Below are positions 1 through 64,000 of a stretch of DNA of 64,000 nt, one piece after another. The stretch spans positions 248,001 to 312,000 of the forward strand of contig NZ_AULP01000001.1 of the NCBI RefSeq assembly GCF_000422345.1, written 5' to 3'. Within the stretch, counting starts at the first letter, position 1. Each line of letters starts with the position of its first letter. Origin of the DNA: Neomelitea salexigens DSM 19753. GTDB taxonomy: Bacteria > Pseudomonadota > Gammaproteobacteria > Pseudomonadales > Spongiibacteraceae. Position numbers and translations under genes: made by a program. The notes beneath the pieces were generated by a model. That model saw nothing but the letters and a program-made list of their open reading frames with translations, was not told the DNA's origin and did no database searches.

Positions 1-2
1 TC

Positions 3-116
3 CCCTCAAACTGCAAGTGTCTGACAGGACTACCGAACAAAGACACTGAACAATTTGAGTTGACTGCGGTAACCTATAAGCGCCCGAACGGCCACGCCAA
101 CCCGCAAAGCCAGTGA
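3..116 (+). CDS. 3' end of an unidentified gene (partial)
   Basis: One forward frame stays open from the window edge for 37 codons and stops with TGA four bases before the next start codon. The tail ends TYKRPNGHANPQSQ and I do not recognise it. The tight spacing to the PepSY gene would fit the last gene before a phoPQ-like operon. The open stretch is short enough to be chance, so this is tentative; the sequence upstream of the window would decide. Confidence 0.35.
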   Translation, partial: PSNCKCLTGLPNKDTEQFELTAVTYKRPNGHANPQSQ

Positions 117-120
117 CATT

Positions 121-444
121 ATGAATTTTCGACATTGCTTTAAAACCCTTGCCGCGATCGTTTTCGGCATGCTTCTTTCAATAAACAGCTACAGCAGCGG
201 TTTGTTGGAAAAAGGTATAAACAACGGCCGAGGTGCGCTAGGCGTTTCGCCACGCAACGCCTTGGAACCGCGACGAAACCAGCCGCTGATTAGCGCGAGT
301 GAGGCGATCTCAATTGCTGAACGGCGCTACGGCGGTCGCGCAGTCGGCGCCAAAAAAATTCAAACCGTTAACGGCAATGCCTACCGCGTGCGCATATTGC
401 AAAAAAATGGCAAGGTCAAAAACGTCATCATCGATCAAAGGTAG
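121..444 (+). CDS. Exported PepSY-domain protein
   Basis: A 107-residue protein with an N-terminal signal peptide (hydrophobic core about residues 9-25, ending near NSYSS) and a single PepSY-like domain over about residues 57-105, recognisable by ISASEAISIAERRYGGR followed by a VNGNAYRVRILQKNGKV strand pair. Small periplasmic PepSY proteins are common beside PhoPQ-type two-component genes and are thought to modulate periplasmic proteins or the sensor. It lies 5 bp before the response regulator and probably shares its transcript. No strong Shine-Dalgarno is visible, so translation may be coupled to the gene upstream. The exact function is unknown. Confidence 0.8.
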   Translation: MNFRHCFKTLAAIVFGMLLSINSYSSGLLEKGINNGRGALGVSPRNALEPRRNQPLISASEAISIAERRYGGRAVGAKKIQTVNGNAYRVRILQKNGKVKNVIIDQR

Positions 445-449
445 CTCAC

Positions 450-1136
450 GTGCGTGTATTAATCGTTGAAGACGAGTCTCTGTTGCAAGCCCAACTTGTC
501 GAGCAATTCACGGCAGCGGGCTTTGCCTGCGACGCCTGTAGTGACGGAGAGGAAGCCCTGTTCCTGGGAAGGGAACATCCCTATGACCTTGCCATCGTTG
601 ATATAGGCTTACCCAAGTTAGACGGCATTAGCGTCGTCGGGCACTGGCGTGAAGATGCCAGAGACTTTCCCGTACTGATTTTAACGGCGCGAGACAGCTG
701 GCAAGACAAAGTGAAAGGCTTGGAGTCCGGCGCAGATGATTACGTTGCAAAGCCTTTTCAGATCGAGGAAGTACTGGCGCGCGCAAATGCCCTGATACGG
801 CGCTCAGCCGGGTTTGCCAGCCCGCGCATCAGTTTTGGCGAACTACAAATTGATACCGCTGCCAAATCGGCTACCGTCGCCGGACGCAAATTAGAGCTCA
901 CTACCTTTGAGTATAATGCGCTGGAATACTTGGCAATGCGCAGCGGGCAAGTCGTATCTAAAACTGAGCTCACAGAGCACCTGTATGATCAAGACTTTGA
1001 TCGCGACAGCAACGTTATAGAGGTCTTTATCGCCAGACTGCGAAAGAAAATTGACCCAACCGGCGAGCTCAAGCCCATCAGCACGCTTCGTGGTCGCGGT
1101 TATCGCTTCGAGCTAGGAGAGGATTCGCAACAATAA
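450..1136 (+). CDS. phoP: OmpR/PhoP-family response regulator
   Basis: A 228-residue DNA-binding response regulator starting at GTG. The receiver domain (about 1-115) has the acidic pair E7/D8, the phospho-acceptor D51 in IVDIGLP, T79 and K101 in AKPF. The winged-helix effector spans about 125-222 and ends RGRGYRFE. The stretch TARDSWQDKV followed by SGADDYVAKPFQIEEV closely resembles E. coli PhoP, hence the symbol. Its stop overlaps the kinase start by one base (TAATG), so the two are translationally coupled. The stimulus is not evident; PhoPQ systems usually sense divalent cations, envelope-active peptides or acidity. Confidence 0.9.
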   Translation: MRVLIVEDESLLQAQLVEQFTAAGFACDACSDGEEALFLGREHPYDLAIVDIGLPKLDGISVVGHWREDARDFPVLILTARDSWQDKVKGLESGADDYVAKPFQIEEVLARANALIRRSAGFASPRISFGELQIDTAAKSATVAGRKLELTTFEYNALEYLAMRSGQVVSKTELTEHLYDQDFDRDSNVIEVFIARLRKKIDPTGELKPISTLRGRGYRFELGEDSQQ

Positions 1137-2482
1137 TGGCGACGCGCCACTCCTCAATTAGCCGCCGGCTCATCATCTCGATGATCATTGCTATGCCCCT
1201 ATTACTGGGATTGACCGCCGCTGCTATTGATCGCGCCTACCAGAGTAGTTTGCTGAAAGCCGAGGAAAACCGACTCCAAGCCCAATTTTTTTCTCTATTA
1301 GGGGCCGTTGAATGGAACGAGGAGGATGGCTTTCGCACCGATGATCGGCTCAAAGAGCCCGACTTCTGGCAGTTTCGCTCCGGGCTTTACGCTGACATAC
1401 AATCTCCCGACGGTAAGCAGCTGTGGCGCTCACTAAGCGCCGATACCTTGTCGCTACCCAACAACTTCGAAACATCACGGCCTGGCGAGGCCGTCACCGG
1501 CGAAACGCTCATCGACCAAAAACCTTTCCTCTATTACCGCTACCGCGCCCTGTGGGAAACGGAGGAAAATGAGGATCTGGCGATTGTTTTTTCTCTGTAC
1601 TCAGAAAAAACAAATCTCATTCGAGAACAGAGACAGTTCCGCCAGCAGATGGCGATATGGATGACCATCGTTGCTTGTCTTTCTGTGCTTTTAGTATCTG
1701 TCATCCAATACTGGGGCTTAAAACCACTGCGCAGGCTGGCAAAAGAACTGCGTTTACTAGAGAAAGGCCAAGCCGAGCGGCTCGGCGATAACTACCCCAG
1801 TGAATTGGCGGCTATCACCAGCAACCTCAATCAACTAATCGAAAAAGAGCGCCGGCAGCGCGAGCGGTATCGCAATACCTTGGGGGACCTAGCTCACAGT
1901 TTGAAAACCCCGCTTGCGGTGCTAAAAAGTGGCCAGTTAGACGACGTTCAACGTAACGAACAAATCGAGAGGATGGATAATATTGTTCGCTACCAGCTGC
2001 GCAGGGCCGTAAGCAGCGGCCAGCAGCAGCTACATATCAAAACGCAGATCAAACCATTAGTGGAAAGGCTTATTCACACCTTGCAGAAGGTCTATCACGC
2101 TAAATCATTTACTGCAGAGGTCGCGCTCAACAGCCAGACAACCGTGCCTATAGACGAGCAGGATTTAATGGAATTACTTGGCAATCTGCTCGATAACGCC
2201 TGCAAGGCCTGTCATGCACGGGTGTGTATTTATGCCGAGCTCATGGTAAACGGCGCTGTTGCGCTTTTTATTGAAAATGACGGCAAAGGCTTAGAGCAAG
2301 AAGACATCGACAGTATGATGGTTCGCGGCAAGCGCGGTGATCAATATGGTGACGGTCAGGGGCTGGGGCTCGCCATTGTGCGAGACATTGCCGACAGCTG
2401 TGGCATAGAGCTACGTTTTGCCGCTCGCGAGCAAGGCGGCAGTATTGTCACCCTGCTCTTCCCTACACCGTCTAATAGCTGA
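1136..2482 (+). CDS. phoQ: PhoQ-like sensor histidine kinase
   Basis: A 448-residue inner-membrane kinase. Transmembrane segments at about 12-32 and 174-194 flank a periplasmic sensor of about 140 residues, followed by HAMP (about 195-247), a dimerisation helix with H254 in LAHSLKTPLAVL (the HSLKTP form is typical of PhoQ), and an ATPase domain with N box LLGNLLDNACKAC and G box GDGQGLGLAIV. It is coupled by a one-base overlap to the regulator upstream and presumably phosphorylates it. Its 3' end overlaps the convergent TpsB-like gene by 11 bp. The periplasmic part is short on obvious acidic clusters, so I do not claim Mg2+ sensing. Confidence 0.88.
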   Translation: MATRHSSISRRLIISMIIAMPLLLGLTAAAIDRAYQSSLLKAEENRLQAQFFSLLGAVEWNEEDGFRTDDRLKEPDFWQFRSGLYADIQSPDGKQLWRSLSADTLSLPNNFETSRPGEAVTGETLIDQKPFLYYRYRALWETEENEDLAIVFSLYSEKTNLIREQRQFRQQMAIWMTIVACLSVLLVSVIQYWGLKPLRRLAKELRLLEKGQAERLGDNYPSELAAITSNLNQLIEKERRQRERYRNTLGDLAHSLKTPLAVLKSGQLDDVQRNEQIERMDNIVRYQLRRAVSSGQQQLHIKTQIKPLVERLIHTLQKVYHAKSFTAEVALNSQTTVPIDEQDLMELLGNLLDNACKACHARVCIYAELMVNGAVALFIENDGKGLEQEDIDSMMVRGKRGDQYGDGQGLGLAIVRDIADSCGIELRFAAREQGGSIVTLLFPTPSNS

Positions 2483-4175
2483 CTTTAAGGCGCCAGAAGA
2501 AGTCGACCTCGGCAGCATCGAGCAAGCTCTGGTTGATATTTTCATCATCGATCGGGTGGGCCACCACAAACTCGCTGCTTAAGTGGTCCTTATAGCTAGC
2601 TTTTAAGGCGAAGCCTGCGTCGCTAATCATTCTTGTGTCACCGGCATCACCGCGTGCATCTTCGTACCACACCCAACCTTGCTCGATGAACACAGACGGC
2701 TTTATTTCCAGGCCCATAAAAGGTAGTGGGTTAGATTCAAAGCTCAACTTTGCATAGTGGCCTGAATCGCCTACCAGTACCCCAGGAAGGTAAGCCGCCA
2801 AACCGTTACTGCCTCCCAAGTAGTATTGCTGCTGGAGTGGTAATTGGCTGCCATCGGAGTACTGGCCTGTGAAACTCGCCGTTAGATTCGCCCAATCAAC
2901 CACGGCGGATTGCAGCGAGAAACGGGGCTTAAATATAGTAAACTCACTCGTTCTTCTACCGATGAACACCACGCCTTGACGGTCGTCTGTGGCAAAGGTG
3001 CCACTGTCTGACTTCAGCCCGAAATCGATGAATGCCTGCGCCGTTAACCGACTTGGAAAGCCTGCTATACGCAATAAGCGGTTAAACTTAAGACCTAACT
3101 CAAGGTTGGTTTGGGGCTCGTCCAACAACGCCCCACCGTCGCGCAGGTCGATAGTGGAATCGATGTATTCCACGCGCTCGGTGAGCGTCAAGCGGTAAAG
3201 GCTATCGCTCATCAAAACCTGCTCGCCGGTAAGTGCTGCGGATTGTGTGCGATGCTCTAAGTACACCTCTTCAGACGTTGTAGTGGTGCCGCCACCACCA
3301 ATGTTTATCGACGTGCCTGTGCCGCCCAGTAGCGCGCACAACAGCGCAATGTCACACGTACCCAGGCTGAGCAAAGGGTCGTTTGCGGTAGTCACCAAGG
3401 CATCAGCAAAGCGCGCATAGTCAACATGGCGCGCTTCGATGCCGTAAAGCCCCCATTGGCTTGGGTAGTTCAGCCGAAACGTATAGCCATCGTAGTAATC
3501 ACCACCATTGACCTCTCCGAGCTCCGTCAGTGCTCGGTCGTACACAAACTGTAAATGGAGGCCATTGGCGAAATCGTGTTTAGCCGAGACACCACCGAAA
3601 TAGCGCCCTAAAAAGCGATTGCCATAATTGTTAGCGGAAAGGCTTAACACCGTCGCATCATGGTCAGCTTTTTCACGCTCGCTGAATACCATGGTTAACG
3701 CATTGGGGTCCCCTGACACCTGATAGCTTATGCCATAGTCGAGACCTGCGCGGTCACTTTTTAAATTCGCTAACACGCGCTTTGTATCGAATTCACTGCG
3801 ATGAAGGTCGCTATCGCCAATCAAGGATGAAAAATGCCCTTTGATCCCCTCTGGCGCTTTTATATCGGCCAACGTGCCGTTAATAACATGGACAAAAATT
3901 GTCTCGTCGCGCTGGGCGAAATAGATAGTCGTTAACAAGTGCCCCAAGTGATGGTATGACTGATTTAGTGCGTTCACGGCCTGGGCTGGTGTTTTCGCCG
4001 CCGCCATCAGCATATCCAGTTGCTCTTTGCTAAGGTGGCGATTCCCCGTTATCCGCAGCGTGTAGCCCGCCACCTCTGCCTCATATACCGCGTCTTCACG
4101 TGCAGAGCTGTACTGCACGATCCGCTCAGCAGTGGATGCTTGGGGAGGAATGATTGGGGGTAAATCAATTGCCAT
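2472..4175 (-). CDS. TpsB/ShlB-like outer-membrane protein lacking a signal peptide
   Basis: A 567-residue protein with the architecture of two-partner-secretion transporters: POTRA-like segments at about 36-102 and 103-168, then a barrel-like region of alternating strands from about 175 to the terminal KVSY. The loop-6 region reads LGGSNGLAAY (453-462) followed by GDSG (469-472), matching the usual LGG...VRGY...GDRG framework but without the conserved arginine. No signal peptide is visible; the start is well fixed because a stop codon lies four codons upstream and AAGGA sits at good spacing. An insertion with two cysteines (C274, C280) and a glycine/threonine-rich run (about 285-302) may be an extracellular loop. 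It follows the OmpA gene by 16 bp. Likely exports or anchors the neighbouring repeat protein; this is inference. Confidence 0.75.
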   Translation of the reverse strand: MAIDLPPIIPPQASTAERIVQYSSAREDAVYEAEVAGYTLRITGNRHLSKEQLDMLMAAAKTPAQAVNALNQSYHHLGHLLTTIYFAQRDETIFVHVINGTLADIKAPEGIKGHFSSLIGDSDLHRSEFDTKRVLANLKSDRAGLDYGISYQVSGDPNALTMVFSEREKADHDATVLSLSANNYGNRFLGRYFGGVSAKHDFANGLHLQFVYDRALTELGEVNGGDYYDGYTFRLNYPSQWGLYGIEARHVDYARFADALVTTANDPLLSLGTCDIALLCALLGGTGTSINIGGGGTTTTSEEVYLEHRTQSAALTGEQVLMSDSLYRLTLTERVEYIDSTIDLRDGGALLDEPQTNLELGLKFNRLLRIAGFPSRLTAQAFIDFGLKSDSGTFATDDRQGVVFIGRRTSEFTIFKPRFSLQSAVVDWANLTASFTGQYSDGSQLPLQQQYYLGGSNGLAAYLPGVLVGDSGHYAKLSFESNPLPFMGLEIKPSVFIEQGWVWYEDARGDAGDTRMISDAGFALKASYKDHLSSEFVVAHPIDDENINQSLLDAAEVDFFWRLKVSY

Positions 4176-4191
4176 ACAAAGTCCTTAACCT

Positions 4192-5199
4192 TTAGCGAGC
4201 ATCAGATTCGGCGCTATTCTTTGCCGCTCGCATCTCGACACGTCTATTTTCTGCGCGAGCCTGGGCCAAGTCACGGCCGGTCAAACCCTCAACACTTGCC
4301 TTTGGCTGCCTTTCACCGAAGCCAACTGCCTGCAAACGCTGCACCTCAACACCTTCGGCAGCAAGAAAACGCACCACGGCCTGCGCACGCGCTAAAGACA
4401 GGCGCATATTGTAATCATCATCACCACGGTCGTCGGTGTGGCCGACAACCTCAATTTCAATTTTTTTAAAGCGCTGTGAATTCAGGATATTGGCGGCCTG
4501 CCTGAGGGTAGCCGCAGAAGATGCGTCGAGCAAAGCGGTATCACTGGCAAAGCTCACCCCAACGAGACGCAGCGTGCGCCCCGCTTCGAAATGGCAACCC
4601 GAGGGCAATACAATGGCCTCAGCAGGCGAGTTCGGGCAGCGATCTACTTCGTCACATACGCTGTCGCGATCGGCATCACGGCACTGCGCCGCAGCAGCCG
4701 ACCGCGCTAAGGGCTTTTTTGCGCGATTACCATCAACCCTCGCCCCATCGTCACTCGTCCCCTCGTCACTCGCTTGCGTGTCGTCGGAAAGCTTTATGGT
4801 AAGCACTTCAGGAATAATGTCGCCGTCTCCGGCTGTGTCTTGCAGGAATTCGATAACCGAGCTTTCACCACCCAAGTTATCGAGCAAGGGTGCCAAAGCA
4901 TTCCCCCCTCCCTCCACTTCAAGAGGAGACGCTGGCGCTCCCAGCAAAAGAATATCTTGCCCGGCGATTCCGGCTCCTAACGCCGCATCGTCGCTCAACG
5001 CATCTAGGGACAACACCGAAATATCATCCTCGCCGCTTCCGGCCCCCGGCACGGTAACATCCACCCCAATACCCAGCACATCGACCGAAATCAACTGTGC
5101 CTGTGCAATCGGAGCCGCCATGAGCACGCCGATAAGGAAGGATTGTATAAATGCCCGAAAATTCAAGTGTCGATGCCTATCTGCCGGAACATGACCCAA
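4192..5199 (-). CDS. OmpA-family protein with TSP3-type calcium-binding motif
   Basis: A 335-residue outer-membrane or periplasmic protein. A signal peptide (hydrophobic about 18-34, ending IAQA) is followed by an acidic, low-complexity domain, a thrombospondin-3-like motif DADRDSVCDEVDRCPNSP (175-192), and a C-terminal OmpA peptidoglycan-binding domain (about 207-325) with GHTDDRGDDDYNMRLS and SLARAQAV. Residues 100-111 read NALAPLLDNLGG, one copy of the motif repeated in the protein encoded upstream. Both candidate starts are TTG: 5199, or 5166, which would give a tidier signal peptide. It is transcribed with the TpsB-like gene. Probably a wall-anchored partner of that pair. Confidence 0.85.
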   Translation of the reverse strand: MGHVPADRHRHLNFRAFIQSFLIGVLMAAPIAQAQLISVDVLGIGVDVTVPGAGSGEDDISVLSLDALSDDAALGAGIAGQDILLLGAPASPLEVEGGGNALAPLLDNLGGESSVIEFLQDTAGDGDIIPEVLTIKLSDDTQASDEGTSDDGARVDGNRAKKPLARSAAAAQCRDADRDSVCDEVDRCPNSPAEAIVLPSGCHFEAGRTLRLVGVSFASDTALLDASSAATLRQAANILNSQRFKKIEIEVVGHTDDRGDDDYNMRLSLARAQAVVRFLAAEGVEVQRLQAVGFGERQPKASVEGLTGRDLAQARAENRRVEMRAAKNSAESDAR

Positions 5200-5243
5200 A
5201 TTTATAATATGCGTTATTGTGATATAGCTAGCGGAAACTTAAA

Positions 5244-5276
5244 AGTAAAAAAGCCGGTTCCCTAAGGAAACCGGCT
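5244..5276 (-). terminator. Rho-independent terminator after the repeat-protein gene
   Basis: An 11-bp stem (AGCCGGTTTCC with GGGAACCGGCT, one bulged or mismatched pair) with a TTA loop, followed by TTTTTTA on the minus strand. It separates the repeat-protein gene from the OmpA gene, so readthrough or a separate promoter must serve the two downstream genes. Confidence 0.85.
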
Positions 5277-5302
5277 CTACTATATCAGGTCAACACGCCT
5301 CG

Positions 5303-6136
5303 TTAGGGTGTTGGCAATTCAAATACTGGCTCCTGGCCGTCAAACCCAAATGAAAAGCTGAAAGCCGCTGACTCGAAAGAAAACGCGAGTGAAAGCGGCA
5401 ATGCACTGGGCTCAGAATCGCTATCACTACCCTCAGATGGCGCGGGGATAGGCAGTACATCTAACACTGGCTGAAGAGGGTTATCACTTTCACCGCCCTC
5501 ACCGCCAGCTGCGGCGCTCTCAAATTGATCAACAAGGGGCTGCAGCGGGTTATCGCCCTCTCCACCACCCTGAAGCTGGTCAAGCAGAGGCTGAAGCGGG
5601 TTGTCGCCACCGTCACTGTCTCCCTCAGGCGCAAACCCCATCAAGTTCTCTTGAAGGTGTGCAAACAGCACTTCCAGTGTCGGCGGAATGGCTTCAACGC
5701 TCGCTTGAACGGCTTCCGGGTCGGTTGCCAAGGTATCGACAACATCAGTCACTGCATCCACGGTTCCGTCCTTGCCTGCCAAGTCGTTGGCCAAGTCGTC
5801 TACCGTCTTCGTCAGCTGCAATGCGTACGGCGCAAGAGGGTTTTCACCACCGCCCTGAAGCTGGTCCAAAATGGGCTGCAAGGGGTTGTCACCGCCGCTA
5901 CCGCCGCCCTGCAATTGATCCAAGATCGGCTGCAGAGGGTTATCTCCACCACCATCAAGCGCTGAAAGCTGGGAATCGATTTCGTTTAACGGCGCGACGA
6001 TTGCGTCGAGCGGCGTTCCCGCCAAGCCTTCAGCAAGCGGTTCGATGATTGGCGCCAAAGGGCCGGCACTTGAGAGTGATGATGCAGCCGCAATGGCTGC
6101 CGCTAATGACATTTGTTTCATTGATAGAGTTTTCAC
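5303..6136 (-). CDS. Secreted NPLQP-repeat protein of unknown function
   Basis: A 277-residue, acidic, Gly/Asp/Pro/Leu-rich protein with a signal peptide (about 1-24, MKTLSMKQMS then an alanine-rich core). It carries DNPLQPxLDQLQGGG-type repeats at about 65-79, 83-97, 178-192, 195-209 and 218-232, plus a degenerate copy at 98-108, and ends in a Ser/Phe-rich strand-like tail (about 247-277). GTG at 6136 is preferred because GGAGG lies 7 bp upstream; an ATG at 6154 overlaps that Shine-Dalgarno. I do not recognise a family; such repeats are sometimes labelled collagen-like, but no Gly-X-Y collagen pattern is present. Upstream of the OmpA and TpsB-like genes, it is the natural candidate for the exported substrate. 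Confidence 0.7.
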   Translation of the reverse strand: MKTLSMKQMSLAAAIAAASSLSSAGPLAPIIEPLAEGLAGTPLDAIVAPLNEIDSQLSALDGGGDNPLQPILDQLQGGGSGGDNPLQPILDQLQGGGENPLAPYALQLTKTVDDLANDLAGKDGTVDAVTDVVDTLATDPEAVQASVEAIPPTLEVLFAHLQENLMGFAPEGDSDGGDNPLQPLLDQLQGGGEGDNPLQPLVDQFESAAAGGEGGESDNPLQPVLDVLPIPAPSEGSDSDSEPSALPLSLAFSFESAAFSFSFGFDGQEPVFELPTP

Positions 6137-6207
6137 AGCATGTCCTCCAGACATTTTTTGTTTTTCCGCGAACAGAATCTACGTTCTGCTTTATTTGTGT
6201 TATAGAC

Positions 6208-6253
6208 CGATAATACGCGTTTATACGTATTGATTATAGTGATTCAAATCACA
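6208..6253 (-). promoter_or_regulatory. CRP-like site and promoter of the repeat-protein gene
   Basis: On the minus strand TGTGATTTGAATCACT (6253-6238) matches 9 of the 10 defined bases of the CRP/Vfr consensus TGTGA-N6-TCACA. A -10-like TATTAT lies at 6215-6210, which would place the site centre near -41, the class II activation position. An inverted repeat AATACG-N8-CGTATT (6212-6231) lies between them and overlaps the -10. Spacing makes CRP-dependent activation plausible; it is untested. Confidence 0.55.
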
Positions 6254-6415
6254 AAAGCCTTTGTTATGTGAAAAGCGGCTAATTGGAGGAGTGAACTTGC
6301 TTGAATGATTTTTTGAATCAGTCAGTTACTGACCGAATATATGCAGGATGAGGGGTGTCGTTAGAACAGCATGCCATGCAGCAGGCCAGGCTAAATAAAA
6401 TAACAGTCTAAAAAT

Positions 6416-6441
6416 GAAAAAGGGCCGCTAAAGCGGCCCTT
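6416..6441 (-). terminator. Terminator downstream of tRNA-Pro
   Basis: Minus-strand hairpin AGGGCCGC-TTTA-GCGGCCCT followed by TTTTC, just past the encoded CCA end of the tRNA. It ends the long thrS-to-tRNA transcription direction. Confidence 0.85.
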
Positions 6442-6447
6442 TAAATA

Positions 6448-6524
6448 TGGTCGGAACGGCAGGATTCGAACCTGCGACCCCCACACCCCCAGTGTGGTGC
6501 GCTACCAGACTGCGCTACGCCCCG
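6448..6524 (-). tRNA. tRNA-Pro (GGG anticodon)
   Basis: A 77-nt cloverleaf: acceptor stem CGGGGCG pairs with CGTTCCG (two G-U pairs), D arm AGCGCAGTCTGGTAGCGC, anticodon stem CCACA/TGTGG with loop CTGGGGG giving anticodon GGG, and T arm with GGTTCGAATCC. CCA is encoded. It lies 43 bp after the MerR-type gene and is probably processed from, or downstream of, the ihfA transcript. The same ihfA-MerR-tRNA-Pro order is familiar in pseudomonads. Confidence 0.97.
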
Positions 6525-6567
6525 AAATGAGGGGCAGAATCATACCCCAACTAAACAGCACTGTGAA

Positions 6568-6924
6568 CTATCTTTTTAGATCTTTTAACAAATCTTCCAG
6601 TTCACCGATTAACTGTTTAATCAATAACTTGGACTGAGCGGAATCGCCTTTAGCCTCATCCCCCGACATGCGCTGCCGCGCACCACCAATGGTGTAGCCC
6701 TGTTCATATAACAGGCTGCGGATTTGACGAATCATCAGTACGTCTTGGTGCTGATAATAGCGGCGGTTACCCCTGCGCTTAACGGGAGCCAGCTGAGGAA
6801 ACTCCTGCTCCCAATATCTCAGCACATGTGGTTTGACACAGCAGAGCTCACTGACTTCACCTATCGTAAAGTAGCGTTTTCCTGGGATCGGTGGCAGCTC
6901 GTCGTTATGACTTGGTTCCAGCAT
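6568..6924 (-). CDS. MerR-family transcriptional regulator downstream of ihfA
   Basis: A 118-residue protein with an N-terminal MerR winged helix (about 18-85): [28 protein letters not shown], then a wing with RRGNRRYY and helix [14 protein letters not shown]. It has only a short helical C-terminus, so there is no evident ligand domain. Its start lies inside ihfA (20-bp overlap), implying coupled translation. This small regulator is conserved beside ihfA in many gammaproteobacteria, but its targets are unknown to me. Confidence 0.9.
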
Positions 6925-7210
6925 AGTCCTCTACCCTGGATTTCAACTTTTGGCCTGGCCTGAAGGTCACTACTCGCCGAGCTGAAATGGGAATTTCTTC
7001 ACCGGTTTTGGGATTGCGCCCAGGCCGCTGGCTCTTATCACGCAGGTCAAAATTGCCGAAGCCGGAAATTTTGACCTGTTCATTATTCTCTAAACAGTGG
7101 CGAATCTGCTCAAAAAACAGCTCGACAAGCTCTTTCGCCTCACGCTTGTTCAGACCGAGCTCTTCATAGAGGCGCTCCGCCATTTCTGCCTTGGTGAGGG
7201 ACGTCATCAC
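6905..7210 (-). CDS. ihfA: Integration host factor subunit alpha
   Basis: A 101-residue HU/IHF-fold protein with the family signature [10 protein letters not shown] and the DNA-intercalating arm [13 protein letters not shown] containing the conserved proline. It pairs with IhfB to bend DNA sharply in recombination, replication and sigma-54 promoters. It follows pheT by 2 bp, the standard operon place. Two ATGs lie in tandem at the start; either may be used. Confidence 0.97.
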
Positions 7211-7212
7211 AT

Positions 7213-9579
7213 TCAGTTCCTTAAACTGGCCCCGAAGCGATCCTGCAACGCCTGCACTACCGCCTCTACAGATAGGGTAACTTCTTCCTCATTAAGAGTG
7301 CGGGATGAATGCCGGTACGTCAAGCCCAGGCCCAGGCTTTTCCTTTCTGGATCAATACCTTTACCCTGATAAATATCAAAGAGCTTCAAGTTAACTAACA
7401 ACTCCCCAGCCGCATCCTGCACACAATCTAGGACGGATTGGGCGGCGACATCGCTAGGCAAAATAACCGCTAAGTCACGGCGCAGCTCAGGGTAGCGTGA
7501 AACAGGTTTAAACGCAGGTACAGCGACTTCGAGCAGCGCATCAAGGTCTATTTCGAAGAAATACACCGCCGACGGCAAATCCAACTCGCTCTGCAGCGAG
7601 GGGTGAAGCGCACCAATGCGCCCAACGCAGCGCTCCCCTTGATAGACGTTCGCAGTTTGCCCTGGATGCAAAGCCTTATGCTGCGCCGCCTCGAAGCGCA
7701 AAGGTGTCGCGGCAGGGGTCATCAGTGCTTCTAGATCGCCCTTAAGGTCGAAGAAATCCAGTAAATCGCCACCTGAACTCCAATTTTCCGGATTTCGCCG
7801 CCCAGACAACAACGCACCCAGCGTCGGAATCTGTGCCAAGCCCTCAGCTGATGGCACAAAACGCTGCCCAATTTCAAAGAATCGCAGGCGCGCTTGTTGA
7901 CGCTTGCTATTGTATTCCGCTGTCTTCAACAGTCCTGGCAAAAGAGAGTCACGCATCTGCGCCATATCAGCACTAATGGGATTCAACAACGTCACGCAAT
8001 CCTCGCGCTCTGAGAGTTTCGCGTTGAGCACAGGGTCGACAAAACTGTAGCTAATGGCTTCCTGGTAACCACGGGATACCAAGTGCTGCCGTAAATCCAT
8101 GACCGCACGCTGCCCTTCCGGGCGAGACTTTATTGCCAGCTCTGAGCGAATAGGCTTAACCGGCAGGCGATTATAGCCATATACCCGAGCGAGCTCTTCG
8201 AGCAAGTCAACTTCGATGGCAATATCAAAACGCCAGCTTGGCGGGGTTACCACCCAGCCGCTGTCCTGGCGCTCTACCTCCATACCTAAACCTGTCAGGA
8301 TTTGCTCGACTTCTTTAGCCAGCAACGGCATCCCAAGCATCTTCTCGATACGCGCCTCACGCAAGATCACAGGGCTGCGGCTTGGTAAAGCATCACTGCT
8401 CGCCTCAGTCAGAGGCCCTGCTTTGCCACCGCATATTTGCAATATTAATTCGGTGGCACGCTCAATGGCTCTCTCTGCCAAAGCGAAGTCCACACCGCGC
8501 TCAAATCTATGCGACGCGTCAGTGTGCAAACCATAAGAGCGCGCCTTGCCGGCAAGCTTCTCTGGGGTGAAAAATGCAGACTCTAAGAACAAGTCTTGAG
8601 TCGCGGCAGATACTGCACTGCCCTGCCCGCCCATAATGCCGGCGAGCGCCAACGGCTTCTCATCGTCGGCTATTAACAAGCTATCGTCACGAAGCTCCAA
8701 CGTTTGCCCATCCAGCAGCTCGAGGCTCTCGCCTAACGTTGCCGTGCGCACATTAACGGCGCCACTGATCGCCGATAAGTCAAAGGCATGCATGGGCTGG
8801 CCGAGCTCAAGCATAACCAAATTAGTGACATCCACCACTGGGTCAATGCTACGTGAACCACAGCGACGCAACTTTTCTTGCAGCCACAAGGGGCTTTCAG
8901 CCCCCATATTCACACCGCGCACCACTCGGCCCACATAACGCGCGCAGTGATCAGGCGCCGCAATCTTTACGGCAAGCTGATCATCGATGCTGGCTTCTAC
9001 CGCAGCCTGAGCTGGCTCAGCAAACGCCATATTATTGAGAACGGCCGCCTCGCGGGCGACCCCTCTAATACTGAGACAATCGGCACGGTTTGGAGTCAAA
9101 CCAAGCTCGATAAGCTTATCGTCAAGCCCTAGGTAACTGCGAACATCCTCACCCAACGGCGCATCGCTGGGCAATTCGAACAGGCCATCAGACTGCTCTG
9201 CCATTCCCAACTCTTGCTCGGCACACAGCATGCCAAAGGACTCTACACCGCGAAGCTTGGCTTTCTTTATTTTGAAATTGCCGGGCAGGATCGCTCCTAC
9301 CATGGCCATGGGCACTTTGATTCCCACCCGAGCATTGGCGGCGCCGCAAACAATTTGGAAACTTTCCTGGCCATTACTCACTTGGCAAACTTGCAGCTTG
9401 TCAGCGTCAGGGTGGCGCTCTGCAGCAGTAATCTCAGCAACAACCACACCGCTAAAATCACCCGCGACAGGCTCAATGGCATCGACTTCCAAGCCAGCCA
9501 TTGTCAATTGTGCAGATAGGTCGTCACTGTCCACACCGGGGTTTACCCACTCTCGCAACCACTGTTCACTAAATTTCAT
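7213..9579 (-). CDS. pheT: Phenylalanine-tRNA ligase beta subunit
   Basis: 788 residues, the expected length. Domain order fits PheT: N-terminal tRNA-binding OB domain (about 39-150, with [22 protein letters not shown] in two pieces), B3/B4 editing domain (about 210-375, ending [10 protein letters not shown]), B5 domain (about 400-470), the catalytic-like core, and the C-terminal ferredoxin-fold anticodon domain with [15 protein letters not shown] (about 695-787). It forms the alpha2-beta2 enzyme with PheS encoded just upstream and acts in the cytoplasm charging tRNA-Phe. Confidence 0.98.
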
Positions 9580-9630
9580 GCTCTATCCGTATCCGACTGT
9601 TAACGTTGCCTAGCTAGTAGCTCGATGCAT

Positions 9631-10776
<1,146 letters not shown>

Positions 10777-11133
10777 TCAGGCCAGAGCTGCTTTCGCGCG
10801 TTCTACCACGGCAGCAAAGGCTTCTTTGTCGTGCACGGCTAAGTCAGCCAGTACGCGACGGTCCAGTGCGATCTCTGCCTTTTTCAAGCCAGCAATCAAA
10901 CGGCTGTAATTCAAGCCATTGGCACGAGATGCAGCATTAATGCGGGTGATCCACAGCGCACGGAAAGTACGTTTCTTAACGCGGCGATCGCGGTAAGCGT
11001 ATTGACCGGCTTTGATTACCGCCTGCTTAGCTACACGATAGATGCGCGAGCGCGCTCCGTAGTAACCCTTGGCTTGCTTCAAAATCTTTTTATGACGACG
11101 GTGTGCTGTCACACCACGTTTTACGCGGGGCAT
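10777..11133 (-). CDS. rplT: 50S ribosomal protein L20
   Basis: 118 residues, basic, with the family pattern [19 protein letters not shown] and the long basic N-terminal helix, then [19 protein letters not shown]20 is an early assembly protein of the large subunit and, in enterobacteria, represses its own operon by binding the rpmI leader. It lies 32 bp after rpmI in the standard infC-rpmI-rplT order. Confidence 0.98.
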
Positions 11134-11165
11134 AGTCTATTCCTTATCTGTTGAGATGACGGTAA

Positions 11166-11360
11166 TCAAATGGCGCGAAGCATGCGGTCGACCAGAACTT
11201 TGTCCGACTTGTGGACAGCACTGGTGCCACGCAGCTGACGCTTACGCTTGGTGGTCATCTTGGTAAGGATGTGACTCTTGTGGGCGCTTTTACGCTTATA
11301 ACCGCTACCGGTTTTTTTAAAGCGTTTTGCCGCTCCGCTGTGTACTTTAACTTTTGGCAT
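11166..11360 (-). CDS. rpmI: 50S ribosomal protein L35
   Basis: 64 residues, highly basic, with [20 protein letters not shown] at the N-terminus and the conserved LRGT turn. It sits between infC and rplT. Length and order are exactly those of L35. Confidence 0.98.
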
Positions 11361-11408
11361 CGTTAGATACTCCGCATTGCTTCAATCAATTAAGCAGGCC
11401 CTGAGAGC

Positions 11409-11948
11409 TCACTGCTTTTTCTTTTTCGGGGCAATCACCATCGTCAATTGACGACCTTCCATCTTCGGATACTGTTCTACAGCGCCGTATTCAGCGAGGT
11501 CTGCTTCTACTCGCTGCAACAACTGCATACCCAGTTCCTGGTGGGCCATCTCTCGACCGCGGTAACGCAATGTCACCTTGGCTTTATCCCCATGCTCGAG
11601 GAAACGTATCAGGTTGCGCAGTTTTACCTGATAATCCCCGTCATCCGTCCCAGGTCGGAATTTGATCTCCTTGACCTGAGTACGAACCTGGTTTTTTCGG
11701 GCCGCAGCTTGCTGCTTTTTGGCCTCGAAAACATGTTTTCCGTAATCCATGATCTTGCAGACCACCGGATCAGAGTCCGCAATCTGCACTAAGTCTAGGC
11801 TGGCTTCCTGGGCGGCAGTTAACGCCTCCGCGAGTGGAACGATACCCACTTGGTTGCCTTCAGCATCGATCAGCCTAACTTGACTGGCTTCAATATCTTG
11901 ATTTATTAGTGCGCGTTTGCCGCGCCCTTTTGCGTTATCGCGTTTAAT
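11409..11948 (-). CDS. infC: Translation initiation factor IF-3 (AUU start)
   Basis: 179 residues when begun at ATT (11948-11946). Reading from there gives [21 protein letters not shown], a normal IF-3 N-terminus with the RxNxxI-type motif, while the first in-frame GTG would remove about 33 residues of the N-domain. GGAGAG lies 6 bp before the ATT, inside the last codons of thrS, whose stop is 2 bp upstream. The C-domain carries [14 protein letters not shown] and ends in a lysine run. The rare AUU codon is the known self-control device of infC: IF-3 rejects non-canonical starts and so limits its own synthesis. Confidence 0.95.
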
Positions 11949-11950
11949 TG

Positions 11951-13876
11951 CTAGCTCTCCGATATTGCACGGCTGCGAGCAGCCACGCCTTCGGCAAGGA
12001 TGCTCGCCAACTCATCAAGTGAGATCGAGCCCAAATCCTTACCACCTCTTGCACGCACTGCTACAGTCCGACTTTCCACCTCTTTATCCCCGACTACCAG
12101 GATATAAGGCACCTTCTGAATTGTGTGCTCGCGGATTTTAAAGCCGATCTTCTCATTTCTCAAGTCCGAGTCGACTCTAAACCCACGATCTTGCAGGAAT
12201 TCTTTCACTTCTGACACATATTCACCCTGTGCATCGGTGATATTGCAGACTACAGCCTGCACCGGAGCAAGCCAAAGTGGGAACGCCCCCTCGTAATGCT
12301 CGATCAAAATGCCGATAAAGCGCTCGAAAGACCCCAATATCGCTCGGTGCAGCATTACTGGCGTCTTGCGCTGACCACTCTCGTCCACATATTGCGCGCC
12401 CAGGCGTCCTGGCATCGAGAAGTCAACCTGAATCGTCCCCAACTGCCAAACTCGGCCAATACAATCTTTAAGGGAAAATTCAATTTTCGGCCCGTAGAAA
12501 GCGCCCTCTCCTGGGAGCTCTTCCCATGGCAAAGATTTGCTGTCCAAGGCTAACGCCAGCGCCTCTTCGGCCCGATCCCAATCCTCGTCACTACCAACGC
12601 GCTGCGCGGGGCGTGTTGACAGGCGATAGATGACGTCACTGAAACCAAAATCGGCGTAGACATCGTGCAAAAAATCGATAAATTGTGACACTTCCTGCTG
12701 AATTGACTCCTCAGCACAGAAAATGTGCGCATCGTCCTGGGTGAAACCACGCACCCTCATAATTCCATGCAAAGAACCTGAGGGCTCATTGCGGTGGCAC
12801 GAACCGAACTCTGCCAGCCTCAAGGGCAAATCCCGATAACTGCGCAGCCCCTGGTTAAACACTTGAACGTGGCAAGGGCAATTCATTGGCTTAACGGCCA
12901 CTTCTCGCTCATCGGCCTGAAGGCGGAACATGCCATCGCTAAACTTGTCGGCATGCCCTGACTTCTCCCACAACGAAATATCAACCAGCTGAGGAGTTTT
13001 AATCTCTTGATAACCATGCTTGCGCTGCTGATCTCGCATATATTGCTCAACAGCTTGATAAATACCCCAACCCTTGGGGTGCCAAAACACCATTCCGGGC
13101 GCTTCTTCCTGCATGTGGAACAGGTCGAGTTTTTTAGCAACCTTGCGGTGATCTCGCTTTTCCGCCTCAGCAATCCGGTTCAAATAAGACTTAAGGGCCT
13201 TTTTATTCGCCCAGGCTGTACCGTAAATTCGCTGCAACATGACGTTATTCTGATCGCCACGCCAATACGCACCAGCCACCTTGGTGAGTTTAAAGGCTTT
13301 CAAGCGGCCAGTACTGGGAACATGAGGCCCTCGGCACAAATCCATCCACTCACCCTGCTTATAAACCGAGATTTCCTCTCCCTCAGGCAGGTCGTGAATA
13401 ATTTCAACTTTATACTCTTCGCCCATATCGGCGAACGTTTTGGCCGCTTCTTCACGCGACATTACCAATCGCTCGACAGCTAAATCCTGCCCGGCAATGG
13501 CCTCCATTCGCGCCTCGATTTTCTGCAAGTCATCAGGCGTAAAAGCACGCTCAAAGGCAAAGTCGTAGTAGAAGCCATCTTCCACTGTTGGGCCAATTGT
13601 TACCTGCGCACCAGGGAACTCTTCCTGAACAGCCATTGCCAGCAAATGCGCCGTGGAATGACGAATAATCTCCAGGCCCTCTTCGTCGCGGTCGGTAATA
13701 ATCGCTAAATTGGCATCCTGCTCAATGAGGTAGCGAGTATCGACGAGCTCACCGTCTACCCGCCCCGCAAGAGCCGCCTTGGCAAGACCTGGACCAATGT
13801 CGGCCGCCACACCCTCAACGGTAATCGGCGTGTCGAATTCGCGGGTACTATTATCGGGGAGAGTAATAACAGGCAT
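11951..13876 (-). CDS. thrS: Threonine-tRNA ligase
   Basis: 641 residues. TGS domain (1-61), editing domain (about 62-225, [11 protein letters not shown] and an HxxxH zinc-type pair, with [12 protein letters not shown]), class II catalytic core (about 240-535, motif 2 near [12 protein letters not shown], zinc ligands in MNCPCHVQ and the C-terminal part), and anticodon-binding domain (about 535-641). It is the first gene of the operon with infC. In enterobacteria ThrRS represses its own mRNA; I see no clear anticodon-like leader here, and the untranslated leader would be only about 70 nt. Confidence 0.98.
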
Positions 13877-13951
13877 GACTGTTCCTTATCCAGTGGTGGC
13901 CGCTACGATAGGCCACATGTAAAACGCTATTGCGCAAAAATCGGGGCGGCT

Positions 13952-13980
13952 ATTATGAACACCGATCCCAGGCTCTGCAA
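13952..13980 (-). promoter_or_regulatory. Sigma-70 promoter of the thrS operon
   Basis: Minus strand: TTGCAG (13980-13975), a 17-bp spacer, then CATAAT (13957-13952). Both hexamers match the consensus in at least four positions and spacing is ideal. Transcription would start about 70 bp before thrS. Confidence 0.7.
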
Positions 13981-13995
13981 GGTTTAAGCCGCAAA

Positions 13996-14021
13996 CAAAA
14001 AACCGCGCCGTAGCGCGGTTT
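13996..14021 (-). terminator. Terminator after the algP-like gene
   Basis: Minus-strand hairpin AAACCGCGC-TACG-GCGCGGTTT continuing into TTTTG. It isolates the algP-like gene from the thrS promoter just downstream. Confidence 0.85.
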
Positions 14022-14062
14022 ATCTAATGACCCTGAAGAGATATCCAGAGGTTCTAAATTTC

Positions 14063-14884
14063 TCAGCTACTCGTCTTGGCTGGCGTAGCGGCTACTTTTT
14101 TTGCCGGTGCTTTTTTCGGCGCCGCCTTCTTGGCCACTGCCTTCTTCTTCGCTACCTTCTTAGCCGCCGCTTTTTTAGGGGCACTTTTCTTCGCGGCGGT
14201 TTTGCGAGTTGCGGACTTTTTAGCGGCAGCTTTCTTACCTGCCGTCTTTTTAGCTGCCGTCTTTTTCTTAGTGGCTGATGCCGCAGCAGGCTTGGCAGCG
14301 GTCTTTGCCAGCGCCGCTTTGGCTGGGTCTGACAGCTTGGCTGTCAGTTGTTTGACCGCCATCTTGTGCTTGCTGACCAGCTTACGCTCAATAGTAGCAA
14401 GCTTCGCTTTGTCCTCAGCGTTGCGCTTTTTGATAAACCGCTGCTCGAACTGTTTAACGGCTTTCGCTAAATCAGCGTCTGCCTTACTTGCCAGCGCTTC
14501 GGATCGCTCTTGAATTTTTTGGCGGACCGCAGCCTCCGAGGCCGAGATTTTTGCAATGACTTTTGCATCAGCTAATGCCGACTTACTGCTGGCAACCTTC
14601 GCACGTACCGTTCGCAATTTTTGGTTTGCCTTGCTTGCTGCAGCTGATGCACGCTTGGCAGCATTTTTATCTGCCGCCTTGGCCGTTTTCTTTGCCTTCG
14701 CCTTAGCAGAATCTAGCTTCGCTTTCGCTGCAGCTACCGCCTTGCGTTCTTTAGCTAACATCGCCTCAACTTTCTTCAAACCTTCCTCGGCTTTTTTAAC
14801 GACGGCGTTTCCAGGGGAGGCGGTTTTTTTGGGGGATGCTTTTTTCTTTGCTGCAGTGGCAACTTTGCGCTTTGCTCTTGGCAT
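14063..14884 (-). CDS. algP: Histone-H1-like Lys/Ala-rich DNA-binding protein (AlgP-like)
   Basis: 273 residues, dominated by Ala and Lys. Residues about 25-195 look helical with a coiled-coil pattern (EEGLKKVEAMLAKERK), and about 200-270 are KKxAAKK/KPAA-type repeats like eukaryotic H1 tails. Pseudomonas AlgP/AlgR3 has the same build and influences alginate transcription; the family is otherwise known mainly as a nucleoid-binding repeat protein. AAGGAG lies 7 bp before the ATG. A perfect 9-bp inverted repeat (14910-14934) lies just upstream. The symbol is given on architecture, and repeat length varies between strains. Confidence 0.75.
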   Translation of the reverse strand: MPRAKRKVATAAKKKASPKKTASPGNAVVKKAEEGLKKVEAMLAKERKAVAAAKAKLDSAKAKAKKTAKAADKNAAKRASAAASKANQKLRTVRAKVASSKSALADAKVIAKISASEAAVRQKIQERSEALASKADADLAKAVKQFEQRFIKKRNAEDKAKLATIERKLVSKHKMAVKQLTAKLSDPAKAALAKTAAKPAAASATKKKTAAKKTAGKKAAAKKSATRKTAAKKSAPKKAAAKKVAKKKAVAKKAAPKKAPAKKVAATPAKTSS

Positions 14885-14909
14885 TTTATTCTCCTTGGCG
14901 AACAGCTTT

Positions 14910-14934
14910 ATGCTATTTGTTTAAAAAATAGCAT
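14910..14934. repeat. Perfect inverted repeat upstream of the algP-like gene
   Basis: ATGCTATTT-N7-AAATAGCAT, nine paired bases, 26 bp before the start codon. It is AT-rich and lacks a following T run, so it looks more like an operator or an mRNA 5' hairpin than a terminator. Confidence 0.5.
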
Positions 14935-14994
14935 ACATAGTAAGCAGCGCAAAATTTTCGCAAAAAAATCAAAAGCTTTGTCGCACTTAGCGAC

Positions 14995-15984
14995 TTACTT
15001 TTTAAGAGACTGAGAAACAAATGGGCGACACAATTCCAGCATCAAATCTTGATGAGTATCGCTATCATTCAAACACGGGATGTAATTAAACCCTTCCCCA
15101 CCGTGCTCCATGAAAATCTCTTTTGCTTCGCCATCTATCTCCTCCAATGTTTCAAGACATTCAACAGCAAACGCTGGACACATTACATCCAGGCTTTTCA
15201 CCCCTTCTGCCGGCAACGCTTCTACAGTTTTGTCGGTATAGGGAGTTAACCACTCAGCCTTACCCAGCCTAGATTGAAATGTCCTGAGCCACTGGGTGTC
15301 ATCCAGTTCAAGGTACTTGGCCACGGCCTGTGCGGTTTCATTGCAATGCTGTTCATAGGGGTCGCCCAAATCCACATTTCGCTTCGGAATTCCGTGAAAC
15401 GACATGAGTAAGCGCTCTGCCCGGCCGTTTTTTTGCCAGTGTGCTTTAACACTTTCGCCAAGGGCCGCCACATAGGCCTCATGGTCGTGGTAATTGCGCA
15501 GCCATGACCACTGAGGCATGTCCCGCATGCGAGCAAAGCAGCGGTATACGGCATCCATGGCAGCCGCCGTGGTAGTCGCCGAATACTGTGGGTACAGCGG
15601 CACAAATAAGATGTTTTCGACACCGGCGTCGCAGAGCTCATGTATTTGAGACTCCACACTGGGCTGCCCGTACGTCATGGCAAGCCGCACCGTGATATCC
15701 GCACCCGGATACTCTTGGGAGAGTTTGTTGGCGACCCCCTCAACTAAACTTTCTGAAAAGTGCCTGAGCGGGGAGGTGTCACCAAACCATATCTGACGAT
15801 AAGCCTTTGCCACACGAGGTGAACGGAAAGGGAGAATAATTAGATAGAGTATCGCCAGCCAGATAAGCCTTGGGACCTCGACCACGCGTCGGTCTGACAG
15901 AAATTCCCTCAAGAACCGCCGCACCCCAGGGGTATTGGGAGCATCTGGTGTACCCAAATTGATAAAGACTACCGCTGTTTTCAT
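14995..15984 (-). CDS. hemH: Ferrochelatase
   Basis: 329 residues. Inserts Fe2+ into protoporphyrin IX, the last step of protoheme synthesis. It opens with TAVVFINLGTPDAP, contains the active-site histidine region LLMSFHGIPKRNVDLGDPY and the C-terminal acidic site VECLETLEEI. The length is normal. It stands alone between the algP-like gene and adk, all on the minus strand. Confidence 0.97.
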   Translation of the reverse strand: MKTAVVFINLGTPDAPNTPGVRRFLREFLSDRRVVEVPRLIWLAILYLIILPFRSPRVAKAYRQIWFGDTSPLRHFSESLVEGVANKLSQEYPGADITVRLAMTYGQPSVESQIHELCDAGVENILFVPLYPQYSATTTAAAMDAVYRCFARMRDMPQWSWLRNYHDHEAYVAALGESVKAHWQKNGRAERLLMSFHGIPKRNVDLGDPYEQHCNETAQAVAKYLELDDTQWLRTFQSRLGKAEWLTPYTDKTVEALPAEGVKSLDVMCPAFAVECLETLEEIDGEAKEIFMEHGGEGFNYIPCLNDSDTHQDLMLELCRPFVSQSLKK

Positions 15985-16052
15985 TTTTCACTTTCCAAAG
16001 CGTGCGAGATGCGTCTTACGCGATTGAACAAACATTCGGTTTATAGCACAAA

Positions 16053-16077
16053 GAAAAACGGCGCCTAAAGGCGCCGC
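16053..16077 (-). terminator. Terminator after adk
   Basis: Minus-strand hairpin CGGCGCC-TTTA-GGCGCCG followed by TTTTTC. Confidence 0.85.
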
Positions 16078-16108
16078 AGATCGCAAAACCAGACTGCCAC
16101 AACGGAGC

Positions 16109-17297
<1,189 letters not shown>

Positions 17298-17633
17298 ATG
17301 AAAGTACGGGATTTGTTATCACTCTGGGAACAAACCGCCAGCAGCGGCTTAACCGAGGATTGCTATAAGATACGGCTGCCACTGGAGGATGCCGCCAAAC
17401 TAAAAGCGCTGGCAGAGCTCTATCCCAGGCGCCACGTTGAAGAGCTAATCACAGACCTGCTTAGCGCGTCATTGAACGAACTCGAAAGCGCCATGCCTTA
17501 TGTCCGCGGCAAAAAAGTTGTTACCACCGATGAACTCGGCGACCCTGTCTATGAGGATGTAGGCCCCACACCTCGTTACTTGAGCTTGACTGAAAAGCAT
17601 ATGTCAGCCCTGAAAAACCGCAATAAGCACTGA
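17298..17633 (+). CDS. Conserved hypothetical protein (often mislabelled pilin-related)
   Basis: A 111-residue soluble protein with no signal peptide. It has the conserved-looking blocks YKIRLPLEDAAKLKALAELYPRR (in two pieces), EELITDLLSASLNELE and DPVYEDVGPTPRYLSLT. I associate this pattern with a small pseudomonad family that databases have called pilin assembly or type 1 pili tip component, a name for which this sequence gives no support. The middle segment resembles a ribbon-helix-helix-like helical pair. It stands alone, convergent with mazG. Confidence 0.75.
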   Translation: MKVRDLLSLWEQTASSGLTEDCYKIRLPLEDAAKLKALAELYPRRHVEELITDLLSASLNELESAMPYVRGKKVVTTDELGDPVYEDVGPTPRYLSLTEKHMSALKNRNKH

Positions 17634-17644
17634 CCACAAGTGGG

Positions 17645-18460
17645 CTACAAGCCCGCTTGTTTGGCATCTTGCCAATACTGCTCAAGCACGGCTTTCGGTG
17701 TGGCGGCAGCGCCCTCCTGCCCCCCGGCCTGTTGTTCAACATAGCGAAAGCGTCGCTCGAATTTTTGACCCGCTGCTCGAAGTGCGCCTTCGGCATCCTG
17801 CTTAAGATGGCGACTCAAGTTCACCACGGAGAAGAAAACATCGCCGAGCTCATCGGCTATTTCCTCACTCTGGCCGCCGTCTATCGCTTCTTTGAGTTCG
17901 GCCAACTCGTCTTCCAAAGCGGCCAATACACCTGCGACATCGTCCCAATCAAAGCCAAGGCGACTCGCCCGTTTTTGCAGTTTTTCCGCTCGGTTGGTCG
18001 CCGGCAATGCCATGGGAATATCGTCTAAGGCACTCAACTGGGCCTTTCCCCGGCGCTCCTCTGCCTTGATTTCCTCCCAGCGCTGCTTGATTGCGGGTTC
18101 ATCAGGCGGTGCTTCTCCGCGGCGACTTTCCAGGGTTCCATCGGGAAAAACATGGGGATGACGGCGCAGAAGTTTGCGGGTGATGTCATCGACAACGTCG
18201 TTAAAGGTAAAGTCGCCCTGCTCCTGTGCCAGCTGGCTGTAAAAAATTAACTGGAACAATACGTCGCCCATCTCCTGGCGAATCTGATCCGGGTCAGCAC
18301 TCTCGATCGCATCGACGAGCTCATAGACCTCTTCGAGTGTATAAGGGACGATGCTTTTAAAATCCTGCTTCTGATCCCAAGGGCAACCATCTTGAGGGTC
18401 GCGCAAACGCGACATCAGTTCGCGCAAATCATCGATGTCATATTGCTTTGCCGCCATCAT
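17645..18460 (-). CDS. mazG: Nucleoside triphosphate pyrophosphohydrolase MazG
   Basis: 271 residues with two tandem MazG domains (about 8-120 and 150-262). Domain 1 carries LRDPQDGCPWDQKQDF and the metal-binding EEVYELVDAIE; domain 2 has the paired acidic helices EDELAELKEAI and DELGDVFFSVVNLSRH. It hydrolyses NTPs to NMP + PPi and is linked to nucleotide-pool cleaning and lowering of (p)ppGpp effects. The start overlaps the relA stop by 4 bp, so the two are coupled, as in E. coli. Confidence 0.95.
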   Translation of the reverse strand: MMAAKQYDIDDLRELMSRLRDPQDGCPWDQKQDFKSIVPYTLEEVYELVDAIESADPDQIRQEMGDVLFQLIFYSQLAQEQGDFTFNDVVDDITRKLLRRHPHVFPDGTLESRRGEAPPDEPAIKQRWEEIKAEERRGKAQLSALDDIPMALPATNRAEKLQKRASRLGFDWDDVAGVLAALEDELAELKEAIDGGQSEEIADELGDVFFSVVNLSRHLKQDAEGALRAAGQKFERRFRYVEQQAGGQEGAAATPKAVLEQYWQDAKQAGL

Positions 18461-20691
18461 CCTTCCTTCACACGTTTCACCGCTACAACATTCGGCAAGC
18501 CATTTAGGCGGTTCAACAGGCCCGATAAAGCACCGACATCACTAATTTCCAGGCGAATACGCATCGTGGCCATGTGGCTATTCGTGTCGGTAACAGTATT
18601 CAGGGAGATTACATTCACTTTTTCTGTGGCCAACTGCAGGGTGATATCGCGAAGCAGCCCTTGTCGATCGAAAGCCTGCAACTCGATATCAACAGGATAG
18701 GTATCGGTTTGCTCAACTTCCCAATCGACGGCAATAATTCGGTGCGGCTCCACACTCTGAAGCTGCAGAAGCTTACTGCAATCTTGGCGGTGAACACTCA
18801 CGCCGCGCCCCACCGTGATGTATCCCGTGATGGCCTCCCCAGGCAGGGGCTTACAGCACCTGGCGAAATGCGTTAACAGGTTGCCAACGCCGCTGATCCG
18901 CACCTTACTGCTATCTTTGGAGGTTTTGCTAGGCGCCTTTAGGCGTGGCAACACTTCTTCAGCGGCATTTTCATCTTGCCCGATCAGCTGGTTCGCCAGA
19001 CGGACAATTTGTAGCATGCTGATTTCACCGGCCCCCACCGCAGCGTACATGTCCTCTACACTGGCACAATGTGTTTGATCGGCGATGTACTTGTAGTCAA
19101 CGCTATTGAGCGCCAGGCGACGAAATTCTTTTTCCAGCAACGCGCGACCGGCAGCAATATTGTCTTCCTTAGCCTGCTGTCGAAACCAATGTTGCACTTT
19201 GGTGCGAGCCCGGCTGGTTTTTAAATAACCCAGATTACCCTGCAGCCAGTCGCGGCGAGGCTTGCTCTCTTTACCAGTGAGAATTTCAACGCGCTCACCG
19301 GTATTCAAGGTGTATGTCAGAGGTACGATGCGGCCGTTCACTTTGGCGCCGCGGCAGCGATTACCCACCTCAGTATGGATGTGATACGCAAAATCCAATG
19401 GTGTCGCACCGTTTTGCAAATTCACCACATGACCATCTGGAGTAAACACGTAGACCCTGTCCTGGGCGCGTGTGAACTGCTCTGCGACGTCGCTGCTACT
19501 GCCACTTTCCTCATGCCAGTCCAGCACCTGCCGCAGCCATGCAATTTTTTCGTCGTAGCTATTATTACTCTTGGCAGTTTTATCTGCCCCTTTGTACATC
19601 CAGTGAGAGCACACACCAAACTCTGCTTCCTCATGCATGCTTCGAGTGCGAATTTGCACCTCGAGAACCTTGCCCTCAGGGCCTATCACGGCGGTGTGGA
19701 GTGAGCGGTAACCGTTTTCTTTGGGGCTGGCGATGTAATCATCAAACTCGTTGGGAATATTTCGCCACAGGCCGTGCACCAGACCAAGCACGGCATAGCA
19801 GGCCTTTACATCCGGCACGAGCACGCGCACTGCACGAATATCGTAGACCTGGGAAAAGCCTATGCCCTTGCGCTGCATTTTCCGCCAGATGCTGTAAATG
19901 TGCTTCGCTCTGCCGGCGATATCAGCGTCAATGCCATCGGCCTTGATTGCCGTGGTAAGCGTGTGAATGACCTCGTCGATGTAGTGTTGGCGATCTAGAC
20001 GTTTCTCATCCAGCAGTTTGGCAATTTTTTTGTAGGCCGATGGCTGCAAATAGCGAAAGCTAAGATCCTCTAACTCCCACTTTATGTGGCCGATACCCAG
20101 GCGATGAGCCAGAGGCGCATAGATGTCGAAAACTTCTCTCGCAACACGGTAGCGTTTCTCTGGGCGGTTCTTCACCGCGCGAATCGCCGAGGTTCTCTCG
20201 GCCAGCTTAATCAGTGCGACGCGCACATCGTCGACCAGCGCCACCAACATTTTCCGAATGGTTTCGCTTTGCGCCTCGGACTGCCCCAGCACAGGTACAT
20301 CCAACTCTGCGTTAACCTTGGAAATGGCTGCCATTCCCAACACGCCATCGACGAGCTTCGCCACAGAGCCACCAAATTGCTGCTCCAGATCACCCAGCGA
20401 TAATCTCGCTTCTCGAACTGCGCGAAACAAGGTCGCGGCAACCAGACTGTCTTGATCCAAATGCAGGTCGGCGAGAATTTCCACCATTTCCAACGCGGTG
20501 AAAAAGCTATCCCCACTCACATCGGGCTCTGTGCCCGCCCTGCCGCTGGCGCACTGCTCGGCAAGCTCAAATGCTCGGAGCAGCTCACTGCGCTCTACAA
20601 CGCTGTCATCTATCGACAGACGCTCCATCCAGCGCGGGATATCAACACGCCCATCGGCTAGCTGCGGATAATCCTCTCGGACCTTTACCAT
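18457..20691 (-). CDS. relA: (p)ppGpp synthetase RelA
   Basis: 744 residues. The N-terminal hydrolase region is degenerate: the HD motif is replaced by AATLFRAVREA, so hydrolysis is not expected, as in RelA and unlike SpoT. The synthetase domain contains VYDIRAVRVLV, the G-loop FDDYIASPKENGYRSLHT and EVQIRTRSMHEEAEFG. TGS (about 405-465), zinc-finger-like CCKPLPG region and C-terminal ACT follow. RelA makes (p)ppGpp on stalled ribosomes. It forms an operon with mazG; cysM lies 55 bp upstream on the same strand. Confidence 0.97.
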   Translation of the reverse strand: MVKVREDYPQLADGRVDIPRWMERLSIDDSVVERSELLRAFELAEQCASGRAGTEPDVSGDSFFTALEMVEILADLHLDQDSLVAATLFRAVREARLSLGDLEQQFGGSVAKLVDGVLGMAAISKVNAELDVPVLGQSEAQSETIRKMLVALVDDVRVALIKLAERTSAIRAVKNRPEKRYRVAREVFDIYAPLAHRLGIGHIKWELEDLSFRYLQPSAYKKIAKLLDEKRLDRQHYIDEVIHTLTTAIKADGIDADIAGRAKHIYSIWRKMQRKGIGFSQVYDIRAVRVLVPDVKACYAVLGLVHGLWRNIPNEFDDYIASPKENGYRSLHTAVIGPEGKVLEVQIRTRSMHEEAEFGVCSHWMYKGADKTAKSNNSYDEKIAWLRQVLDWHEESGSSSDVAEQFTRAQDRVYVFTPDGHVVNLQNGATPLDFAYHIHTEVGNRCRGAKVNGRIVPLTYTLNTGERVEILTGKESKPRRDWLQGNLGYLKTSRARTKVQHWFRQQAKEDNIAAGRALLEKEFRRLALNSVDYKYIADQTHCASVEDMYAAVGAGEISMLQIVRLANQLIGQDENAAEEVLPRLKAPSKTSKDSSKVRISGVGNLLTHFARCCKPLPGEAITGYITVGRGVSVHRQDCSKLLQLQSVEPHRIIAVDWEVEQTDTYPVDIELQAFDRQGLLRDITLQLATEKVNVISLNTVTDTNSHMATMRIRLEISDVGALSGLLNRLNGLPNVVAVKRVKEG

Positions 20692-20746
20692 GGTATTAAC
20701 TCAATCATTTCCCGACTGGTTTCAAACACAGCGGTACAATCGCCGC

Positions 20747-21634
20747 CTAGAAAACGCCGGTGGACAAATATCGGTCGCCGCGGTCACAAATAATGGCAAC
20801 AATTACGGCGTTTTCCACCTGCTCGCTAAGGCGGAGTGCTCCCGCCACCGCACCGCCGGAGGACACACCACAAAATATCCCCTCCTGCTCAGCAAGTGCT
20901 CGCATGGTTCTTTCGGCCAGTTGCTGATCAATATCCATCACCTGGTCGACCCTGGGGGCCTGATATATTTTCGGTAGGTAAGCCTCAGGCCAGCGGCGAA
21001 TACCAGGAATGCTGGATCCATCCTCAGGCTGCAGCCCAACGATCTGCACACTGGGGTTTTGCTCCTTAAGGAACCGGGAGACACCCATAATCGTACCGGT
21101 GGTGCCCATCGAGCTGACAAAGTGGGTAATACGTCCACCGGTCTGACGCCAGATCTCAGGGCCAGTTCCTTCGTAGTGAGCCAGGGGGTTATCGGGATTT
21201 GCAAATTGATCCAGCACCTTCCCCTCGCCTCTCGCCTGCATAGCTAAAGCCAAGTCCCGTGCCCCTTCCATTCCCTCTTCTTGACTGACCTCCACGAGGG
21301 TGGCGCCGTAGGCTGACATTGCCAACTTGCGCTCACTGCTCATATGGCTTGGCATAATCAGCACCATCTTATAGCCGCGAATGGCAGCCGCCATCGCCAG
21401 CGCGATCCCGGTGTTACCGCTCGTCGCTTCAATAAGCGTGTCACCAGGTTGTATATCGCCCCGAGCCTCCGCGCGCGCTATCATACTCATAGCCGGACGG
21501 TCTTTAACGGAACCAGCGGGGTTATTCCCCTCCAGCTTCAGCAAAATTGTATTACTGCTGTCGCGATTTAGGCGTTGCAACCTCACTAGGGGTGTATTGC
21601 CAATACATTGCTCAATGGTAGGAAAATCTGTCAT
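20747..21634 (-). CDS. cysM: O-acetylserine sulfhydrylase B
   Basis: 295 residues, fold type II PLP enzyme. PLP lysine K44 lies in NNPAGSVKDRPA, the phosphate loop is EATSGNTGIALA, and the C-terminal GVSSGG motif is present. CysM uses thiosulfate or sulfide with O-acetylserine to form (S-sulfo)cysteine. In pseudomonads cysM-rlmD-relA-mazG is the usual order beside gacS; here rlmD is absent from its place. Confidence 0.95.
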   Translation of the reverse strand: MTDFPTIEQCIGNTPLVRLQRLNRDSSNTILLKLEGNNPAGSVKDRPAMSMIARAEARGDIQPGDTLIEATSGNTGIALAMAAAIRGYKMVLIMPSHMSSERKLAMSAYGATLVEVSQEEGMEGARDLALAMQARGEGKVLDQFANPDNPLAHYEGTGPEIWRQTGGRITHFVSSMGTTGTIMGVSRFLKEQNPSVQIVGLQPEDGSSIPGIRRWPEAYLPKIYQAPRVDQVMDIDQQLAERTMRALAEQEGIFCGVSSGGAVAGALRLSEQVENAVIVAIICDRGDRYLSTGVF

Positions 21635-21790
21635 TGCAGTAGAGACCTCAAGCCGACTTCAGCAGCGCAGCAGGGGGAAACAGTTGCCCCAGCTGCCATA
21701 GGCTTCAGTGATAAAGCGGCCACAGGATGGCAACCGCGTAAACTTTTGGCAGTGATAATACCACTGCCCTAGTCATAGGCTCCAGTTCAC

Positions 21791-24478
21791 ATGCGCAGGC
21801 GATACGGATTTAAACGGCTTATCTTAATCATGGGGCTACTGCCCGTACTTCTGATCTCCGTGGGCTTCAGTGCCTACCTGACTCAACAGCAGCTGGCAGA
21901 CAGCAGAGAGCTACTTACCCAGCGCGCGAAGTCCGCCGCCCAACAGCTCAGCGTCGTCTCGAGCCATATGTTGAATGATCACCACGAAGATACACTGGCC
22001 TATATTTTACATACCGCGCTCGAGGAGCCCGGTGTGCGAGCGGTGAGTATCTACAATGGCGATCTCGAACTCATCTCCCATGCAGGGCCCGGAACGCCCC
22101 CTCCCAATATCGACGGATTAGGCCGATTAACGCCCTATAAGGTCGTGGATCAAGCCGATGACCTCCAAATTACGTGGGCTATTCATGCCCCCGCCTCTGC
22201 AGAGGGCCATCAGATCGATGCTGATGAGCACCTCGGCTGGGTGCAAATGAGCTATGGCTGGCACCAATACGAGCTAATGAAGTACCAGAGCTACCTCGCT
22301 GCGGCGATCTTTCTGGGCCTCAGCGTCCTCGTTTGTATCTTGTTTTTTAGTTATATCAATCACAATATCGGTCGCGACTTACAAATTTTACGGATGGCAA
22401 CTCACCGCCTGACCAGCGGTCAGAGAGACTTACACATCCATGTTCCCGGTGGCGACGAATTCAGTGAATTAGCCGACGACCTCAATGAACTGAACGCGGC
22501 TCAGGTACGGGAGCTAAAGGAGCTGCAACTCAATCTTGAACAATCCAACAGCGACTTACGTGAAACCCTGGAAACGCTTGAAATACAGAATATCGAGCTT
22601 GACCTAGCGAGGCGCGAAGCCGTCACCGCAAGCCGAGTTAAATCGGAATTCCTCGCCAACACCAGCCATGAAATTCGCACGCCACTGAACAGTATTCTGG
22701 GTTTCAGTAATATTCTTCTCAAGGCGGATATTCGCGGGCGACAGCGCGAAGCGGTAGAAACCATCCGCAACAGCGCCGTAAACCTGCTCACCATCATCAA
22801 CGATATTCTCGACTTCTCCAAACTTGAGGCGGGGAAGCTGGTTTTCGATAAAGCCCCAGTGCAACTTCGCGAACTTGCTGAAGATACCTTGATCATGCTC
22901 GCTCCCGGCGCAGCGGAGAAACGCCTCGACCTTGCATTGTTTGTTGAGAAAGACACCCCTGAGGCAATTCTCGGCGACTCCCTTCGGCTCCGGCAAATGC
23001 TGACGAACTTGGTTAGCAATGCGATTAAATTCACTCCTACCGGAACCGTTCGCGTCGATATTTCCTGTAGCGAGCGGGACGACGATTACGCGACGCTGAA
23101 CTTTAAGGTCACCGACAGCGGCATTGGTATGAGCGCAGAGCAGCGCAAGCATATCTTCCGAGACTTTGGCCAAGGGGATGCATCCGTCACTCGCCAATAT
23201 GGCGGCACAGGACTGGGGCTGGTCATTGTTCAAGGTCTGGTGAAGGAGATGGGCGGCGAAATCGGCGTAGAAAGCGAGCTTGGGCACGGCGCCACATTTT
23301 GGTTTAGCCTGCGCTTGGCGATTGATCACAATGCGATGCAAATGCGTGATTTCCAATCCCTACAGGGTAGTACTGTTGCCTTGTATGACAGCAGTCCACT
23401 ATACGGCCTCGCCATTTGTGAACTGCTCGAAGGCTGGGGCATGAACGTGCAGCTATGCCAGGAAGTTGATGACATCAATACCCAAGCAGACCACTGCATT
23501 CTAAGCTTGGATGCAGAGGAAAGCTGTCAACCGCTACCCACTATTCATCGCGACGGTGCCTGTGTGGTGCTGAGCTACCACAGTGAGGAGCACCCACAAG
23601 ACAATAATGTTTGGCTTAGCAAGCCGGTTTCTCATGTTCGCCTTTTTGACGCGCTGAATACGGGCCTGAGCGATGACAGCCAACTTAACAACCGGCATTT
23701 TCGCAATAGCCAAGTACTCATCGTTGATGACAACCCGTCTAACCTGCTCATACTCTCCACGTTTCTGGAGGATGCCGGCATCAGCCCAGTCAGCGCTCAA
23801 AATGGCGTGGAAGCGGTCAGCCATTGCCAAGAGCAGTGTTTCGACCTGATATTTATCGACATCCAGATGCCGCAGTTAGACGGCATTGCCGCAAGTCGCC
23901 AGATACGCCAGCGCGGAAAGAATCAACACACCCCTATTGTGGCGCTATCGGCCTACCTAGCACCGGAAAACCCTTCGCAACTGCGCGATGCAGGCATCGA
24001 TAAATACTTGAGCAAACCGGTAAATGAGCAGCAGCTCACCAATATTTTGCAACACTACCTCGCGCCTTCCTGCGACCTGCCGCCAACCGACGCACACGCG
24101 CCTGAGGCAGACGCCGACCCCGAGGAGCAACCCAGACCAGTGGACCTTAAGCAGTGCCTATTACTGTCCAAACAGCGCCCTACGCTGGCAAAAAACATGC
24201 TCTCGATGCTGCTGGACGAATTGCCAGGTTTGCGCAGTCAGCTCACACAGGCCTTCGATAGCAAGGAGTGGGACACGCTGGCCGAACTGAACCACGGATT
24301 GAAAGGGAACTGCTGCTACACCGGCGTACCACTTCTCAAGCAAGCCGTCTGCGACTTAGAGGCCAATTTGTCTGCTCAGAAGCCACCACAGCAACCGCTT
24401 TTCAGTGCGGTGATTACTCGAATAGACGAATTACTTACATGGCACGAAGAACACGAACTGGATGCACTATTCGACTAA
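21791..24478 (+). CDS. gacS: GacS/BarA hybrid sensor histidine kinase
   Basis: 895 residues. TM1 about 9-29, periplasmic sensor to about 170, TM2 about 171-191, HAMP, then HisKA with H293 in NTSHEIRTPLNS, HATPase (DFGQGDASVTRQYGGTGLGL), a degenerate receiver-like segment, a receiver with D690 in FIDIQMPQLDG, and a C-terminal HPt domain with H835 in LNHGLKGNC. This is the complete tripartite phosphorelay of GacS/BarA, which drives GacA/UvrY and the Rsm/Csr small RNAs. It is divergent from cysM, as in pseudomonads. Confidence 0.95.
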   Translation: MRRRYGFKRLILIMGLLPVLLISVGFSAYLTQQQLADSRELLTQRAKSAAQQLSVVSSHMLNDHHEDTLAYILHTALEEPGVRAVSIYNGDLELISHAGPGTPPPNIDGLGRLTPYKVVDQADDLQITWAIHAPASAEGHQIDADEHLGWVQMSYGWHQYELMKYQSYLAAAIFLGLSVLVCILFFSYINHNIGRDLQILRMATHRLTSGQRDLHIHVPGGDEFSELADDLNELNAAQVRELKELQLNLEQSNSDLRETLETLEIQNIELDLARREAVTASRVKSEFLANTSHEIRTPLNSILGFSNILLKADIRGRQREAVETIRNSAVNLLTIINDILDFSKLEAGKLVFDKAPVQLRELAEDTLIMLAPGAAEKRLDLALFVEKDTPEAILGDSLRLRQMLTNLVSNAIKFTPTGTVRVDISCSERDDDYATLNFKVTDSGIGMSAEQRKHIFRDFGQGDASVTRQYGGTGLGLVIVQGLVKEMGGEIGVESELGHGATFWFSLRLAIDHNAMQMRDFQSLQGSTVALYDSSPLYGLAICELLEGWGMNVQLCQEVDDINTQADHCILSLDAEESCQPLPTIHRDGACVVLSYHSEEHPQDNNVWLSKPVSHVRLFDALNTGLSDDSQLNNRHFRNSQVLIVDDNPSNLLILSTFLEDAGISPVSAQNGVEAVSHCQEQCFDLIFIDIQMPQLDGIAASRQIRQRGKNQHTPIVALSAYLAPENPSQLRDAGIDKYLSKPVNEQQLTNILQHYLAPSCDLPPTDAHAPEADADPEEQPRPVDLKQCLLLSKQRPTLAKNMLSMLLDELPGLRSQLTQAFDSKEWDTLAELNHGLKGNCCYTGVPLLKQAVCDLEANLSAQKPPQQPLFSAVITRIDELLTWHEEHELDALFD

Positions 24479-24491
24479 CAAAGCCAGCAAC

Positions 24492-25199
24492 TCAGCCTAA
24501 TTGCTGCCGAAGAAATAGCTTTCGGCTGTTAAGTGGCCGCTCTCCCAACAGGGGCGCGAGGATAAGCCGGTTGAGGCGTTTGGCTAGTTTAAGCGTTTCG
24601 GCGTCCCACTCCGCACGCGCCAACTGTTGCAATAGGCGGCCAGAAAAGGCTTTTGGGTGAGGGCCCATCGACGCCGATACCTGGCTGAAGCCGTGTTCCG
24701 GGTCGTAAATGAAATAGGCCTCGGGGGCGCTTTCAACGGGCGAGAAGTCGACACCGTAGCCAAGCTCGGTAAGTAGCGTTAGCTCAAAGCTGCGTAGTAT
24801 GGGTTCAATCTGCCCCCCTGAAGACAGCTCCAGCAAAGAGCGACCGTACAACTTGAAAACTTCCGGCTGGGGGTCAAAAGGCTGTAGCAGCCTGCCCAAT
24901 ACTTCGTTGATGTAGAAAGCGCAGTAAAGCGTATTACCCCGCAATGGGAACGTGCTGTTCAACTGCACGTCAACCAAGGTTTTTAAATCGCTGCGCCCCT
25001 GCCAGGAAACCTGAATGAGATTGCCCGGCTGCAACGCCGCGCGCCATTGCTGGCGACTCTTACTCGACGATTTAAGCCCCTTTGCTACGAGGCTTAAATA
25101 ACCATAGTCTCGGCTAAATAGATCGATGATCGCACTGCTATCACGATAGGCGCGAAGGTGTAACACGTATGCAGGTTGCCCCTCTATACGCGCACTCAT
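24492..25199 (-). CDS. recO: DNA repair protein RecO
   Basis: 235 residues. N-terminal OB fold with AYVLHLRAYRDSSAIIDLFSRD and GYLSLVAKG, then a helical domain with FYINEVLGRLLQPFDPQPEVF. It acts with RecR to load RecA at gaps. Last gene of the lepA-lepB-rnc-era-recO series; pdxJ, which often follows, is missing and the end instead abuts gacS by 13 bp. Confidence 0.95.
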   Translation of the reverse strand: MSARIEGQPAYVLHLRAYRDSSAIIDLFSRDYGYLSLVAKGLKSSSKSRQQWRAALQPGNLIQVSWQGRSDLKTLVDVQLNSTFPLRGNTLYCAFYINEVLGRLLQPFDPQPEVFKLYGRSLLELSSGGQIEPILRSFELTLLTELGYGVDFSPVESAPEAYFIYDPEHGFSQVSASMGPHPKAFSGRLLQQLARAEWDAETLKLAKRLNRLILAPLLGERPLNSRKLFLRQQLG

Positions 25200-25202
25200 G
25201 GT

Positions 25203-26114
25203 CTACTCGAAATCGTTATAACCGAGACTTCGCAGGGCGCGCTCATCGTCGGACCAGCCAGATTTCACTTTCACCCACAAACGCAGCATGACCTTGCTGT
25301 CGAACGCGCGCTCCATATCCTTGCGCGCCTCCGTACCAATCTGCCTAAGGCGACTCCCCTTCTCACCGATCAGTATTTTCTTTTGTCCTTGGCGCTCTAC
25401 CAATATCAATGCGCTGATTTCTATCAGGCGTGGCGATACTTTGAATTCCTCGATTTCGACCGTCATCGCATAGGGCACTTCCTCCCCGAGCTGACGCATA
25501 ATCTTTTCGCGAACAAGCTCTGCAGCGAGAAAGCGCTCACTGCGATCCGTTATCTGATCTTCGGGGAAGAGGTGTATTCCCTCCGGAAGGTAACGTTCAA
25601 TAACGGCCTCAAGATCATCGCGATTGTGACCGCGCAATGCAGAGACAGGCACAATTTCAGTAAAACTGTGCTTTTCAGCAAGCTGTTCCAACAGCGGCAG
25701 TAATTCCGATTTGTCGTTAAGTCGATCGATCTTATTCACTACCAGCAAGACTGGGCAGTCAACCTGCTTCACTTTCTCTAAAACAAGGTCGTCTTCATCG
25801 GTCCAACGATCGCGATCAACCAGAAAAAGCACCAGATCAACATCTTTCAGGGCCGAACTGGCGGCCCGATTCATGTACCGGTTAATCGCCTTTTCGTCGC
25901 GCAAATGCAGACCGGGAGTGTCAACATAGATCGCCTGCGTATCACCCTCAGTCTTAATCCCCAGCAGCTGATGGCGCGTCGTCTGAGGCTTTCTTGAAGT
26001 GATGCTCAGTTTTTGACCGAGTATATGGTTAAGTAGCGTGGATTTACCCACATTCGGGCGACCAACAATAGCCACATAACCGCAGCGTGTGCCGCTCTCA
26101 TTCTCGTGTTTCAT
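25203..26114 (-). CDS. era: GTPase Era
   Basis: 303 residues. Ras-like GTPase domain with G1 GRPNVGKST, switch G2, G3 DTPG, G4 NKID, then a C-terminal KH domain (about 205-285, with [20 protein letters not shown]). Era binds the 3' end of 16S rRNA during 30S assembly. The start overlaps the rnc stop by 4 bp. Confidence 0.98.
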
Positions 26115-26779
26115 ACTTGCTTCTCCAGCTGCGCTAGCACTTGCTCTGCCGCAGCTTGCTCTGCCTTACGTCGACTACTTGCCGTTGCTACAACCTCCCC
26201 ATTCAACAGTGTAGCCTTACATGCGACAGTAAAGGCCTGCTGGTGAGACTTGCCCTCTGTCGAGCAAAGACGGTATTGCGGCAAGGGTTGCTTTCTCGCC
26301 TGCAAATATTCTTGTAGCCGCGTTTTGGCGTCCTTGTGACTCGCGGTGGGGTCAATAGTCTCCAGTCGGCCGGCAAACCACCGATGGACACACGCCTTAC
26401 AGGGCTCCATGCCCCCATCGAGATATACCGCACCGAGAATGGCCTCAACAGCATCCGCAAGGATCGAGCTGCGCCGTTTACCGCCGCTGTTGCGCTCACC
26501 GCTTCCTAACAGAAGGCGCTCACCAAGATTCAGTTCAGCGGCAACAGCCGCCAAGGTCTTACCGCTCACTAACGAGGCGCGAATTCGACTTAATTCGCCC
26601 TCATCTAAATTCGGGAAGCGACGGTACAAAAAGTCACTAACGATCATATTCAGCAACGAGTCACCAAGAAACTCCAGTCTCTCGTTGTGATCAGCGCTAA
26701 GGCTTCGGTGCGTCAGCGCCTGCCTCAACAGGGCATCGTCATTAAAAGCGTATCCCAGCACATCGGAAAGTGTCGGCAT
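26111..26779 (-). CDS. rnc: Ribonuclease III
   Basis: 222 residues. Endonuclease domain with signature [13 protein letters not shown] and catalytic acidic residues there and in [19 protein letters not shown]-terminal double-stranded RNA-binding domain (about 152-220). It processes rRNA precursors and structured mRNAs. Overlap with era makes the pair translationally coupled. Confidence 0.98.
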
Positions 26780-26784
26780 ACCAG

Positions 26785-27150
26785 TTAGCGTTCAACCTGA
26801 AAAAGCGCGTCTTCAAACTTAACGACAGCGTCAATATTGATGAAGAGAGGTACGCGCTTCTCATAGGTGGCGTCAATCAGCACACCATTGTCGTTATTTT
26901 TGATCTTAATATCGCGTAAAGATATCGATTCGATCCGGTTTGTAATAAACCGCCGCGACAGCTTTTGACGAATCTGTGCAGGCGTCACTTCGGCACCATT
27001 ACTCTCTTCAGCCACGTCACTGATAACACGACTGAGCGACCAGTAGTCAACGTATAAAGGCGCGAGACGAATTGCCATCGTTCCCAAGACCATGGCAACA
27101 CCGACGATGATGACAAAGGATAGTAGACCAATTCCCTGCTGATTTTTCAT
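26785..27150 (-). CDS. DUF4845 membrane protein
   Basis: 121 residues from ATG 27150, chosen because GGAGA lies 7 bp upstream and the protein then begins MKNQQGIGLLSFVIIVGV, a type-IV-pilin-like or single-pass N-terminal anchor. The rest is a small soluble domain with ISLRDIKIKNNDNGVLID. DUF4845 proteins regularly sit between lepB and rnc in gammaproteobacteria; their role is unknown, though the position next to signal peptidase is suggestive. Confidence 0.9.
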   Translation of the reverse strand: MKNQQGIGLLSFVIIVGVAMVLGTMAIRLAPLYVDYWSLSRVISDVAEESNGAEVTPAQIRQKLSRRFITNRIESISLRDIKIKNNDNGVLIDATYEKRVPLFINIDAVVKFEDALFQVER

Positions 27151-27169
27151 TATTGTCTCCTGTGCACCG

Positions 27170-28225
27170 TTAACGTATTTGGCCAACGCGATCGAAGCTG
27201 GGCAGCTGAGAGAAGGATTGCCAGTGCATCCAGATTGCAAATGCCTGACCGACGATATTCCTCTCGGGAACCTGCCCCCAAACTCGGCTATCACTGCTGT
27301 TATCGCGATTATCGCCCATCATAAAGTAATGACCGGGCTTTACCGTTGTTTCAAAATCACCGCGATAAATGCGTTTATCGTGGTGAATCAGGTGCTCTAC
27401 ACTACCTAGCTGCTCGCGAACCACCTGGGTAACAGGCTGCAGGGGCGGGACTTCAGCCACCAGGGTATGGGGCACTAACTCATCATTCACGTAGAGCTTT
27501 TTATTAACATAACGCAGTTTATCGCCAGGCAAGCCCACGACGCGCTTTATAAAATAACGGCTGTCACCAGGAGGGAAGAAAACCATAACATCGCCGCGCT
27601 CCGGCTCGCCCACTTCTAAGATTTTTGTGCCGACAACCGGCAGGCGCAACCCATAGTTAAACTTATTGACCAGGATGTAATCGCCAACTTCGAGACTGGG
27701 AACCATCGACGCAGAGGGAATCTGAAACGGCTCAACGACAAACGAGCGCAATACCAATACCACGAGCAGCACGGGGAAAAATGACCGCGCATTCTCCGCG
27801 ATCGGCAACATCCCGCCAAATTCCCGCTTAAGGTTCTCCTGCTCCTGCTTAACAAAGTAGGTAATGTAAACGGCGATTTTGCCGGCGTTAACATAGGCCT
27901 GACGGCCCTTTTCAAAAACAAAGCGGTCAAGGCCAGCAATCACCCCCGCCAGCGCCGTGAGCACCACCAGGGCCAGTGCAAAATCGCCATCTTTAATCAG
28001 CACAACACTGGCAACCCAGAGCAGCCACAGTGCCGATACCAACCGATAGCTCCACTCGACCCAAGCGGGAACAACCTGACGGCGTAGCCCCACCGCATCG
28101 CTAGCGGTTTTTTTCTCGGCACACCACTGCAATGCGGTTTGCATCTGCCGACGCCCTTTGATTTCTTGAAGTAGCCACACACACAGCGACGTCGCCGCGA
28201 CGAACAGTAAGATCAAATTAACCAT
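27170..28225 (-). CDS. lepB: Signal peptidase I
   Basis: 351 residues, somewhat longer than the E. coli enzyme (324). An N-terminal membrane segment (about 2-20), a second pair of hydrophobic segments (about 61-77 and 82-98), and a third at 150-162 precede the periplasmic catalytic domain. Catalytic S173 lies in IPSASMVPSL, general base K227 in YFIKRVVGLPGD, and box E reads GDNRDNSSDSR. It removes signal peptides from exported proteins. It is 15 bp downstream of lepA. Confidence 0.96.
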   Translation of the reverse strand: MVNLILLFVAATSLCVWLLQEIKGRRQMQTALQWCAEKKTASDAVGLRRQVVPAWVEWSYRLVSALWLLWVASVVLIKDGDFALALVVLTALAGVIAGLDRFVFEKGRQAYVNAGKIAVYITYFVKQEQENLKREFGGMLPIAENARSFFPVLLVVLVLRSFVVEPFQIPSASMVPSLEVGDYILVNKFNYGLRLPVVGTKILEVGEPERGDVMVFFPPGDSRYFIKRVVGLPGDKLRYVNKKLYVNDELVPHTLVAEVPPLQPVTQVVREQLGSVEHLIHHDKRIYRGDFETTVKPGHYFMMGDNRDNSSDSRVWGQVPERNIVGQAFAIWMHWQSFSQLPSFDRVGQIR

Positions 28226-28240
28226 GTGGCCATATACCCC

Positions 28241-30040
28241 TTATCCATCTACCTTTAAGACGGCAAGAAATGCCGACTGCGGAATCTCTACATTCCCGAC
28301 TTGCTTCATCCGCTTTTTACCTGCTTTTTGCTTCTCAAGCAGTTTACGCTTTCGCGATACGTCGCCACCATAACACTTGGCAGTTACGTTCTTACGCAGC
28401 GCCTTTACCGTCTGGCGCGCAATAACATGCCCACCAATTGCCGCCTGAATTGCCACGTCAAACATCTGTCGTGGAATAAGCTCTTTCATCTTTTCAACTA
28501 ACAGCCGCCCGCGGGACTGCGCAAAATCGCGGTGGACAATCATCGCCAGCGCATCAACACGATCACCGTTTATCAGCACATCGAGCTTGACCAGGTTCGC
28601 CGCCTCGAAGCGTTCAAAACTGTAGTCAAGCGAGGCGAAGCCACGGCTCACCGACTTCAAACGGTCGAAGAAGTCCAGCACCACTTCGCTCATTGGAATG
28701 TCCCATGTCAGCGATACTTGCTGCCCCAAAAATTGCATATCAATCTGAACGCCGCGCTTCTCCGAACACAGGCTCATCACATTGCCGAGGTGCTCCTGCG
28801 GGACCAGAATGTTCACCCTGGCGATCGGTTCGCGGGTTTCCTCAACTTCACCCGGGTCGGGCATTGCGGAGGGGTTGTCCACCATAACCTCTTCGCCGTT
28901 TTTCTTGAGCACTTGATAAATTACGGTGGGCGCCGTGGTTATCAGATCGAGATCGTATTCACGCTCCAGGCGCTCTTGAATGATCTCCATATGCAGCGTG
29001 CCCAGGAAGCCGCAGCGAAAACCAAAACCCAAGGCATCAGAGGTTTCAGGCTCATAAAACAAAGAAGCATCATTCAATGTCAGCTTCCCTAGCGCTTCCC
29101 GGAAGTCTTCATAGTCTTCGGTAGATACCGTGAACATCCCAGCATAGACCTGCGGCTTAACTTTCTGAAAGCCGGGCAATGCGTCAACATCAGGTGTACT
29201 GGCGTGCGTGAAGGTATCCCCCACTGGCGCGCCGTGAATATCTTTAATGCCGGCAATAAGGAAGCCAACCTCACCGGCTTTGAGCACCCCGGTATTGGTT
29301 TGCTTGGGCGTGAATATCCCCACCACATCTACCGAGTGCGTTTTGCCCAACGATTTACTGATGACCTTATCGCCTTTACGCAAGGTGCCGTTCTTGACTC
29401 GCACCAAGGAGACAACCCCTTGGTAGTTGTCGAACCAGGAATCGATGATCAGAGCTTGCAAGGGGGCATCGGGGTCTCCCTCGGGCGCGGGAATCGCGGC
29501 AACTAAGTGCTCTAAAGCGTCTTCTATGCCCATTCCGGATTTCGCACTGACCGGCACTGCCTCGCTGGCGTCCACGCCGATAATTTCTTCGATTTCCTGT
29601 TTTACCCGGTCAGGGTCCGCCTGCGGAAGATCCATTTTGTTCAAAATAGGCAGTACTTCGAGCCCCTGCTCTATGGCGGTATAGCAATTCGCCACCGACT
29701 GCGCCTCAACACCCTGCGCGGCATCCACCACCAAGAGCGCGCCTTCACAAGCCGCTAACGAGCGCGATACCTCGTAAGAGAAGTCAACGTGTCCGGGCGT
29801 GTCGATAAAATTGAGCTGATAGGTATTACCATCCTTCGCGGTGTAATCGAGCGTCACGCTCTGCGCTTTGATAGTGATACCCCGCTCGCGCTCAATATCC
29901 ATTGAGTCGAGCACTTGCTCGGCCATTTCACGGTCAGCAAGGCCACCACAGTACTGGATAAAACGATCCGCCAGGGTCGATTTTCCGTGGTCGATATGGG
30001 CAATAATAGAAAAGTTACGTATTAGGTCGAGACTAGGCAC
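28241..30040 (-). CDS. lepA: Elongation factor 4 (LepA)
   Basis: 599 residues, standard length. Translational GTPase with G1 [26 protein letters not shown], followed by EF-G-like domains II, III and V and the LepA-specific C-terminal domain ([19 protein letters not shown]). It acts on the ribosome, most likely in initiation or in recovery of blocked ribosomes. First of the lepA-lepB-DUF4845-rnc-era-recO set. Confidence 0.98.
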
Positions 30041-30150
30041 GTTTGGCAGAACCCCGGGACAAAGCCATTGAGGAAAATAAAGGCGCGATTGTATCGCAAA
30101 GCCCGCTACCTAAGCTATGTGTATTGTCACAGGAGGCGGCTAAATGCCTA

Positions 30151-30630
30151 TTAATGCTCGAAAAAATGCAGTGGCTCGGCGGACGCTCGGCCATGATGCC
30201 CGACTAAACGGGGCTGGAAACGCTCGCTGTTTCGGCTCAATAGTGCGTGGGCCCGTACACCACCAAGACCCACCAAGAATCCCGCCAATGCCGACACTGC
30301 AGCAATGCTCTCACTGCCCGAAAGGCTATTCCCAGCAAGCATACCGAGGATCATACTCAGCAAAGGCAGCAGGTAGACGATAAACGCACCACCCACTAAC
30401 GCTGCTTCGGGAATGGCGATATCCACATCGCTCCCCACGGGGTAGTCACTAGCGGGGAGCCCATTTAACGCGATACGCAATTGATTGCGGCGACCATCGT
30501 GCAAACTATTCATCAGCCCCTGCCCGCAACCTTTCTTCGCAGAGCAGCTGGCGCAGCTACTTTGGGACACGGTCTCTATCCACAGAGCCGACGTCTCCAC
30601 AGCGACAACACGCCCGCGCTCACAAATCAT
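30151..30630 (-). CDS. rseC: RseC/MucC-type SoxR-reducing protein
   Basis: 159 residues. An N-terminal cysteine-rich cytoplasmic domain (CASCSAKKGCGQG at about 22-34) precedes two transmembrane helices (about 77-96 and 101-119) and a basic tail. RseC family proteins sit in the sigma-E operon and may reduce SoxR or modulate sigma-E release. The start overlaps the rseB stop by one base. Confidence 0.92.
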   Translation of the reverse strand: MICERGRVVAVETSALWIETVSQSSCASCSAKKGCGQGLMNSLHDGRRNQLRIALNGLPASDYPVGSDVDIAIPEAALVGGAFIVYLLPLLSMILGMLAGNSLSGSESIAAVSALAGFLVGLGGVRAHALLSRNSERFQPRLVGHHGRASAEPLHFFEH

Positions 30631-31523
30631 TATTCAGACCACTCCACACCGAGCGCTACCTGTCTCGCAGTCAGCATGGGAATCTCCCCCACCACCGACA
30701 CGCGTACGCCACGCGATTTGTGGGTAGTGCTGTAACTTACCGACGCGCCCCGCCGCATATGGCTATCCCTCTGCGACGTTACACCCTGGGTGGAATCAAC
30801 AAAAACCGTAAATACCGCCAAACCGTCTGTGTAACTGATGCTCGGCGCTTGATCACGAACGGCCAACGGCGTAAAGCCGTCAGGCAGCCAAGATAAACGC
30901 CAGTTAACCTCTGGAACGCTGCCTTGCTCGTCAACGGGGGGGTGTGCGATGAGCTGTGACTCATCGCGCTCAAGCGCTGCCTCATCAAAACTGAGATCGA
31001 GCACAACGTACTCAAAACGCTCAAGCACCTTGCCCCGCTTGTTAACGATTTCCGAGCGCAACAATAATCCCGTTTCTTTATCCAGAGCGAGCCGGTATCC
31101 AAGGCGGTATACGTCTTTAGGCTGAATCGACAATCCTATGGCTGCGCGGCCAGCAACGCTGCCCGATTCTCGGAGGGATAAATGATAAAGCTTCTGTAAT
31201 TGCTTAGCTTCAGGAGAGCCATCGGCAAGAAGATGCAGTAATTCAGGACCGGGGTGTACACAGCTAATATCGTGCCCCTGGCGAATCACCTCATGGTCGC
31301 CATGACTCAGCGCTTCGAGTGACTCGTACTCGCGACCATCTTTAACAACATGACTGACCTTAAAACTGCTAAGTCGGTCGTCGACTTGGTAAGTCACTAC
31401 GCCCTGGTAATTGAGGGCCCGATGGCTGTCCGTCATTCGCTTCAGCCACGTTTCCGGACCTTTCGCCCAACTGGCTTGACTGAATGCCAGCGCAGCGACC
31501 GCCAATATCACACGACAACGCAC
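30630..31523 (-). CDS. rseB: Sigma-E regulatory protein RseB/MucB
   Basis: 297 residues starting at GTG (AGGAG 9 bp upstream). Signal peptide (about 1-20, ends SWAKG), then the LolA-like N-domain (about 22-190, with YQGVVTYQVDDRLSSFKV) and a C-domain (about 200-295). It binds the periplasmic part of the anti-sigma factor and blocks its proteolysis until lipids or mislocalised LPS displace it. It lies directly after mucA/rseA with no gap. Confidence 0.94.
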   Translation of the reverse strand: MRCRVILAVAALAFSQASWAKGPETWLKRMTDSHRALNYQGVVTYQVDDRLSSFKVSHVVKDGREYESLEALSHGDHEVIRQGHDISCVHPGPELLHLLADGSPEAKQLQKLYHLSLRESGSVAGRAAIGLSIQPKDVYRLGYRLALDKETGLLLRSEIVNKRGKVLERFEYVVLDLSFDEAALERDESQLIAHPPVDEQGSVPEVNWRLSWLPDGFTPLAVRDQAPSISYTDGLAVFTVFVDSTQGVTSQRDSHMRRGASVSYSTTHKSRGVRVSVVGEIPMLTARQVALGVEWSE

Positions 31524-32102
31524 TTATTCTGACTCCTGAGACACCACCCGCGCATACGAAACGAAACCTTGGCCATTATTCAGCGACGCCCGCTCGGTAT
31601 GCTTGCGAAGCAATACCTCGAAGCGCTTGTCGGCTTCGCTTTTCACTGCTGGGCTCATGCTGGGCGCCCCCCCTGCGATGGCACTTACCGGAACACCACC
31701 ATTGGCAGGAGACATTTGAGCGGGGTAAACACGGCCGCTGCTCACCGACGTATCCGACGCCGCCAGCACTGAGGTGCTGCCGCCGAGCATACGCTCACTG
31801 CCGGCGAACACGACGACTGCCGCAACACTGGCGGCAACGGCCATGCCGGTTAGCGCTTGACGCCAGGACGAGCCGCGTTTCACCGCATTCGGCTCACCGT
31901 CAATCGCGGCCATCACCCGGCTCGAAATATCGAGACCGGCAAACGGCAGCTCGCCGTCATGCATCACCTGTTGGTTGCGGTGGAGCGACGCCCACTCCGC
32001 GCGCAAGGCCGCATCTTCTGAGCGCAAAACTCGGCGCAACTCAAGCTCACTGGCTTCACCATCCATCATTGCCGACAGAGATTCTCTGATGCCATCTTTC
32101 AT
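31524..32102 (-). CDS. rseA: Anti-sigma factor RseA/MucA
   Basis: 192 residues. N-terminal anti-sigma domain (about 1-75, ESLSAMMDGEASELELRRVL), one transmembrane segment (about 86-106), and a periplasmic tail for RseB binding and DegS-type cleavage. It holds AlgU/RpoE at the membrane. It sits 2 bp after the sigma gene, so stoichiometry is likely coupled. Confidence 0.94.
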   Translation of the reverse strand: MKDGIRESLSAMMDGEASELELRRVLRSEDAALRAEWASLHRNQQVMHDGELPFAGLDISSRVMAAIDGEPNAVKRGSSWRQALTGMAVAASVAAVVVFAGSERMLGGSTSVLAASDTSVSSGRVYPAQMSPANGGVPVSAIAGGAPSMSPAVKSEADKRFEVLLRKHTERASLNNGQGFVSYARVVSQESE

Positions 32103-32104
32103 AT

Positions 32105-32695
32105 TTACACCTCTTCGCCACTCACTTGGGCCCTAACTCGACTATCCACCGCCTCGCGAGCCCTGAAAATTCGCGACCGCACTGTTCCAACAGGGCAATC
32201 CATCACCGCTGCAATATCCTCATAACTGAGACCATCAAATTCACGCAGAGTTAGCGCTGCGCGCAAATCTTCAGGCAAAGTTTTGATCGCGTCCTGAACC
32301 ACATTTTTTAGCTCTTCGCCATACAAGCGGTTCTCTGGCGTCTCGACTTCTTTAAGAGCAGACGGCCCCTCAAAATATTCGGCATCAGCCACATCCACAT
32401 CACTGCCCGGCGGGCGACGGTTGCGAGCAACCAGATAGTTTTTCGCCGTATTGATCGCAATGCGATACAACCAAGTATAAAAGGCACTGTCTCCACGGAA
32501 TTTGGGCAAAGCCCGATAGGCTTTAACAAAAGCTTCCTGGGCAACATCCTGTACTTCGTCACTATCTTTGATATAGCGGGATATCAGACCAAATATTTTG
32601 TGTTGATACTTAAGTACCAGAAGGTCAAAGGCACGCTTATCCCCCTGCTGGACTCGCTCAACGAGCTGCTGGTCTGCCTGTTTAGCTTGGCTCAT
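32105..32695 (-). CDS. rpoE: Envelope-stress sigma factor AlgU/RpoE
   Basis: 196 residues from ATG 32695; an ATG two codons earlier (32701) is less well spaced from GGTGA. ECF sigma with region 2 (DLLVLKYQHKIFGLISRY, DVAQEAFVKAYRALPKFRGDSAFYTWLYRIA in parts) and region 4 (ALTLREFDGLSYEDIAAVM, GTVRSRIFRARE). Very close in sequence to Pseudomonas AlgU (also called AlgT). It directs transcription of envelope-repair genes and of its own operon. Divergent from nadB, as in E. coli and pseudomonads. Confidence 0.96.
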   Translation of the reverse strand: MSQAKQADQQLVERVQQGDKRAFDLLVLKYQHKIFGLISRYIKDSDEVQDVAQEAFVKAYRALPKFRGDSAFYTWLYRIAINTAKNYLVARNRRPPGSDVDVADAEYFEGPSALKEVETPENRLYGEELKNVVQDAIKTLPEDLRAALTLREFDGLSYEDIAAVMDCPVGTVRSRIFRAREAVDSRVRAQVSGEEV

Positions 32696-32732
32696 GTACA
32701 TTCACCAATGGTCGATCAGCAGCGCTTGCCAA

Positions 32733-32759
32733 ATAGACCAGCGAATTTTGAAGAAGTTC
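32733..32759 (-). promoter_or_regulatory. Sigma-E-type autoregulatory promoter of algU
   Basis: Minus strand: GAACTT (32759-32754), 16-bp spacer, TCTAT (32737-32733). This matches the AlgU/RpoE consensus GAACTT-N16/17-TCtga at -35 fully and at the first three -10 positions, and lies about 35 bp before the start codon. Confidence 0.75.
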
Positions 32760-32894
32760 TAACATTACTGTCCTTAAACTACCGCGTGAGAACACGGCGC
32801 GTGTTGGTCTGCGGCGCAGCTACCAGTATACTTTGCGCCTCTTAAACTCCGACGGCATAGTATCGCCGGACCGCCTCGGGAGCAAACATCCGCA

Positions 32895-34490
32895 ATGAGC
32901 CATTTCCATGCCCACGATGTGCTAGTTATCGGCAGCGGCGCTGCTGGCCTATCACTGGCGCTACAGCTTGCCGACCACGCCAAAGTCGCCGTGCTGTGCA
33001 AAAGCGAGCTCAACGAGGGCGCAACCTATTGGGCTCAAGGCGGTATTGCCGCTGTCCTCCATAAAAATGACAGTATCGATGCCCATGTCAGCGACACCCT
33101 GAACGCCGGCGCGCAACTTTGCCACGAAGACGCTGTGCGCTTCACCGTTGAACACAGCAGCGCCAGTATCGACTGGCTGCTCGCTCAAGGTGTTCAATTC
33201 AGCCGTTTTGACAACGACAGCAACGAACTACACCTCACCCGGGAGGGCGGCCATAGCCAGCGCAGAATTATTCACGCGGCTGACGCTACGGGCCGCGCGG
33301 TGTCGACAACGCTGAGCACCAAAGCCAAAGAGCACCACAATATCGAGATATTTAACCGTCACGTCGCAATAGACCTCGTTGTCCGCGACGGACGCTGTCA
33401 TGGCGCCTACGTGCTTAACAGAGACAGCGGCCATGTGGAATTGTTCCACGCCCGCGCCAGCGTTTTGGCAACTGGGGGCGCAAACAAAGCCTACCTTTAT
33501 ACCAGCAACCCCGACGGCGCTACCGGCGACGGTATTGCGATGGCGTGGCGCGCGGGCTGTCGGGTCGCGAACATGGAGTTCAATCAATTTCACCCCACGT
33601 GCCTGTATCACCCCAAGGCGAAGTCCTTCCTTATCACCGAAGCCATACGGGGAGAAGGTGGGAAATTGCTCAACGCCAAAGGCGAGCGCTTTATGCAGCG
33701 CTATGACGAGCGCGGAGAACTCGCCCCTCGCGACGTTGTTGCGCGCGCCATCGACCATGAAATGAAGCGGCTCGGCAGCGACTGCGTCTACCTAGACATT
33801 AGCCATAAAAGCTCAGAATTCCTGCTTGAGCACTTTCCCACTATTAAAGCGCGCTGCCTTGAGCTCGGTATCGACATCAGCCGCGAAGCGATCCCGGTCG
33901 TTCCCGCCGCTCACTATACCTGTGGTGGTGTGATGGTCGACCAACGCGGCCGCAGCGATGTTGACGGACTGTACGCCATCGGTGAAACCGCCTTTACCGG
34001 ACTGCACGGCGCAAATCGCCTGGCAAGTAACTCACTGCTCGAATGCCTTGTTTATGGCGGCGCGGCCGCAGCAGATATCAACAGCCGCTTCGACGACCTC
34101 AGCGCACCGCTTATTGCACCACCCTGGGATGAGTCAATGGTGACTGACTCTGATGAAGATGTGATCATTTCGCACAACTGGGACGAATTACGGCGCTTTA
34201 TGTGGGACTACGTCGGCATTGTACGCACCGACAAGCGCCTGCAGCGGGCACTGAACCGCGCCGCCCTATTGCAGCAGGAAATTGCTGAATATTATTCCAA
34301 TTATAAAGTCAGTAATGATTTATTGGAGCTGCGCAATCTCGCCATGGTCGCTGAACTGATTATTCGCAGCGCCATGCAACGGAAAGAGAGCCGAGGCCTC
34401 CACTATACGCTGGACTACCCCGCCACGCTGCCCACGGCGCAAGACACTGTATTGGTACCTGACAATTACGGTCATCAGAGCACGAGCTAA
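32895..34490 (+). CDS. nadB: L-aspartate oxidase
   Basis: 531 residues. FAD-binding [16 protein letters not shown] at the N-terminus, [14 protein letters not shown], active-site region [23 protein letters not shown] and [21 protein letters not shown]-type block (here [18 protein letters not shown]), plus a C-terminal helical domain. It oxidises L-aspartate to iminoaspartate in NAD synthesis. An AGTATACT element (32825-32832) in the nadB/algU spacer may be the -10 for this gene (TTGGTC 17 bp before it). Confidence 0.97.
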
Positions 34491-34525
34491 ACTTCAGCGC
34501 TTGGGTAATGACAGACAGTGATACG

Positions 34526-34984
34526 TTACCAACGGCCATGTAGCAGAGCACGCCGTAAGGCGCGGAAGTCTTCCCGACTTAGTTGATCCGCTAGTATCGG
34601 TAGCGACCAACCCCTACCATCGGCGCAAAGCTGTAATACCAGTAAATGACGGGAGAAATACTGGCAGCTGAGGTCCAGGCCCACGACTTTACCCTCAACG
34701 TCTGCTCGCCAACCGCGGGCGTCTACGTGCAATACCAAACCATTGCCGAAAATAACTGACCGCGTTTTTCGCCAAATTCGCCATACGTAGGCCAGGACGA
34801 TACATTGAAGAAGCAACACGGCGCTCGCTGCCGCGAAGGCGCTCCCTGCCCAACGCTCAACCGACGGAGCGATGGTGGGTGTCAGCACTAGCGCCAACGC
34901 GGCGAGCAGGCAAAATACGCAAAAGCCGATACGCGAAGCGCGCAGCTCAAGCCTTAGCGGCGCGGGAGAATGCGTTGATATCAT
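34526..34984 (-). CDS. YgfX-family membrane protein
   Basis: 152 residues with two transmembrane helices (about 18-36 and 47-67) and a C-terminal cytoplasmic domain. Its position overlapping sdhE by 38 bp is that of ygfX (cptA) in E. coli, where the partner is SdhE/YgfY. The family was once proposed as a toxin paired with YgfY; the better-supported role of the neighbour is flavinylation. Sequence features are weak, so the call rests partly on context. Confidence 0.75.
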   Translation of the reverse strand: MISTHSPAPLRLELRASRIGFCVFCLLAALALVLTPTIAPSVERWAGSAFAAASAVLLLQCIVLAYVWRIWRKTRSVIFGNGLVLHVDARGWRADVEGKVVGLDLSCQYFSRHLLVLQLCADGRGWSLPILADQLSREDFRALRRALLHGRW

Positions 34985-35207
34985 TCACAATACTGGCCAA
35001 CTCAGGGTCTTCGGGGCTGGTGGTTCCCAGAAACCACTGAAATAACTCAGTATCCTCACTCTCAAGCAGGCGAATGAAACGCTGCTGATCGCGCTCGTCG
35101 AGGGACCGGAAGCGCTGCTCAAAAAATGGCACCATAACTAAGTCTAATTCGAGCATGCCACGCCGGCAGGCCCAGTAAATTCGCTTGATCTCGTTTTCCG
35201 AAAGCAT
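34947..35207 (-). CDS. sdhE: FAD assembly factor SdhE
   Basis: 86 residues from ATG 35207 (an ATG five codons upstream lacks a Shine-Dalgarno). The family signature RRGMLELD (RGxxE) lies in helix 1-2, followed by FIRLLESEDTELFQWFLG. SdhE attaches FAD covalently to SdhA. Overlaps the YgfX gene and is divergent from ygfZ. Confidence 0.93.
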   Translation of the reverse strand: MLSENEIKRIYWACRRGMLELDLVMVPFFEQRFRSLDERDQQRFIRLLESEDTELFQWFLGTTSPEDPELASIVNDINAFSRAAKA

Positions 35208-35422
35208 TATTTTCCACTGCATAAAGGGAGAGCCACCAATATTGGCGACATTTACTTGTATAGTATACCGTGATCCTGAGCCAGTATTGCAGTCAACGCT
35301 CCCCCGTCACTGGTAATTTGCGCAGCGAAGCGGTTAGCGTCTAACCGAAAAGCGTGAAAATCACACCAGAATACTATCCCTCATTCACCACACGGTACCG
35401 ACGAAGCGGTAGCACAGGACCC

Positions 35423-36448
35423 ATGAGCACATTTGAAGCGCTACTTTCTAAGCAATTCCCCCAGAGCCAAATCAAACCGAGCGGCTTCTGGGCCAGCGGC
35501 GAGCAACAACACGGCACAGCCGACTGGGTATCACCGCTCTTTCAATACGACTTTTTACACGTAGATGGACCTGACAGCGGCACTTTTTTGCAGGGGCAAA
35601 CGAGCTGTGACTGGCGCGCGATCACTCCGGCCCAGTCCAGCCGCGGCGCATACTGCAATATCAAAGGCCGCGTGCTGAGCAGCTTTATCGGCGCCCAGCC
35701 TTCAGAAACGCTGGCCCTGTTGCGAATGCGTGCCGATATTTGTGAAAACACTCGCAGCCTGCTGAAAAAATATATTGTGTTCTCAAAAGCCGAGATTGGT
35801 GATCAGCCCAGAGCGCGCTTTGCCATTGGTGTGGCTGGCCCCGGCGCCAGGCAGCGTTTGCGCACCCTCTTCGGCACCGCCCCCAGCGCGGCGCTGGAGA
35901 GCCTCACCGTAGACACTGACACGATCATTGTTCAACTGGACGACGACGGCCTGCGCTATGAATGCTGGCTCACCGACACGCGTGCCGCCGAACTTTGGCC
36001 CGCGCTCTGTGACGGCGTCGCCGTATGCGATAGTGCTCACTGGGAGAGAGATAACATCCTGCAGGGAATCGGCGAGGTGCACGCCGCGACACAGGACCTT
36101 TTCCTGCCCCAACAATTGAACTACCAATTGGTGGGCGCGGTAAATTTCAAAAAGGGCTGCTACACCGGCCAGGAAGTGGTCGCTCGTATTCAATATCGAG
36201 GCAAACTCAAACGCCGCCTCTACGCCGCGAAAGTGGATGCCTTGATAAATGAAAGCGACGCTACGGAGCTGTTTGGCGACGGTGATACGCAGAGTATCGG
36301 CAAGCTCGTTTCGCTATATAACGCAGATGATCACAGCATACTGCTGGCGGTACTCGCGGTTGATGCGGTGAACTCGCCTATTTTTACAGCCCACGGCAAG
36401 CACCGCATCACACTGCTACCATTTCCCTATGAGCTGCCCGACCTGTAA
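35423..36448 (+). CDS. ygfZ: Folate-binding protein YgfZ
   Basis: 341 residues from ATG 35423; a longer GTG reading from 35354 is unsupported by any Shine-Dalgarno. It is related to GcvT and carries the family signature KKGCYTGQEVVAR with the conserved cysteine. It uses tetrahydrofolate and supports Fe-S enzymes such as MiaB. It lies divergently from sdhE, a frequent pairing of flavin/Fe-S helpers. Confidence 0.93.
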   Translation: MSTFEALLSKQFPQSQIKPSGFWASGEQQHGTADWVSPLFQYDFLHVDGPDSGTFLQGQTSCDWRAITPAQSSRGAYCNIKGRVLSSFIGAQPSETLALLRMRADICENTRSLLKKYIVFSKAEIGDQPRARFAIGVAGPGARQRLRTLFGTAPSAALESLTVDTDTIIVQLDDDGLRYECWLTDTRAAELWPALCDGVAVCDSAHWERDNILQGIGEVHAATQDLFLPQQLNYQLVGAVNFKKGCYTGQEVVARIQYRGKLKRRLYAAKVDALINESDATELFGDGDTQSIGKLVSLYNADDHSILLAVLAVDAVNSPIFTAHGKHRITLLPFPYELPDL

Positions 36449-36452
36449 ATCG

Positions 36453-37139
36453 TTAAGTAGAAGGTAGGCGCCAATCGATAGGCGCCTGCCCTCGCGCCTC
36501 TAAATAGGCGTTGGCTTGAGAAAAGTGTTTGCAGCCGAAGAAACCTCGGTAGGCCGACAGCGGCGACGGGTGAGGCGCCTTCAAAACGCAGTGCCTACTC
36601 GAATCAATCGCAGCGCCCTTCTTTTGTGCGTGAGAGCCCCACAGTAAAAACACCAAACCGTCGCGATGTTGATTCAGCGAAGACACGATTGCATCGGTAA
36701 ACTGTTCCCAGCCCTTACCCTGGTGAGCACCCGCCTGCCCTTGCTCGACCGTGAGGACACTGTTGAGCAATAGCACACCCTGCTCAGCCCATGACTGCAG
36801 ATAACCATGCCCCGCAGGCTCGATCGCCAAATCACTCTGCAGCTCTTGAAAAATATTGATCAGCGACGGCGGCGGTTTTATCCCAGGTTGCACCGAAAAG
36901 CACAAGCCATGGGCCTGACCAGGGCCGTGATAAGGGTCCTGCCCTAAGATCACTACCTTCACCTGTTTGAAAGGCGTACTGTCTAACGCGGCGAACCATT
37001 GAGACGGGCGAGGATAAATCTGTGCCCCCTGCTCGCGACGCTGCTGCAAGAATTGCCGCAGCGTATGCATATACTCCTGCTCGAACTCTCCACGCAATTC
37101 CTCAAGCCAGGACGGTTCTAGCTGTATCGTAGCGCTCAC
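36453..37139 (-). CDS. ung: Uracil-DNA glycosylase
   Basis: 228 residues from GTG 37139, which has GGAG 5 bp upstream and gives the usual family length; longer readings add a Trp/Cys-rich leader. Catalytic water-activating [27 protein letters not shown], and the DNA-intercalating [13 protein letters not shown] loop are present. It removes uracil from DNA. Ends 4 bp after the convergent ygfZ. Confidence 0.96.
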
Positions 37140-37202
37140 CTGCACTCCTCCGCTATTTACAAGCCGGCAAGCATAATAGCAGCGCCATCGCTCAGGTAGT
37201 AA

Positions 37203-37225
37203 GAAAAAAGGGCTGAGGGCAGCCC
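37203..37225 (-). terminator. Terminator after the SDR/monooxygenase operon
   Basis: Minus-strand hairpin GGGCTG-CCCT-CAGCCC followed by TTTTTTC, just past the SDR stop. It marks the end of the four-gene operon from 41462. Confidence 0.85.
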
Positions 37226-37235
37226 AAAGCAAACG

Positions 37236-38045
37236 TTACGACAAACGTATTAGTGGCGCCAACCAGCGATCGTAATTGGCGGGAAATAAACGTTGAACCC
37301 AATCCAGAAAAACGGCGTCGCTGCCAATTAGCAAACGTCGACGGCGGCGGCGCATGGCATGAATAATTTTCGCTGCAGCCCGCTCGGGGCTGGTGCGCGC
37401 CACTTTGTCGAAGTTTGCCGCGGTGGCGTCCAAATCACTCTCCTTGCCGTGAAGGTCATGAAAATGTCGCCCGTTTCGCGCAATATTCGTTTTTATGCCG
37501 CCGGGGTGGACGGTCAGCACCGCAACGCCACTACCCTTTAAATCCTGACGGAGAGACTCTGAGTAGCCACGTACGGCGAATTTTGCCGCGTTGTAGGCCG
37601 ACTGCGACGGCACCGCCAGCAGGCCAAACAAGCTGGATATATTGACGATACAGCCACCCGCGTCCTTTAAGTAAGGCAAAAACGCTTCACAGCCGTTGAC
37701 GACACCCCAAAAATTGATATTCATCAGCCAGCTAAAGTGCTCTCGGGGCTGCTCCGCGGCATGACAACTCAGCGACACACCCGCATTGTTTATCACTGCA
37801 TCAATCCGTCCGAAATGTTCTTTCACCTCCGCCGCCCAGAGGGCAACAGCCGTCTGCTCAGCAGCGTCAACGCAACTAAGCAGCAAGTGTTGTTCATCCG
37901 CGAGCGAACGCAAGGCGGCCAAATTTTTTGCTGATATATCCGAGGCTGCGACTGCGCAGCCCTCCCCAAGCAGTTGCTTTACCAACGCTAAACCAATTCC
38001 CGACGCCGCACCCGATACGGCAACAACCTGTTTTACCTTAGTCAT
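37236..38045 (-). CDS. SDR-family oxidoreductase
   Basis: 269 residues from ATG 38045 (GAGG 8 bp upstream). Rossmann SGAASGIGLAL, the INNAG strand, catalytic Ser in VNISS and YNAAK active-site pair are all present, so it should be an active NAD(P)-dependent alcohol/ketone enzyme. The C-terminal extension (about 215-269) has RRRRR and a hydrophobic tail, possibly membrane-associated. Last gene of the operon with a Baeyer-Villiger-type monooxygenase; likely interconverts alcohol and ketone. Confidence 0.88.
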   Translation of the reverse strand: MTKVKQVVAVSGAASGIGLALVKQLLGEGCAVAASDISAKNLAALRSLADEQHLLLSCVDAAEQTAVALWAAEVKEHFGRIDAVINNAGVSLSCHAAEQPREHFSWLMNINFWGVVNGCEAFLPYLKDAGGCIVNISSLFGLLAVPSQSAYNAAKFAVRGYSESLRQDLKGSGVAVLTVHPGGIKTNIARNGRHFHDLHGKESDLDATAANFDKVARTSPERAAAKIIHAMRRRRRRLLIGSDAVFLDWVQRLFPANYDRWLAPLIRLS

Positions 38046-38065
38046 CAATAGACCTCTTTGAACAC

Positions 38066-39616
38066 TTAGGGAAGCTCTGCACAATCCAGTGCAACGGGTT
38101 CGTGAGCGGATAACGCCGGTTTGGCGCTATCCGCTGCGACAACACGATAGTCCGACAACGCAAAGCGGCGCGTCATCAGGCGGTAGCGCCACGAAAACCC
38201 CGGCCATAGCGTTGTGTTCCGGCCATCTTGGGTCAGATACCAGCTGTTACAGCCCGACATCCAGGTCGTTCCACGAAACATGTTTTGAATGCGCTTGTTG
38301 TACTGATCCTGCACATCCGCCTTGATGTCCAGGCCACAATCAGGCCGTTCGCGCAGCGTCTGCAAGTATTGCAGCACATAGCGAATCTGCGACTCGATGT
38401 AGAAGATAACGGAGGTATTACCGGGCCCGGTATTAGGGCCCATCAGGTAAAGCAAGTTCGGGTAGCCAGACACAGTAATGCCCTTGTACGCCTCGGCCCC
38501 CTCAGCCCAATCCTCTTCAAGAGATCGCCCTCCCAAGCCGCGAACAGGCATTGGCGCACCCGCAGAGGGAACCTTGAAACCGGTAGCAAGAATCACCGCA
38601 TCGACTTCGTGCCGCTCACCGCTACTGCTATAGATCGCCGATTCATCCATACGCGCAACGCCGTCGGCAACCACATTTACATTGTCCTGGCAGAGCGCGG
38701 GGTAATAATCATCAGACAACAATACGCGCTTGCAGCCCATCGAGTACTGCGGTGTAAGGGCGTTTCTGAGGGTTTCATCTTTAACAACGCTGCGCAGGTA
38801 TTTGCGCCCTGCCCACTCGCCCAAGCGAGTGAATAGACTGTCCCAGATAAATGCGGGCAAGACACTTTCCATCTTCACATATTGAAGGCGCCTAACTATG
38901 CGCTGCAGCAGCGGCCACCGGCGAAAACGCGCGTGCTCATCCACGGTTAGGCGACGATCATGTTTGGGTAGCACCCAGGGCGGCGTGCGCTGAAATACCG
39001 TGAGTGAGCCGACTTCTGGCTGAATAGCGGGAATCACCTGAATAGCGCTAGCGCCCGTCCCCACCACGGCAACACGCTTACCGCGTAAGTTAGCGTCGCG
39101 CTGCCACTGTGCGGTGTGCATCACCACACCTTTAAAGCGCTCAATACCCTGGATATTGGGGTATTGAGGAATGTTCAGAGCGCCGATGGCAACCACAACA
39201 GCACGCGCAAATACGGGGTGCCCCTCTGCCAATTCCAAACGCCACTGAGCGGTGCTTTCACAATAGTCGGCCGCGGTTACCCGCGTGGAGAAGCGAATTT
39301 TTGGCCGCAACTGATATTTATCGGCGCAGTGGCGCAGGTAGCGATAAATCTCTTGCTGTGGGCTGAACAAGCGTCCCCACTGAGGATTTGGCTCAAAGGA
39401 AAATGAGTAGAGGTGCGATGGCACGTCACAGGCCGCTCCTGGGTAGAGGTTGTCGCGCCAAACCCCGCCAACGTCCTTCGCTTGTTCGAAGAGCTGGAAG
39501 TTGGTTATGCCCTGCTTCTGCAACTGAATAGCCAGGCCCAGCCCACCGAATCCCGCGCCGATAATCGCCACGTCCAACACTTTGCCCTGCGCCCGCTGAT
39601 GGATATTCGCATTCAT
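38066..39616 (-). CDS. Baeyer-Villiger-type flavin monooxygenase
   Basis: 516 residues from ATG 39616, which overlaps the upstream stop as ATGA. FAD fold GAGFGG (20-25), NADPH fold VVGTGASAIQ (about 186-196), and the Baeyer-Villiger fingerprint FKGVVMHTAQW (161-171), which matches FxGxxxHxxxW, although the residue after W is Q where P or D is usual. C-terminal LATGF motif is present. Such enzymes insert oxygen next to a ketone to make an ester or lactone. AlmA-type long-chain alkane oxidation is an alternative function. The partner hydrolase and SDR upstream and downstream fit ketone-to-ester-to-alcohol chemistry. Confidence 0.88.
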   Translation of the reverse strand: MNANIHQRAQGKVLDVAIIGAGFGGLGLAIQLQKQGITNFQLFEQAKDVGGVWRDNLYPGAACDVPSHLYSFSFEPNPQWGRLFSPQQEIYRYLRHCADKYQLRPKIRFSTRVTAADYCESTAQWRLELAEGHPVFARAVVVAIGALNIPQYPNIQGIERFKGVVMHTAQWQRDANLRGKRVAVVGTGASAIQVIPAIQPEVGSLTVFQRTPPWVLPKHDRRLTVDEHARFRRWPLLQRIVRRLQYVKMESVLPAFIWDSLFTRLGEWAGRKYLRSVVKDETLRNALTPQYSMGCKRVLLSDDYYPALCQDNVNVVADGVARMDESAIYSSSGERHEVDAVILATGFKVPSAGAPMPVRGLGGRSLEEDWAEGAEAYKGITVSGYPNLLYLMGPNTGPGNTSVIFYIESQIRYVLQYLQTLRERPDCGLDIKADVQDQYNKRIQNMFRGTTWMSGCNSWYLTQDGRNTTLWPGFSWRYRLMTRRFALSDYRVVAADSAKPALSAHEPVALDCAELP

Positions 39617-40611
39617 AGTGATAATTCCATTTTGCCAACCCAAAAATCACGAAGCACATTGGCCGTCGCCGCGGGCTCCTCCAACATCGGTAGATGACCA
39701 ACGCCCGGCATCACCATCACATGGCTCTGGGGAATTTGCTGCCGAAAGGCGTCACTGCAACTCACATCAAGTACCCGGTCGCTGTCGCCCCACAACACCA
39801 GCGTTGGTGCGGATATCCCCTTCAGACAACACCATGTATCGTGCAATGACGTCACGAGAGACTCGAAAAGATACTGATTCACGGGGTGGCGATGGCACAT
39901 TTCTCCGGCCATTGCCCAAGCTAAGCCCATCCCCACTAGTCGGTGACGGCGATGCAGGCAAATCGCCATTACCTTAGCGGTGTCGCTGTGTTGTTTAGGA
40001 GCAAGGTAGTTGCGGCCGGCGGCCAAACCGCTTTCCAATACGCTCATTCTGCTACCAGGGGCGCCAGCTGCGTTCATTAGGCACAGCGCCGCCACTGATT
40101 CTGGGTGGCGAGCCGCCAGTTGCGCGGCGATTGCGCCACCCATTGAACTCCCTGCAACGTAGGCAGAGCCACCCCCTTGATTGGCCAGGAATGCCGCCAT
40201 TCTGTCGGCTTGAGCACTTAGTGCATATTCAGCGCCATAGCGAAATTCGCTGACACCGAAACCCGGCAAATCGGGCACCAATAAGCGAAACTTCTGGGCC
40301 AATCTCGGCACCAAAAATGCCCAGTTTTCTCGGCTGGCACCAAAGCCATGCAGTAACAGCAAGGTAGGCCCCGTGGCCTGCCCGCCTACCCAGTAATGAA
40401 CACGGTGACCGTCAACCACCGAGACTGCCTGACGCATCCCCGCCCGCAGTGCCATCACTGGCTGCAAATAGCGCCACAGCGAACGTGCCTTTGGCTGCCA
40501 GGCAGAAAGCACTGCCGCATCATGCTGAGCAAGTGGGCCAGCCAAAAACTGCTGCTGCATTTGCAGCAGCGCATCGGCGTCGTCGGAGATTGGCACCGCT
40601 AGGGTGTTCAC
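39613..40611 (-). CDS. Alpha/beta hydrolase
   Basis: 332 residues. The nucleophile elbow is GSSMG with S156, the acid lies in LWGDSDRVLD and the histidine in GVGHLPMLE. An oxyanion HGFG lies at about 88-91. The first 60 residues form an unusual helical extension. It is coupled by 4-bp overlaps at both ends, to the diiron-like hydrolase gene and to the monooxygenase. It would suit cleavage of the ester produced by the monooxygenase. Confidence 0.9.
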   Translation of the reverse strand: MNTLAVPISDDADALLQMQQQFLAGPLAQHDAAVLSAWQPKARSLWRYLQPVMALRAGMRQAVSVVDGHRVHYWVGGQATGPTLLLLHGFGASRENWAFLVPRLAQKFRLLVPDLPGFGVSEFRYGAEYALSAQADRMAAFLANQGGGSAYVAGSSMGGAIAAQLAARHPESVAALCLMNAAGAPGSRMSVLESGLAAGRNYLAPKQHSDTAKVMAICLHRRHRLVGMGLAWAMAGEMCHRHPVNQYLFESLVTSLHDTWCCLKGISAPTLVLWGDSDRVLDVSCSDAFRQQIPQSHVMVMPGVGHLPMLEEPAATANVLRDFWVGKMELSL

Positions 40612-41462
40612 ACCGCCGCTCCGGTTGCTTTGTCATAGCCTTCGACTTCAGCGACCAGTTCGTCAACGGTCTCTAGATAACGGCGATTGTCGTGATCCCA
40701 GGGGTGAAAGCCGGGCTTAAAGAAATCTAGCCAATCCGGAATAACCCGGCGCAATGTACCCGGTGAGCCCCACAGAAAATTAAATGCCCCCAGCCAGCCC
40801 GTCAGGCTAAAGAGCTTACCCTCTCGGGCTACCATGCCAATGTGGATGGGAATCACCATCACCCAGAACACCAGCGTGGCAATGATCAAGGCGAGGCAGC
40901 GACGAAAATACGCCAACGGTCCCTTGCCGACCACTTGCTGGTATACATCGAAGGCCACAGCCTTATGCTCGGTTTCTTCCAGGGCGTGCCAGCGCCACAT
41001 AGCGGCAAAGCGCGGCTCTGAACCCGCCAGTGTGCGCGGCTCTCGCAACACAATATCGGCTAAGATTGCGGTTAGATGCTCCAGGGCAATGGTGATTGCC
41101 AACTGCCCGGCGCGCCCTTCAATCTTTCGAGTAATGTTTAGCAGACCAAGCACTATCCGTGAGTTGCGCTTCGCCGGCATGCCCCGCTGCTCCAGGGCAT
41201 CGTTATAGTCTTCATGTTCACGGCCGTGCATCGCTTCCTGGCCGATGAAGCCGCGCACCGCCTCTTTCAGTTCCGGATCGGACACCTCATCACGATACGC
41301 GCGCACGCTGTCGATGAAGAAGCGCTCACCGTCGGGGAAAAACAGCGACATCGCATTGAAGAAATGACTGACATGGACCCCTTTGGCATGCCAATCGCCA
41401 ACCCGGTCTGCGGGGAGATTAAACTCTAAATTACGTCTTACGGGCATCACTGTTGTTTTCAT
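40608..41462 (-). CDS. Diiron-like metal-dependent hydrolase family protein
   Basis: 284 residues from ATG 41462 (AGGAGG 9 bp upstream). It belongs by pattern to the COG3687/PF10118 metal-dependent hydrolase family, with ferritin-like ExxH pairs E76-H79 (QEAMHGREH), E128-H129 and E162/E163-H166 (LEETEHKAVAFD), consistent with a two-metal helical site. A hydrophobic stretch about 188-208 may lie on a membrane. First gene of the operon; the reaction is unknown. Often found beside flavin monooxygenases in lipid metabolism clusters. Confidence 0.85.
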   Translation of the reverse strand: MKTTVMPVRRNLEFNLPADRVGDWHAKGVHVSHFFNAMSLFFPDGERFFIDSVRAYRDEVSDPELKEAVRGFIGQEAMHGREHEDYNDALEQRGMPAKRNSRIVLGLLNITRKIEGRAGQLAITIALEHLTAILADIVLREPRTLAGSEPRFAAMWRWHALEETEHKAVAFDVYQQVVGKGPLAYFRRCLALIIATLVFWVMVIPIHIGMVAREGKLFSLTGWLGAFNFLWGSPGTLRRVIPDWLDFFKPGFHPWDHDNRRYLETVDELVAEVEGYDKATGAAV

Positions 41463-41508
41463 AGCTTGCGCCTCCTGATGAGCCATCAATTTATGTTACA
41501 CCATTTGA

Positions 41509-41540
41509 TGTATAATTAATGTTACATCAATCTATGTCAA
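41509..41540 (-). promoter_or_regulatory. MerR-type promoter of the monooxygenase operon
   Basis: Minus strand: TTGACA (41540-41535), a 20-bp spacer, TATACA (41514-41509). The 15-bp palindrome TTGATGTAACATTAA lies centred in the spacer. Overlong spacers with a centred palindrome are the mark of MerR-activated promoters. A further copy of the ATGTTACA core lies at 41493-41500. Confidence 0.65.
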
Positions 41541-41577
41541 ATTAATTTTGATTTATTTGTTTGTCGAGTCCGCTGGG

Positions 41578-42258
41578 CTAGAACGGATTGAAATTCTGGT
41601 ATTGCGGTTGCTGAACGACAACGCGCAATTGCTTTAGCGTCTCGAACGGATTGTCCACAATCAGGCTATTAACCAGACCGGAGGGCAAGCCGCCGGCAGG
41701 GTCCAGATGCAGCTGAAACACCACGCTTGTTGTGCCATCTTCTTGCGGCGTTAATTCAAAGAAGCCGCGCAGCGCTGTAACCCGCTTAACGCCTTTGGTC
41801 TTTGGAACACTGCCACGACTGCTCGCGGGCAGCTCATCCTCGTCGACACTTTCCAAGCTAATTCGCGTCACCCTGGTTGCCGGGTCCTGACTAATTTGAT
41901 TGCGAATCAGCATTTCGCGGTCTGCGGCAGGCCAAGGGAAATCATTTAACAAGTACTGATAGCGATCCAACAGCGACGACTTATGGAGCAATACCGCCTG
42001 CCGGCAGTTGTACATCCACTCGGTAAAGGCCTCGGTGTCATCCAGCACTGCCATAATCTGGTTAATCTCAGCCTCTACCTTTGCCTCACCCCTAAACTCC
42101 CTAAAAGCGGAGTTCTCAACTTCACGGGTAAATACCGCTATACCCTGCTCGCGCTTCTCTTCACGCCACTCTGCGGCGTGACTGAATGTAGCCAGCGCCA
42201 TTAAACACACCGCGGCCAGCCACTCGCCGCCCGCAAACCTCTTCATCAACGTCATCAT
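41578..42258 (-). CDS. Periplasmic START-domain protein
   Basis: 226 residues from ATG 42258 (GAGG 7 bp upstream). Signal peptide about 1-28 (ends SHAAE), then a START/Bet v1-like domain with GIAVFTREVENSAFREFRGE, WMYNCRQAVLL, NDFPWPAADREMLI and a strand QLHLDPAGGLPSGLVN. START domains bind lipids in a deep cavity. It follows the TonB-dependent receptor by 34 bp and shares its direction, so a hydrophobic ligand may be passed between them. Family members exist in many proteobacteria with no known ligand. Confidence 0.9.
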   Translation of the reverse strand: MMTLMKRFAGGEWLAAVCLMALATFSHAAEWREEKREQGIAVFTREVENSAFREFRGEAKVEAEINQIMAVLDDTEAFTEWMYNCRQAVLLHKSSLLDRYQYLLNDFPWPAADREMLIRNQISQDPATRVTRISLESVDEDELPASSRGSVPKTKGVKRVTALRGFFELTPQEDGTTSVVFQLHLDPAGGLPSGLVNSLIVDNPFETLKQLRVVVQQPQYQNFNPF

Positions 42259-42292
42259 TATCTTTCCTCTTTCCGCATGCGCCGCTTGGCGC

Positions 42293-44767
42293 TCACAGGC
42301 GGTAACTGAATTGCAGAGCAACTGAGCGCGGAGCCTCAATAAACCCTGTGTGACTGGTCGTGCCAAATAGGGTCTTGGCAAGTGGGGTATCGGCGGCATA
42401 GACGACAATCACTTCATCCGTCAGGTTTTTACCAACCAGCGCCAACTCCCAGCTCTGATCAATGGCCCCAACGCCCAGCCGGCCATTGAATTTGTAGAAC
42501 CCCTCTTGCTCAACGCGCGGGTCAAGGTTGCTGGAGGGGTTATATTTATCGGTGAAAATGACATCCAGAGAAGCGCCAATACCGATGGTGGGACTGATAG
42601 GCCGCACGTAACCCACAATAAAGGTACCCGACCAATCCGCCACATACTGATTCGACCACCCGGTATAATCGCAGTCGCGGCCATTAGGCGCGTCCGGCAC
42701 TTGGTCCTGGCGACACTGACCATTTTGGAAATCTTTGAATTCAAAATCGAGCAAGGCCAGCGCCCCCCCGAGGGTGAGATAGTCTGTAACCTGCCAACGA
42801 CCGTCCATCTCAATACCCATGGTCACGGCCTCCTTGGCATTCCCCACTTGAAAACCGATGCTGCCGTCAAAAATGCTGATCTGCAGGTCACTGTATTCGG
42901 TGTAGAACGCAGCAATATTAAACTCCGCCGCACCGTCAAACAGGCCAGTCTTCAAGCCCAATTCATAGCTCAGAGCCTCCTCTTCATCGTATTCGAAGGT
43001 GCCCTCGAGAATGGTTTGATTAGGTGCAACGGCGTTGGGGTTACGATAGGTCAATTCAGCTTCTGGCGTTTGGTTAGAGCGCGCATCAAAGCCCCCCGCC
43101 TTGAAGCCTTTTGTCGCCGTGAAATATGCCATGCCCTCGTCGGAATAGTCCCACTGCACATTTATCAGCGGAGAAAACTGGCTTTCGCTGCGCTCGCCCT
43201 GTAAATCATGGCGCTCCATCGCAAAGGTGATTGCTGCAACCGTGTCGACCTCACCCTGCGGCAATTCGTTGCCATCAAGATCAGTAATTGTCAGCTTTCT
43301 GCTTCCCTTCTTGTTTTCATAGGTATAGCGGCCACCGAGGGTTAGCCGCAATGTATCGTGCAGATTGACGGTTGCCTGCAGGAATGCCGAGGCAATTTTG
43401 GATTTACTGGTAAATTCGCGGGGGCCTTTAATATCTTTAATAGCATTACCCGCATCACCAAAACCCAGGATTTCGTAGGGGTCTGCAGCCAGTGTTAAGG
43501 GGTCAAGATCGCCCCTGGCGCCGCCCTCTATGAAGTCAGCAGCATTTAATAGTTCTACCACCAGATTCGAGTCTTGAATTAACTCATCATTGAACAGCAA
43601 GTCATTCTGCTGGAAGTACACCCCGGCGATATAATCAACAAACTCCCCACCCGGAGAGACCCAGCGAAATTCCTGACTGACCTGCCGGTAGTCCTCTTCC
43701 ATCTCGAACTTAAACAACTCTGCGGCAGTGGCATCGCAGTCGCACAAGTCGTTGTACTGGTAATCGAGAATCCCTGTGATCGACCGAAACTCATGACCGT
43801 CTGGGCTGACCCAGCTGACATTCAGCGTCAGGTTATTGGTGTCGTTGTTGCTGTAATTACCGTTGGAGTGCCCCTTGTAGTCGAGGTAGTTATTTCGAAC
43901 CGAATCGTCGGTATCAACGTCCAAAAAAGGAGGATAAAAGCTGCGATCAAGAATTTCCGATTGTGTGCGCCCCGCCAAAACAAAATTGCTCGACGTCGAA
44001 GGTTCGTCGTTGATGATCTCTGCGTGGCGCCCAACGGTGTCAAACTTGCCCCGCTCGTATTTTAATTCGGCGCGCAGCTGGTCAGTCACATCCCAGGTGC
44101 CCTTCAAGCGAAACGTGGCCTGGTCGTACTGAGGCCCCTCAATATCTAAATTGAGGTCTTCCATATAGCCACCAAACTCCCGCAAGCGCGCAGAAAACCG
44201 CAAACCAAAATTATCGGTAATTGGCCCCGACAACATCACGTCGACCACTTTCTCGTCAAATTCTGGTTCGTAAAGCGCTGAAAACAGCCCTTCAAGCTCA
44301 TCTCCTGGGGAGGCTGTAATAATATTGATCGCCCCAGCGATACTGTTTTTGCCCTGCAAAATATTTTGCGGGCCGCGCAACACCTCAACGCGCGCAAGAT
44401 CGAGAAAAGGCGCGCGGGCTAACTGGGCTCGCCCATAATAGATACCGTCTACATACATCCCCACCGACTGCTCGAACCCCTGGTTCATGCCAGTGCCGAT
44501 ACCACGCACGTAGATATCGGTGCTGATACCACTTTCAGTGACAGTGAGATTGGGTACGTAGGCCTGCAGGTCTTCCATGCGGTTAATGCCCGCTTCGAGC
44601 ATTTTTTCACCGCCGATGGCGCTCACGGAAACGGGCACATCCTGCAAGCTTTGCTCGCGGTGCTGGGCGGTGACTAGCACCTCCTCAAGTTTCGCCGCAT
44701 ACGAAGACAACGGAACCGTGCAGGCCAGCGCTATGCTGCCCGCGCGTATTATGCTAAAACTACCCAT
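42293..44767 (-). CDS. TonB-dependent receptor
   Basis: 824 residues. Signal peptide 1-24, a TonB-box-like EEVLVTAQHREQSLQDVPVSV run, plug domain (about 38-150, with YVRGIGTGMNQGFEQSVGMYVDG in parts), and a long barrel ending SYRL. The plug shows no siderophore-specific feature, and neighbours are lipid enzymes, so I infer an outer-membrane importer of a hydrophobic or sterol-like compound rather than iron. The promoter region carries the shared palindrome. Confidence 0.93.
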   Translation of the reverse strand: MGSFSIIRAGSIALACTVPLSSYAAKLEEVLVTAQHREQSLQDVPVSVSAIGGEKMLEAGINRMEDLQAYVPNLTVTESGISTDIYVRGIGTGMNQGFEQSVGMYVDGIYYGRAQLARAPFLDLARVEVLRGPQNILQGKNSIAGAINIITASPGDELEGLFSALYEPEFDEKVVDVMLSGPITDNFGLRFSARLREFGGYMEDLNLDIEGPQYDQATFRLKGTWDVTDQLRAELKYERGKFDTVGRHAEIINDEPSTSSNFVLAGRTQSEILDRSFYPPFLDVDTDDSVRNNYLDYKGHSNGNYSNNDTNNLTLNVSWVSPDGHEFRSITGILDYQYNDLCDCDATAAELFKFEMEEDYRQVSQEFRWVSPGGEFVDYIAGVYFQQNDLLFNDELIQDSNLVVELLNAADFIEGGARGDLDPLTLAADPYEILGFGDAGNAIKDIKGPREFTSKSKIASAFLQATVNLHDTLRLTLGGRYTYENKKGSRKLTITDLDGNELPQGEVDTVAAITFAMERHDLQGERSESQFSPLINVQWDYSDEGMAYFTATKGFKAGGFDARSNQTPEAELTYRNPNAVAPNQTILEGTFEYDEEEALSYELGLKTGLFDGAAEFNIAAFYTEYSDLQISIFDGSIGFQVGNAKEAVTMGIEMDGRWQVTDYLTLGGALALLDFEFKDFQNGQCRQDQVPDAPNGRDCDYTGWSNQYVADWSGTFIVGYVRPISPTIGIGASLDVIFTDKYNPSSNLDPRVEQEGFYKFNGRLGVGAIDQSWELALVGKNLTDEVIVVYAADTPLAKTLFGTTSHTGFIEAPRSVALQFSYRL

Positions 44768-44779
44768 TATGACATGCCC

Positions 44780-44820
44780 TTATGTTGCAATTTATTATGT
44801 TACATTATTTGATGAAACAT
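44780..44820. promoter_or_regulatory. Palindromic operator between the receptor and the MerR gene
   Basis: ATTATGTTACATTAT (44794-44808) is a near-perfect palindrome with core ATGTTACAT; it extends to TTATGTTACATTATTTGATG (44795-44814), 18 of 20 identical to 41491-41510. A partial copy ATGTTGCAA lies at 44782-44790. TTGCAA (44785-44790) with a 19-bp spacer toward the MerR gene could be a -35, though no good -10 follows. Confidence 0.55.
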
Positions 44821-44981
44821 AAATGGCGGCCGTCGCCTTGTCAACACAGTGGCGGTATTTTTGTGCAGTACCGACACACACCCGGGGCTGAAATTACTCA
44901 AGCCTTTGATTAGAATAGATTTTCACGGCAGCTCATGTACGCCTGCCAAGCATTCAACCCAGTCCGAGCAGCAAAAAGCCA

Positions 44982-45812
44982 ATGCATTTCCCCGAAGACA
45001 CCATGAACAACATCGCTCAATACCTGCCCCAAGGGGCGGAGGCCAGTGCCACCAGCGACAGTGAGCAACGTGAATACAGTGTTGAGGAGCTGGCTTTGGC
45101 GGCGAACACCACCGTTCGCAACATCCGCGCCTATCAGGATCGAGGCGTACTCCCGCCACCCGCGTTGCGCGGCCGTAAAGGCATTTACAACAACCAGCAC
45201 CTCTCCCGGCTGCGGCTGATCAGTAACCTGTTGGAGCGTGGCTATACCCTCTCCTCAATCAGGGAATTGCTCTCGGCAATGGAGCAAGGCATTGGTCTTA
45301 GCGAAGTACTGGGAATGGAGTCGGCGATAAATTCGCCCTGGGGGAAGGAGGATCCGATCAATCTGCCAATGACCGAAATGGTAAAAATGTTTGGCACCAA
45401 ACTGACGCCGACAGCAATAAAAAAAGCGGCTGAGTTGGACTTATTCTCGGTCAACGGCGCGCAATTGCGGGTGACCAGTATGAACACCCTCAAGGTCGCT
45501 CAGGAGTTGTGTAAAACCGGCATTCCACTCGAAGACCTGCTGGAGATCCTCACCCTAATGCGGGGCAAGGTGCAGCCCGTCGCAGACTCCTTTGTAAAAC
45601 TGGTCACCCAACATGTGCTCGAGCCCTACGGTGAACAACCCCTTCCACCCAAGGAGGAGTTTCCGCAAATTGCCGAGTTAGTATGGCGCCTGCGCCCTCT
45701 CGCTCAAATTGTAGTAGATGCGGAATTAGGCCGGGCAATGGACTACGCGGCCAGCCGCTTTTTGGCGGATAAGCTCGAGTCCATCTTAAAGCAGTTACCC
45801 AAAGAAGATTGA
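44982..45812 (+). CDS. MerR-family transcriptional regulator
   Basis: 276 residues from ATG 44982; ATG 45003 is an alternative with a slightly better GAAGA. The MerR winged helix is at about 32-100: YSVEELALAANTTVRNIRAYQ, RGRKGIYNNQHLSRL and ERGYTLSSIRELL. The remaining about 170 residues are helical with no cysteine cluster, so a small hydrophobic ligand is more likely than a metal. It is divergent from the TonB receptor. The shared ATGTTACAT palindrome and a 20-bp-spacer promoter suggest it controls both the receptor and the monooxygenase operon. Confidence 0.9.
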   Translation: MHFPEDTMNNIAQYLPQGAEASATSDSEQREYSVEELALAANTTVRNIRAYQDRGVLPPPALRGRKGIYNNQHLSRLRLISNLLERGYTLSSIRELLSAMEQGIGLSEVLGMESAINSPWGKEDPINLPMTEMVKMFGTKLTPTAIKKAAELDLFSVNGAQLRVTSMNTLKVAQELCKTGIPLEDLLEILTLMRGKVQPVADSFVKLVTQHVLEPYGEQPLPPKEEFPQIAELVWRLRPLAQIVVDAELGRAMDYAASRFLADKLESILKQLPKED

Positions 45813-45831
45813 ACCGCCACCACGGCTTGCG

Positions 45832-46527
45832 TTAAAAGCAGTACTCACTGGTGGGTTGAACATCGATCTCGTTGAAGTCGATGAACTTCGCGCAGCTCTC
45901 CAACATGGTTTGCATACGCTGCTGGCAGAGCTCAGGCTGGCCATCTGCATTGTAGAATGCCTCTGCACTGGTCATTGCTTCAGCGGGAAAGCACTCTTCG
46001 ACAATCGCCTGATAGGCGCCACCGTCCTCGTTCAGTCCCGACACCACACGATTTTGCACGTAGCGAAAGGTGGACTGTGTATCGATGGCGATTTGTGTGT
46101 GGGTATTTTTCCAGTAGCCCAGCCACTGCTCGTATGTCAAAAATTCGGGGCAACGCAGCAGTGCCACCTGACTAAAGCCAGGGGTGCGCTGCCCAGCCGC
46201 GACCGGATACCGGGTATTTCGTAGAGGCTCTTCTGCCTCCACCTGATACACCGCAACCTTAGCCGCAACGTTTGCGAGCACCGCTATGGCTTGGTCAAGC
46301 GTTTCATCCGCCTCGCAATAAAAACTGCACATTGCATCAAATAGCGCCACGCCATCGCTGGCGATACGTTTTTCAGCGGCCGCCGCAACGTCGCCATCGG
46401 CAAGGTTCAGTTGCAGGCGGCTAAGCCCCTCCAGCGCCAGCAGCGCGGGCGGAACCTCCGCCAATACACGGTCAAAAAAGTCCTCGGCAGACCCAGAGGC
46501 CCACAAAAAGATTTGTATCTTGCGCAT
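45832..46527 (-). CDS. EthD-domain protein
   Basis: 231 residues, cytoplasmic, two dimeric alpha+beta-barrel-like halves. The second half has LTYEQWLGYWKNTHTQIA and FRYVQNRVV, the EthD pattern. EthD-like proteins accompany degradation of ethers and various hydrophobic compounds; their chemistry is mostly unknown. It follows an SDR gene by 22 bp on the same strand and is convergent with the MerR gene. Confidence 0.83.
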   Translation of the reverse strand: MRKIQIFLWASGSAEDFFDRVLAEVPPALLALEGLSRLQLNLADGDVAAAAEKRIASDGVALFDAMCSFYCEADETLDQAIAVLANVAAKVAVYQVEAEEPLRNTRYPVAAGQRTPGFSQVALLRCPEFLTYEQWLGYWKNTHTQIAIDTQSTFRYVQNRVVSGLNEDGGAYQAIVEECFPAEAMTSAEAFYNADGQPELCQQRMQTMLESCAKFIDFNEIDVQPTSEYCF

Positions 46528-46549
46528 TGGCAGAGAGTCCCTTGCTAAA

Positions 46550-47326
46550 TTAAATACCGATGGGTGGCGTTGCCGTAGCCGCGTTGTCGATCAGCATCTC
46601 TGCGGCGTTGACGAAACGAGACTCATCCGAAGCCAGGTACGTTACCAGCGCCGCAATATCTTCGGGCTCACACATTGGGTTGGCCTCGGTAGACAAGGAC
46701 TCAATCTCCTCGCGGCTAGCGGTCTCAGCACCGGTGGCGACTTTGAATACCATGGGAGTTTTCACGCCATCGGGATGAATGGAGTTACAACGAATACCGT
46801 TGCGTTTTTCTCGGCAATACAACGCCACTGCCTTCGTCAGCGCAGCCACAGCGCCTTTACTGGCACTGTAGGCGGCAACAAAAGACATACCGTGCAGCGC
46901 TGCCACTGAGGACATGTTAATAATCGAACCGCCATTGCCACTGGCTTCCATAGCAGGAATCGCCGTTTTACAACCGAGGAAGACCCCTTCGCTATTTACC
47001 GAGTTTACCCGGCGATAGTCTTCCAAACTGCACTCAACAATATTACCCAGTGCCATCATGCCAGCGTTATTTACCAACACGTCCAAGCGGCCGAACTTCT
47101 CCACAGCGGTATTCACGACGTTTTGCCAATCCGCTTCACTGCTGACGTCGTGCTTGATAAATATCGCTTTCTCACCGATCTGTTCAGCCACTGCTTGGCC
47201 ATCTTTTTCATTGAGATCGGTCAGCACTACATTCGCGCCCTCAGCGGCCAGCATGATTGCGTCAGCTTTACCCATTCCACTTGCAGCGCCTGTCACGATG
47301 CAGACTTTCCCGGCGACTCTACCCAT
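46550..47326 (-). CDS. SDR-family oxidoreductase (hydroxysteroid/cyclic alcohol type)
   Basis: 258 residues. TGAASGMGKA cofactor site, D37-type acidic residue in LTDLNEKD (NAD preference), LVNNAG, INMSSVAALHG and catalytic YSASKG. The pattern resembles cyclopentanol and 3-hydroxysteroid dehydrogenases. It is transcribed with the EthD gene. A partial AGTTACAT element lies at 47385-47392 upstream. Confidence 0.9.
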   Translation of the reverse strand: MGRVAGKVCIVTGAASGMGKADAIMLAAEGANVVLTDLNEKDGQAVAEQIGEKAIFIKHDVSSEADWQNVVNTAVEKFGRLDVLVNNAGMMALGNIVECSLEDYRRVNSVNSEGVFLGCKTAIPAMEASGNGGSIINMSSVAALHGMSFVAAYSASKGAVAALTKAVALYCREKRNGIRCNSIHPDGVKTPMVFKVATGAETASREEIESLSTEANPMCEPEDIAALVTYLASDESRFVNAAEMLIDNAATATPPIGI

Positions 47327-47413
47327 CGTAAAAACCTCTTTTTTCTTAAATAAGTCTCGCCTGTGGAGCGATCCACTGGCGATTAGTTACATACCTATAA
47401 CCCAAACAGTAAA

Positions 47414-47448
47414 TCACGCTATCGTGAAAAAACATAGCGCGACGCTAT
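47414..47448. repeat. Overlapping CGCTAT inverted repeats
   Basis: TCACGCTATCGTGA (47414-47427) and ATAGCGCGACGCTAT (47434-47448) are both inverted repeats, with three CGCTAT/ATAGCG copies in 31 bp, in the divergent spacer between the SDR and DUF1499 genes. This looks like an operator array; no regulator is known. Confidence 0.45.
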
Positions 47449-47562
47449 TACGCTTTGGTAAGAATTCAATGGCAAAAACACCGCCTGCAAGTCATTTTAA
47501 TTATCCTATGTATCGACTACGCTCAGCGTGCTAGCCACCTATTTTGCGACACGGGAGACACA

Positions 47563-48285
47563 ATGCGCATCGTCTATCTGGCCGAGAGGCTCGCCTATTT
47601 ATCACTGATCATGCTGATAGCAAGCGCCGTGACCGTACGCGCCGACCTCGCCCATTTTAGAGTGGGGCTGCTGATTTTTGCCGCTTCGGCACTTTTCTCG
47701 CTAAGCGCCATCACTCTATCCGCCCTATTTAGCCGTCGCTGCAAAAATAAAAATGATCAAAAAAGGCTCAGCCGCGCCGCCATTATCGCGCTGCCCGCCA
47801 TCAGTTTTATGGCCTTCAATATTCTTTCCGGCAGTAATCGCCCTCTGATCCACAATATCAGTACTGACCTTGCATCACCGCCGAGCTTTATTGCAGCAGC
47901 GTCGTTGCGCAAGCCGGGCGACAACCCGCTGGTCTACAGCAAAGAGGTCGCTGACATACAACGCGCGGCTTACCCTGATCTCACTGGCATTACCACTACC
48001 TTACCGCTGGATCGCGCTCAGCAGCTCTGTGTCACCACAGCTCAGGAAATGGGCTGGGAAATACACTATAAGCAACCCGGCCACATAGAGGCGACAAGTC
48101 GAAGTTTCTGGTTTGGCTTTACCGACGACATCGTCATCCGACTGCAAGAGACCGAGAGTGGCAGTAAGATCGACCTGCGCTCCGTATCACGCGTTGGCAA
48201 AGGTGACCTCGGCGCGAACGCCGAGAGGATCATGCGCTTCAATACACAGCTGGCACAGCGCTTACGCACCATGCAACAACCATAG
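47563..48285 (+). CDS. DUF1499 membrane protein
   Basis: 240 residues from ATG 47563, with GGGAG 5 bp upstream; a longer reading from 47455 lacks one. Three hydrophobic segments (about 10-28, 34-54, 68-88) lead to a C-terminal DUF1499 domain (about 115-238) with NPLVYSKEVADIQRAAYPDL and IDLRSVSRVGKGDLG. DUF1499 proteins are widespread with no assigned function. Standing alone, divergent from the SDR. Confidence 0.87.
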   Translation: MRIVYLAERLAYLSLIMLIASAVTVRADLAHFRVGLLIFAASALFSLSAITLSALFSRRCKNKNDQKRLSRAAIIALPAISFMAFNILSGSNRPLIHNISTDLASPPSFIAAASLRKPGDNPLVYSKEVADIQRAAYPDLTGITTTLPLDRAQQLCVTTAQEMGWEIHYKQPGHIEATSRSFWFGFTDDIVIRLQETESGSKIDLRSVSRVGKGDLGANAERIMRFNTQLAQRLRTMQQP

Positions 48286-48451
48286 TTTCGGTCTATAGTA
48301 GGTGAGCAAAGGACGTTTATTTCGGTTTACCCTAACAGACGTCCCTGCGAGAATGAGTAACTATCTCCGAAAATGAAATATTGTGCATGAAGCCAAGGGT
48401 CGATGATTCCTCTTCTTAATTGACCCTAACTAATACGGAGGCCACGGCACT

Positions 48452-48919
48452 GTGGGCATAAGCTCCCTAAAACGCCCCCGCTGGCTGGTAGCAGCTTTGC
48501 TGCTGTGGTCTAGCCTCGCCTGCAATTTTTCGGCGGCAAGCACCCCCGTCATTCTCATCGCACACGATAGCGTGAATGTCGGCAAGCTCAACACCAGCAC
48601 CCTGAGGGCAATATTTTCATTGCGAAAGCGCAGCTGGGAGAACCAAACACCTATCAAGGTTTTTGTACTACCCGACAACCATCCATTGCATAAAAATTTC
48701 TGCAAAACGGTACTGAAAACCTACCCCTATGTTCTTAGAGACCAGTGGGATCGCGTAATTTTCAGCGGCGTGGGTACCCCGCCAACCACAGTAAAAGATA
48801 TAGAGGAGCTTCGGAGGGTTGTTACCTCTACTCCTGGAGCTATTGGTTATGCACCGGGCGAATTATCAGTAAATAAACAGCAATACTATGCCATCGTGCC
48901 CACCGGACTACAGCCATGA
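48452..48919 (+). CDS. Small PstS-like periplasmic substrate-binding protein
   Basis: 155 residues from GTG 48452 (GGAG upstream). Signal peptide about 1-30 (ends FSAAS), then a single lobe of the phosphate-binding-like fold: VNVGKLNTSTLRAIFSLRKRSW, KVFVLPDNHPLHKNFCKTVL and ATPGAIGYAPG-like block (here STPGAIGYAPG). The length is half of a normal two-lobed PstS, so it may not transport but sense. Overlaps the porin by 4 bp and starts a trio with it and a c-di-GMP enzyme. Confidence 0.85.
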   Translation: MGISSLKRPRWLVAALLLWSSLACNFSAASTPVILIAHDSVNVGKLNTSTLRAIFSLRKRSWENQTPIKVFVLPDNHPLHKNFCKTVLKTYPYVLRDQWDRVIFSGVGTPPTTVKDIEELRRVVTSTPGAIGYAPGELSVNKQQYYAIVPTGLQP

Positions 48920-50049
48920 ATAAATATGCAATTGTCTCGCTACTCGCCCTTGCTTCAGCCGCGACACAAGCACTGGAAATCCCGGGTGGGCAAATTCACG
49001 GCTTTGCGTCACAAGGTTACTTACTCAGTGACAGCAACAATTTTTATGGTGACAGTCAGCGCGGCTCTACCGAACTTACCGAAATTGGCCTAAACGCAAA
49101 TTGGCGGCTCAATAACTCTCTCAATTTTGCCGGGCAATTGCTTAGCAGAGATGCCGGCGCCACCGACAACGGCAGCCTACGTATTGATTTTCTTTTTGCT
49201 GACTACAAAGCAATAGAGAACGATGTCACAGGTCTAGGCATTCGAGTTGGGCGCGTTCGCAATGCCTACGGCTTTTATAATGAAACAAGAGATGTCTTAT
49301 TTACCCGACCCAGCGTTCTTATGCCACAGGCTATCTACTACGAGGGTAATGGCTTAAGAGAACTGTTGTTTTCATCTGATGGCGCTCAACTCTATAGCTA
49401 TTGGGACGCCGAGGATTCGACGACGAGCTTTTCGCTGACCGCGGGGCGGAATAAACGTCTGTCGAAAGATGTTATTAAGAATTTGCTCGGCACATCAACC
49501 TCTCAGTTGATTGCACAGGGGAGTCTCGACCACCCCATTTTTGCGCAGCTTTCTCACGCGATGTCAGGTGGGCGCAGCCGCTTCGCTCTATCGATGTACA
49601 ATGTTGGGTTGGACTTCGACACCGACTTTATGGGCGCTGATGGCCTAAATCTTTACGCCAGTGGTTACGTGTTGTCAGCGCAACACAACCTGCAGGACTG
49701 GTCATTTACCGCGGAATACAGTCTCACTACGGTCAAATATGAAGCCGGACGCCAGGGCAATGCCAAGAATGATATTGAAGCGGCCTACCTTCAGGCTGAA
49801 TACCGGTTATCACCAAAGATTGGTTTATATAGCCGCGTAGAGTACAGCGTGAACGATCGTGACAACCGCAATGCGACGGATACACAACACCTCGTCGTCG
49901 GCACTAAGTGGTCGCCATCTGGAAACTGGACGATCGCTGCCGACCTGCTTGGCATGCGCGGCACTGGAGGCATACCCGACATAGACAATCCAAACGGTAC
50001 CCGTGAGCGAACCGAGATGCTCGCAGTCATGGTCGGCTACCGCTTCTAA
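48916..50049 (+). CDS. Outer-membrane porin-like protein
   Basis: 377 residues. Signal peptide 1-19 (ends QALEI), then a beta-barrel pattern to the C-terminal VGYRF. It contains GLGIRVGRVRNAYGFYNETRD, typical of barrels often found beside small binding proteins. It overlaps both neighbours (ATGA before, TAATG after). Which solute it passes is unknown. Confidence 0.85.
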   Translation: MNKYAIVSLLALASAATQALEIPGGQIHGFASQGYLLSDSNNFYGDSQRGSTELTEIGLNANWRLNNSLNFAGQLLSRDAGATDNGSLRIDFLFADYKAIENDVTGLGIRVGRVRNAYGFYNETRDVLFTRPSVLMPQAIYYEGNGLRELLFSSDGAQLYSYWDAEDSTTSFSLTAGRNKRLSKDVIKNLLGTSTSQLIAQGSLDHPIFAQLSHAMSGGRSRFALSMYNVGLDFDTDFMGADGLNLYASGYVLSAQHNLQDWSFTAEYSLTTVKYEAGRQGNAKNDIEAAYLQAEYRLSPKIGLYSRVEYSVNDRDNRNATDTQHLVVGTKWSPSGNWTIAADLLGMRGTGGIPDIDNPNGTRERTEMLAVMVGYRF

Positions 50050-52841
50050 TGAACTCAAAGCTGCCACACTCCGCGCAACTGCGGGAGACTGTAAAGGGGC
50101 TGAGCCTATTCCAAAAACTGTGCGCCATCATTTTCGTTATGATCACGCTGATCATGTTTGGCCGAGGGGCTCTCACCTACTACAACACCCTAAAAGATTA
50201 TGAAACCGGTGTGCACACGCGCTTGCAGAGGCTCGAATCCACCTTCAAAACCCTTGTAGACCGCTCAAGCCGCGAGCTATTTCGCAGCGCCGATCACTAC
50301 CAGCTCCCCAGTATCGAAGCGATTAGCAACAACAATGTGCCCGCGCCGTCGTTGATGTCGGGCATCGACTCCGTGGTATTCATATCGACAAAGGGGATCA
50401 TTTTAGCTTCGGCACACCTTGAAGGCACAAGCTACCAGCCCAGTGAGCAAGACATTCAGCTCGCAGTAGCGAGTATCACTGAGAACCAGCGACCGTACGC
50501 CTCGATAATCTGTAACCCAACCTGTACGCAAAGCGTTTTTATTCCACTAATAAACGATGATGGCAACGAATTAATTGTAAATATCAATCGCTCAGCCTCG
50601 CTGTTGGTTGAAGACTTTTTCGATATTACGGGCGCCGAACTGGTTATATTTTCATCGACAGAGAGCGGTGATGTAGCCCAACAAACGCTACTCTCCAGTC
50701 ACGGCAACAAAAGCGCCCAGATGTTAGCGGCCATACTGGCAACGAGCGGCTCAACCCTCCTGTCGAGCGGCACATTCTTTGGGGCGACAAATGGAACCTA
50801 CCTGGGGGCACGCTATTTTGAAATGCCGAGCGGCAAATTGCATCTGGCCATTATCTCTGACGAATCAAATATTTCCTCGTTAGCCAGAGCAACGCTGCGC
50901 GAGATACTCATTGCCGCCCTCTCCACGTCAGTACTCGTTATTATCGTCGTCTACTTAACGCTGCGACCTCCTCTGAGTAAACTCAATACGATTACTGAAA
51001 CCCTGCCCCTTTTATCTGCCTCACGATTTGACGAGGCACGCAAGGCCCTGAGTACCGTCCCACGACACGAACACTATGCCGATGAAATTGACCTCTTACA
51101 CGACACAGCGGAACAGGTAACCGATGCACTAGAACTGCTCAACAAAGATATCGCCCGCCACCAGTTTGAGCTTCAAGACAAAGTTCATGCCCTAACAGAA
51201 GCCAAGCAGTTTAACGAAATGCTGCTGGAAAATTCGCCAATGGTCGTCGTTACACACCGCTTAGATGGCACGATACAGAACATCAACGCGATGGGACGAA
51301 TGCTCAGCGGCCTAAACAGCAGCCTACCCGTCAACGCCAATATCAATCAGTGGGTTCGCGATCCGGAGCGCGAAGTCACGCTCAGCACTTCACTGCGAAA
51401 CATGGCAGATAAAAACCAAAAGAAACTTCAAAATGAATTGCCCTTTCTCGCGATTGATGGGCAAATTCACGACTTCCTTTGGACCCACTCAATTGTTGAG
51501 TTAGACAGCACAAAGCTGATCCTCTCTCTGGGCGTAGACATTACCGAAACCCGACGTGCCGAGGAAAGCCTGCGCTGGTTAGGCGAGCACGACCGAGTCA
51601 CTGGGCTGCTCAACCGAAGCACCTTTATCGAGGAAGCCCACCGCCGAATTCATCGGCTCGAGGACGAACAAGCCATAAGCTTGATCATGATCGATATCGA
51701 CAACTTCTCTGAGTTCAACGACCGCTTTGGCTTTGACTGTGGTGATGACCTGCTGCGCAAATTCGCCAACCATATTAGTCAGACCCTGGATAACTCCTGC
51801 TTGCTAGCGCGCACCGGCTCGGGGGAATTCTGTGTATTGCTTGCCTCACAGCCTCCCGCATCACCGCAGCAGCTCGAAGACATCAGTCACTTTGAAATAA
51901 CCCTCGGCAATCACACAGAGTCCATTTACGCGACAGTCATCGTTGACAAGTACGAACGCGATGCCTGCAATGTGGACGAATTACTCTCCAATGCCACATC
52001 CTTGATGCAAAGAATGAAAAATAAGGCCAAGGGCCACGTCTACTATGCTGATGAAGAGGATAGTCGGGAGAACCGGCAGGAAAAATACTTACTAAAGGAG
52101 CAGCTTGTACAAGCGCTAAACAATAACCGCCTCGTCCTTTTTTACCAGCCGATCATCGATCTAAAAAGCCAGCGCATTAGTCATTGTGAGAGCTTAGTCA
52201 GAATGCTCGATGACGAAGGCAGTTTTATCGCCCCTGCCAAATTTTTAGGCATTGCTACCGAGTCAGGTTTGATGCCTCAAATCGACTACTTGGTTATCGA
52301 GAAAGCCCTGCGCCAGCTGGCAGCATGGCAGCAAGCGGGGGTAAACATTCAACTGAGCATTAATATAACGGCGCCAACATTGGAACAGCCCGACTTTTCA
52401 GAGCGCCTCGCGAAAATTATTGATGACACAGGCGTCACACCTGATGCCGTGATTTTCGAGCTCGTTGAAACTGATGCACTGGAAAACATCGACAATGCTC
52501 GCACCCTGCTGGAGCAGATCAAGTTGAGCGGTGCGCAAATCGCCCTGGACGACTTCGGAGTCGGCTTTACCTCGTTCGAATATGTGAGGGAGTTGCCGGT
52601 GGACTACATCAAAATTGATCAGGCGTTTATTCGTTTTATCCATGAGCGGGAAAACGATCAGGCGCTAGTACGGTCCATCATCGAAATGAGCCACAGCCTC
52701 GGCAAGAAAGTCATCGCAGAGGGCGTTGAAGAGAAAGCCGCTATGGAAGTGTTAAGCAGCATGCAAGTGGATTACATCCAAGGCTACTACATCAGCCGCC
52801 CGGTGCCGATAAGCGCCTTGGATCTGAGTATTCGCGTTTAA
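50049..52841 (+). CDS. Membrane GGDEF/EAL protein, likely c-di-GMP phosphodiesterase
   Basis: 930 residues. TM1 about 22-44, periplasmic sensor 45-280, TM2 about 281-303, a HAMP-like linker, PAS (about 388-495), GGDEF (about 505-665) and EAL (about 690-925). The GGDEF motif is GSGEF near residue 589, so cyclase activity is doubtful. The EAL domain keeps ESL (E in place, A to S), N in SINIT, E in FELVET, DDFG, K in YIKID and E in IAEGVEE, so hydrolysis is likely. It is coupled by one base to the porin, and the small binding protein upstream could be its periplasmic partner, as NspS is for MbaA in Vibrio. Confidence 0.9.
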
Positions 52842-54316
52842 CTGCGAACCCGAGCGACGGCTTTCTTCCAACCGTGATAACGAGTCTCTCGGTCGATCTC
52901 GCTCATGGCCGGCATAAAGCTGCGTTCCTCGCGCCACATATCCGCAATTTCATCCAATGAGGCGTACAAGCCTAGCTGTAAGCCAGCCAGGTATGCCGCG
53001 CCGAGGGCGGTTGTCTCTGTCACCGCAGGGCGTTGGCAATGACAGGCCAAGGTATCGGATAAGCGCTGCACCAGCCAATCATTCACAACCATGCCACCAT
53101 CCACACGCAGGTGCTGAATATCAGCGCCATCGCCGGCCATCGCTTCGAGTAAATCGCGCGTTTGATAGCACACGGATTCAAGCGTCGCCCTGGCAATATG
53201 CGCAATACCCGTGTCCCTGGTCAGCCCGAGGATAGCCCCCCGCGCGTCGGGATCCCAATACGGTGCGCCCAGCCCGGTAAATGCCGGCACCATGAACACG
53301 CCATTCGCGCTGTCAACGCTCTCAGCAAGCGCCTGGGTTTCAGCCGCCGAACCGATTAATTTCAGACCGTCGCGCAACCACTGCACTGCCGCGCCGGCCA
53401 TAAAGATACTGCCTTCGAGGGCATAGCAGACTTCATTGTTAATTCGGTATGCCACCGTCGTTAGCAGACGGTTTGTCGAGGTTAATGCGCGGTTGCCGGT
53501 ATTGAGCATGACAAAGCACCCGGTACCATAGGTGCTTTTTGCCATGCCCGGTTTAAAGCAAGCCTGCCCCACGGTCGCGGCCTGTTGATCACCGATTAAC
53601 GACGCAATGGGAAGTTCAGCACCGAGCAGTGAGGCATCGGCAACACCAAAGTCGTCGCAGCTGTTTTTCACCACAGGCAACAGCGACGCTGGAATATTGA
53701 ACATTTCCAGAAGGTCTTCATCCCAGCACTGACGGTGGATATTAAACAGCAGGGTCCGCGAGGCATTGCTGGCATCAGTTGCGTGCTCTCGCCCACCGGT
53801 CAGACGCCACAGCAGATAACAGTCAACCGTGCCGAAGGCCAGCTCGCCCGCCTCGGCACGCTGCCGCGCCCCCGAAACGTTATCGAGTATCCAGGCAAGC
53901 TTACTGCCCGAAAAATAAGGGTCTAACAGCAAACCCGTGCGCTTGTTTACGGTTCCCTCTAGGCCCTGTTCCTTGAGCTGGGAAATCCAGTCAGCGGTTC
54001 GCCGATCCTGCCAAACGATTGCTGGATAAACGGGTTCACCCGTCTTTCGATCCCATACCAGTGTCGTTTCACGCTGATTGGTAATACCAATACCGGCAAT
54101 TTGATCAGCCGTGATTGCCGCTGCGGCGATCGCCGCTTTACAGCTCGCCAGCGTGGTTTGCCAGATTTCCTCGGGATCGTGCTCTACCCAGCCATCCTTG
54201 GGGTAATGTTGGGTAAACTCTTGCTGCCCAACACCGCAGATCTTGCCACGATTATCAAAAACAATAGCCCGGGAACTGGTCGTCCCTTGATCAATGGCAA
54301 GAAGGTAGGTCGCCAT
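52838..54316 (-). CDS. glpK: Glycerol kinase
   Basis: 492 residues. FGGY-family kinase with ATP-binding [15 protein letters not shown] at the start, the glycerol site [14 protein letters not shown] and [15 protein letters not shown] near the C-terminus. It phosphorylates glycerol to glycerol-3-phosphate. No glpF or glpD is nearby. Its end overlaps the convergent EAL gene by 4 bp; it may feed glycerol from lipid breakdown. Confidence 0.97.
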
Positions 54317-54399
54317 ACGTCACTCCGCTGAAGTCATCTACTAAACGCAGCAAGACTAAACAGCAGCGGCTCCCCACACAAGGCGATTTGTCGGCAAAA

Positions 54400-55149
54400 T
54401 CACGCAAGAATGCCGCCATCTACCCGTATTTCTTCACCGGTGATATGAATACCGTCATCACTGGCCAACAATGCGATAGCGCCAGCCACCACTTCCGGAC
54501 CCTTCGCGCCAGTCAGCGAGGTAATTCGGTTCAGGAGGTCGAAGTCGGCATCCTCGGGGAAACTCAGGCCTTCCACCATCCCGGTGTTAATGTCACCGGG
54601 GCACACACAGTTCGCCCTGACGCCGCGCTTTGCATACTCCACAGCAATACTGCGGGTCATCGCCAACACGCCGCCTTTGCTTGCACCGTAGGCAACGCCC
54701 CAAGGCAGTCCCTGCAGCGACGCCGTTGAGGCGGCATTCACAATCGCCCCCTTCGTTTTGAGCAACTCAGGCAGTACTGCTTTGCACAGCATAAAGGTCC
54801 CGGTCAGGTTTACCGCAATGATTTTTTGCCACACCTCCAGCGGCGTCTCGTGGGCATTACTAAAACGCAAAATACCAGCCATATTAACCAGTGCATCCAG
54901 CCTTCCCCATTGCGCGATCAAGCTGGCGAGGCATTCCTCAGCGGCACCCTCGGCGGAAATATCAAACCGCTGTGCGATGGCTTCCCCGCCCTGTTTCTGA
55001 ATGTCCACCACCAGTTCTTGCAAAGCTTCTTCGTTGATATCCGTACAAAAAACCTTACCACCCTCTGATGCCACCCTCAGGGCTGCCGCACGGCCAATCC
55101 CCGACGCCGCGCCAGTCACCATTACCACCTTGTTCTCAAATCGAGTCAT
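54400..55149 (-). CDS. SDR-family oxidoreductase
   Basis: 249 residues. TGAASGIGRAA, LVNMAG (alanine-type variant of NNAG), VNAAST and YGASKG; D36-like acidic residue in CTDINEEA suggests NAD. C-terminus GEEIRVDGGIL. The substrate is unknown; it sits just upstream of the divergent acyl-CoA dehydrogenase pair and could handle hydroxyacyl or cyclic alcohols. Confidence 0.9.
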   Translation of the reverse strand: MTRFENKVVMVTGAASGIGRAAALRVASEGGKVFCTDINEEALQELVVDIQKQGGEAIAQRFDISAEGAAEECLASLIAQWGRLDALVNMAGILRFSNAHETPLEVWQKIIAVNLTGTFMLCKAVLPELLKTKGAIVNAASTASLQGLPWGVAYGASKGGVLAMTRSIAVEYAKRGVRANCVCPGDINTGMVEGLSFPEDADFDLLNRITSLTGAKGPEVVAGAIALLASDDGIHITGEEIRVDGGILA

Positions 55150-55265
55150 AGAGATTCCTAATTATTTTCAATGAACTCGCCGCGCAGTATCGCTGCGCCA
55201 ACGGCTAACCGACAAGCATCGGCAACTGTCGCGTTGGCGTAAACACCCAAAAGTAGGAGAAGCAA

Positions 55266-55337
55266 ATGAAATTAGTGACCCAATATGTCAGTCGGCATGA
55301 CGCGTTTGGCTCTTGCCTTGCGCCTGCCTTTCGCTAA
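55266..55337 (+). CDS. Possible 23-codon leader ORF upstream of the acyl-CoA dehydrogenases
   Basis: ATG with AGGAG 6 bp upstream and 23 codons to TAA, MKLVTQYVSRHDAFGSCLAPAFR. It lies in the 262-bp divergent spacer, 75 bp before the acyl-CoA dehydrogenase start. It could be a leader peptide, a remnant of a gene start, or chance. No hairpin was seen between it and the next gene. Confidence 0.3.
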   Translation: MKLVTQYVSRHDAFGSCLAPAFR

Positions 55338-55411
55338 GCTGAGCAACCATTGAAACCGCCCAGCACGGCTGCCGCGGCACTGCCATATTCCCAATAAAAT
55401 AGGAGAGCGAC

Positions 55412-56605
55412 GTGGCCGATCTCGACCAATTCCGCCTCGAAGTCAGACAGTGGCTGGAGGACAACTGCCCCGCCTCACAGCGCCTGCCAATTACCCGCGA
55501 AGAACAAGTGTGGGCGGGCAAAAACAAACAGTTCCCCAGCGACGATGCAAAGCTGTGGTTTGAGCGCATGCGCGACAAAGGCTGGACAGTACCCGAATGG
55601 CCCAGCGAATTGGGTGGTGGCGGCCTCGATGAGCGCCAAGCCAAAGTCCTGAAAGAAGAGATGAAGGCGCTGGGTTGCCGTACCCCGCTTTTTGACCTCG
55701 GCATTTGGATGCTTGGACCCGCCGTACTCGAGTTTGGTAACGACGAGCAAAAGCAGGAACACATTCCCAAAATTGCGCGCGGCGACGTGCGTTGGTGCCA
55801 GGGCTACTCAGAACCCGGCGCTGGCTCCGATTTGGCCAGCCTGCAAACCCGCGCCGAAGATATGGGCGACCACTTTTTGGTCAACGGCTCGAAAATCTGG
55901 ACAACCAATGCCGACAAGGCTGACTGGATCTTCTGCCTGGTCCGCACAGACCCAGACGCAAAAAAACAAGAAGGCATCAGCTTCCTACTCATCGATATGG
56001 ATGATCCGGGTGTCACCACAACACCGATTGAGTTGATCAGCGGCGAATCCGAATTTTGCCAAACCTTCTTTGACAACGTGAAAGTGCCCAAGGCCAACTT
56101 GATTGGCGAACTGAACAAGGGCTGGTCGGTTGCCAAAGCGCTGCTCAAGCACGAGCGCAAGTTGATGTCAGAAATCGGCGGCGATACCCCTGGCCCCAGC
56201 TTTGGCCCCGTTCAAGCGGCACTGGAATATGTCGGCACAGATGAAAACGGCAAGCTCAAAGATGCGGCGCTACGCGACCAGTTGGTGCGCCATGAAATGG
56301 CTTACCGCGCCATTGGCCTGACGCATTTCCGCACCTTTGAAGAGCGCATGAGCGGCCAGGCCGACAGCAATGTACCGCTCATTATGAAGTACGTGGGTAC
56401 GGAAGAAGGTAAGCGCAAAGAAGAACTGTTACTCGCGCTGCTTGGTCACCAGGCACTCGGTTGGGACGGCGACGGCTTTAACGAAGACGAAAAGCTGACG
56501 ACGCGTGGCTGGCTGTTCTCAAAAGCACTCTCTATTGCCGGTGGCACATCAGAAGTGCAACTCAATATTATTGCCAAGCGTGTCCTTGGCTTGCCTCAGC
56601 AGTAA
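55412..56605 (+). CDS. Acyl-CoA dehydrogenase, large-type subunit
   Basis: 397 residues from GTG 55412 (AGGAG 6 bp upstream). FAD/substrate block WCQGYSEPGAGSDLASLQTR and the C-terminal AGGTSEVQLNIIAKRVLG are clear. The Glu of the short-chain YEGT catalytic motif is not present (AGGTSE instead), so the base must lie elsewhere or in the partner. With the next gene (15 bp downstream) it resembles paired large/small subunits such as those of pimeloyl-CoA or steroid side-chain dehydrogenases, which form alpha2-beta2 enzymes. Confidence 0.9.
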   Translation: MADLDQFRLEVRQWLEDNCPASQRLPITREEQVWAGKNKQFPSDDAKLWFERMRDKGWTVPEWPSELGGGGLDERQAKVLKEEMKALGCRTPLFDLGIWMLGPAVLEFGNDEQKQEHIPKIARGDVRWCQGYSEPGAGSDLASLQTRAEDMGDHFLVNGSKIWTTNADKADWIFCLVRTDPDAKKQEGISFLLIDMDDPGVTTTPIELISGESEFCQTFFDNVKVPKANLIGELNKGWSVAKALLKHERKLMSEIGGDTPGPSFGPVQAALEYVGTDENGKLKDAALRDQLVRHEMAYRAIGLTHFRTFEERMSGQADSNVPLIMKYVGTEEGKRKEELLLALLGHQALGWDGDGFNEDEKLTTRGWLFSKALSIAGGTSEVQLNIIAKRVLGLPQQ

Positions 56606-56620
56606 TTAAGGGAGCCCAAC

Positions 56621-57760
56621 ATGGCACTGGTACTTAATGAAGAACAACGCCTGCTCAAGGACACCGCCAAGGATTTTTTGAGCGAAAATATGCCGGTAGA
56701 AGCGCTGCGCACGTTGCGCGACAGCGACGACCCAACCGGCTACTCCCAGCAGCAATGGCAGCAAATGTGTGAACTCGGCTGGGCCAGCATTGTCCTGCCC
56801 GAGCAGTACGATGGCCTGGATTTCGGCTTTATGGGCCTAGGCGCCATCATCGAAGAAAGTGGCCGCACGCTGGCCGCATCACCCCTGTTAAGCACCGTTG
56901 TACTCGGCGCGTCGGCAATTCTGCTGGGCGGCAATGAAGAGCAAAAATCCTCGTTGCTTCCGAAGGTCGCCAGCGGCGAGCTCACTCTTGCTCTCGCCCT
57001 AGAAGAGGGGCACCACCACGCACCACTCGATACCGCAATGGCTGCAGAAGCCCACGACGGCGGTTTCCGCCTGAATGGCAATAAAAGTTTCGTTGTCGAC
57101 GGGCACAGCGCAGATAAGCTGGTCGTGGTTGCGCGCACCAGCGGAACAGCCGGTAGTGCTGATGGCTTCAGCCTGTTTCTCGTAGACGGCGATGCCAAGG
57201 GGCTAACTCGTCAGCGCCGCAAGATGGTCGATAGCCGCGGCGCTGCTGCCCTCAGTTTCGATAACGTAGACGTCTCAGCCGATGCGCTTATCGGCGAGCT
57301 AGGCCAGGCCTGGCCAGTTCTGGAGACGGTACTTGATCGTGGCCGCGTTTGCTTAGCCGCAGAGATGCTCGGTGGCGCGCTCGAATGCTTTGAGCGCACC
57401 GTGGAATATTTAAAAGAGCGCGACCAGTTCGGCGTAAAAATTGGCAGCTTTCAAGCCCTGCAGCATCGCGCATCGCTGATGTATATCGAGCTTGAATTGG
57501 CAAAATCGGTTCTTTTTGATGCCTTCTCTGCCATTGATGACAAGCGTGCAGACTTGCCTCAGCTTGCCAGCTTGGCCAAAGCGCGCATGAACGACGTTTT
57601 TGAGCTGGTAACAAACGAGGCTGTGCAGATGCACGGCGGCATCGGTGTGACGGACGAGCTCGAGATTGGCTTTTTCCTAAAACGCTCTCGCGTAGCGACT
57701 CAACTATTGGGGCACAGCGGCTTCCATCGCGACCGCTATGCCTCATTGTGCGGCTACTAG
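56621..57760 (+). CDS. Acyl-CoA dehydrogenase, small-type subunit
   Basis: 379 residues. N-terminal helical domain (LNEEQRLLKDTAKDFLSE), middle beta domain (NGNKSFVVDGHSADKLVVVAR in parts) and C-terminal helical domain with VQMHGGIGVTDELEIGFFLKR. The end reads LLGHSGFHRD where a YEGT Glu would be expected, so it too lacks that base. Likely the partner of the upstream subunit in one heteromeric enzyme. Confidence 0.9.
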   Translation: MALVLNEEQRLLKDTAKDFLSENMPVEALRTLRDSDDPTGYSQQQWQQMCELGWASIVLPEQYDGLDFGFMGLGAIIEESGRTLAASPLLSTVVLGASAILLGGNEEQKSSLLPKVASGELTLALALEEGHHHAPLDTAMAAEAHDGGFRLNGNKSFVVDGHSADKLVVVARTSGTAGSADGFSLFLVDGDAKGLTRQRRKMVDSRGAAALSFDNVDVSADALIGELGQAWPVLETVLDRGRVCLAAEMLGGALECFERTVEYLKERDQFGVKIGSFQALQHRASLMYIELELAKSVLFDAFSAIDDKRADLPQLASLAKARMNDVFELVTNEAVQMHGGIGVTDELEIGFFLKRSRVATQLLGHSGFHRDRYASLCGY

Positions 57761-57770
57761 GGCGCGAAGC

Positions 57771-57795
57771 AAAAAGGGCATCGAGAGATGCCCTT
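57771..57795 (-). terminator. Terminator between the acyl-CoA dehydrogenase and ATP-grasp genes
   Basis: Hairpin AGGGCATC-TCTC-GATGCCCT followed by TTTTT on the minus strand, so it mainly serves the ATP-grasp gene; on the plus strand only TT follows. Confidence 0.8.
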
Positions 57796-57799
57796 ATCA

Positions 57800-59269
57800 C
57801 TACTTAGTCGCCGCAAGCCCTCGCCTTTCCATTCGCCGTAAAAACACCTCAATAACTGCCGCGTAAAGCGAGTCGCCGAGCAGCTTATCCTCTACCCCGC
57901 TGTCTATGCTGGGATTGTCGTTGACCTCAATGACCACCACCCGACTTCCCTGCTGCTTGATATCCACACCATAAAAACTGTTGCCAATAAGCTGACAGGC
58001 ACTGACCGCTGCGCGCAATACGTCGGCTGGGACATCGCTAATCGGCACCGCATCAAATCCACCTGACTGGCTTCGCTTGCCGTGACGATAAATCTGCCAA
58101 TGTTTTTTCACCATGTAATAACGACAAGCAAATAACGGTTGGCCGTCCAATACCCCAATACGCCAGTCGTATTCGGTATACATAAACTCCTGCGCAAGAA
58201 GCAGCGCCGACTTATCCAGTAGTCGCTGCGCTTCCACACACAGCGCTGCCAGGCTGTCGACTTTAACCACCCCTTTAGAGAACGCACCATCGGGCACCTT
58301 TAACACCAGGGGTAGGCCAAGTGCATCTATCAAGCGCCGCGCTTCCGACTCACTGCCACTTCGCAAATACTCCGTCTTCGGTACAGCAACCGCGTTCCGC
58401 CTTAGTAAATCAGCAAGATAGATCTTGTTCGTGCACCGTAAGATCGACTGGGAGTCATCGATAACCACCAGGCCTTCCGCTTCCGCGCGCTTGGCAAAGC
58501 GGTAACTGATGTTCGCTACCGACGTTGTCGTGCGGATAAACAAACCGTCGTACTCTGCCAGCCGCGAATAATCCGCTCTTCCAATCAGCTCCGCACAGAT
58601 ACCGTATTTTTCCGCGACGCGGATAAATTTCCGCAGGGCGGCGCCGTCGCTAGGCGACATCGCCTCCTCGGTATCGACCAGAATCGCCAGGTCATAGCGG
58701 AAGCGCTTTTGCGCGGGGGCCGGCCGCCATAGTTTTTGACTGAAGCGCTCAAAGCACGCCGCAAAGCTGTCTTGCTCAGTGCTCGACGACAAAGCCCGCA
58801 GCGACGCGGCCTGTAATTTATCCATACGCCAGCCCTGGCGATACACCATGCGCAGCTCAAGGATAGGACACGGAAAGTACTGAAACGCCGAGCGCGCAAG
58901 GTTGGCATATTCTGGCTCCAAAGTCTCGCCGAACCAGCATCGCAACTGTTTCACCTCGCCCGGCTGGCCCGGTGCAAGCGCAGCAAGCGTCGGCGACATA
59001 CCCTGCCACTGAATAGACGACAGCGGCTTTGCCGACAATTCAGTCAGGGTTTTCAGCGATGGAATAACATGATGCCCGCGGGCTTCAGCCAACAGAGAGC
59101 AGTAGTAGCCGCTACCGAGATAGCGGTAGTTCCGGCAAAGATTAACGACCCTGACGCGCTCGCGAGTCGTTCCAAGACAAAGATAATCATCAAAACTGAT
59201 GACCGAATGGCTGGGATAATAAGGCCCCCAGTCGCGCACATCATCGACAACAATAACTAAACGGGACAT
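57800..59269 (-). CDS. RimK-like ATP-grasp ligase with N-terminal RLAN-type domain
   Basis: 489 residues from ATG 59269 (ATG 59278 is three codons earlier but too near its GGGAG). The N-terminal third (about 1-190, LVIVVDDVRDWGPYYPSH) is the domain placed before RimK-like ligases (PF14401-like). The C-terminal ATP-grasp has LVLKVPDGAFSKGVVKV, DWRIGVLDGQPLFACRYYMVKKHW in parts, FYGVDIKQQG and metal-binding VIEVNDNPSID. ATP-grasp ligases of this group form amide bonds, adding amino acids to peptides or proteins. It is divergent from a GNAT-peptidase gene and close to a DUF1704 gene; together they suggest a modification system. Confidence 0.87.
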   Translation of the reverse strand: MSRLVIVVDDVRDWGPYYPSHSVISFDDYLCLGTTRERVRVVNLCRNYRYLGSGYYCSLLAEARGHHVIPSLKTLTELSAKPLSSIQWQGMSPTLAALAPGQPGEVKQLRCWFGETLEPEYANLARSAFQYFPCPILELRMVYRQGWRMDKLQAASLRALSSSTEQDSFAACFERFSQKLWRPAPAQKRFRYDLAILVDTEEAMSPSDGAALRKFIRVAEKYGICAELIGRADYSRLAEYDGLFIRTTTSVANISYRFAKRAEAEGLVVIDDSQSILRCTNKIYLADLLRRNAVAVPKTEYLRSGSESEARRLIDALGLPLVLKVPDGAFSKGVVKVDSLAALCVEAQRLLDKSALLLAQEFMYTEYDWRIGVLDGQPLFACRYYMVKKHWQIYRHGKRSQSGGFDAVPISDVPADVLRAAVSACQLIGNSFYGVDIKQQGSRVVVIEVNDNPSIDSGVEDKLLGDSLYAAVIEVFLRRMERRGLAATK

Positions 59270-59456
59270 CGGCTCCATGCTCCCAAAATGCTCTCCCCAT
59301 GCGGGATCAGCGACCGTCTATGCGGTGGCAAAAGCTGCGGCATTCTGCGACCAGCGCAACAGCGAAACAAGTACTATTTTATGTTGTAGACGGCAAATAA
59401 TGCGCAGTATGATCCGCACATGCGCCGCCATCTGCGGTATTTGTCGAGTCTGCCCC

Positions 59457-60584
59457 ATGTCGCCGTGTATTCGCCCCGCTAGCCCCATAGATTTGCCGGC
59501 ACTGGTCGAGCTGGAACGACACTGCTTTAGTAGTGACCGGATCTCCCAGCGCAGCTTTAAAGCGTTCATCCGCCACGGCGCCCACCAATTGCTCGTCTGT
59601 CGTGAAGCTGACAAACTGTTGGGCTATGCATTGCTACTGTTTCGCCGTGGCACCCTGCTGTCCCGGCTTTACTCACTCGCCGTCGCGCCCGACCAACGCG
59701 GTAAAGGCGTCGCGATGTTATTACTCGACGCAGCGGAACAACTCGCCCGCAACAGGCAAAGCGTTTTCCTTCGCCTTGAAGTCAGAGAGGACAATGCCGC
59801 CGCAATTTCCCTGTACAACCGCCGTGGCTACCGCACTTTTGGCCGTGTCAGTGACTACTACGCCGATGGTTGCAGTGCCGTACGTATGGAAAAGCGACTG
59901 CTAACACCCGCGCAGCGCGGCGCGCACTCACCCCACTACTACCGGCAGACCACGGGTTTTACCTGCGGCCCCGCCAGCTTGATGATGGCCATGCGAGACC
60001 TGGATCCGGCATCGCCCTTTTCCCGGCGCGAGGAGCTGCAAATCTGGCGGGAAGCCACCAGCATCTATATGGGTAGCGGTCACGGTGGCTGCACACCACA
60101 AGGCTTAATGTTGGCGGCGCTGCGCCGAAAATTTAACGCCACGCTCTTTATTAGCGATACGGCCCCCGCCTTCATCGACAGCGTTCGCTCGCCCTCCAAG
60201 CGCCAGCTTATGCAGCTGGTTCACGACGATTTTATGGCGCAGTTGACGGACTATAAGGCGGATATTCGGGTCAATAAGCTCGACACACCGGCCCTGCAGT
60301 CGCTATTGATTGAAAACCGTCACGTTGTCGCACTGATCAGCACGTGGGCACTCGACCGCCAACGCGCGCCTCACTGGGTATATGTGTACCGAGGGGAGGA
60401 AAATACGGTGTATATCAATGACCCCGACAGCAACACCTGTCGGGGCCATTCCTTAGACAGCAGCAAGGGCCACTGGCAGTCTGAGATTGAATACCACCGC
60501 GTGCCAATATCACTTGAACAATTCAGCAACATGGCAAGCTTTGGAAAACGGCGTCTACGCTGCATATTAACCCTACAAAAATGA
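59457..60584 (+). CDS. GNAT acetyltransferase fused to a C39-like peptidase
   Basis: 375 residues from ATG 59457; an upstream reading is Cys-rich and unlike the family. Residues about 1-150 are a GNAT domain (acetyl-CoA loop RGKGVAMLLL, then YNRRGYRTFGRVSDYY), close to RimI in pattern. Residues about 152-375 are a papain-like C39-type domain with C170 in GFTCGPASL, a histidine in PHWVYVY and an Asp in INDPDS. The fusion (DUF3335-type) is known beside RimK-like ligases. It could acetylate and cleave N-terminal parts of peptide substrates; no substrate is visible. Confidence 0.85.
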   Translation: MSPCIRPASPIDLPALVELERHCFSSDRISQRSFKAFIRHGAHQLLVCREADKLLGYALLLFRRGTLLSRLYSLAVAPDQRGKGVAMLLLDAAEQLARNRQSVFLRLEVREDNAAAISLYNRRGYRTFGRVSDYYADGCSAVRMEKRLLTPAQRGAHSPHYYRQTTGFTCGPASLMMAMRDLDPASPFSRREELQIWREATSIYMGSGHGGCTPQGLMLAALRRKFNATLFISDTAPAFIDSVRSPSKRQLMQLVHDDFMAQLTDYKADIRVNKLDTPALQSLLIENRHVVALISTWALDRQRAPHWVYVYRGEENTVYINDPDSNTCRGHSLDSSKGHWQSEIEYHRVPISLEQFSNMASFGKRRLRCILTLQK

Positions 60585-60591
60585 GGCCGTG

Positions 60592-61929
60592 ATGACATCA
60601 GACGCCACAAGTTATAAAACAGCGCTGCGCGCGCTCTCGGATGAGCTGATCCGCATTCAAAAGCCGATATTGATACTCGATGCGATCAAGTGGCCCCATG
60701 ATGTGGAGAAACGTTTTTTTGAGAACGGCGCCAACGCGCTACCGACCGTGTGCCGTGAAGACTACCTGCGCAACAACCCTCTCAGTTTCAACGCGGCAGA
60801 GATTGATGCACAACTGAAAAACTTCCAACAACGGCTCGATAGTGCTCTGGGGCACGGCGACGCCCTCGGCCAAATTCTTTGGCAAACCGCCGAACAGTAC
60901 CGCAGCGTGGTTGACCTACTGGAGCACCGTGGCCAAAAGGCATTCTTGACCGCCAGCCGGCGGCTTTATGGCTCTGCACGCGATCGTCTGCGGGGTGACA
61001 GCCTGCCGCTTATCGACATGGGTAAGCGCTTGTGCAGCATTTTTTCCCTTCCCGCTGCCCACCATCTTGCATCCCCCTACCCCAAGGTCATCGATGCGAC
61101 TGGCGCAGTGGAAATGCTCTCCCAACGACTCAAGCCCTTTTTTCCGGATACCGCTTTCACCGTTCGGGAAACAGATGGCATCGTGTCTGATGCCTCAGCC
61201 GGGGGCGACTGCATCAAAATTAATCGCCACGCGCAATTCTCCCTTCTCGATATACAAGTTTTGGAGGTTCACGAAGGTTGGGTGCATGTCGGCACCACGT
61301 TAAATGGTCGCCGCCAGCCATGGGCCAGCTGGCTAAGCGTCGGCTCTCCCCGTATTACTGCCCTCCAAGAGGGCTTAGCAGTGCTTATCGAGACACTGAC
61401 GTTTAGCTCTTTTCCCGGGCGCGCGCGAAAAATCAGCGACCGTGTAGTGGCTATCGATATCGCAGAACAAGGGGGCGACTTTCTCGATGTATATCGGCAC
61501 TTTGTTGGCCAGGGCCTCAGCAACAAGGAAAGCTACAAAATTGCCCAGCGGGTATTCCGCGGTGGAATGGTGGAAGGCGGCGCCTGTTTCACCAAAGATT
61601 TGAGCTACGTCAGGGGCTTTGTCGAAACGGTAAACTTTATTCGCAGCGCGATCCTCAGCGACGTGCCGGAAATACTACCAATGCTGTTTGTAGGCAAGGT
61701 GTCCCTGGAGGACGTCCCCCATCTCTACCCCTATTGCCAGGAAGGCATCATTGAAGCGCCGCATTATCTGCCGCCTATGTTTCGAGACCTAAATGGCTTG
61801 TACGTGTGGTTTGGCTTATCTAGCGGGCTGGCGGATATCAATATTCACAGTGTCCAGGAGCACTTTCAAACACTTTTCGAGCACTTGAAAGCCGCTCCGG
61901 ACGCTATACATGGCACCAAGTGCGATTAG
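60592..61929 (+). CDS. DUF1704 zinc-peptidase-like protein (QEGLA motif)
   Basis: 445 residues from ATG 60592; GAGG 5 bp upstream. The motif VHEGWVH (H227-x3-H232, HExxxH type) and ALQEGLAVLIE (Q259-) are the family marks. The family, named flavohemoglobin expression-modulating QEGLA protein in bacteria, is related to the MATCAP/KIAA0895 carboxypeptidases that remove C-terminal residues from tubulin, where the ligase is also an ATP-grasp protein. This supports a ligase/peptidase pair here. It is coupled to the GNAT-C39 gene with 7 bp between stop and start. Confidence 0.87.
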   Translation: MTSDATSYKTALRALSDELIRIQKPILILDAIKWPHDVEKRFFENGANALPTVCREDYLRNNPLSFNAAEIDAQLKNFQQRLDSALGHGDALGQILWQTAEQYRSVVDLLEHRGQKAFLTASRRLYGSARDRLRGDSLPLIDMGKRLCSIFSLPAAHHLASPYPKVIDATGAVEMLSQRLKPFFPDTAFTVRETDGIVSDASAGGDCIKINRHAQFSLLDIQVLEVHEGWVHVGTTLNGRRQPWASWLSVGSPRITALQEGLAVLIETLTFSSFPGRARKISDRVVAIDIAEQGGDFLDVYRHFVGQGLSNKESYKIAQRVFRGGMVEGGACFTKDLSYVRGFVETVNFIRSAILSDVPEILPMLFVGKVSLEDVPHLYPYCQEGIIEAPHYLPPMFRDLNGLYVWFGLSSGLADINIHSVQEHFQTLFEHLKAAPDAIHGTKCD

Positions 61930-62207
61930 CCATAAAAACACGCGTAGGCACTGGTCTCTTCCACTTTCAAATCAAACGCGCTGTTGGCCGGTACATCGAA
62001 AGATTGCCCGGCGCTAAAGCGCTGCCAATCGCTGGAACCCGGTAGCAATACAACCAGCGCGCCAGTAATAACTTGCATGCGCTCCGCCGCTTCGGTGCCA
62101 AAGCGGTATTCACCGGCTTCCATAACGCCCACCGAGACCGGCTGGGATTTTCCTTCAAAACCCAATGACTGAACTTTTTCGTCAAAATAGCTGTTGTGCT
62201 TGATCAC
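61926..62207 (-). CDS. ppnP: Pyrimidine/purine nucleoside phosphorylase
   Basis: 93 residues, a small cupin of the PpnP (YaiE/DUF1255) family: IKHNSYFDEKVQSLGFE, the QPVSVGVMEAGEYRFGTE strand pair and VPANSAFDLKVEE. It phosphorolyses several nucleosides. It overlaps the RND stop by 4 bp and is convergent with the DUF1704 gene. Confidence 0.93.
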   Translation of the reverse strand: MIKHNSYFDEKVQSLGFEGKSQPVSVGVMEAGEYRFGTEAAERMQVITGALVVLLPGSSDWQRFSAGQSFDVPANSAFDLKVEETSAYACFYG

Positions 62208-64000
62208 GACACACCCTCTTTTTCAGTTAAGGCGCGATCATACCCGTCGCGCCCCGCTTCGGCCAGTACACCACCCTCAGCGGAAGACGTGGCGCGGTGG
62301 TCTCGCCCTATGTAGTGGTACATGGCCGGCACAACGAACAAGGTAAACAGCGTGCCGATGCTCATTCCCGAGGCGATAACCATACCTAGCGAGAAACGCG
62401 ATGCCGCACCGGCACCACTGGCAACCAGCAGTGGCAACATCGCCATCACCAGCGCCGCCGTGGTCATCAAAATAGGACGCAAACGAATCGACGCGGCCTC
62501 TTCTATGGCTTCGCGCTTGGACACGCCCTGCTCCTGCAACCGGTTTGCAAAATCCACCATCAAGATACCGTGTTTGGAGATCACCCCAATCAGGGTGACC
62601 AGGCCAACCTGGGTATAGATATTCAGGGTCATACCGGGGAACGTTGTCAGCTGCATACCGTTAGTCAGTGCAAAAATATTAATGCACAGCAACGCGCCAC
62701 ATACCGACATAGGCACGGTCACCAGAATGATCAGCGGGTCCCGGAAAGACTCGAATTGCGCCGCCAAGACGAGGTAAATAATCAGCAGGGCAAAGGCAAA
62801 GGTTCCCACCAATGCTCCGCCCTCTTGCTTGAACTGCCGAGAGCTCCCCGCGTAGTCCAGCTGAAAGTTGGCGGGCATAATGTCGTTGGCAATACCTTCA
62901 AGCAGGGCCAGCGCTTCGCCCTGGGAAACATCGGGGCGCGGCACTGCAATAATCGTATTTGCATTTAATTGCTGGGCATGGGGTATTGATCTTGGCTTGG
63001 TTCGCTGCACAACCTCGACGAGTGTGGAGATTGGAATCAGGTCGCCGCTTGCCGCACGCGTGTAGTACCCGGTCAGTTGCTGAGGGTTCAGGCGCTCCTC
63101 GCGCTCAACCTGGGCAATGACTTTGTACGAGCGCCCCATATACGAAAAACGATTCACCTCAGCACCCGCCATCATCGCACTCAGATCTAAGCTCAGGCTT
63201 TGCATGTCAACGCCGAGTAGACCGGCCTTGTCTCTGTCGACGATAATTTCGGCCTCGGGGCGATCGAAATTTAACTGCGAGGCCACGTAGAAAAAGCGCT
63301 TACTGGCCATCGCACGCTTAACCAGCTCATCGCCCACTTCCGCCATCAGCTGTGGCTCAGCCGTCGACTTGAGAATAAACTCCACGGGATAGCCCTGCCC
63401 TGGAGTTGGCAGCGGCGGCGGCTGGAATGTCGCCAGGCGTAGCGGCGCCACTGACTCCATGCTCATACTCAAGTCGTTAGCGACATCCCCCATTGTCTTG
63501 GTCCGAGCGTCCCAGGGGGTGCCAATCAAGCCGATAAAGCCTTTATTGCTTTCACCACTTTCTGAGATGGTGAAGGCAAACGTATGATCCACATTGGGGT
63601 GCTCCAACGCCAAATTCTGAGCGGCCAAAAAGGCATTGGTAAAGTACTCCGGCGATGCATAGCCGTCACCCTCGGCAATGACGCCAGCAAAACCTAAGTC
63701 TTCGGCCGGCGCCAATTCGTTGTCACTGCTCTGGTAGAGGAAATAACACGATACCAACACCACCAAACCGAATACGCCAATCACATTGACCTGGTCCATC
63801 GCTGAGTGGAGTCGCTGCTTATAGCCCTGGCGCCAGTATTCGAACTTCTCATCCAGGAAACGCTCCAGACGACTGCTACCCGATTCATCGTGCGACTGCA
63901 GTATTTTTGCGCACATCATCGGTGTTAACGTCAGTGCAATAACGCCCGAAATCAATACCGCGCCCGCCAAGGTAAACGCGAACTCGGTGAACAGCTTGCC
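62204..64000 (-). CDS. RND-family efflux transporter, C-terminal part (partial)
   Basis: About 599 residues of an AcrB/MexF-like HAE1 pump; the N-terminal part lies beyond the window, and the open frame reaches the edge (GKLFTEFAFTLAGAVL). Features include transmembrane bundle and the second periplasmic porter domain, with LVLAAQFESFRDPLIILVTVP and the TM10-11 region GVISKHGILMVDFANRLQ. It exports drugs or hydrophobic compounds. The gene after it, ppnP, overlaps its stop. Outer-membrane and adaptor partners are outside the window. Confidence 0.93.
   Translation of the reverse strand, partial: GKLFTEFAFTLAGAVLISGVIALTLTPMMCAKILQSHDESGSSRLERFLDEKFEYWRQGYKQRLHSAMDQVNVIGVFGLVVLVSCYFLYQSSDNELAPAEDLGFAGVIAEGDGYASPEYFTNAFLAAQNLALEHPNVDHTFAFTISESGESNKGFIGLIGTPWDARTKTMGDVANDLSMSMESVAPLRLATFQPPPLPTPGQGYPVEFILKSTAEPQLMAEVGDELVKRAMASKRFFYVASQLNFDRPEAEIIVDRDKAGLLGVDMQSLSLDLSAMMAGAEVNRFSYMGRSYKVIAQVEREERLNPQQLTGYYTRAASGDLIPISTLVEVVQRTKPRSIPHAQQLNANTIIAVPRPDVSQGEALALLEGIANDIMPANFQLDYAGSSRQFKQEGGALVGTFAFALLIIYLVLAAQFESFRDPLIILVTVPMSVCGALLCINIFALTNGMQLTTFPGMTLNIYTQVGLVTLIGVISKHGILMVDFANRLQEQGVSKREAIEEAASIRLRPILMTTAALVMAMLPLLVASGAGAASRFSLGMVIASGMSIGTLFTLFVVPAMYHYIGRDHRATSSAEGGVLAEAGRDGYDRALTEKEGVS

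Follow-up and report, generated by a model that had tools for sequence, protein, structure and literature searches.

A Predicted Peptide-Modification Locus of Neomelitea salexigens with an RLAN Ligase, a GNAT-C39 Fusion and a MATCAP Protein

The genome of Neomelitea salexigens DSM 19753, a marine member of the Spongiibacteraceae (Zhongshania/Spongiibacter group), contains adjacent genes for an RLAN-type RimK-like ATP-grasp ligase, a fusion of a GNAT domain with a C39-like peptidase domain (GNAT-C39), and a protein of the MATCAP family (the current Pfam name of DUF1704). Do the three proteins act together, and what could they act on? The first-pass annotation of the window (the whole 64,000-nt stretch of DNA analyzed, to which all coordinates refer) considered them a set that adds terminal amino acids to a bacterial protein or peptide and removes them.

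Gene Order and Gene Starts

The ligase gene (57800..59269, minus strand; 489 aa) is divergent from the GNAT-C39 gene (59457..60584, plus strand; 375 aa), which is followed by the MATCAP gene (60589..61929, plus strand; 446 aa). This is the arrangement described previously, with two starts revised by homology: the ligase gene was assigned the start at 59269, an alternative upstream start being possible at 59278, and the GNAT-C39 gene, whose open reading frame opens at 59277, was assigned the ATG at 59457, where its homologs start. With these starts the divergent gap is approximately 190 nt and the genes do not overlap. Neither a sigma-70-like site in a promoter scan nor an Rfam match was found in this presumed promoter region (59270..59456). 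In L166 and L169 the gap between called ORFs is approximately 80-100 nt, which offers little room for a precursor peptide gene, the GNAT-C39 or RLAN starts being possibly over-called. The GNAT-C39 stop (60584) and the MATCAP start (60589) are spaced by 4 nt, and in three relatives (L166, L167, L168) the two genes overlap by 4 nt, in agreement with the earlier description of them as coupled; such short gaps or overlaps suggest that MATCAP may be co-translated with GNAT-C39.

Domains and Active Sites

The family assignments of the first-pass annotation were borne out by profile matches for RLAN/RimK, GNAT, DUF3335, and MATCAP. In the ligase, the RLAN domain (PF14401, E 7.2e-40) is combined with a RimK ATP-grasp domain (PF08443, E 7.2e-07), and the profile of the protein matches RimK-type structures (best E 1.2e-12), RimK- and LysX-type ligases being the closest. 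The ATP-grasp active-site motif EVNDNP (57911..57928, minus strand; position checked) aligns with EVNxxP of RimK-type ligases, and its E, N, D, N, and P are invariant in 48 RLAN proteins. The RimK equivalog PRK10446 was not reached (33.7 bits against the cut-off of 331), and the top NCBIfam match, LysX, scored 71 bits against the cut-off of 275.6. No match to Rimk_N or to TTL was found in the Pfam profile search; TTL/TTLL proteins are ATP-grasp-type ligases of tubulin, while LysX-type ligases also act on proteins. We know of no product assigned to the RLAN ligase family. The possibility that the RLAN protein is the ligase of ribosomal protein S6 was considered unlikely, as the genome has a separate rimB-rimK locus elsewhere (L265), and that RimK carries Rimk_N.

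The fusion protein consists of a GNAT domain (PF00583, E 2.4e-16; 59499..59831, plus strand) and a papain-like cysteine peptidase domain, DUF3335 (PF11814, 'Peptidase_C39 like', E 4.8e-70; 59934..60575, plus strand). Q164, C170, and H306 of the latter are invariant in 39 proteins, the catalytic Cys and His codons being at 59964-59966 and 60372-60374 (plus strand). The best-scoring solved relatives of the GNAT domain are N-terminal protein acetyltransferases, and the cut-off of trio_acet_GNAT (TIGR03103, N-acetylglutaminylglutamine synthesis) was not reached (21.4 bits against 569).

The third protein matches MATCAP (PF08014) with E 4.5e-124 and 414.5 bits (cut-off 27) and passes the QEGLA model TIGR02421 (352.5 bits, cut-off 338.65). 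Both motifs reported previously are present: HEGWVH, an HExxxH zinc motif (61270..61287, plus strand; position checked), and QEGLA, whose E is the presumed third zinc ligand (61366..61380, plus strand). H188, E189, H193, and E221-G-L-A are invariant in 30 aligned proteins. Moreover, the bacterial MATCAP profile matches the structure of human KIAA0895L (7z5g, E 3.3e-13) with the HExxxH and EGLA motifs aligned. According to the available part of PMC10499314 (2023), KIAA0895L is a tubulin carboxypeptidase, characterized MATCAP relatives trim protein tails, carboxypeptidase activity has been demonstrated for eukaryotic members, and the tubulin-trimming role became known recently. No report of a characterized bacterial member was found among the matches listed from the open-access literature. 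The local protein is a putative metallo-carboxypeptidase with intact zinc-site residues. The catalytic residues of all three proteins are intact. The chemistry proposed at first, an amide ligase and a carboxypeptidase, is supported as a pair of predicted activities.

Conservation within Spongiibacteraceae

Among 21 genomes of the family examined, RLAN, GNAT-C39, and MATCAP were linked in all 20 that carry them, and the trio remains intact while the outer gene context varies (L163, L166, L167, L168). For all three genes dN was well below dS in comparisons with computable dS. This recurrence and the dN to dS relation place the linkage beyond chance; chance neighborhood was ruled out for the trio within Spongiibacteraceae by the 20/20 count, and for RLAN and GNAT-C39 by their co-occurrence (see below). 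In a tree of 55 MATCAP sequences, chosen from the loci collected, the linked copies form one clade; hence the linkage arose perhaps once. DUF2817 is also present in both trio-carrying genomes of the sister genus (L054, L058) and together with the trio in a MAG (L086).

The core of this arrangement is not new, as the first-pass annotation had noted for related clusters. Iyer et al. 2009 (Mol Biosyst 5:1636) reportedly predicted peptide-ligase neighborhoods of RLAN and GNAT-papain proteins, in which, as here, an RLAN-RimK ligase stands beside a GNAT fused to papain-like DUF3335; the Spongiibacteraceae locus differs in having MATCAP as a fixed third gene. The GNAT-DUF3335 point of that study is cited in the available part of PMC10318531. 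MATCAP as a fixed third gene is a Spongiibacteraceae variant of the earlier predicted core, and no report of this variant was found among the matches listed.

Distribution outside the Family

RLAN was found in 50/229 genomes of the class sample, including 33 of the 34 genomes with a strong DUF3335 match (7.4 expected, p 4e-26; four weak matches, G004, G016, G049, and G116, were left out of this set). GNAT-C39 loci were collected from 30 of the 33 other strong-DUF3335 genomes of the class sample and from 14 of 38 further genomes of the phylum sample, and the RLAN ligase was adjacent to GNAT-C39 in 41 of these 44 non-family loci. RLAN and GNAT-C39 form the core pair, whereas the trio as such is not widespread. 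MATCAP was linked to RLAN or DUF3335 in none of the 14 sampled non-family genomes holding it with either (eight with RLAN from the class sample, six with DUF3335 from the phylum sample). Co-occurrence in the class sample was not above chance, either for RLAN and MATCAP (9/229 genomes, 7.6 expected, p 0.51) or for DUF3335 and MATCAP (four genomes against an expected 5.2). In the phylum sample the latter two co-occurred in 7/249 genomes (3.7 expected, p 0.07). Since MATCAP is unlinked and its co-occurrence in the class is at the chance level, an RLAN/GNAT-C39 pair generally operates with no MATCAP gene linked to it. The genome survey proposed by the first-pass annotation thus found broad separation of the genes outside Spongiibacteraceae, an outcome that this annotation had named as refuting its proposal.

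These data bear on whether MATCAP is a passenger, fixed beside the pair in the family ancestor and co-transcribed with it, yet serving another target. The single clade of linked copies, the chance-level co-occurrence, and the 14/14 unlinked genomes agree with this explanation, which we nevertheless consider improbable, as linkage was kept in 20/20 genomes despite differing outer neighbors, the short gaps or overlaps suggest co-translation, and other peptidase-like genes occur beside GNAT-C39 elsewhere, namely DUF2817 in five and Peptidase_M14 in four of the 44 non-family loci (9/44 together; one of the DUF2817 loci, L240, is without visible RLAN).

Possible Alternative Peptidases and Ligase Partners

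DUF2817, which we take to be M14-related, had a match to AstE/AspA below the cut-off. The M14/DUF2817 frequency of 9/44 compares with 0/102 at MATCAP loci without the pair (p 1e-5); this control is rough, as it contains many Pseudomonas loci, and the HMMs were built from pair-adjacent genes, so distant members may be missed. An ArgE-type M20 gene also adjoins the pair in 9/44 loci (1/102 in the control, p 8e-5). As this equals the M14 and DUF2817 total, proximity by itself carries little weight. The one ArgE tested passes both curated acetylornithine-deacetylase cut-offs; therefore, it probably has a normal role in arginine metabolism, and ArgE was set aside as a third partner or eraser. The same gene and the top match of the ligase to LysX could be taken to indicate a LysW-like carrier, with the ligase loading an amino acid on the C-terminal Glu of the carrier and the peptidase releasing it after modification. 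This seems very improbable to us, given the LysX score below its cut-off, the probable arginine role of ArgE, and the lack of a carrier-sized gene (at least 50 aa) recurring beside the pair in non-family loci.

MATCAP itself has other ligase neighbors. MATCAP loci (windows of approximately 10-16 kb) were taken from 21 of the 34 other class-sample genomes and from six phylum-sample genomes. MATCAP adjoins rimK-rimB in two genomes (L179, L180), and a long form of it adjoins a glutathione-synthetase-like (GSH-S-like) ligase in 9/10 genomes, often with FGase, at least eight further genomes having long-form matches outside these ten. None of the searched ligases was found at 18 of the 20 class-sample MATCAP loci (L172-L191), and among 80 further loci from genome contigs five had the RLAN pair and two a rimK gene. 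The presence of M14 or DUF2817 beside GNAT-C39, and of MATCAP beside other ATP-grasp ligases, suggests a coupling between predicted ligases and carboxypeptidases. The original idea of an adding and removing set is thereby sustained in part, by the recurrence of MATCAP beside other ATP-grasp ligases, and weakened in part, by the separation of the trio outside Spongiibacteraceae.

RLAN loci without strong DUF3335 were covered in 16 of 17 such genomes; eight of the 16 have a complete operon of C39-like, RLAN, GCS2, and FGase genes, and GCS2 and GNAT-C39 were found together at no locus among these 16 RLAN and 44 GNAT-C39 loci. Such sister operons, with GCS2 and FGase instead of GNAT, make a small peptide as likely a substrate as a protein. 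Neither a protein substrate nor the addition of Glu or Tyr, the residues named for testing in the first-pass annotation, has direct support. The locus could instead synthesize a small acylated peptide, in a manner modeled on the metabolism of glutathione or N-acetylated dipeptides: GNAT (or GCS2) would cap the amino end, RLAN would add a residue, C39 would act as a peptidase or transpeptidase, and MATCAP, FGase, or M14 would degrade or mature the product. Besides the GCS2 operons and the mutual exclusion of GCS2 and GNAT-C39, this agrees with the long-form MATCAP found with a GSH-synthetase-like ligase and often FGase; with the induction in Photobacterium damselae at 1% vs 3% NaCl of a QEGLA gene (27.5-fold) and of a GshB-annotated gene with an adjacent locus tag (38-fold) (PMC10308900); and with the search for a candidate precursor peptide gene, in which no recurrent small ORF (at least 50 aa) was found up to three genes away from the pair in non-family loci. 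On the other hand, the similarity of the GNAT domain to N-terminal acetyltransferases of proteins, the closeness of the ligase profile to the protein-acting RimK and LysX types (RimK: PMC12239564, available part), and the action of characterized MATCAP relatives on protein tails (PMC10499314, available part) speak against this explanation. We regard small-peptide biosynthesis as possible, while leaning against it.

Comparison with Known Systems

Besides the RLAN/GNAT-papain neighborhoods, three systems resemble the locus. RimK, which ligates glutamate to S6, and the aspartic peptidase RimB likewise comprise a RimK-like ATP-grasp ligase and a dedicated peptidase removing its additions (PMC12239564, available part), but the local ligase lacks the RimK N-domain, the peptidase resembles a metallo-carboxypeptidase rather than a retropepsin, and GNAT-C39 is additional. 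RloA-RloB-RloC, a similar set of which is encoded elsewhere in the genome (L266), also opposes an ATP-grasp protein to a peptidase; genetic epistasis has been shown there, loss of rloC being harmful and rescued by loss of rloA (PMC12239564, available part), whereas its membrane inactive-transglutaminase and secreted protease are absent from this locus. Finally, TTL/TTLL ligases and the MATCAP/TMCP tubulin carboxypeptidases (PMC10499314, available part) combine an ATP-grasp-type ligase and a MATCAP-family carboxypeptidase on one C-terminus, but the present locus is bacterial and its RLAN ligase has no TTL match.

Proposed Function

The preferred reading, which we hold to be evenly balanced between true and false, is that the three proteins form a module for modifying peptides in the cytoplasm, in which the putative ligase and carboxypeptidase would act on the carboxyl end of one peptide and GNAT-C39 on its amino end. 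The C39 domain would cut or trans-acylate the substrate, which could be either a protein of the cell, as for RimK/RimB, or a small peptide resembling glutathione; the GNAT domain would cap the amino end thus freed; the RLAN ligase would add one or more amino acids to the carboxyl end at the expense of ATP; and MATCAP would take the added residues off again or trim the product. With such a trimming role, MATCAP would fill the slot held by M14 or DUF2817 in some other genomes. A bolder version, tentative and rather unlikely in our estimate, would see here the bacterial equivalent of tubulin tyrosination and its reversal, with C-terminal residues reversibly added to one bacterial protein that the same operon also cuts and acetylates at its amino end, a swappable eraser (MATCAP, M14, perhaps DUF2817), and MATCAP serving RLAN, RimK, and GSH-S-like ligases.

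The partner-swapping pattern is a concrete prediction for the RLAN family, present in more than a fifth of the class-sample genomes, and a MATCAP fixed beside a RimK-like ligase in a bacterium could reveal what the old MATCAP family was for.

Locus organization and predicted active sites

The ATP-grasp ligase gene (RLAN and RimK domains in Pfam; 57800-59269, minus strand) is divergent from the GNAT-C39 fusion gene (GNAT and DUF3335 domains in Pfam; 59457-60584, plus strand; the called ORF starts too early, the start in homologues being at 59457). After 4 nt follows, also on the plus strand, the DUF1704 gene (60589-61929), whose product matches Pfam MATCAP, the present name of DUF1704, and scores above the cut-off of NCBIfam TIGR02421. 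Inspection by eye showed no signal peptide in any of the three. The flanks are unremarkable, with two acyl-CoA dehydrogenase genes to one side and ppnP plus a transporter gene (labelled RND-type by eye) to the other.

All 30 aligned MATCAP proteins share the HExxxH and EGLA residues without exception, and their profile hits human KIAA0895L (7z5g; E = 3.3e-13), in which both motifs line up. EVNDNP and many further positions are invariant across 48 RLAN proteins, whose profile hits structures of the RimK type (best E = 1.2e-12) as well as LysX-type ligases of lysine biosynthesis. In the papain-like domain of 39 GNAT-C39 proteins, the Cys, the His and the Gln presumed to serve the oxyanion hole never vary. 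The nearest relatives of the GNAT part are N-terminal protein acetyltransferases (74 bits against the rimI model, below the 86.4 cut-off).

Linkage inside and outside Spongiibacteraceae

Among 21 genomes of Spongiibacteraceae, MATCAP was found in 20 and RLAN in the same 20, and GNAT-C39 adjoins MATCAP in all 20 carriers; neither MATCAP nor RLAN was found in the remaining genome, itself 70% complete. Spongiibacter thalassae and three records of Zhongshania are the close relatives known by name. All three genes are under purifying selection, with dN/dS against L171, the closest relative read, of about 0.05 (RLAN), 0.19 (GNAT-C39) and 0.07 (MATCAP).

In the class sample (229 genomes), RLAN occurs in 50 genomes, strong DUF3335 in 34 and MATCAP in 35. 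RLAN and DUF3335 are found together in 33 genomes versus 7.4 expected (p = 4e-26), RLAN and MATCAP in 9 versus 7.6 (p = 0.51), and DUF3335 and MATCAP in 4 versus 5.2; in the phylum sample (249 genomes) the latter two co-occur in 7 versus 3.7 (p = 0.07). Besides the window's genome, MATCAP is far from RLAN or on another contig in 8/8 co-carriers of the class sample, and likewise from DUF3335 in 6/6 of the phylum sample, contig ends possibly still hiding adjacency in drafts such as genome G114. Among the best 80 genome_contigs loci listed, which are rich in Pseudomonas, the RLAN/GNAT-C39 pair adjoins MATCAP in five: four Spongiibacter/Zhongshania records and L086, a gammaproteobacterial MAG of unstated family. 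The core is thus RLAN with GNAT-C39, and MATCAP is the addition of one lineage. A MATCAP tree of 55 rows selected from the loci read agrees, as it places the linked copies in one clade (support 98/97), which also contains a single unlinked copy, that of Methylomicrobium sp. wino1.

Other neighbours of the RLAN/GNAT-C39 pair

RLAN adjoins GNAT-C39 in 41 of 44 other GNAT-C39 loci. A DUF2817 gene is present in five of the 44 (one, L240, shows no RLAN in view) and Peptidase_M14, named zinc carboxypeptidase in Pfam, in four; neither occurs in 102 MATCAP loci lacking the pair (p = 1e-5), a rough control with many Pseudomonas and with HMMs built from genes beside the pair, which distant members could escape. 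DUF2817 is presumably M14-related, the sole hint of this kinship here being a below-cut-off match of a DUF2817 protein to AstE/AspA. Among 135 genes at most two genes from the pair, DUF2817 and M20 are commonest (5 each), and M14 (3) equals GGDEF and HAMP. An argE-like gene adjoins the pair in 9/44 GNAT-C39 loci (L200, L207, L208, L210, L212, L217, L218, L219 and L239) versus 1/102 controls; the one ArgE tested is a canonical acetylornithine deacetylase. Because this probably ordinary gene recurs beside the pair equally often, closeness alone is evidence of only moderate weight. DUF2817 also accompanies the trio in a sister genus (L054, L058) and in MAG L086; where it does, DUF2817, GNAT-C39 and MATCAP run codirectionally, with 4-nt overlaps in locus L168. 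Relatives of RLAN were found on 19 plasmid records, the best (H1, NZ_CP133752.1:38471-39931) being 50% identical and located on a 180-kb Pseudomonas aeruginosa plasmid.

Alternative ligase and peptidase partners

Of 16 RLAN loci of the class sample without DUF3335, eight (L243-L246, L248, L249, L253 and L256) carry a second operon type, the full set of C39-like peptidase, RLAN, GCS2 ligase and N-formylglutamate-amidohydrolase-like protein (FGase), and three a partial set (L250, at a contig end, L251 and L258). Four have GNAT without C39, one of them broken (L254, 5124-6744: an RLAN ORF in pieces adjoining the GNAT gene), so that the module looks degraded in that genome; one has RLAN alone. GCS2 and GNAT-C39 share none of the 60 loci (44 GNAT-C39 and 16 RLAN), suggesting that either GNAT or GCS2 may provide the amino-end group. 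The second operon type has the look of a still unexplored pathway for a glutathione-like peptide.

MATCAP also has other ligase neighbours: rimK and rimB adjoin it in L179 and lie less than 2 kb away in L180, and in two Shewanella loci rimK is 0.7 and 5.5 kb away. Its long form (about 630-700 aa; L023-L030, L197 and L198, with L196 from the same genome as L028) neighbours a glutathione-synthetase-like ATP-grasp gene in 9/10 genomes read (identified by Pfam in L197 and L198 and by an HMM from those two in the rest), the exception being L025, where little flank is available. FGase is often also present nearby, and the N-terminal part of the long MATCAP protein in L198 matches it. None of the ligases looked for was found in 18 of the 20 MATCAP loci L172-L191.

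The window's genome has three ATP-grasp/peptidase sets in total: in a second one, rimB-rimK precedes an AstE/AspA-type gene (L265, G000:C2:253500-257500), and the third is an rloA-rloB-rloC-like set (L266, G000:C2:434500-440500). In a P. aeruginosa triple mutant of rloA-type proteases, losing either rloB or rloC, the latter an ATP-grasp gene, rescues the defects, completely for low-salt growth and partially otherwise (PMC12239564). This may serve as a precedent for ligase/protease antagonism, not as proof for the trio.

Functional interpretation

The recurrence of ATP-grasp ligases beside a peptidase or amidohydrolase of changing family supports a ligase and a carboxypeptidase acting on one substrate. 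GNAT-C39 would contribute cleavage and capping of an amino end, and the combination suggests a peptide processed at both ends. That substrate could be a protein, for which the RimK, LysX and MATCAP relatives speak, or a small peptide, to which the partners GCS2, FGase and GSH-S point; the system could install a reversible tag or perform biosynthesis with turnover. The proposal of the first-pass annotation that the trio writes and erases terminal amino acids on a bacterial protein or peptide is reasonable for Spongiibacteraceae but does not extend to RLAN systems as a general rule. A role in peptide ligation has been suggested in print for GNAT-DUF3335 fusions (PMC10318531, citing Iyer 2009), and GNAT capping of ATP-grasp products has been proposed for further families (PMC4431377); among the matches listed, no description of MATCAP with RLAN was found in the open-access literature.

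In Photobacterium damselae at 1% versus 3% NaCl, a QEGLA (MATCAP) gene is up 27.5-fold, a GshB-annotated gene with the adjacent locus tag 38-fold and RimK 52-fold (PMC10308900), and low osmolarity is also tied to the rlo genes (PMC12239564). Given this low-salt induction and the osmolarity link of rlo, a role of the ligase/peptidase sets in salt stress is worth testing.
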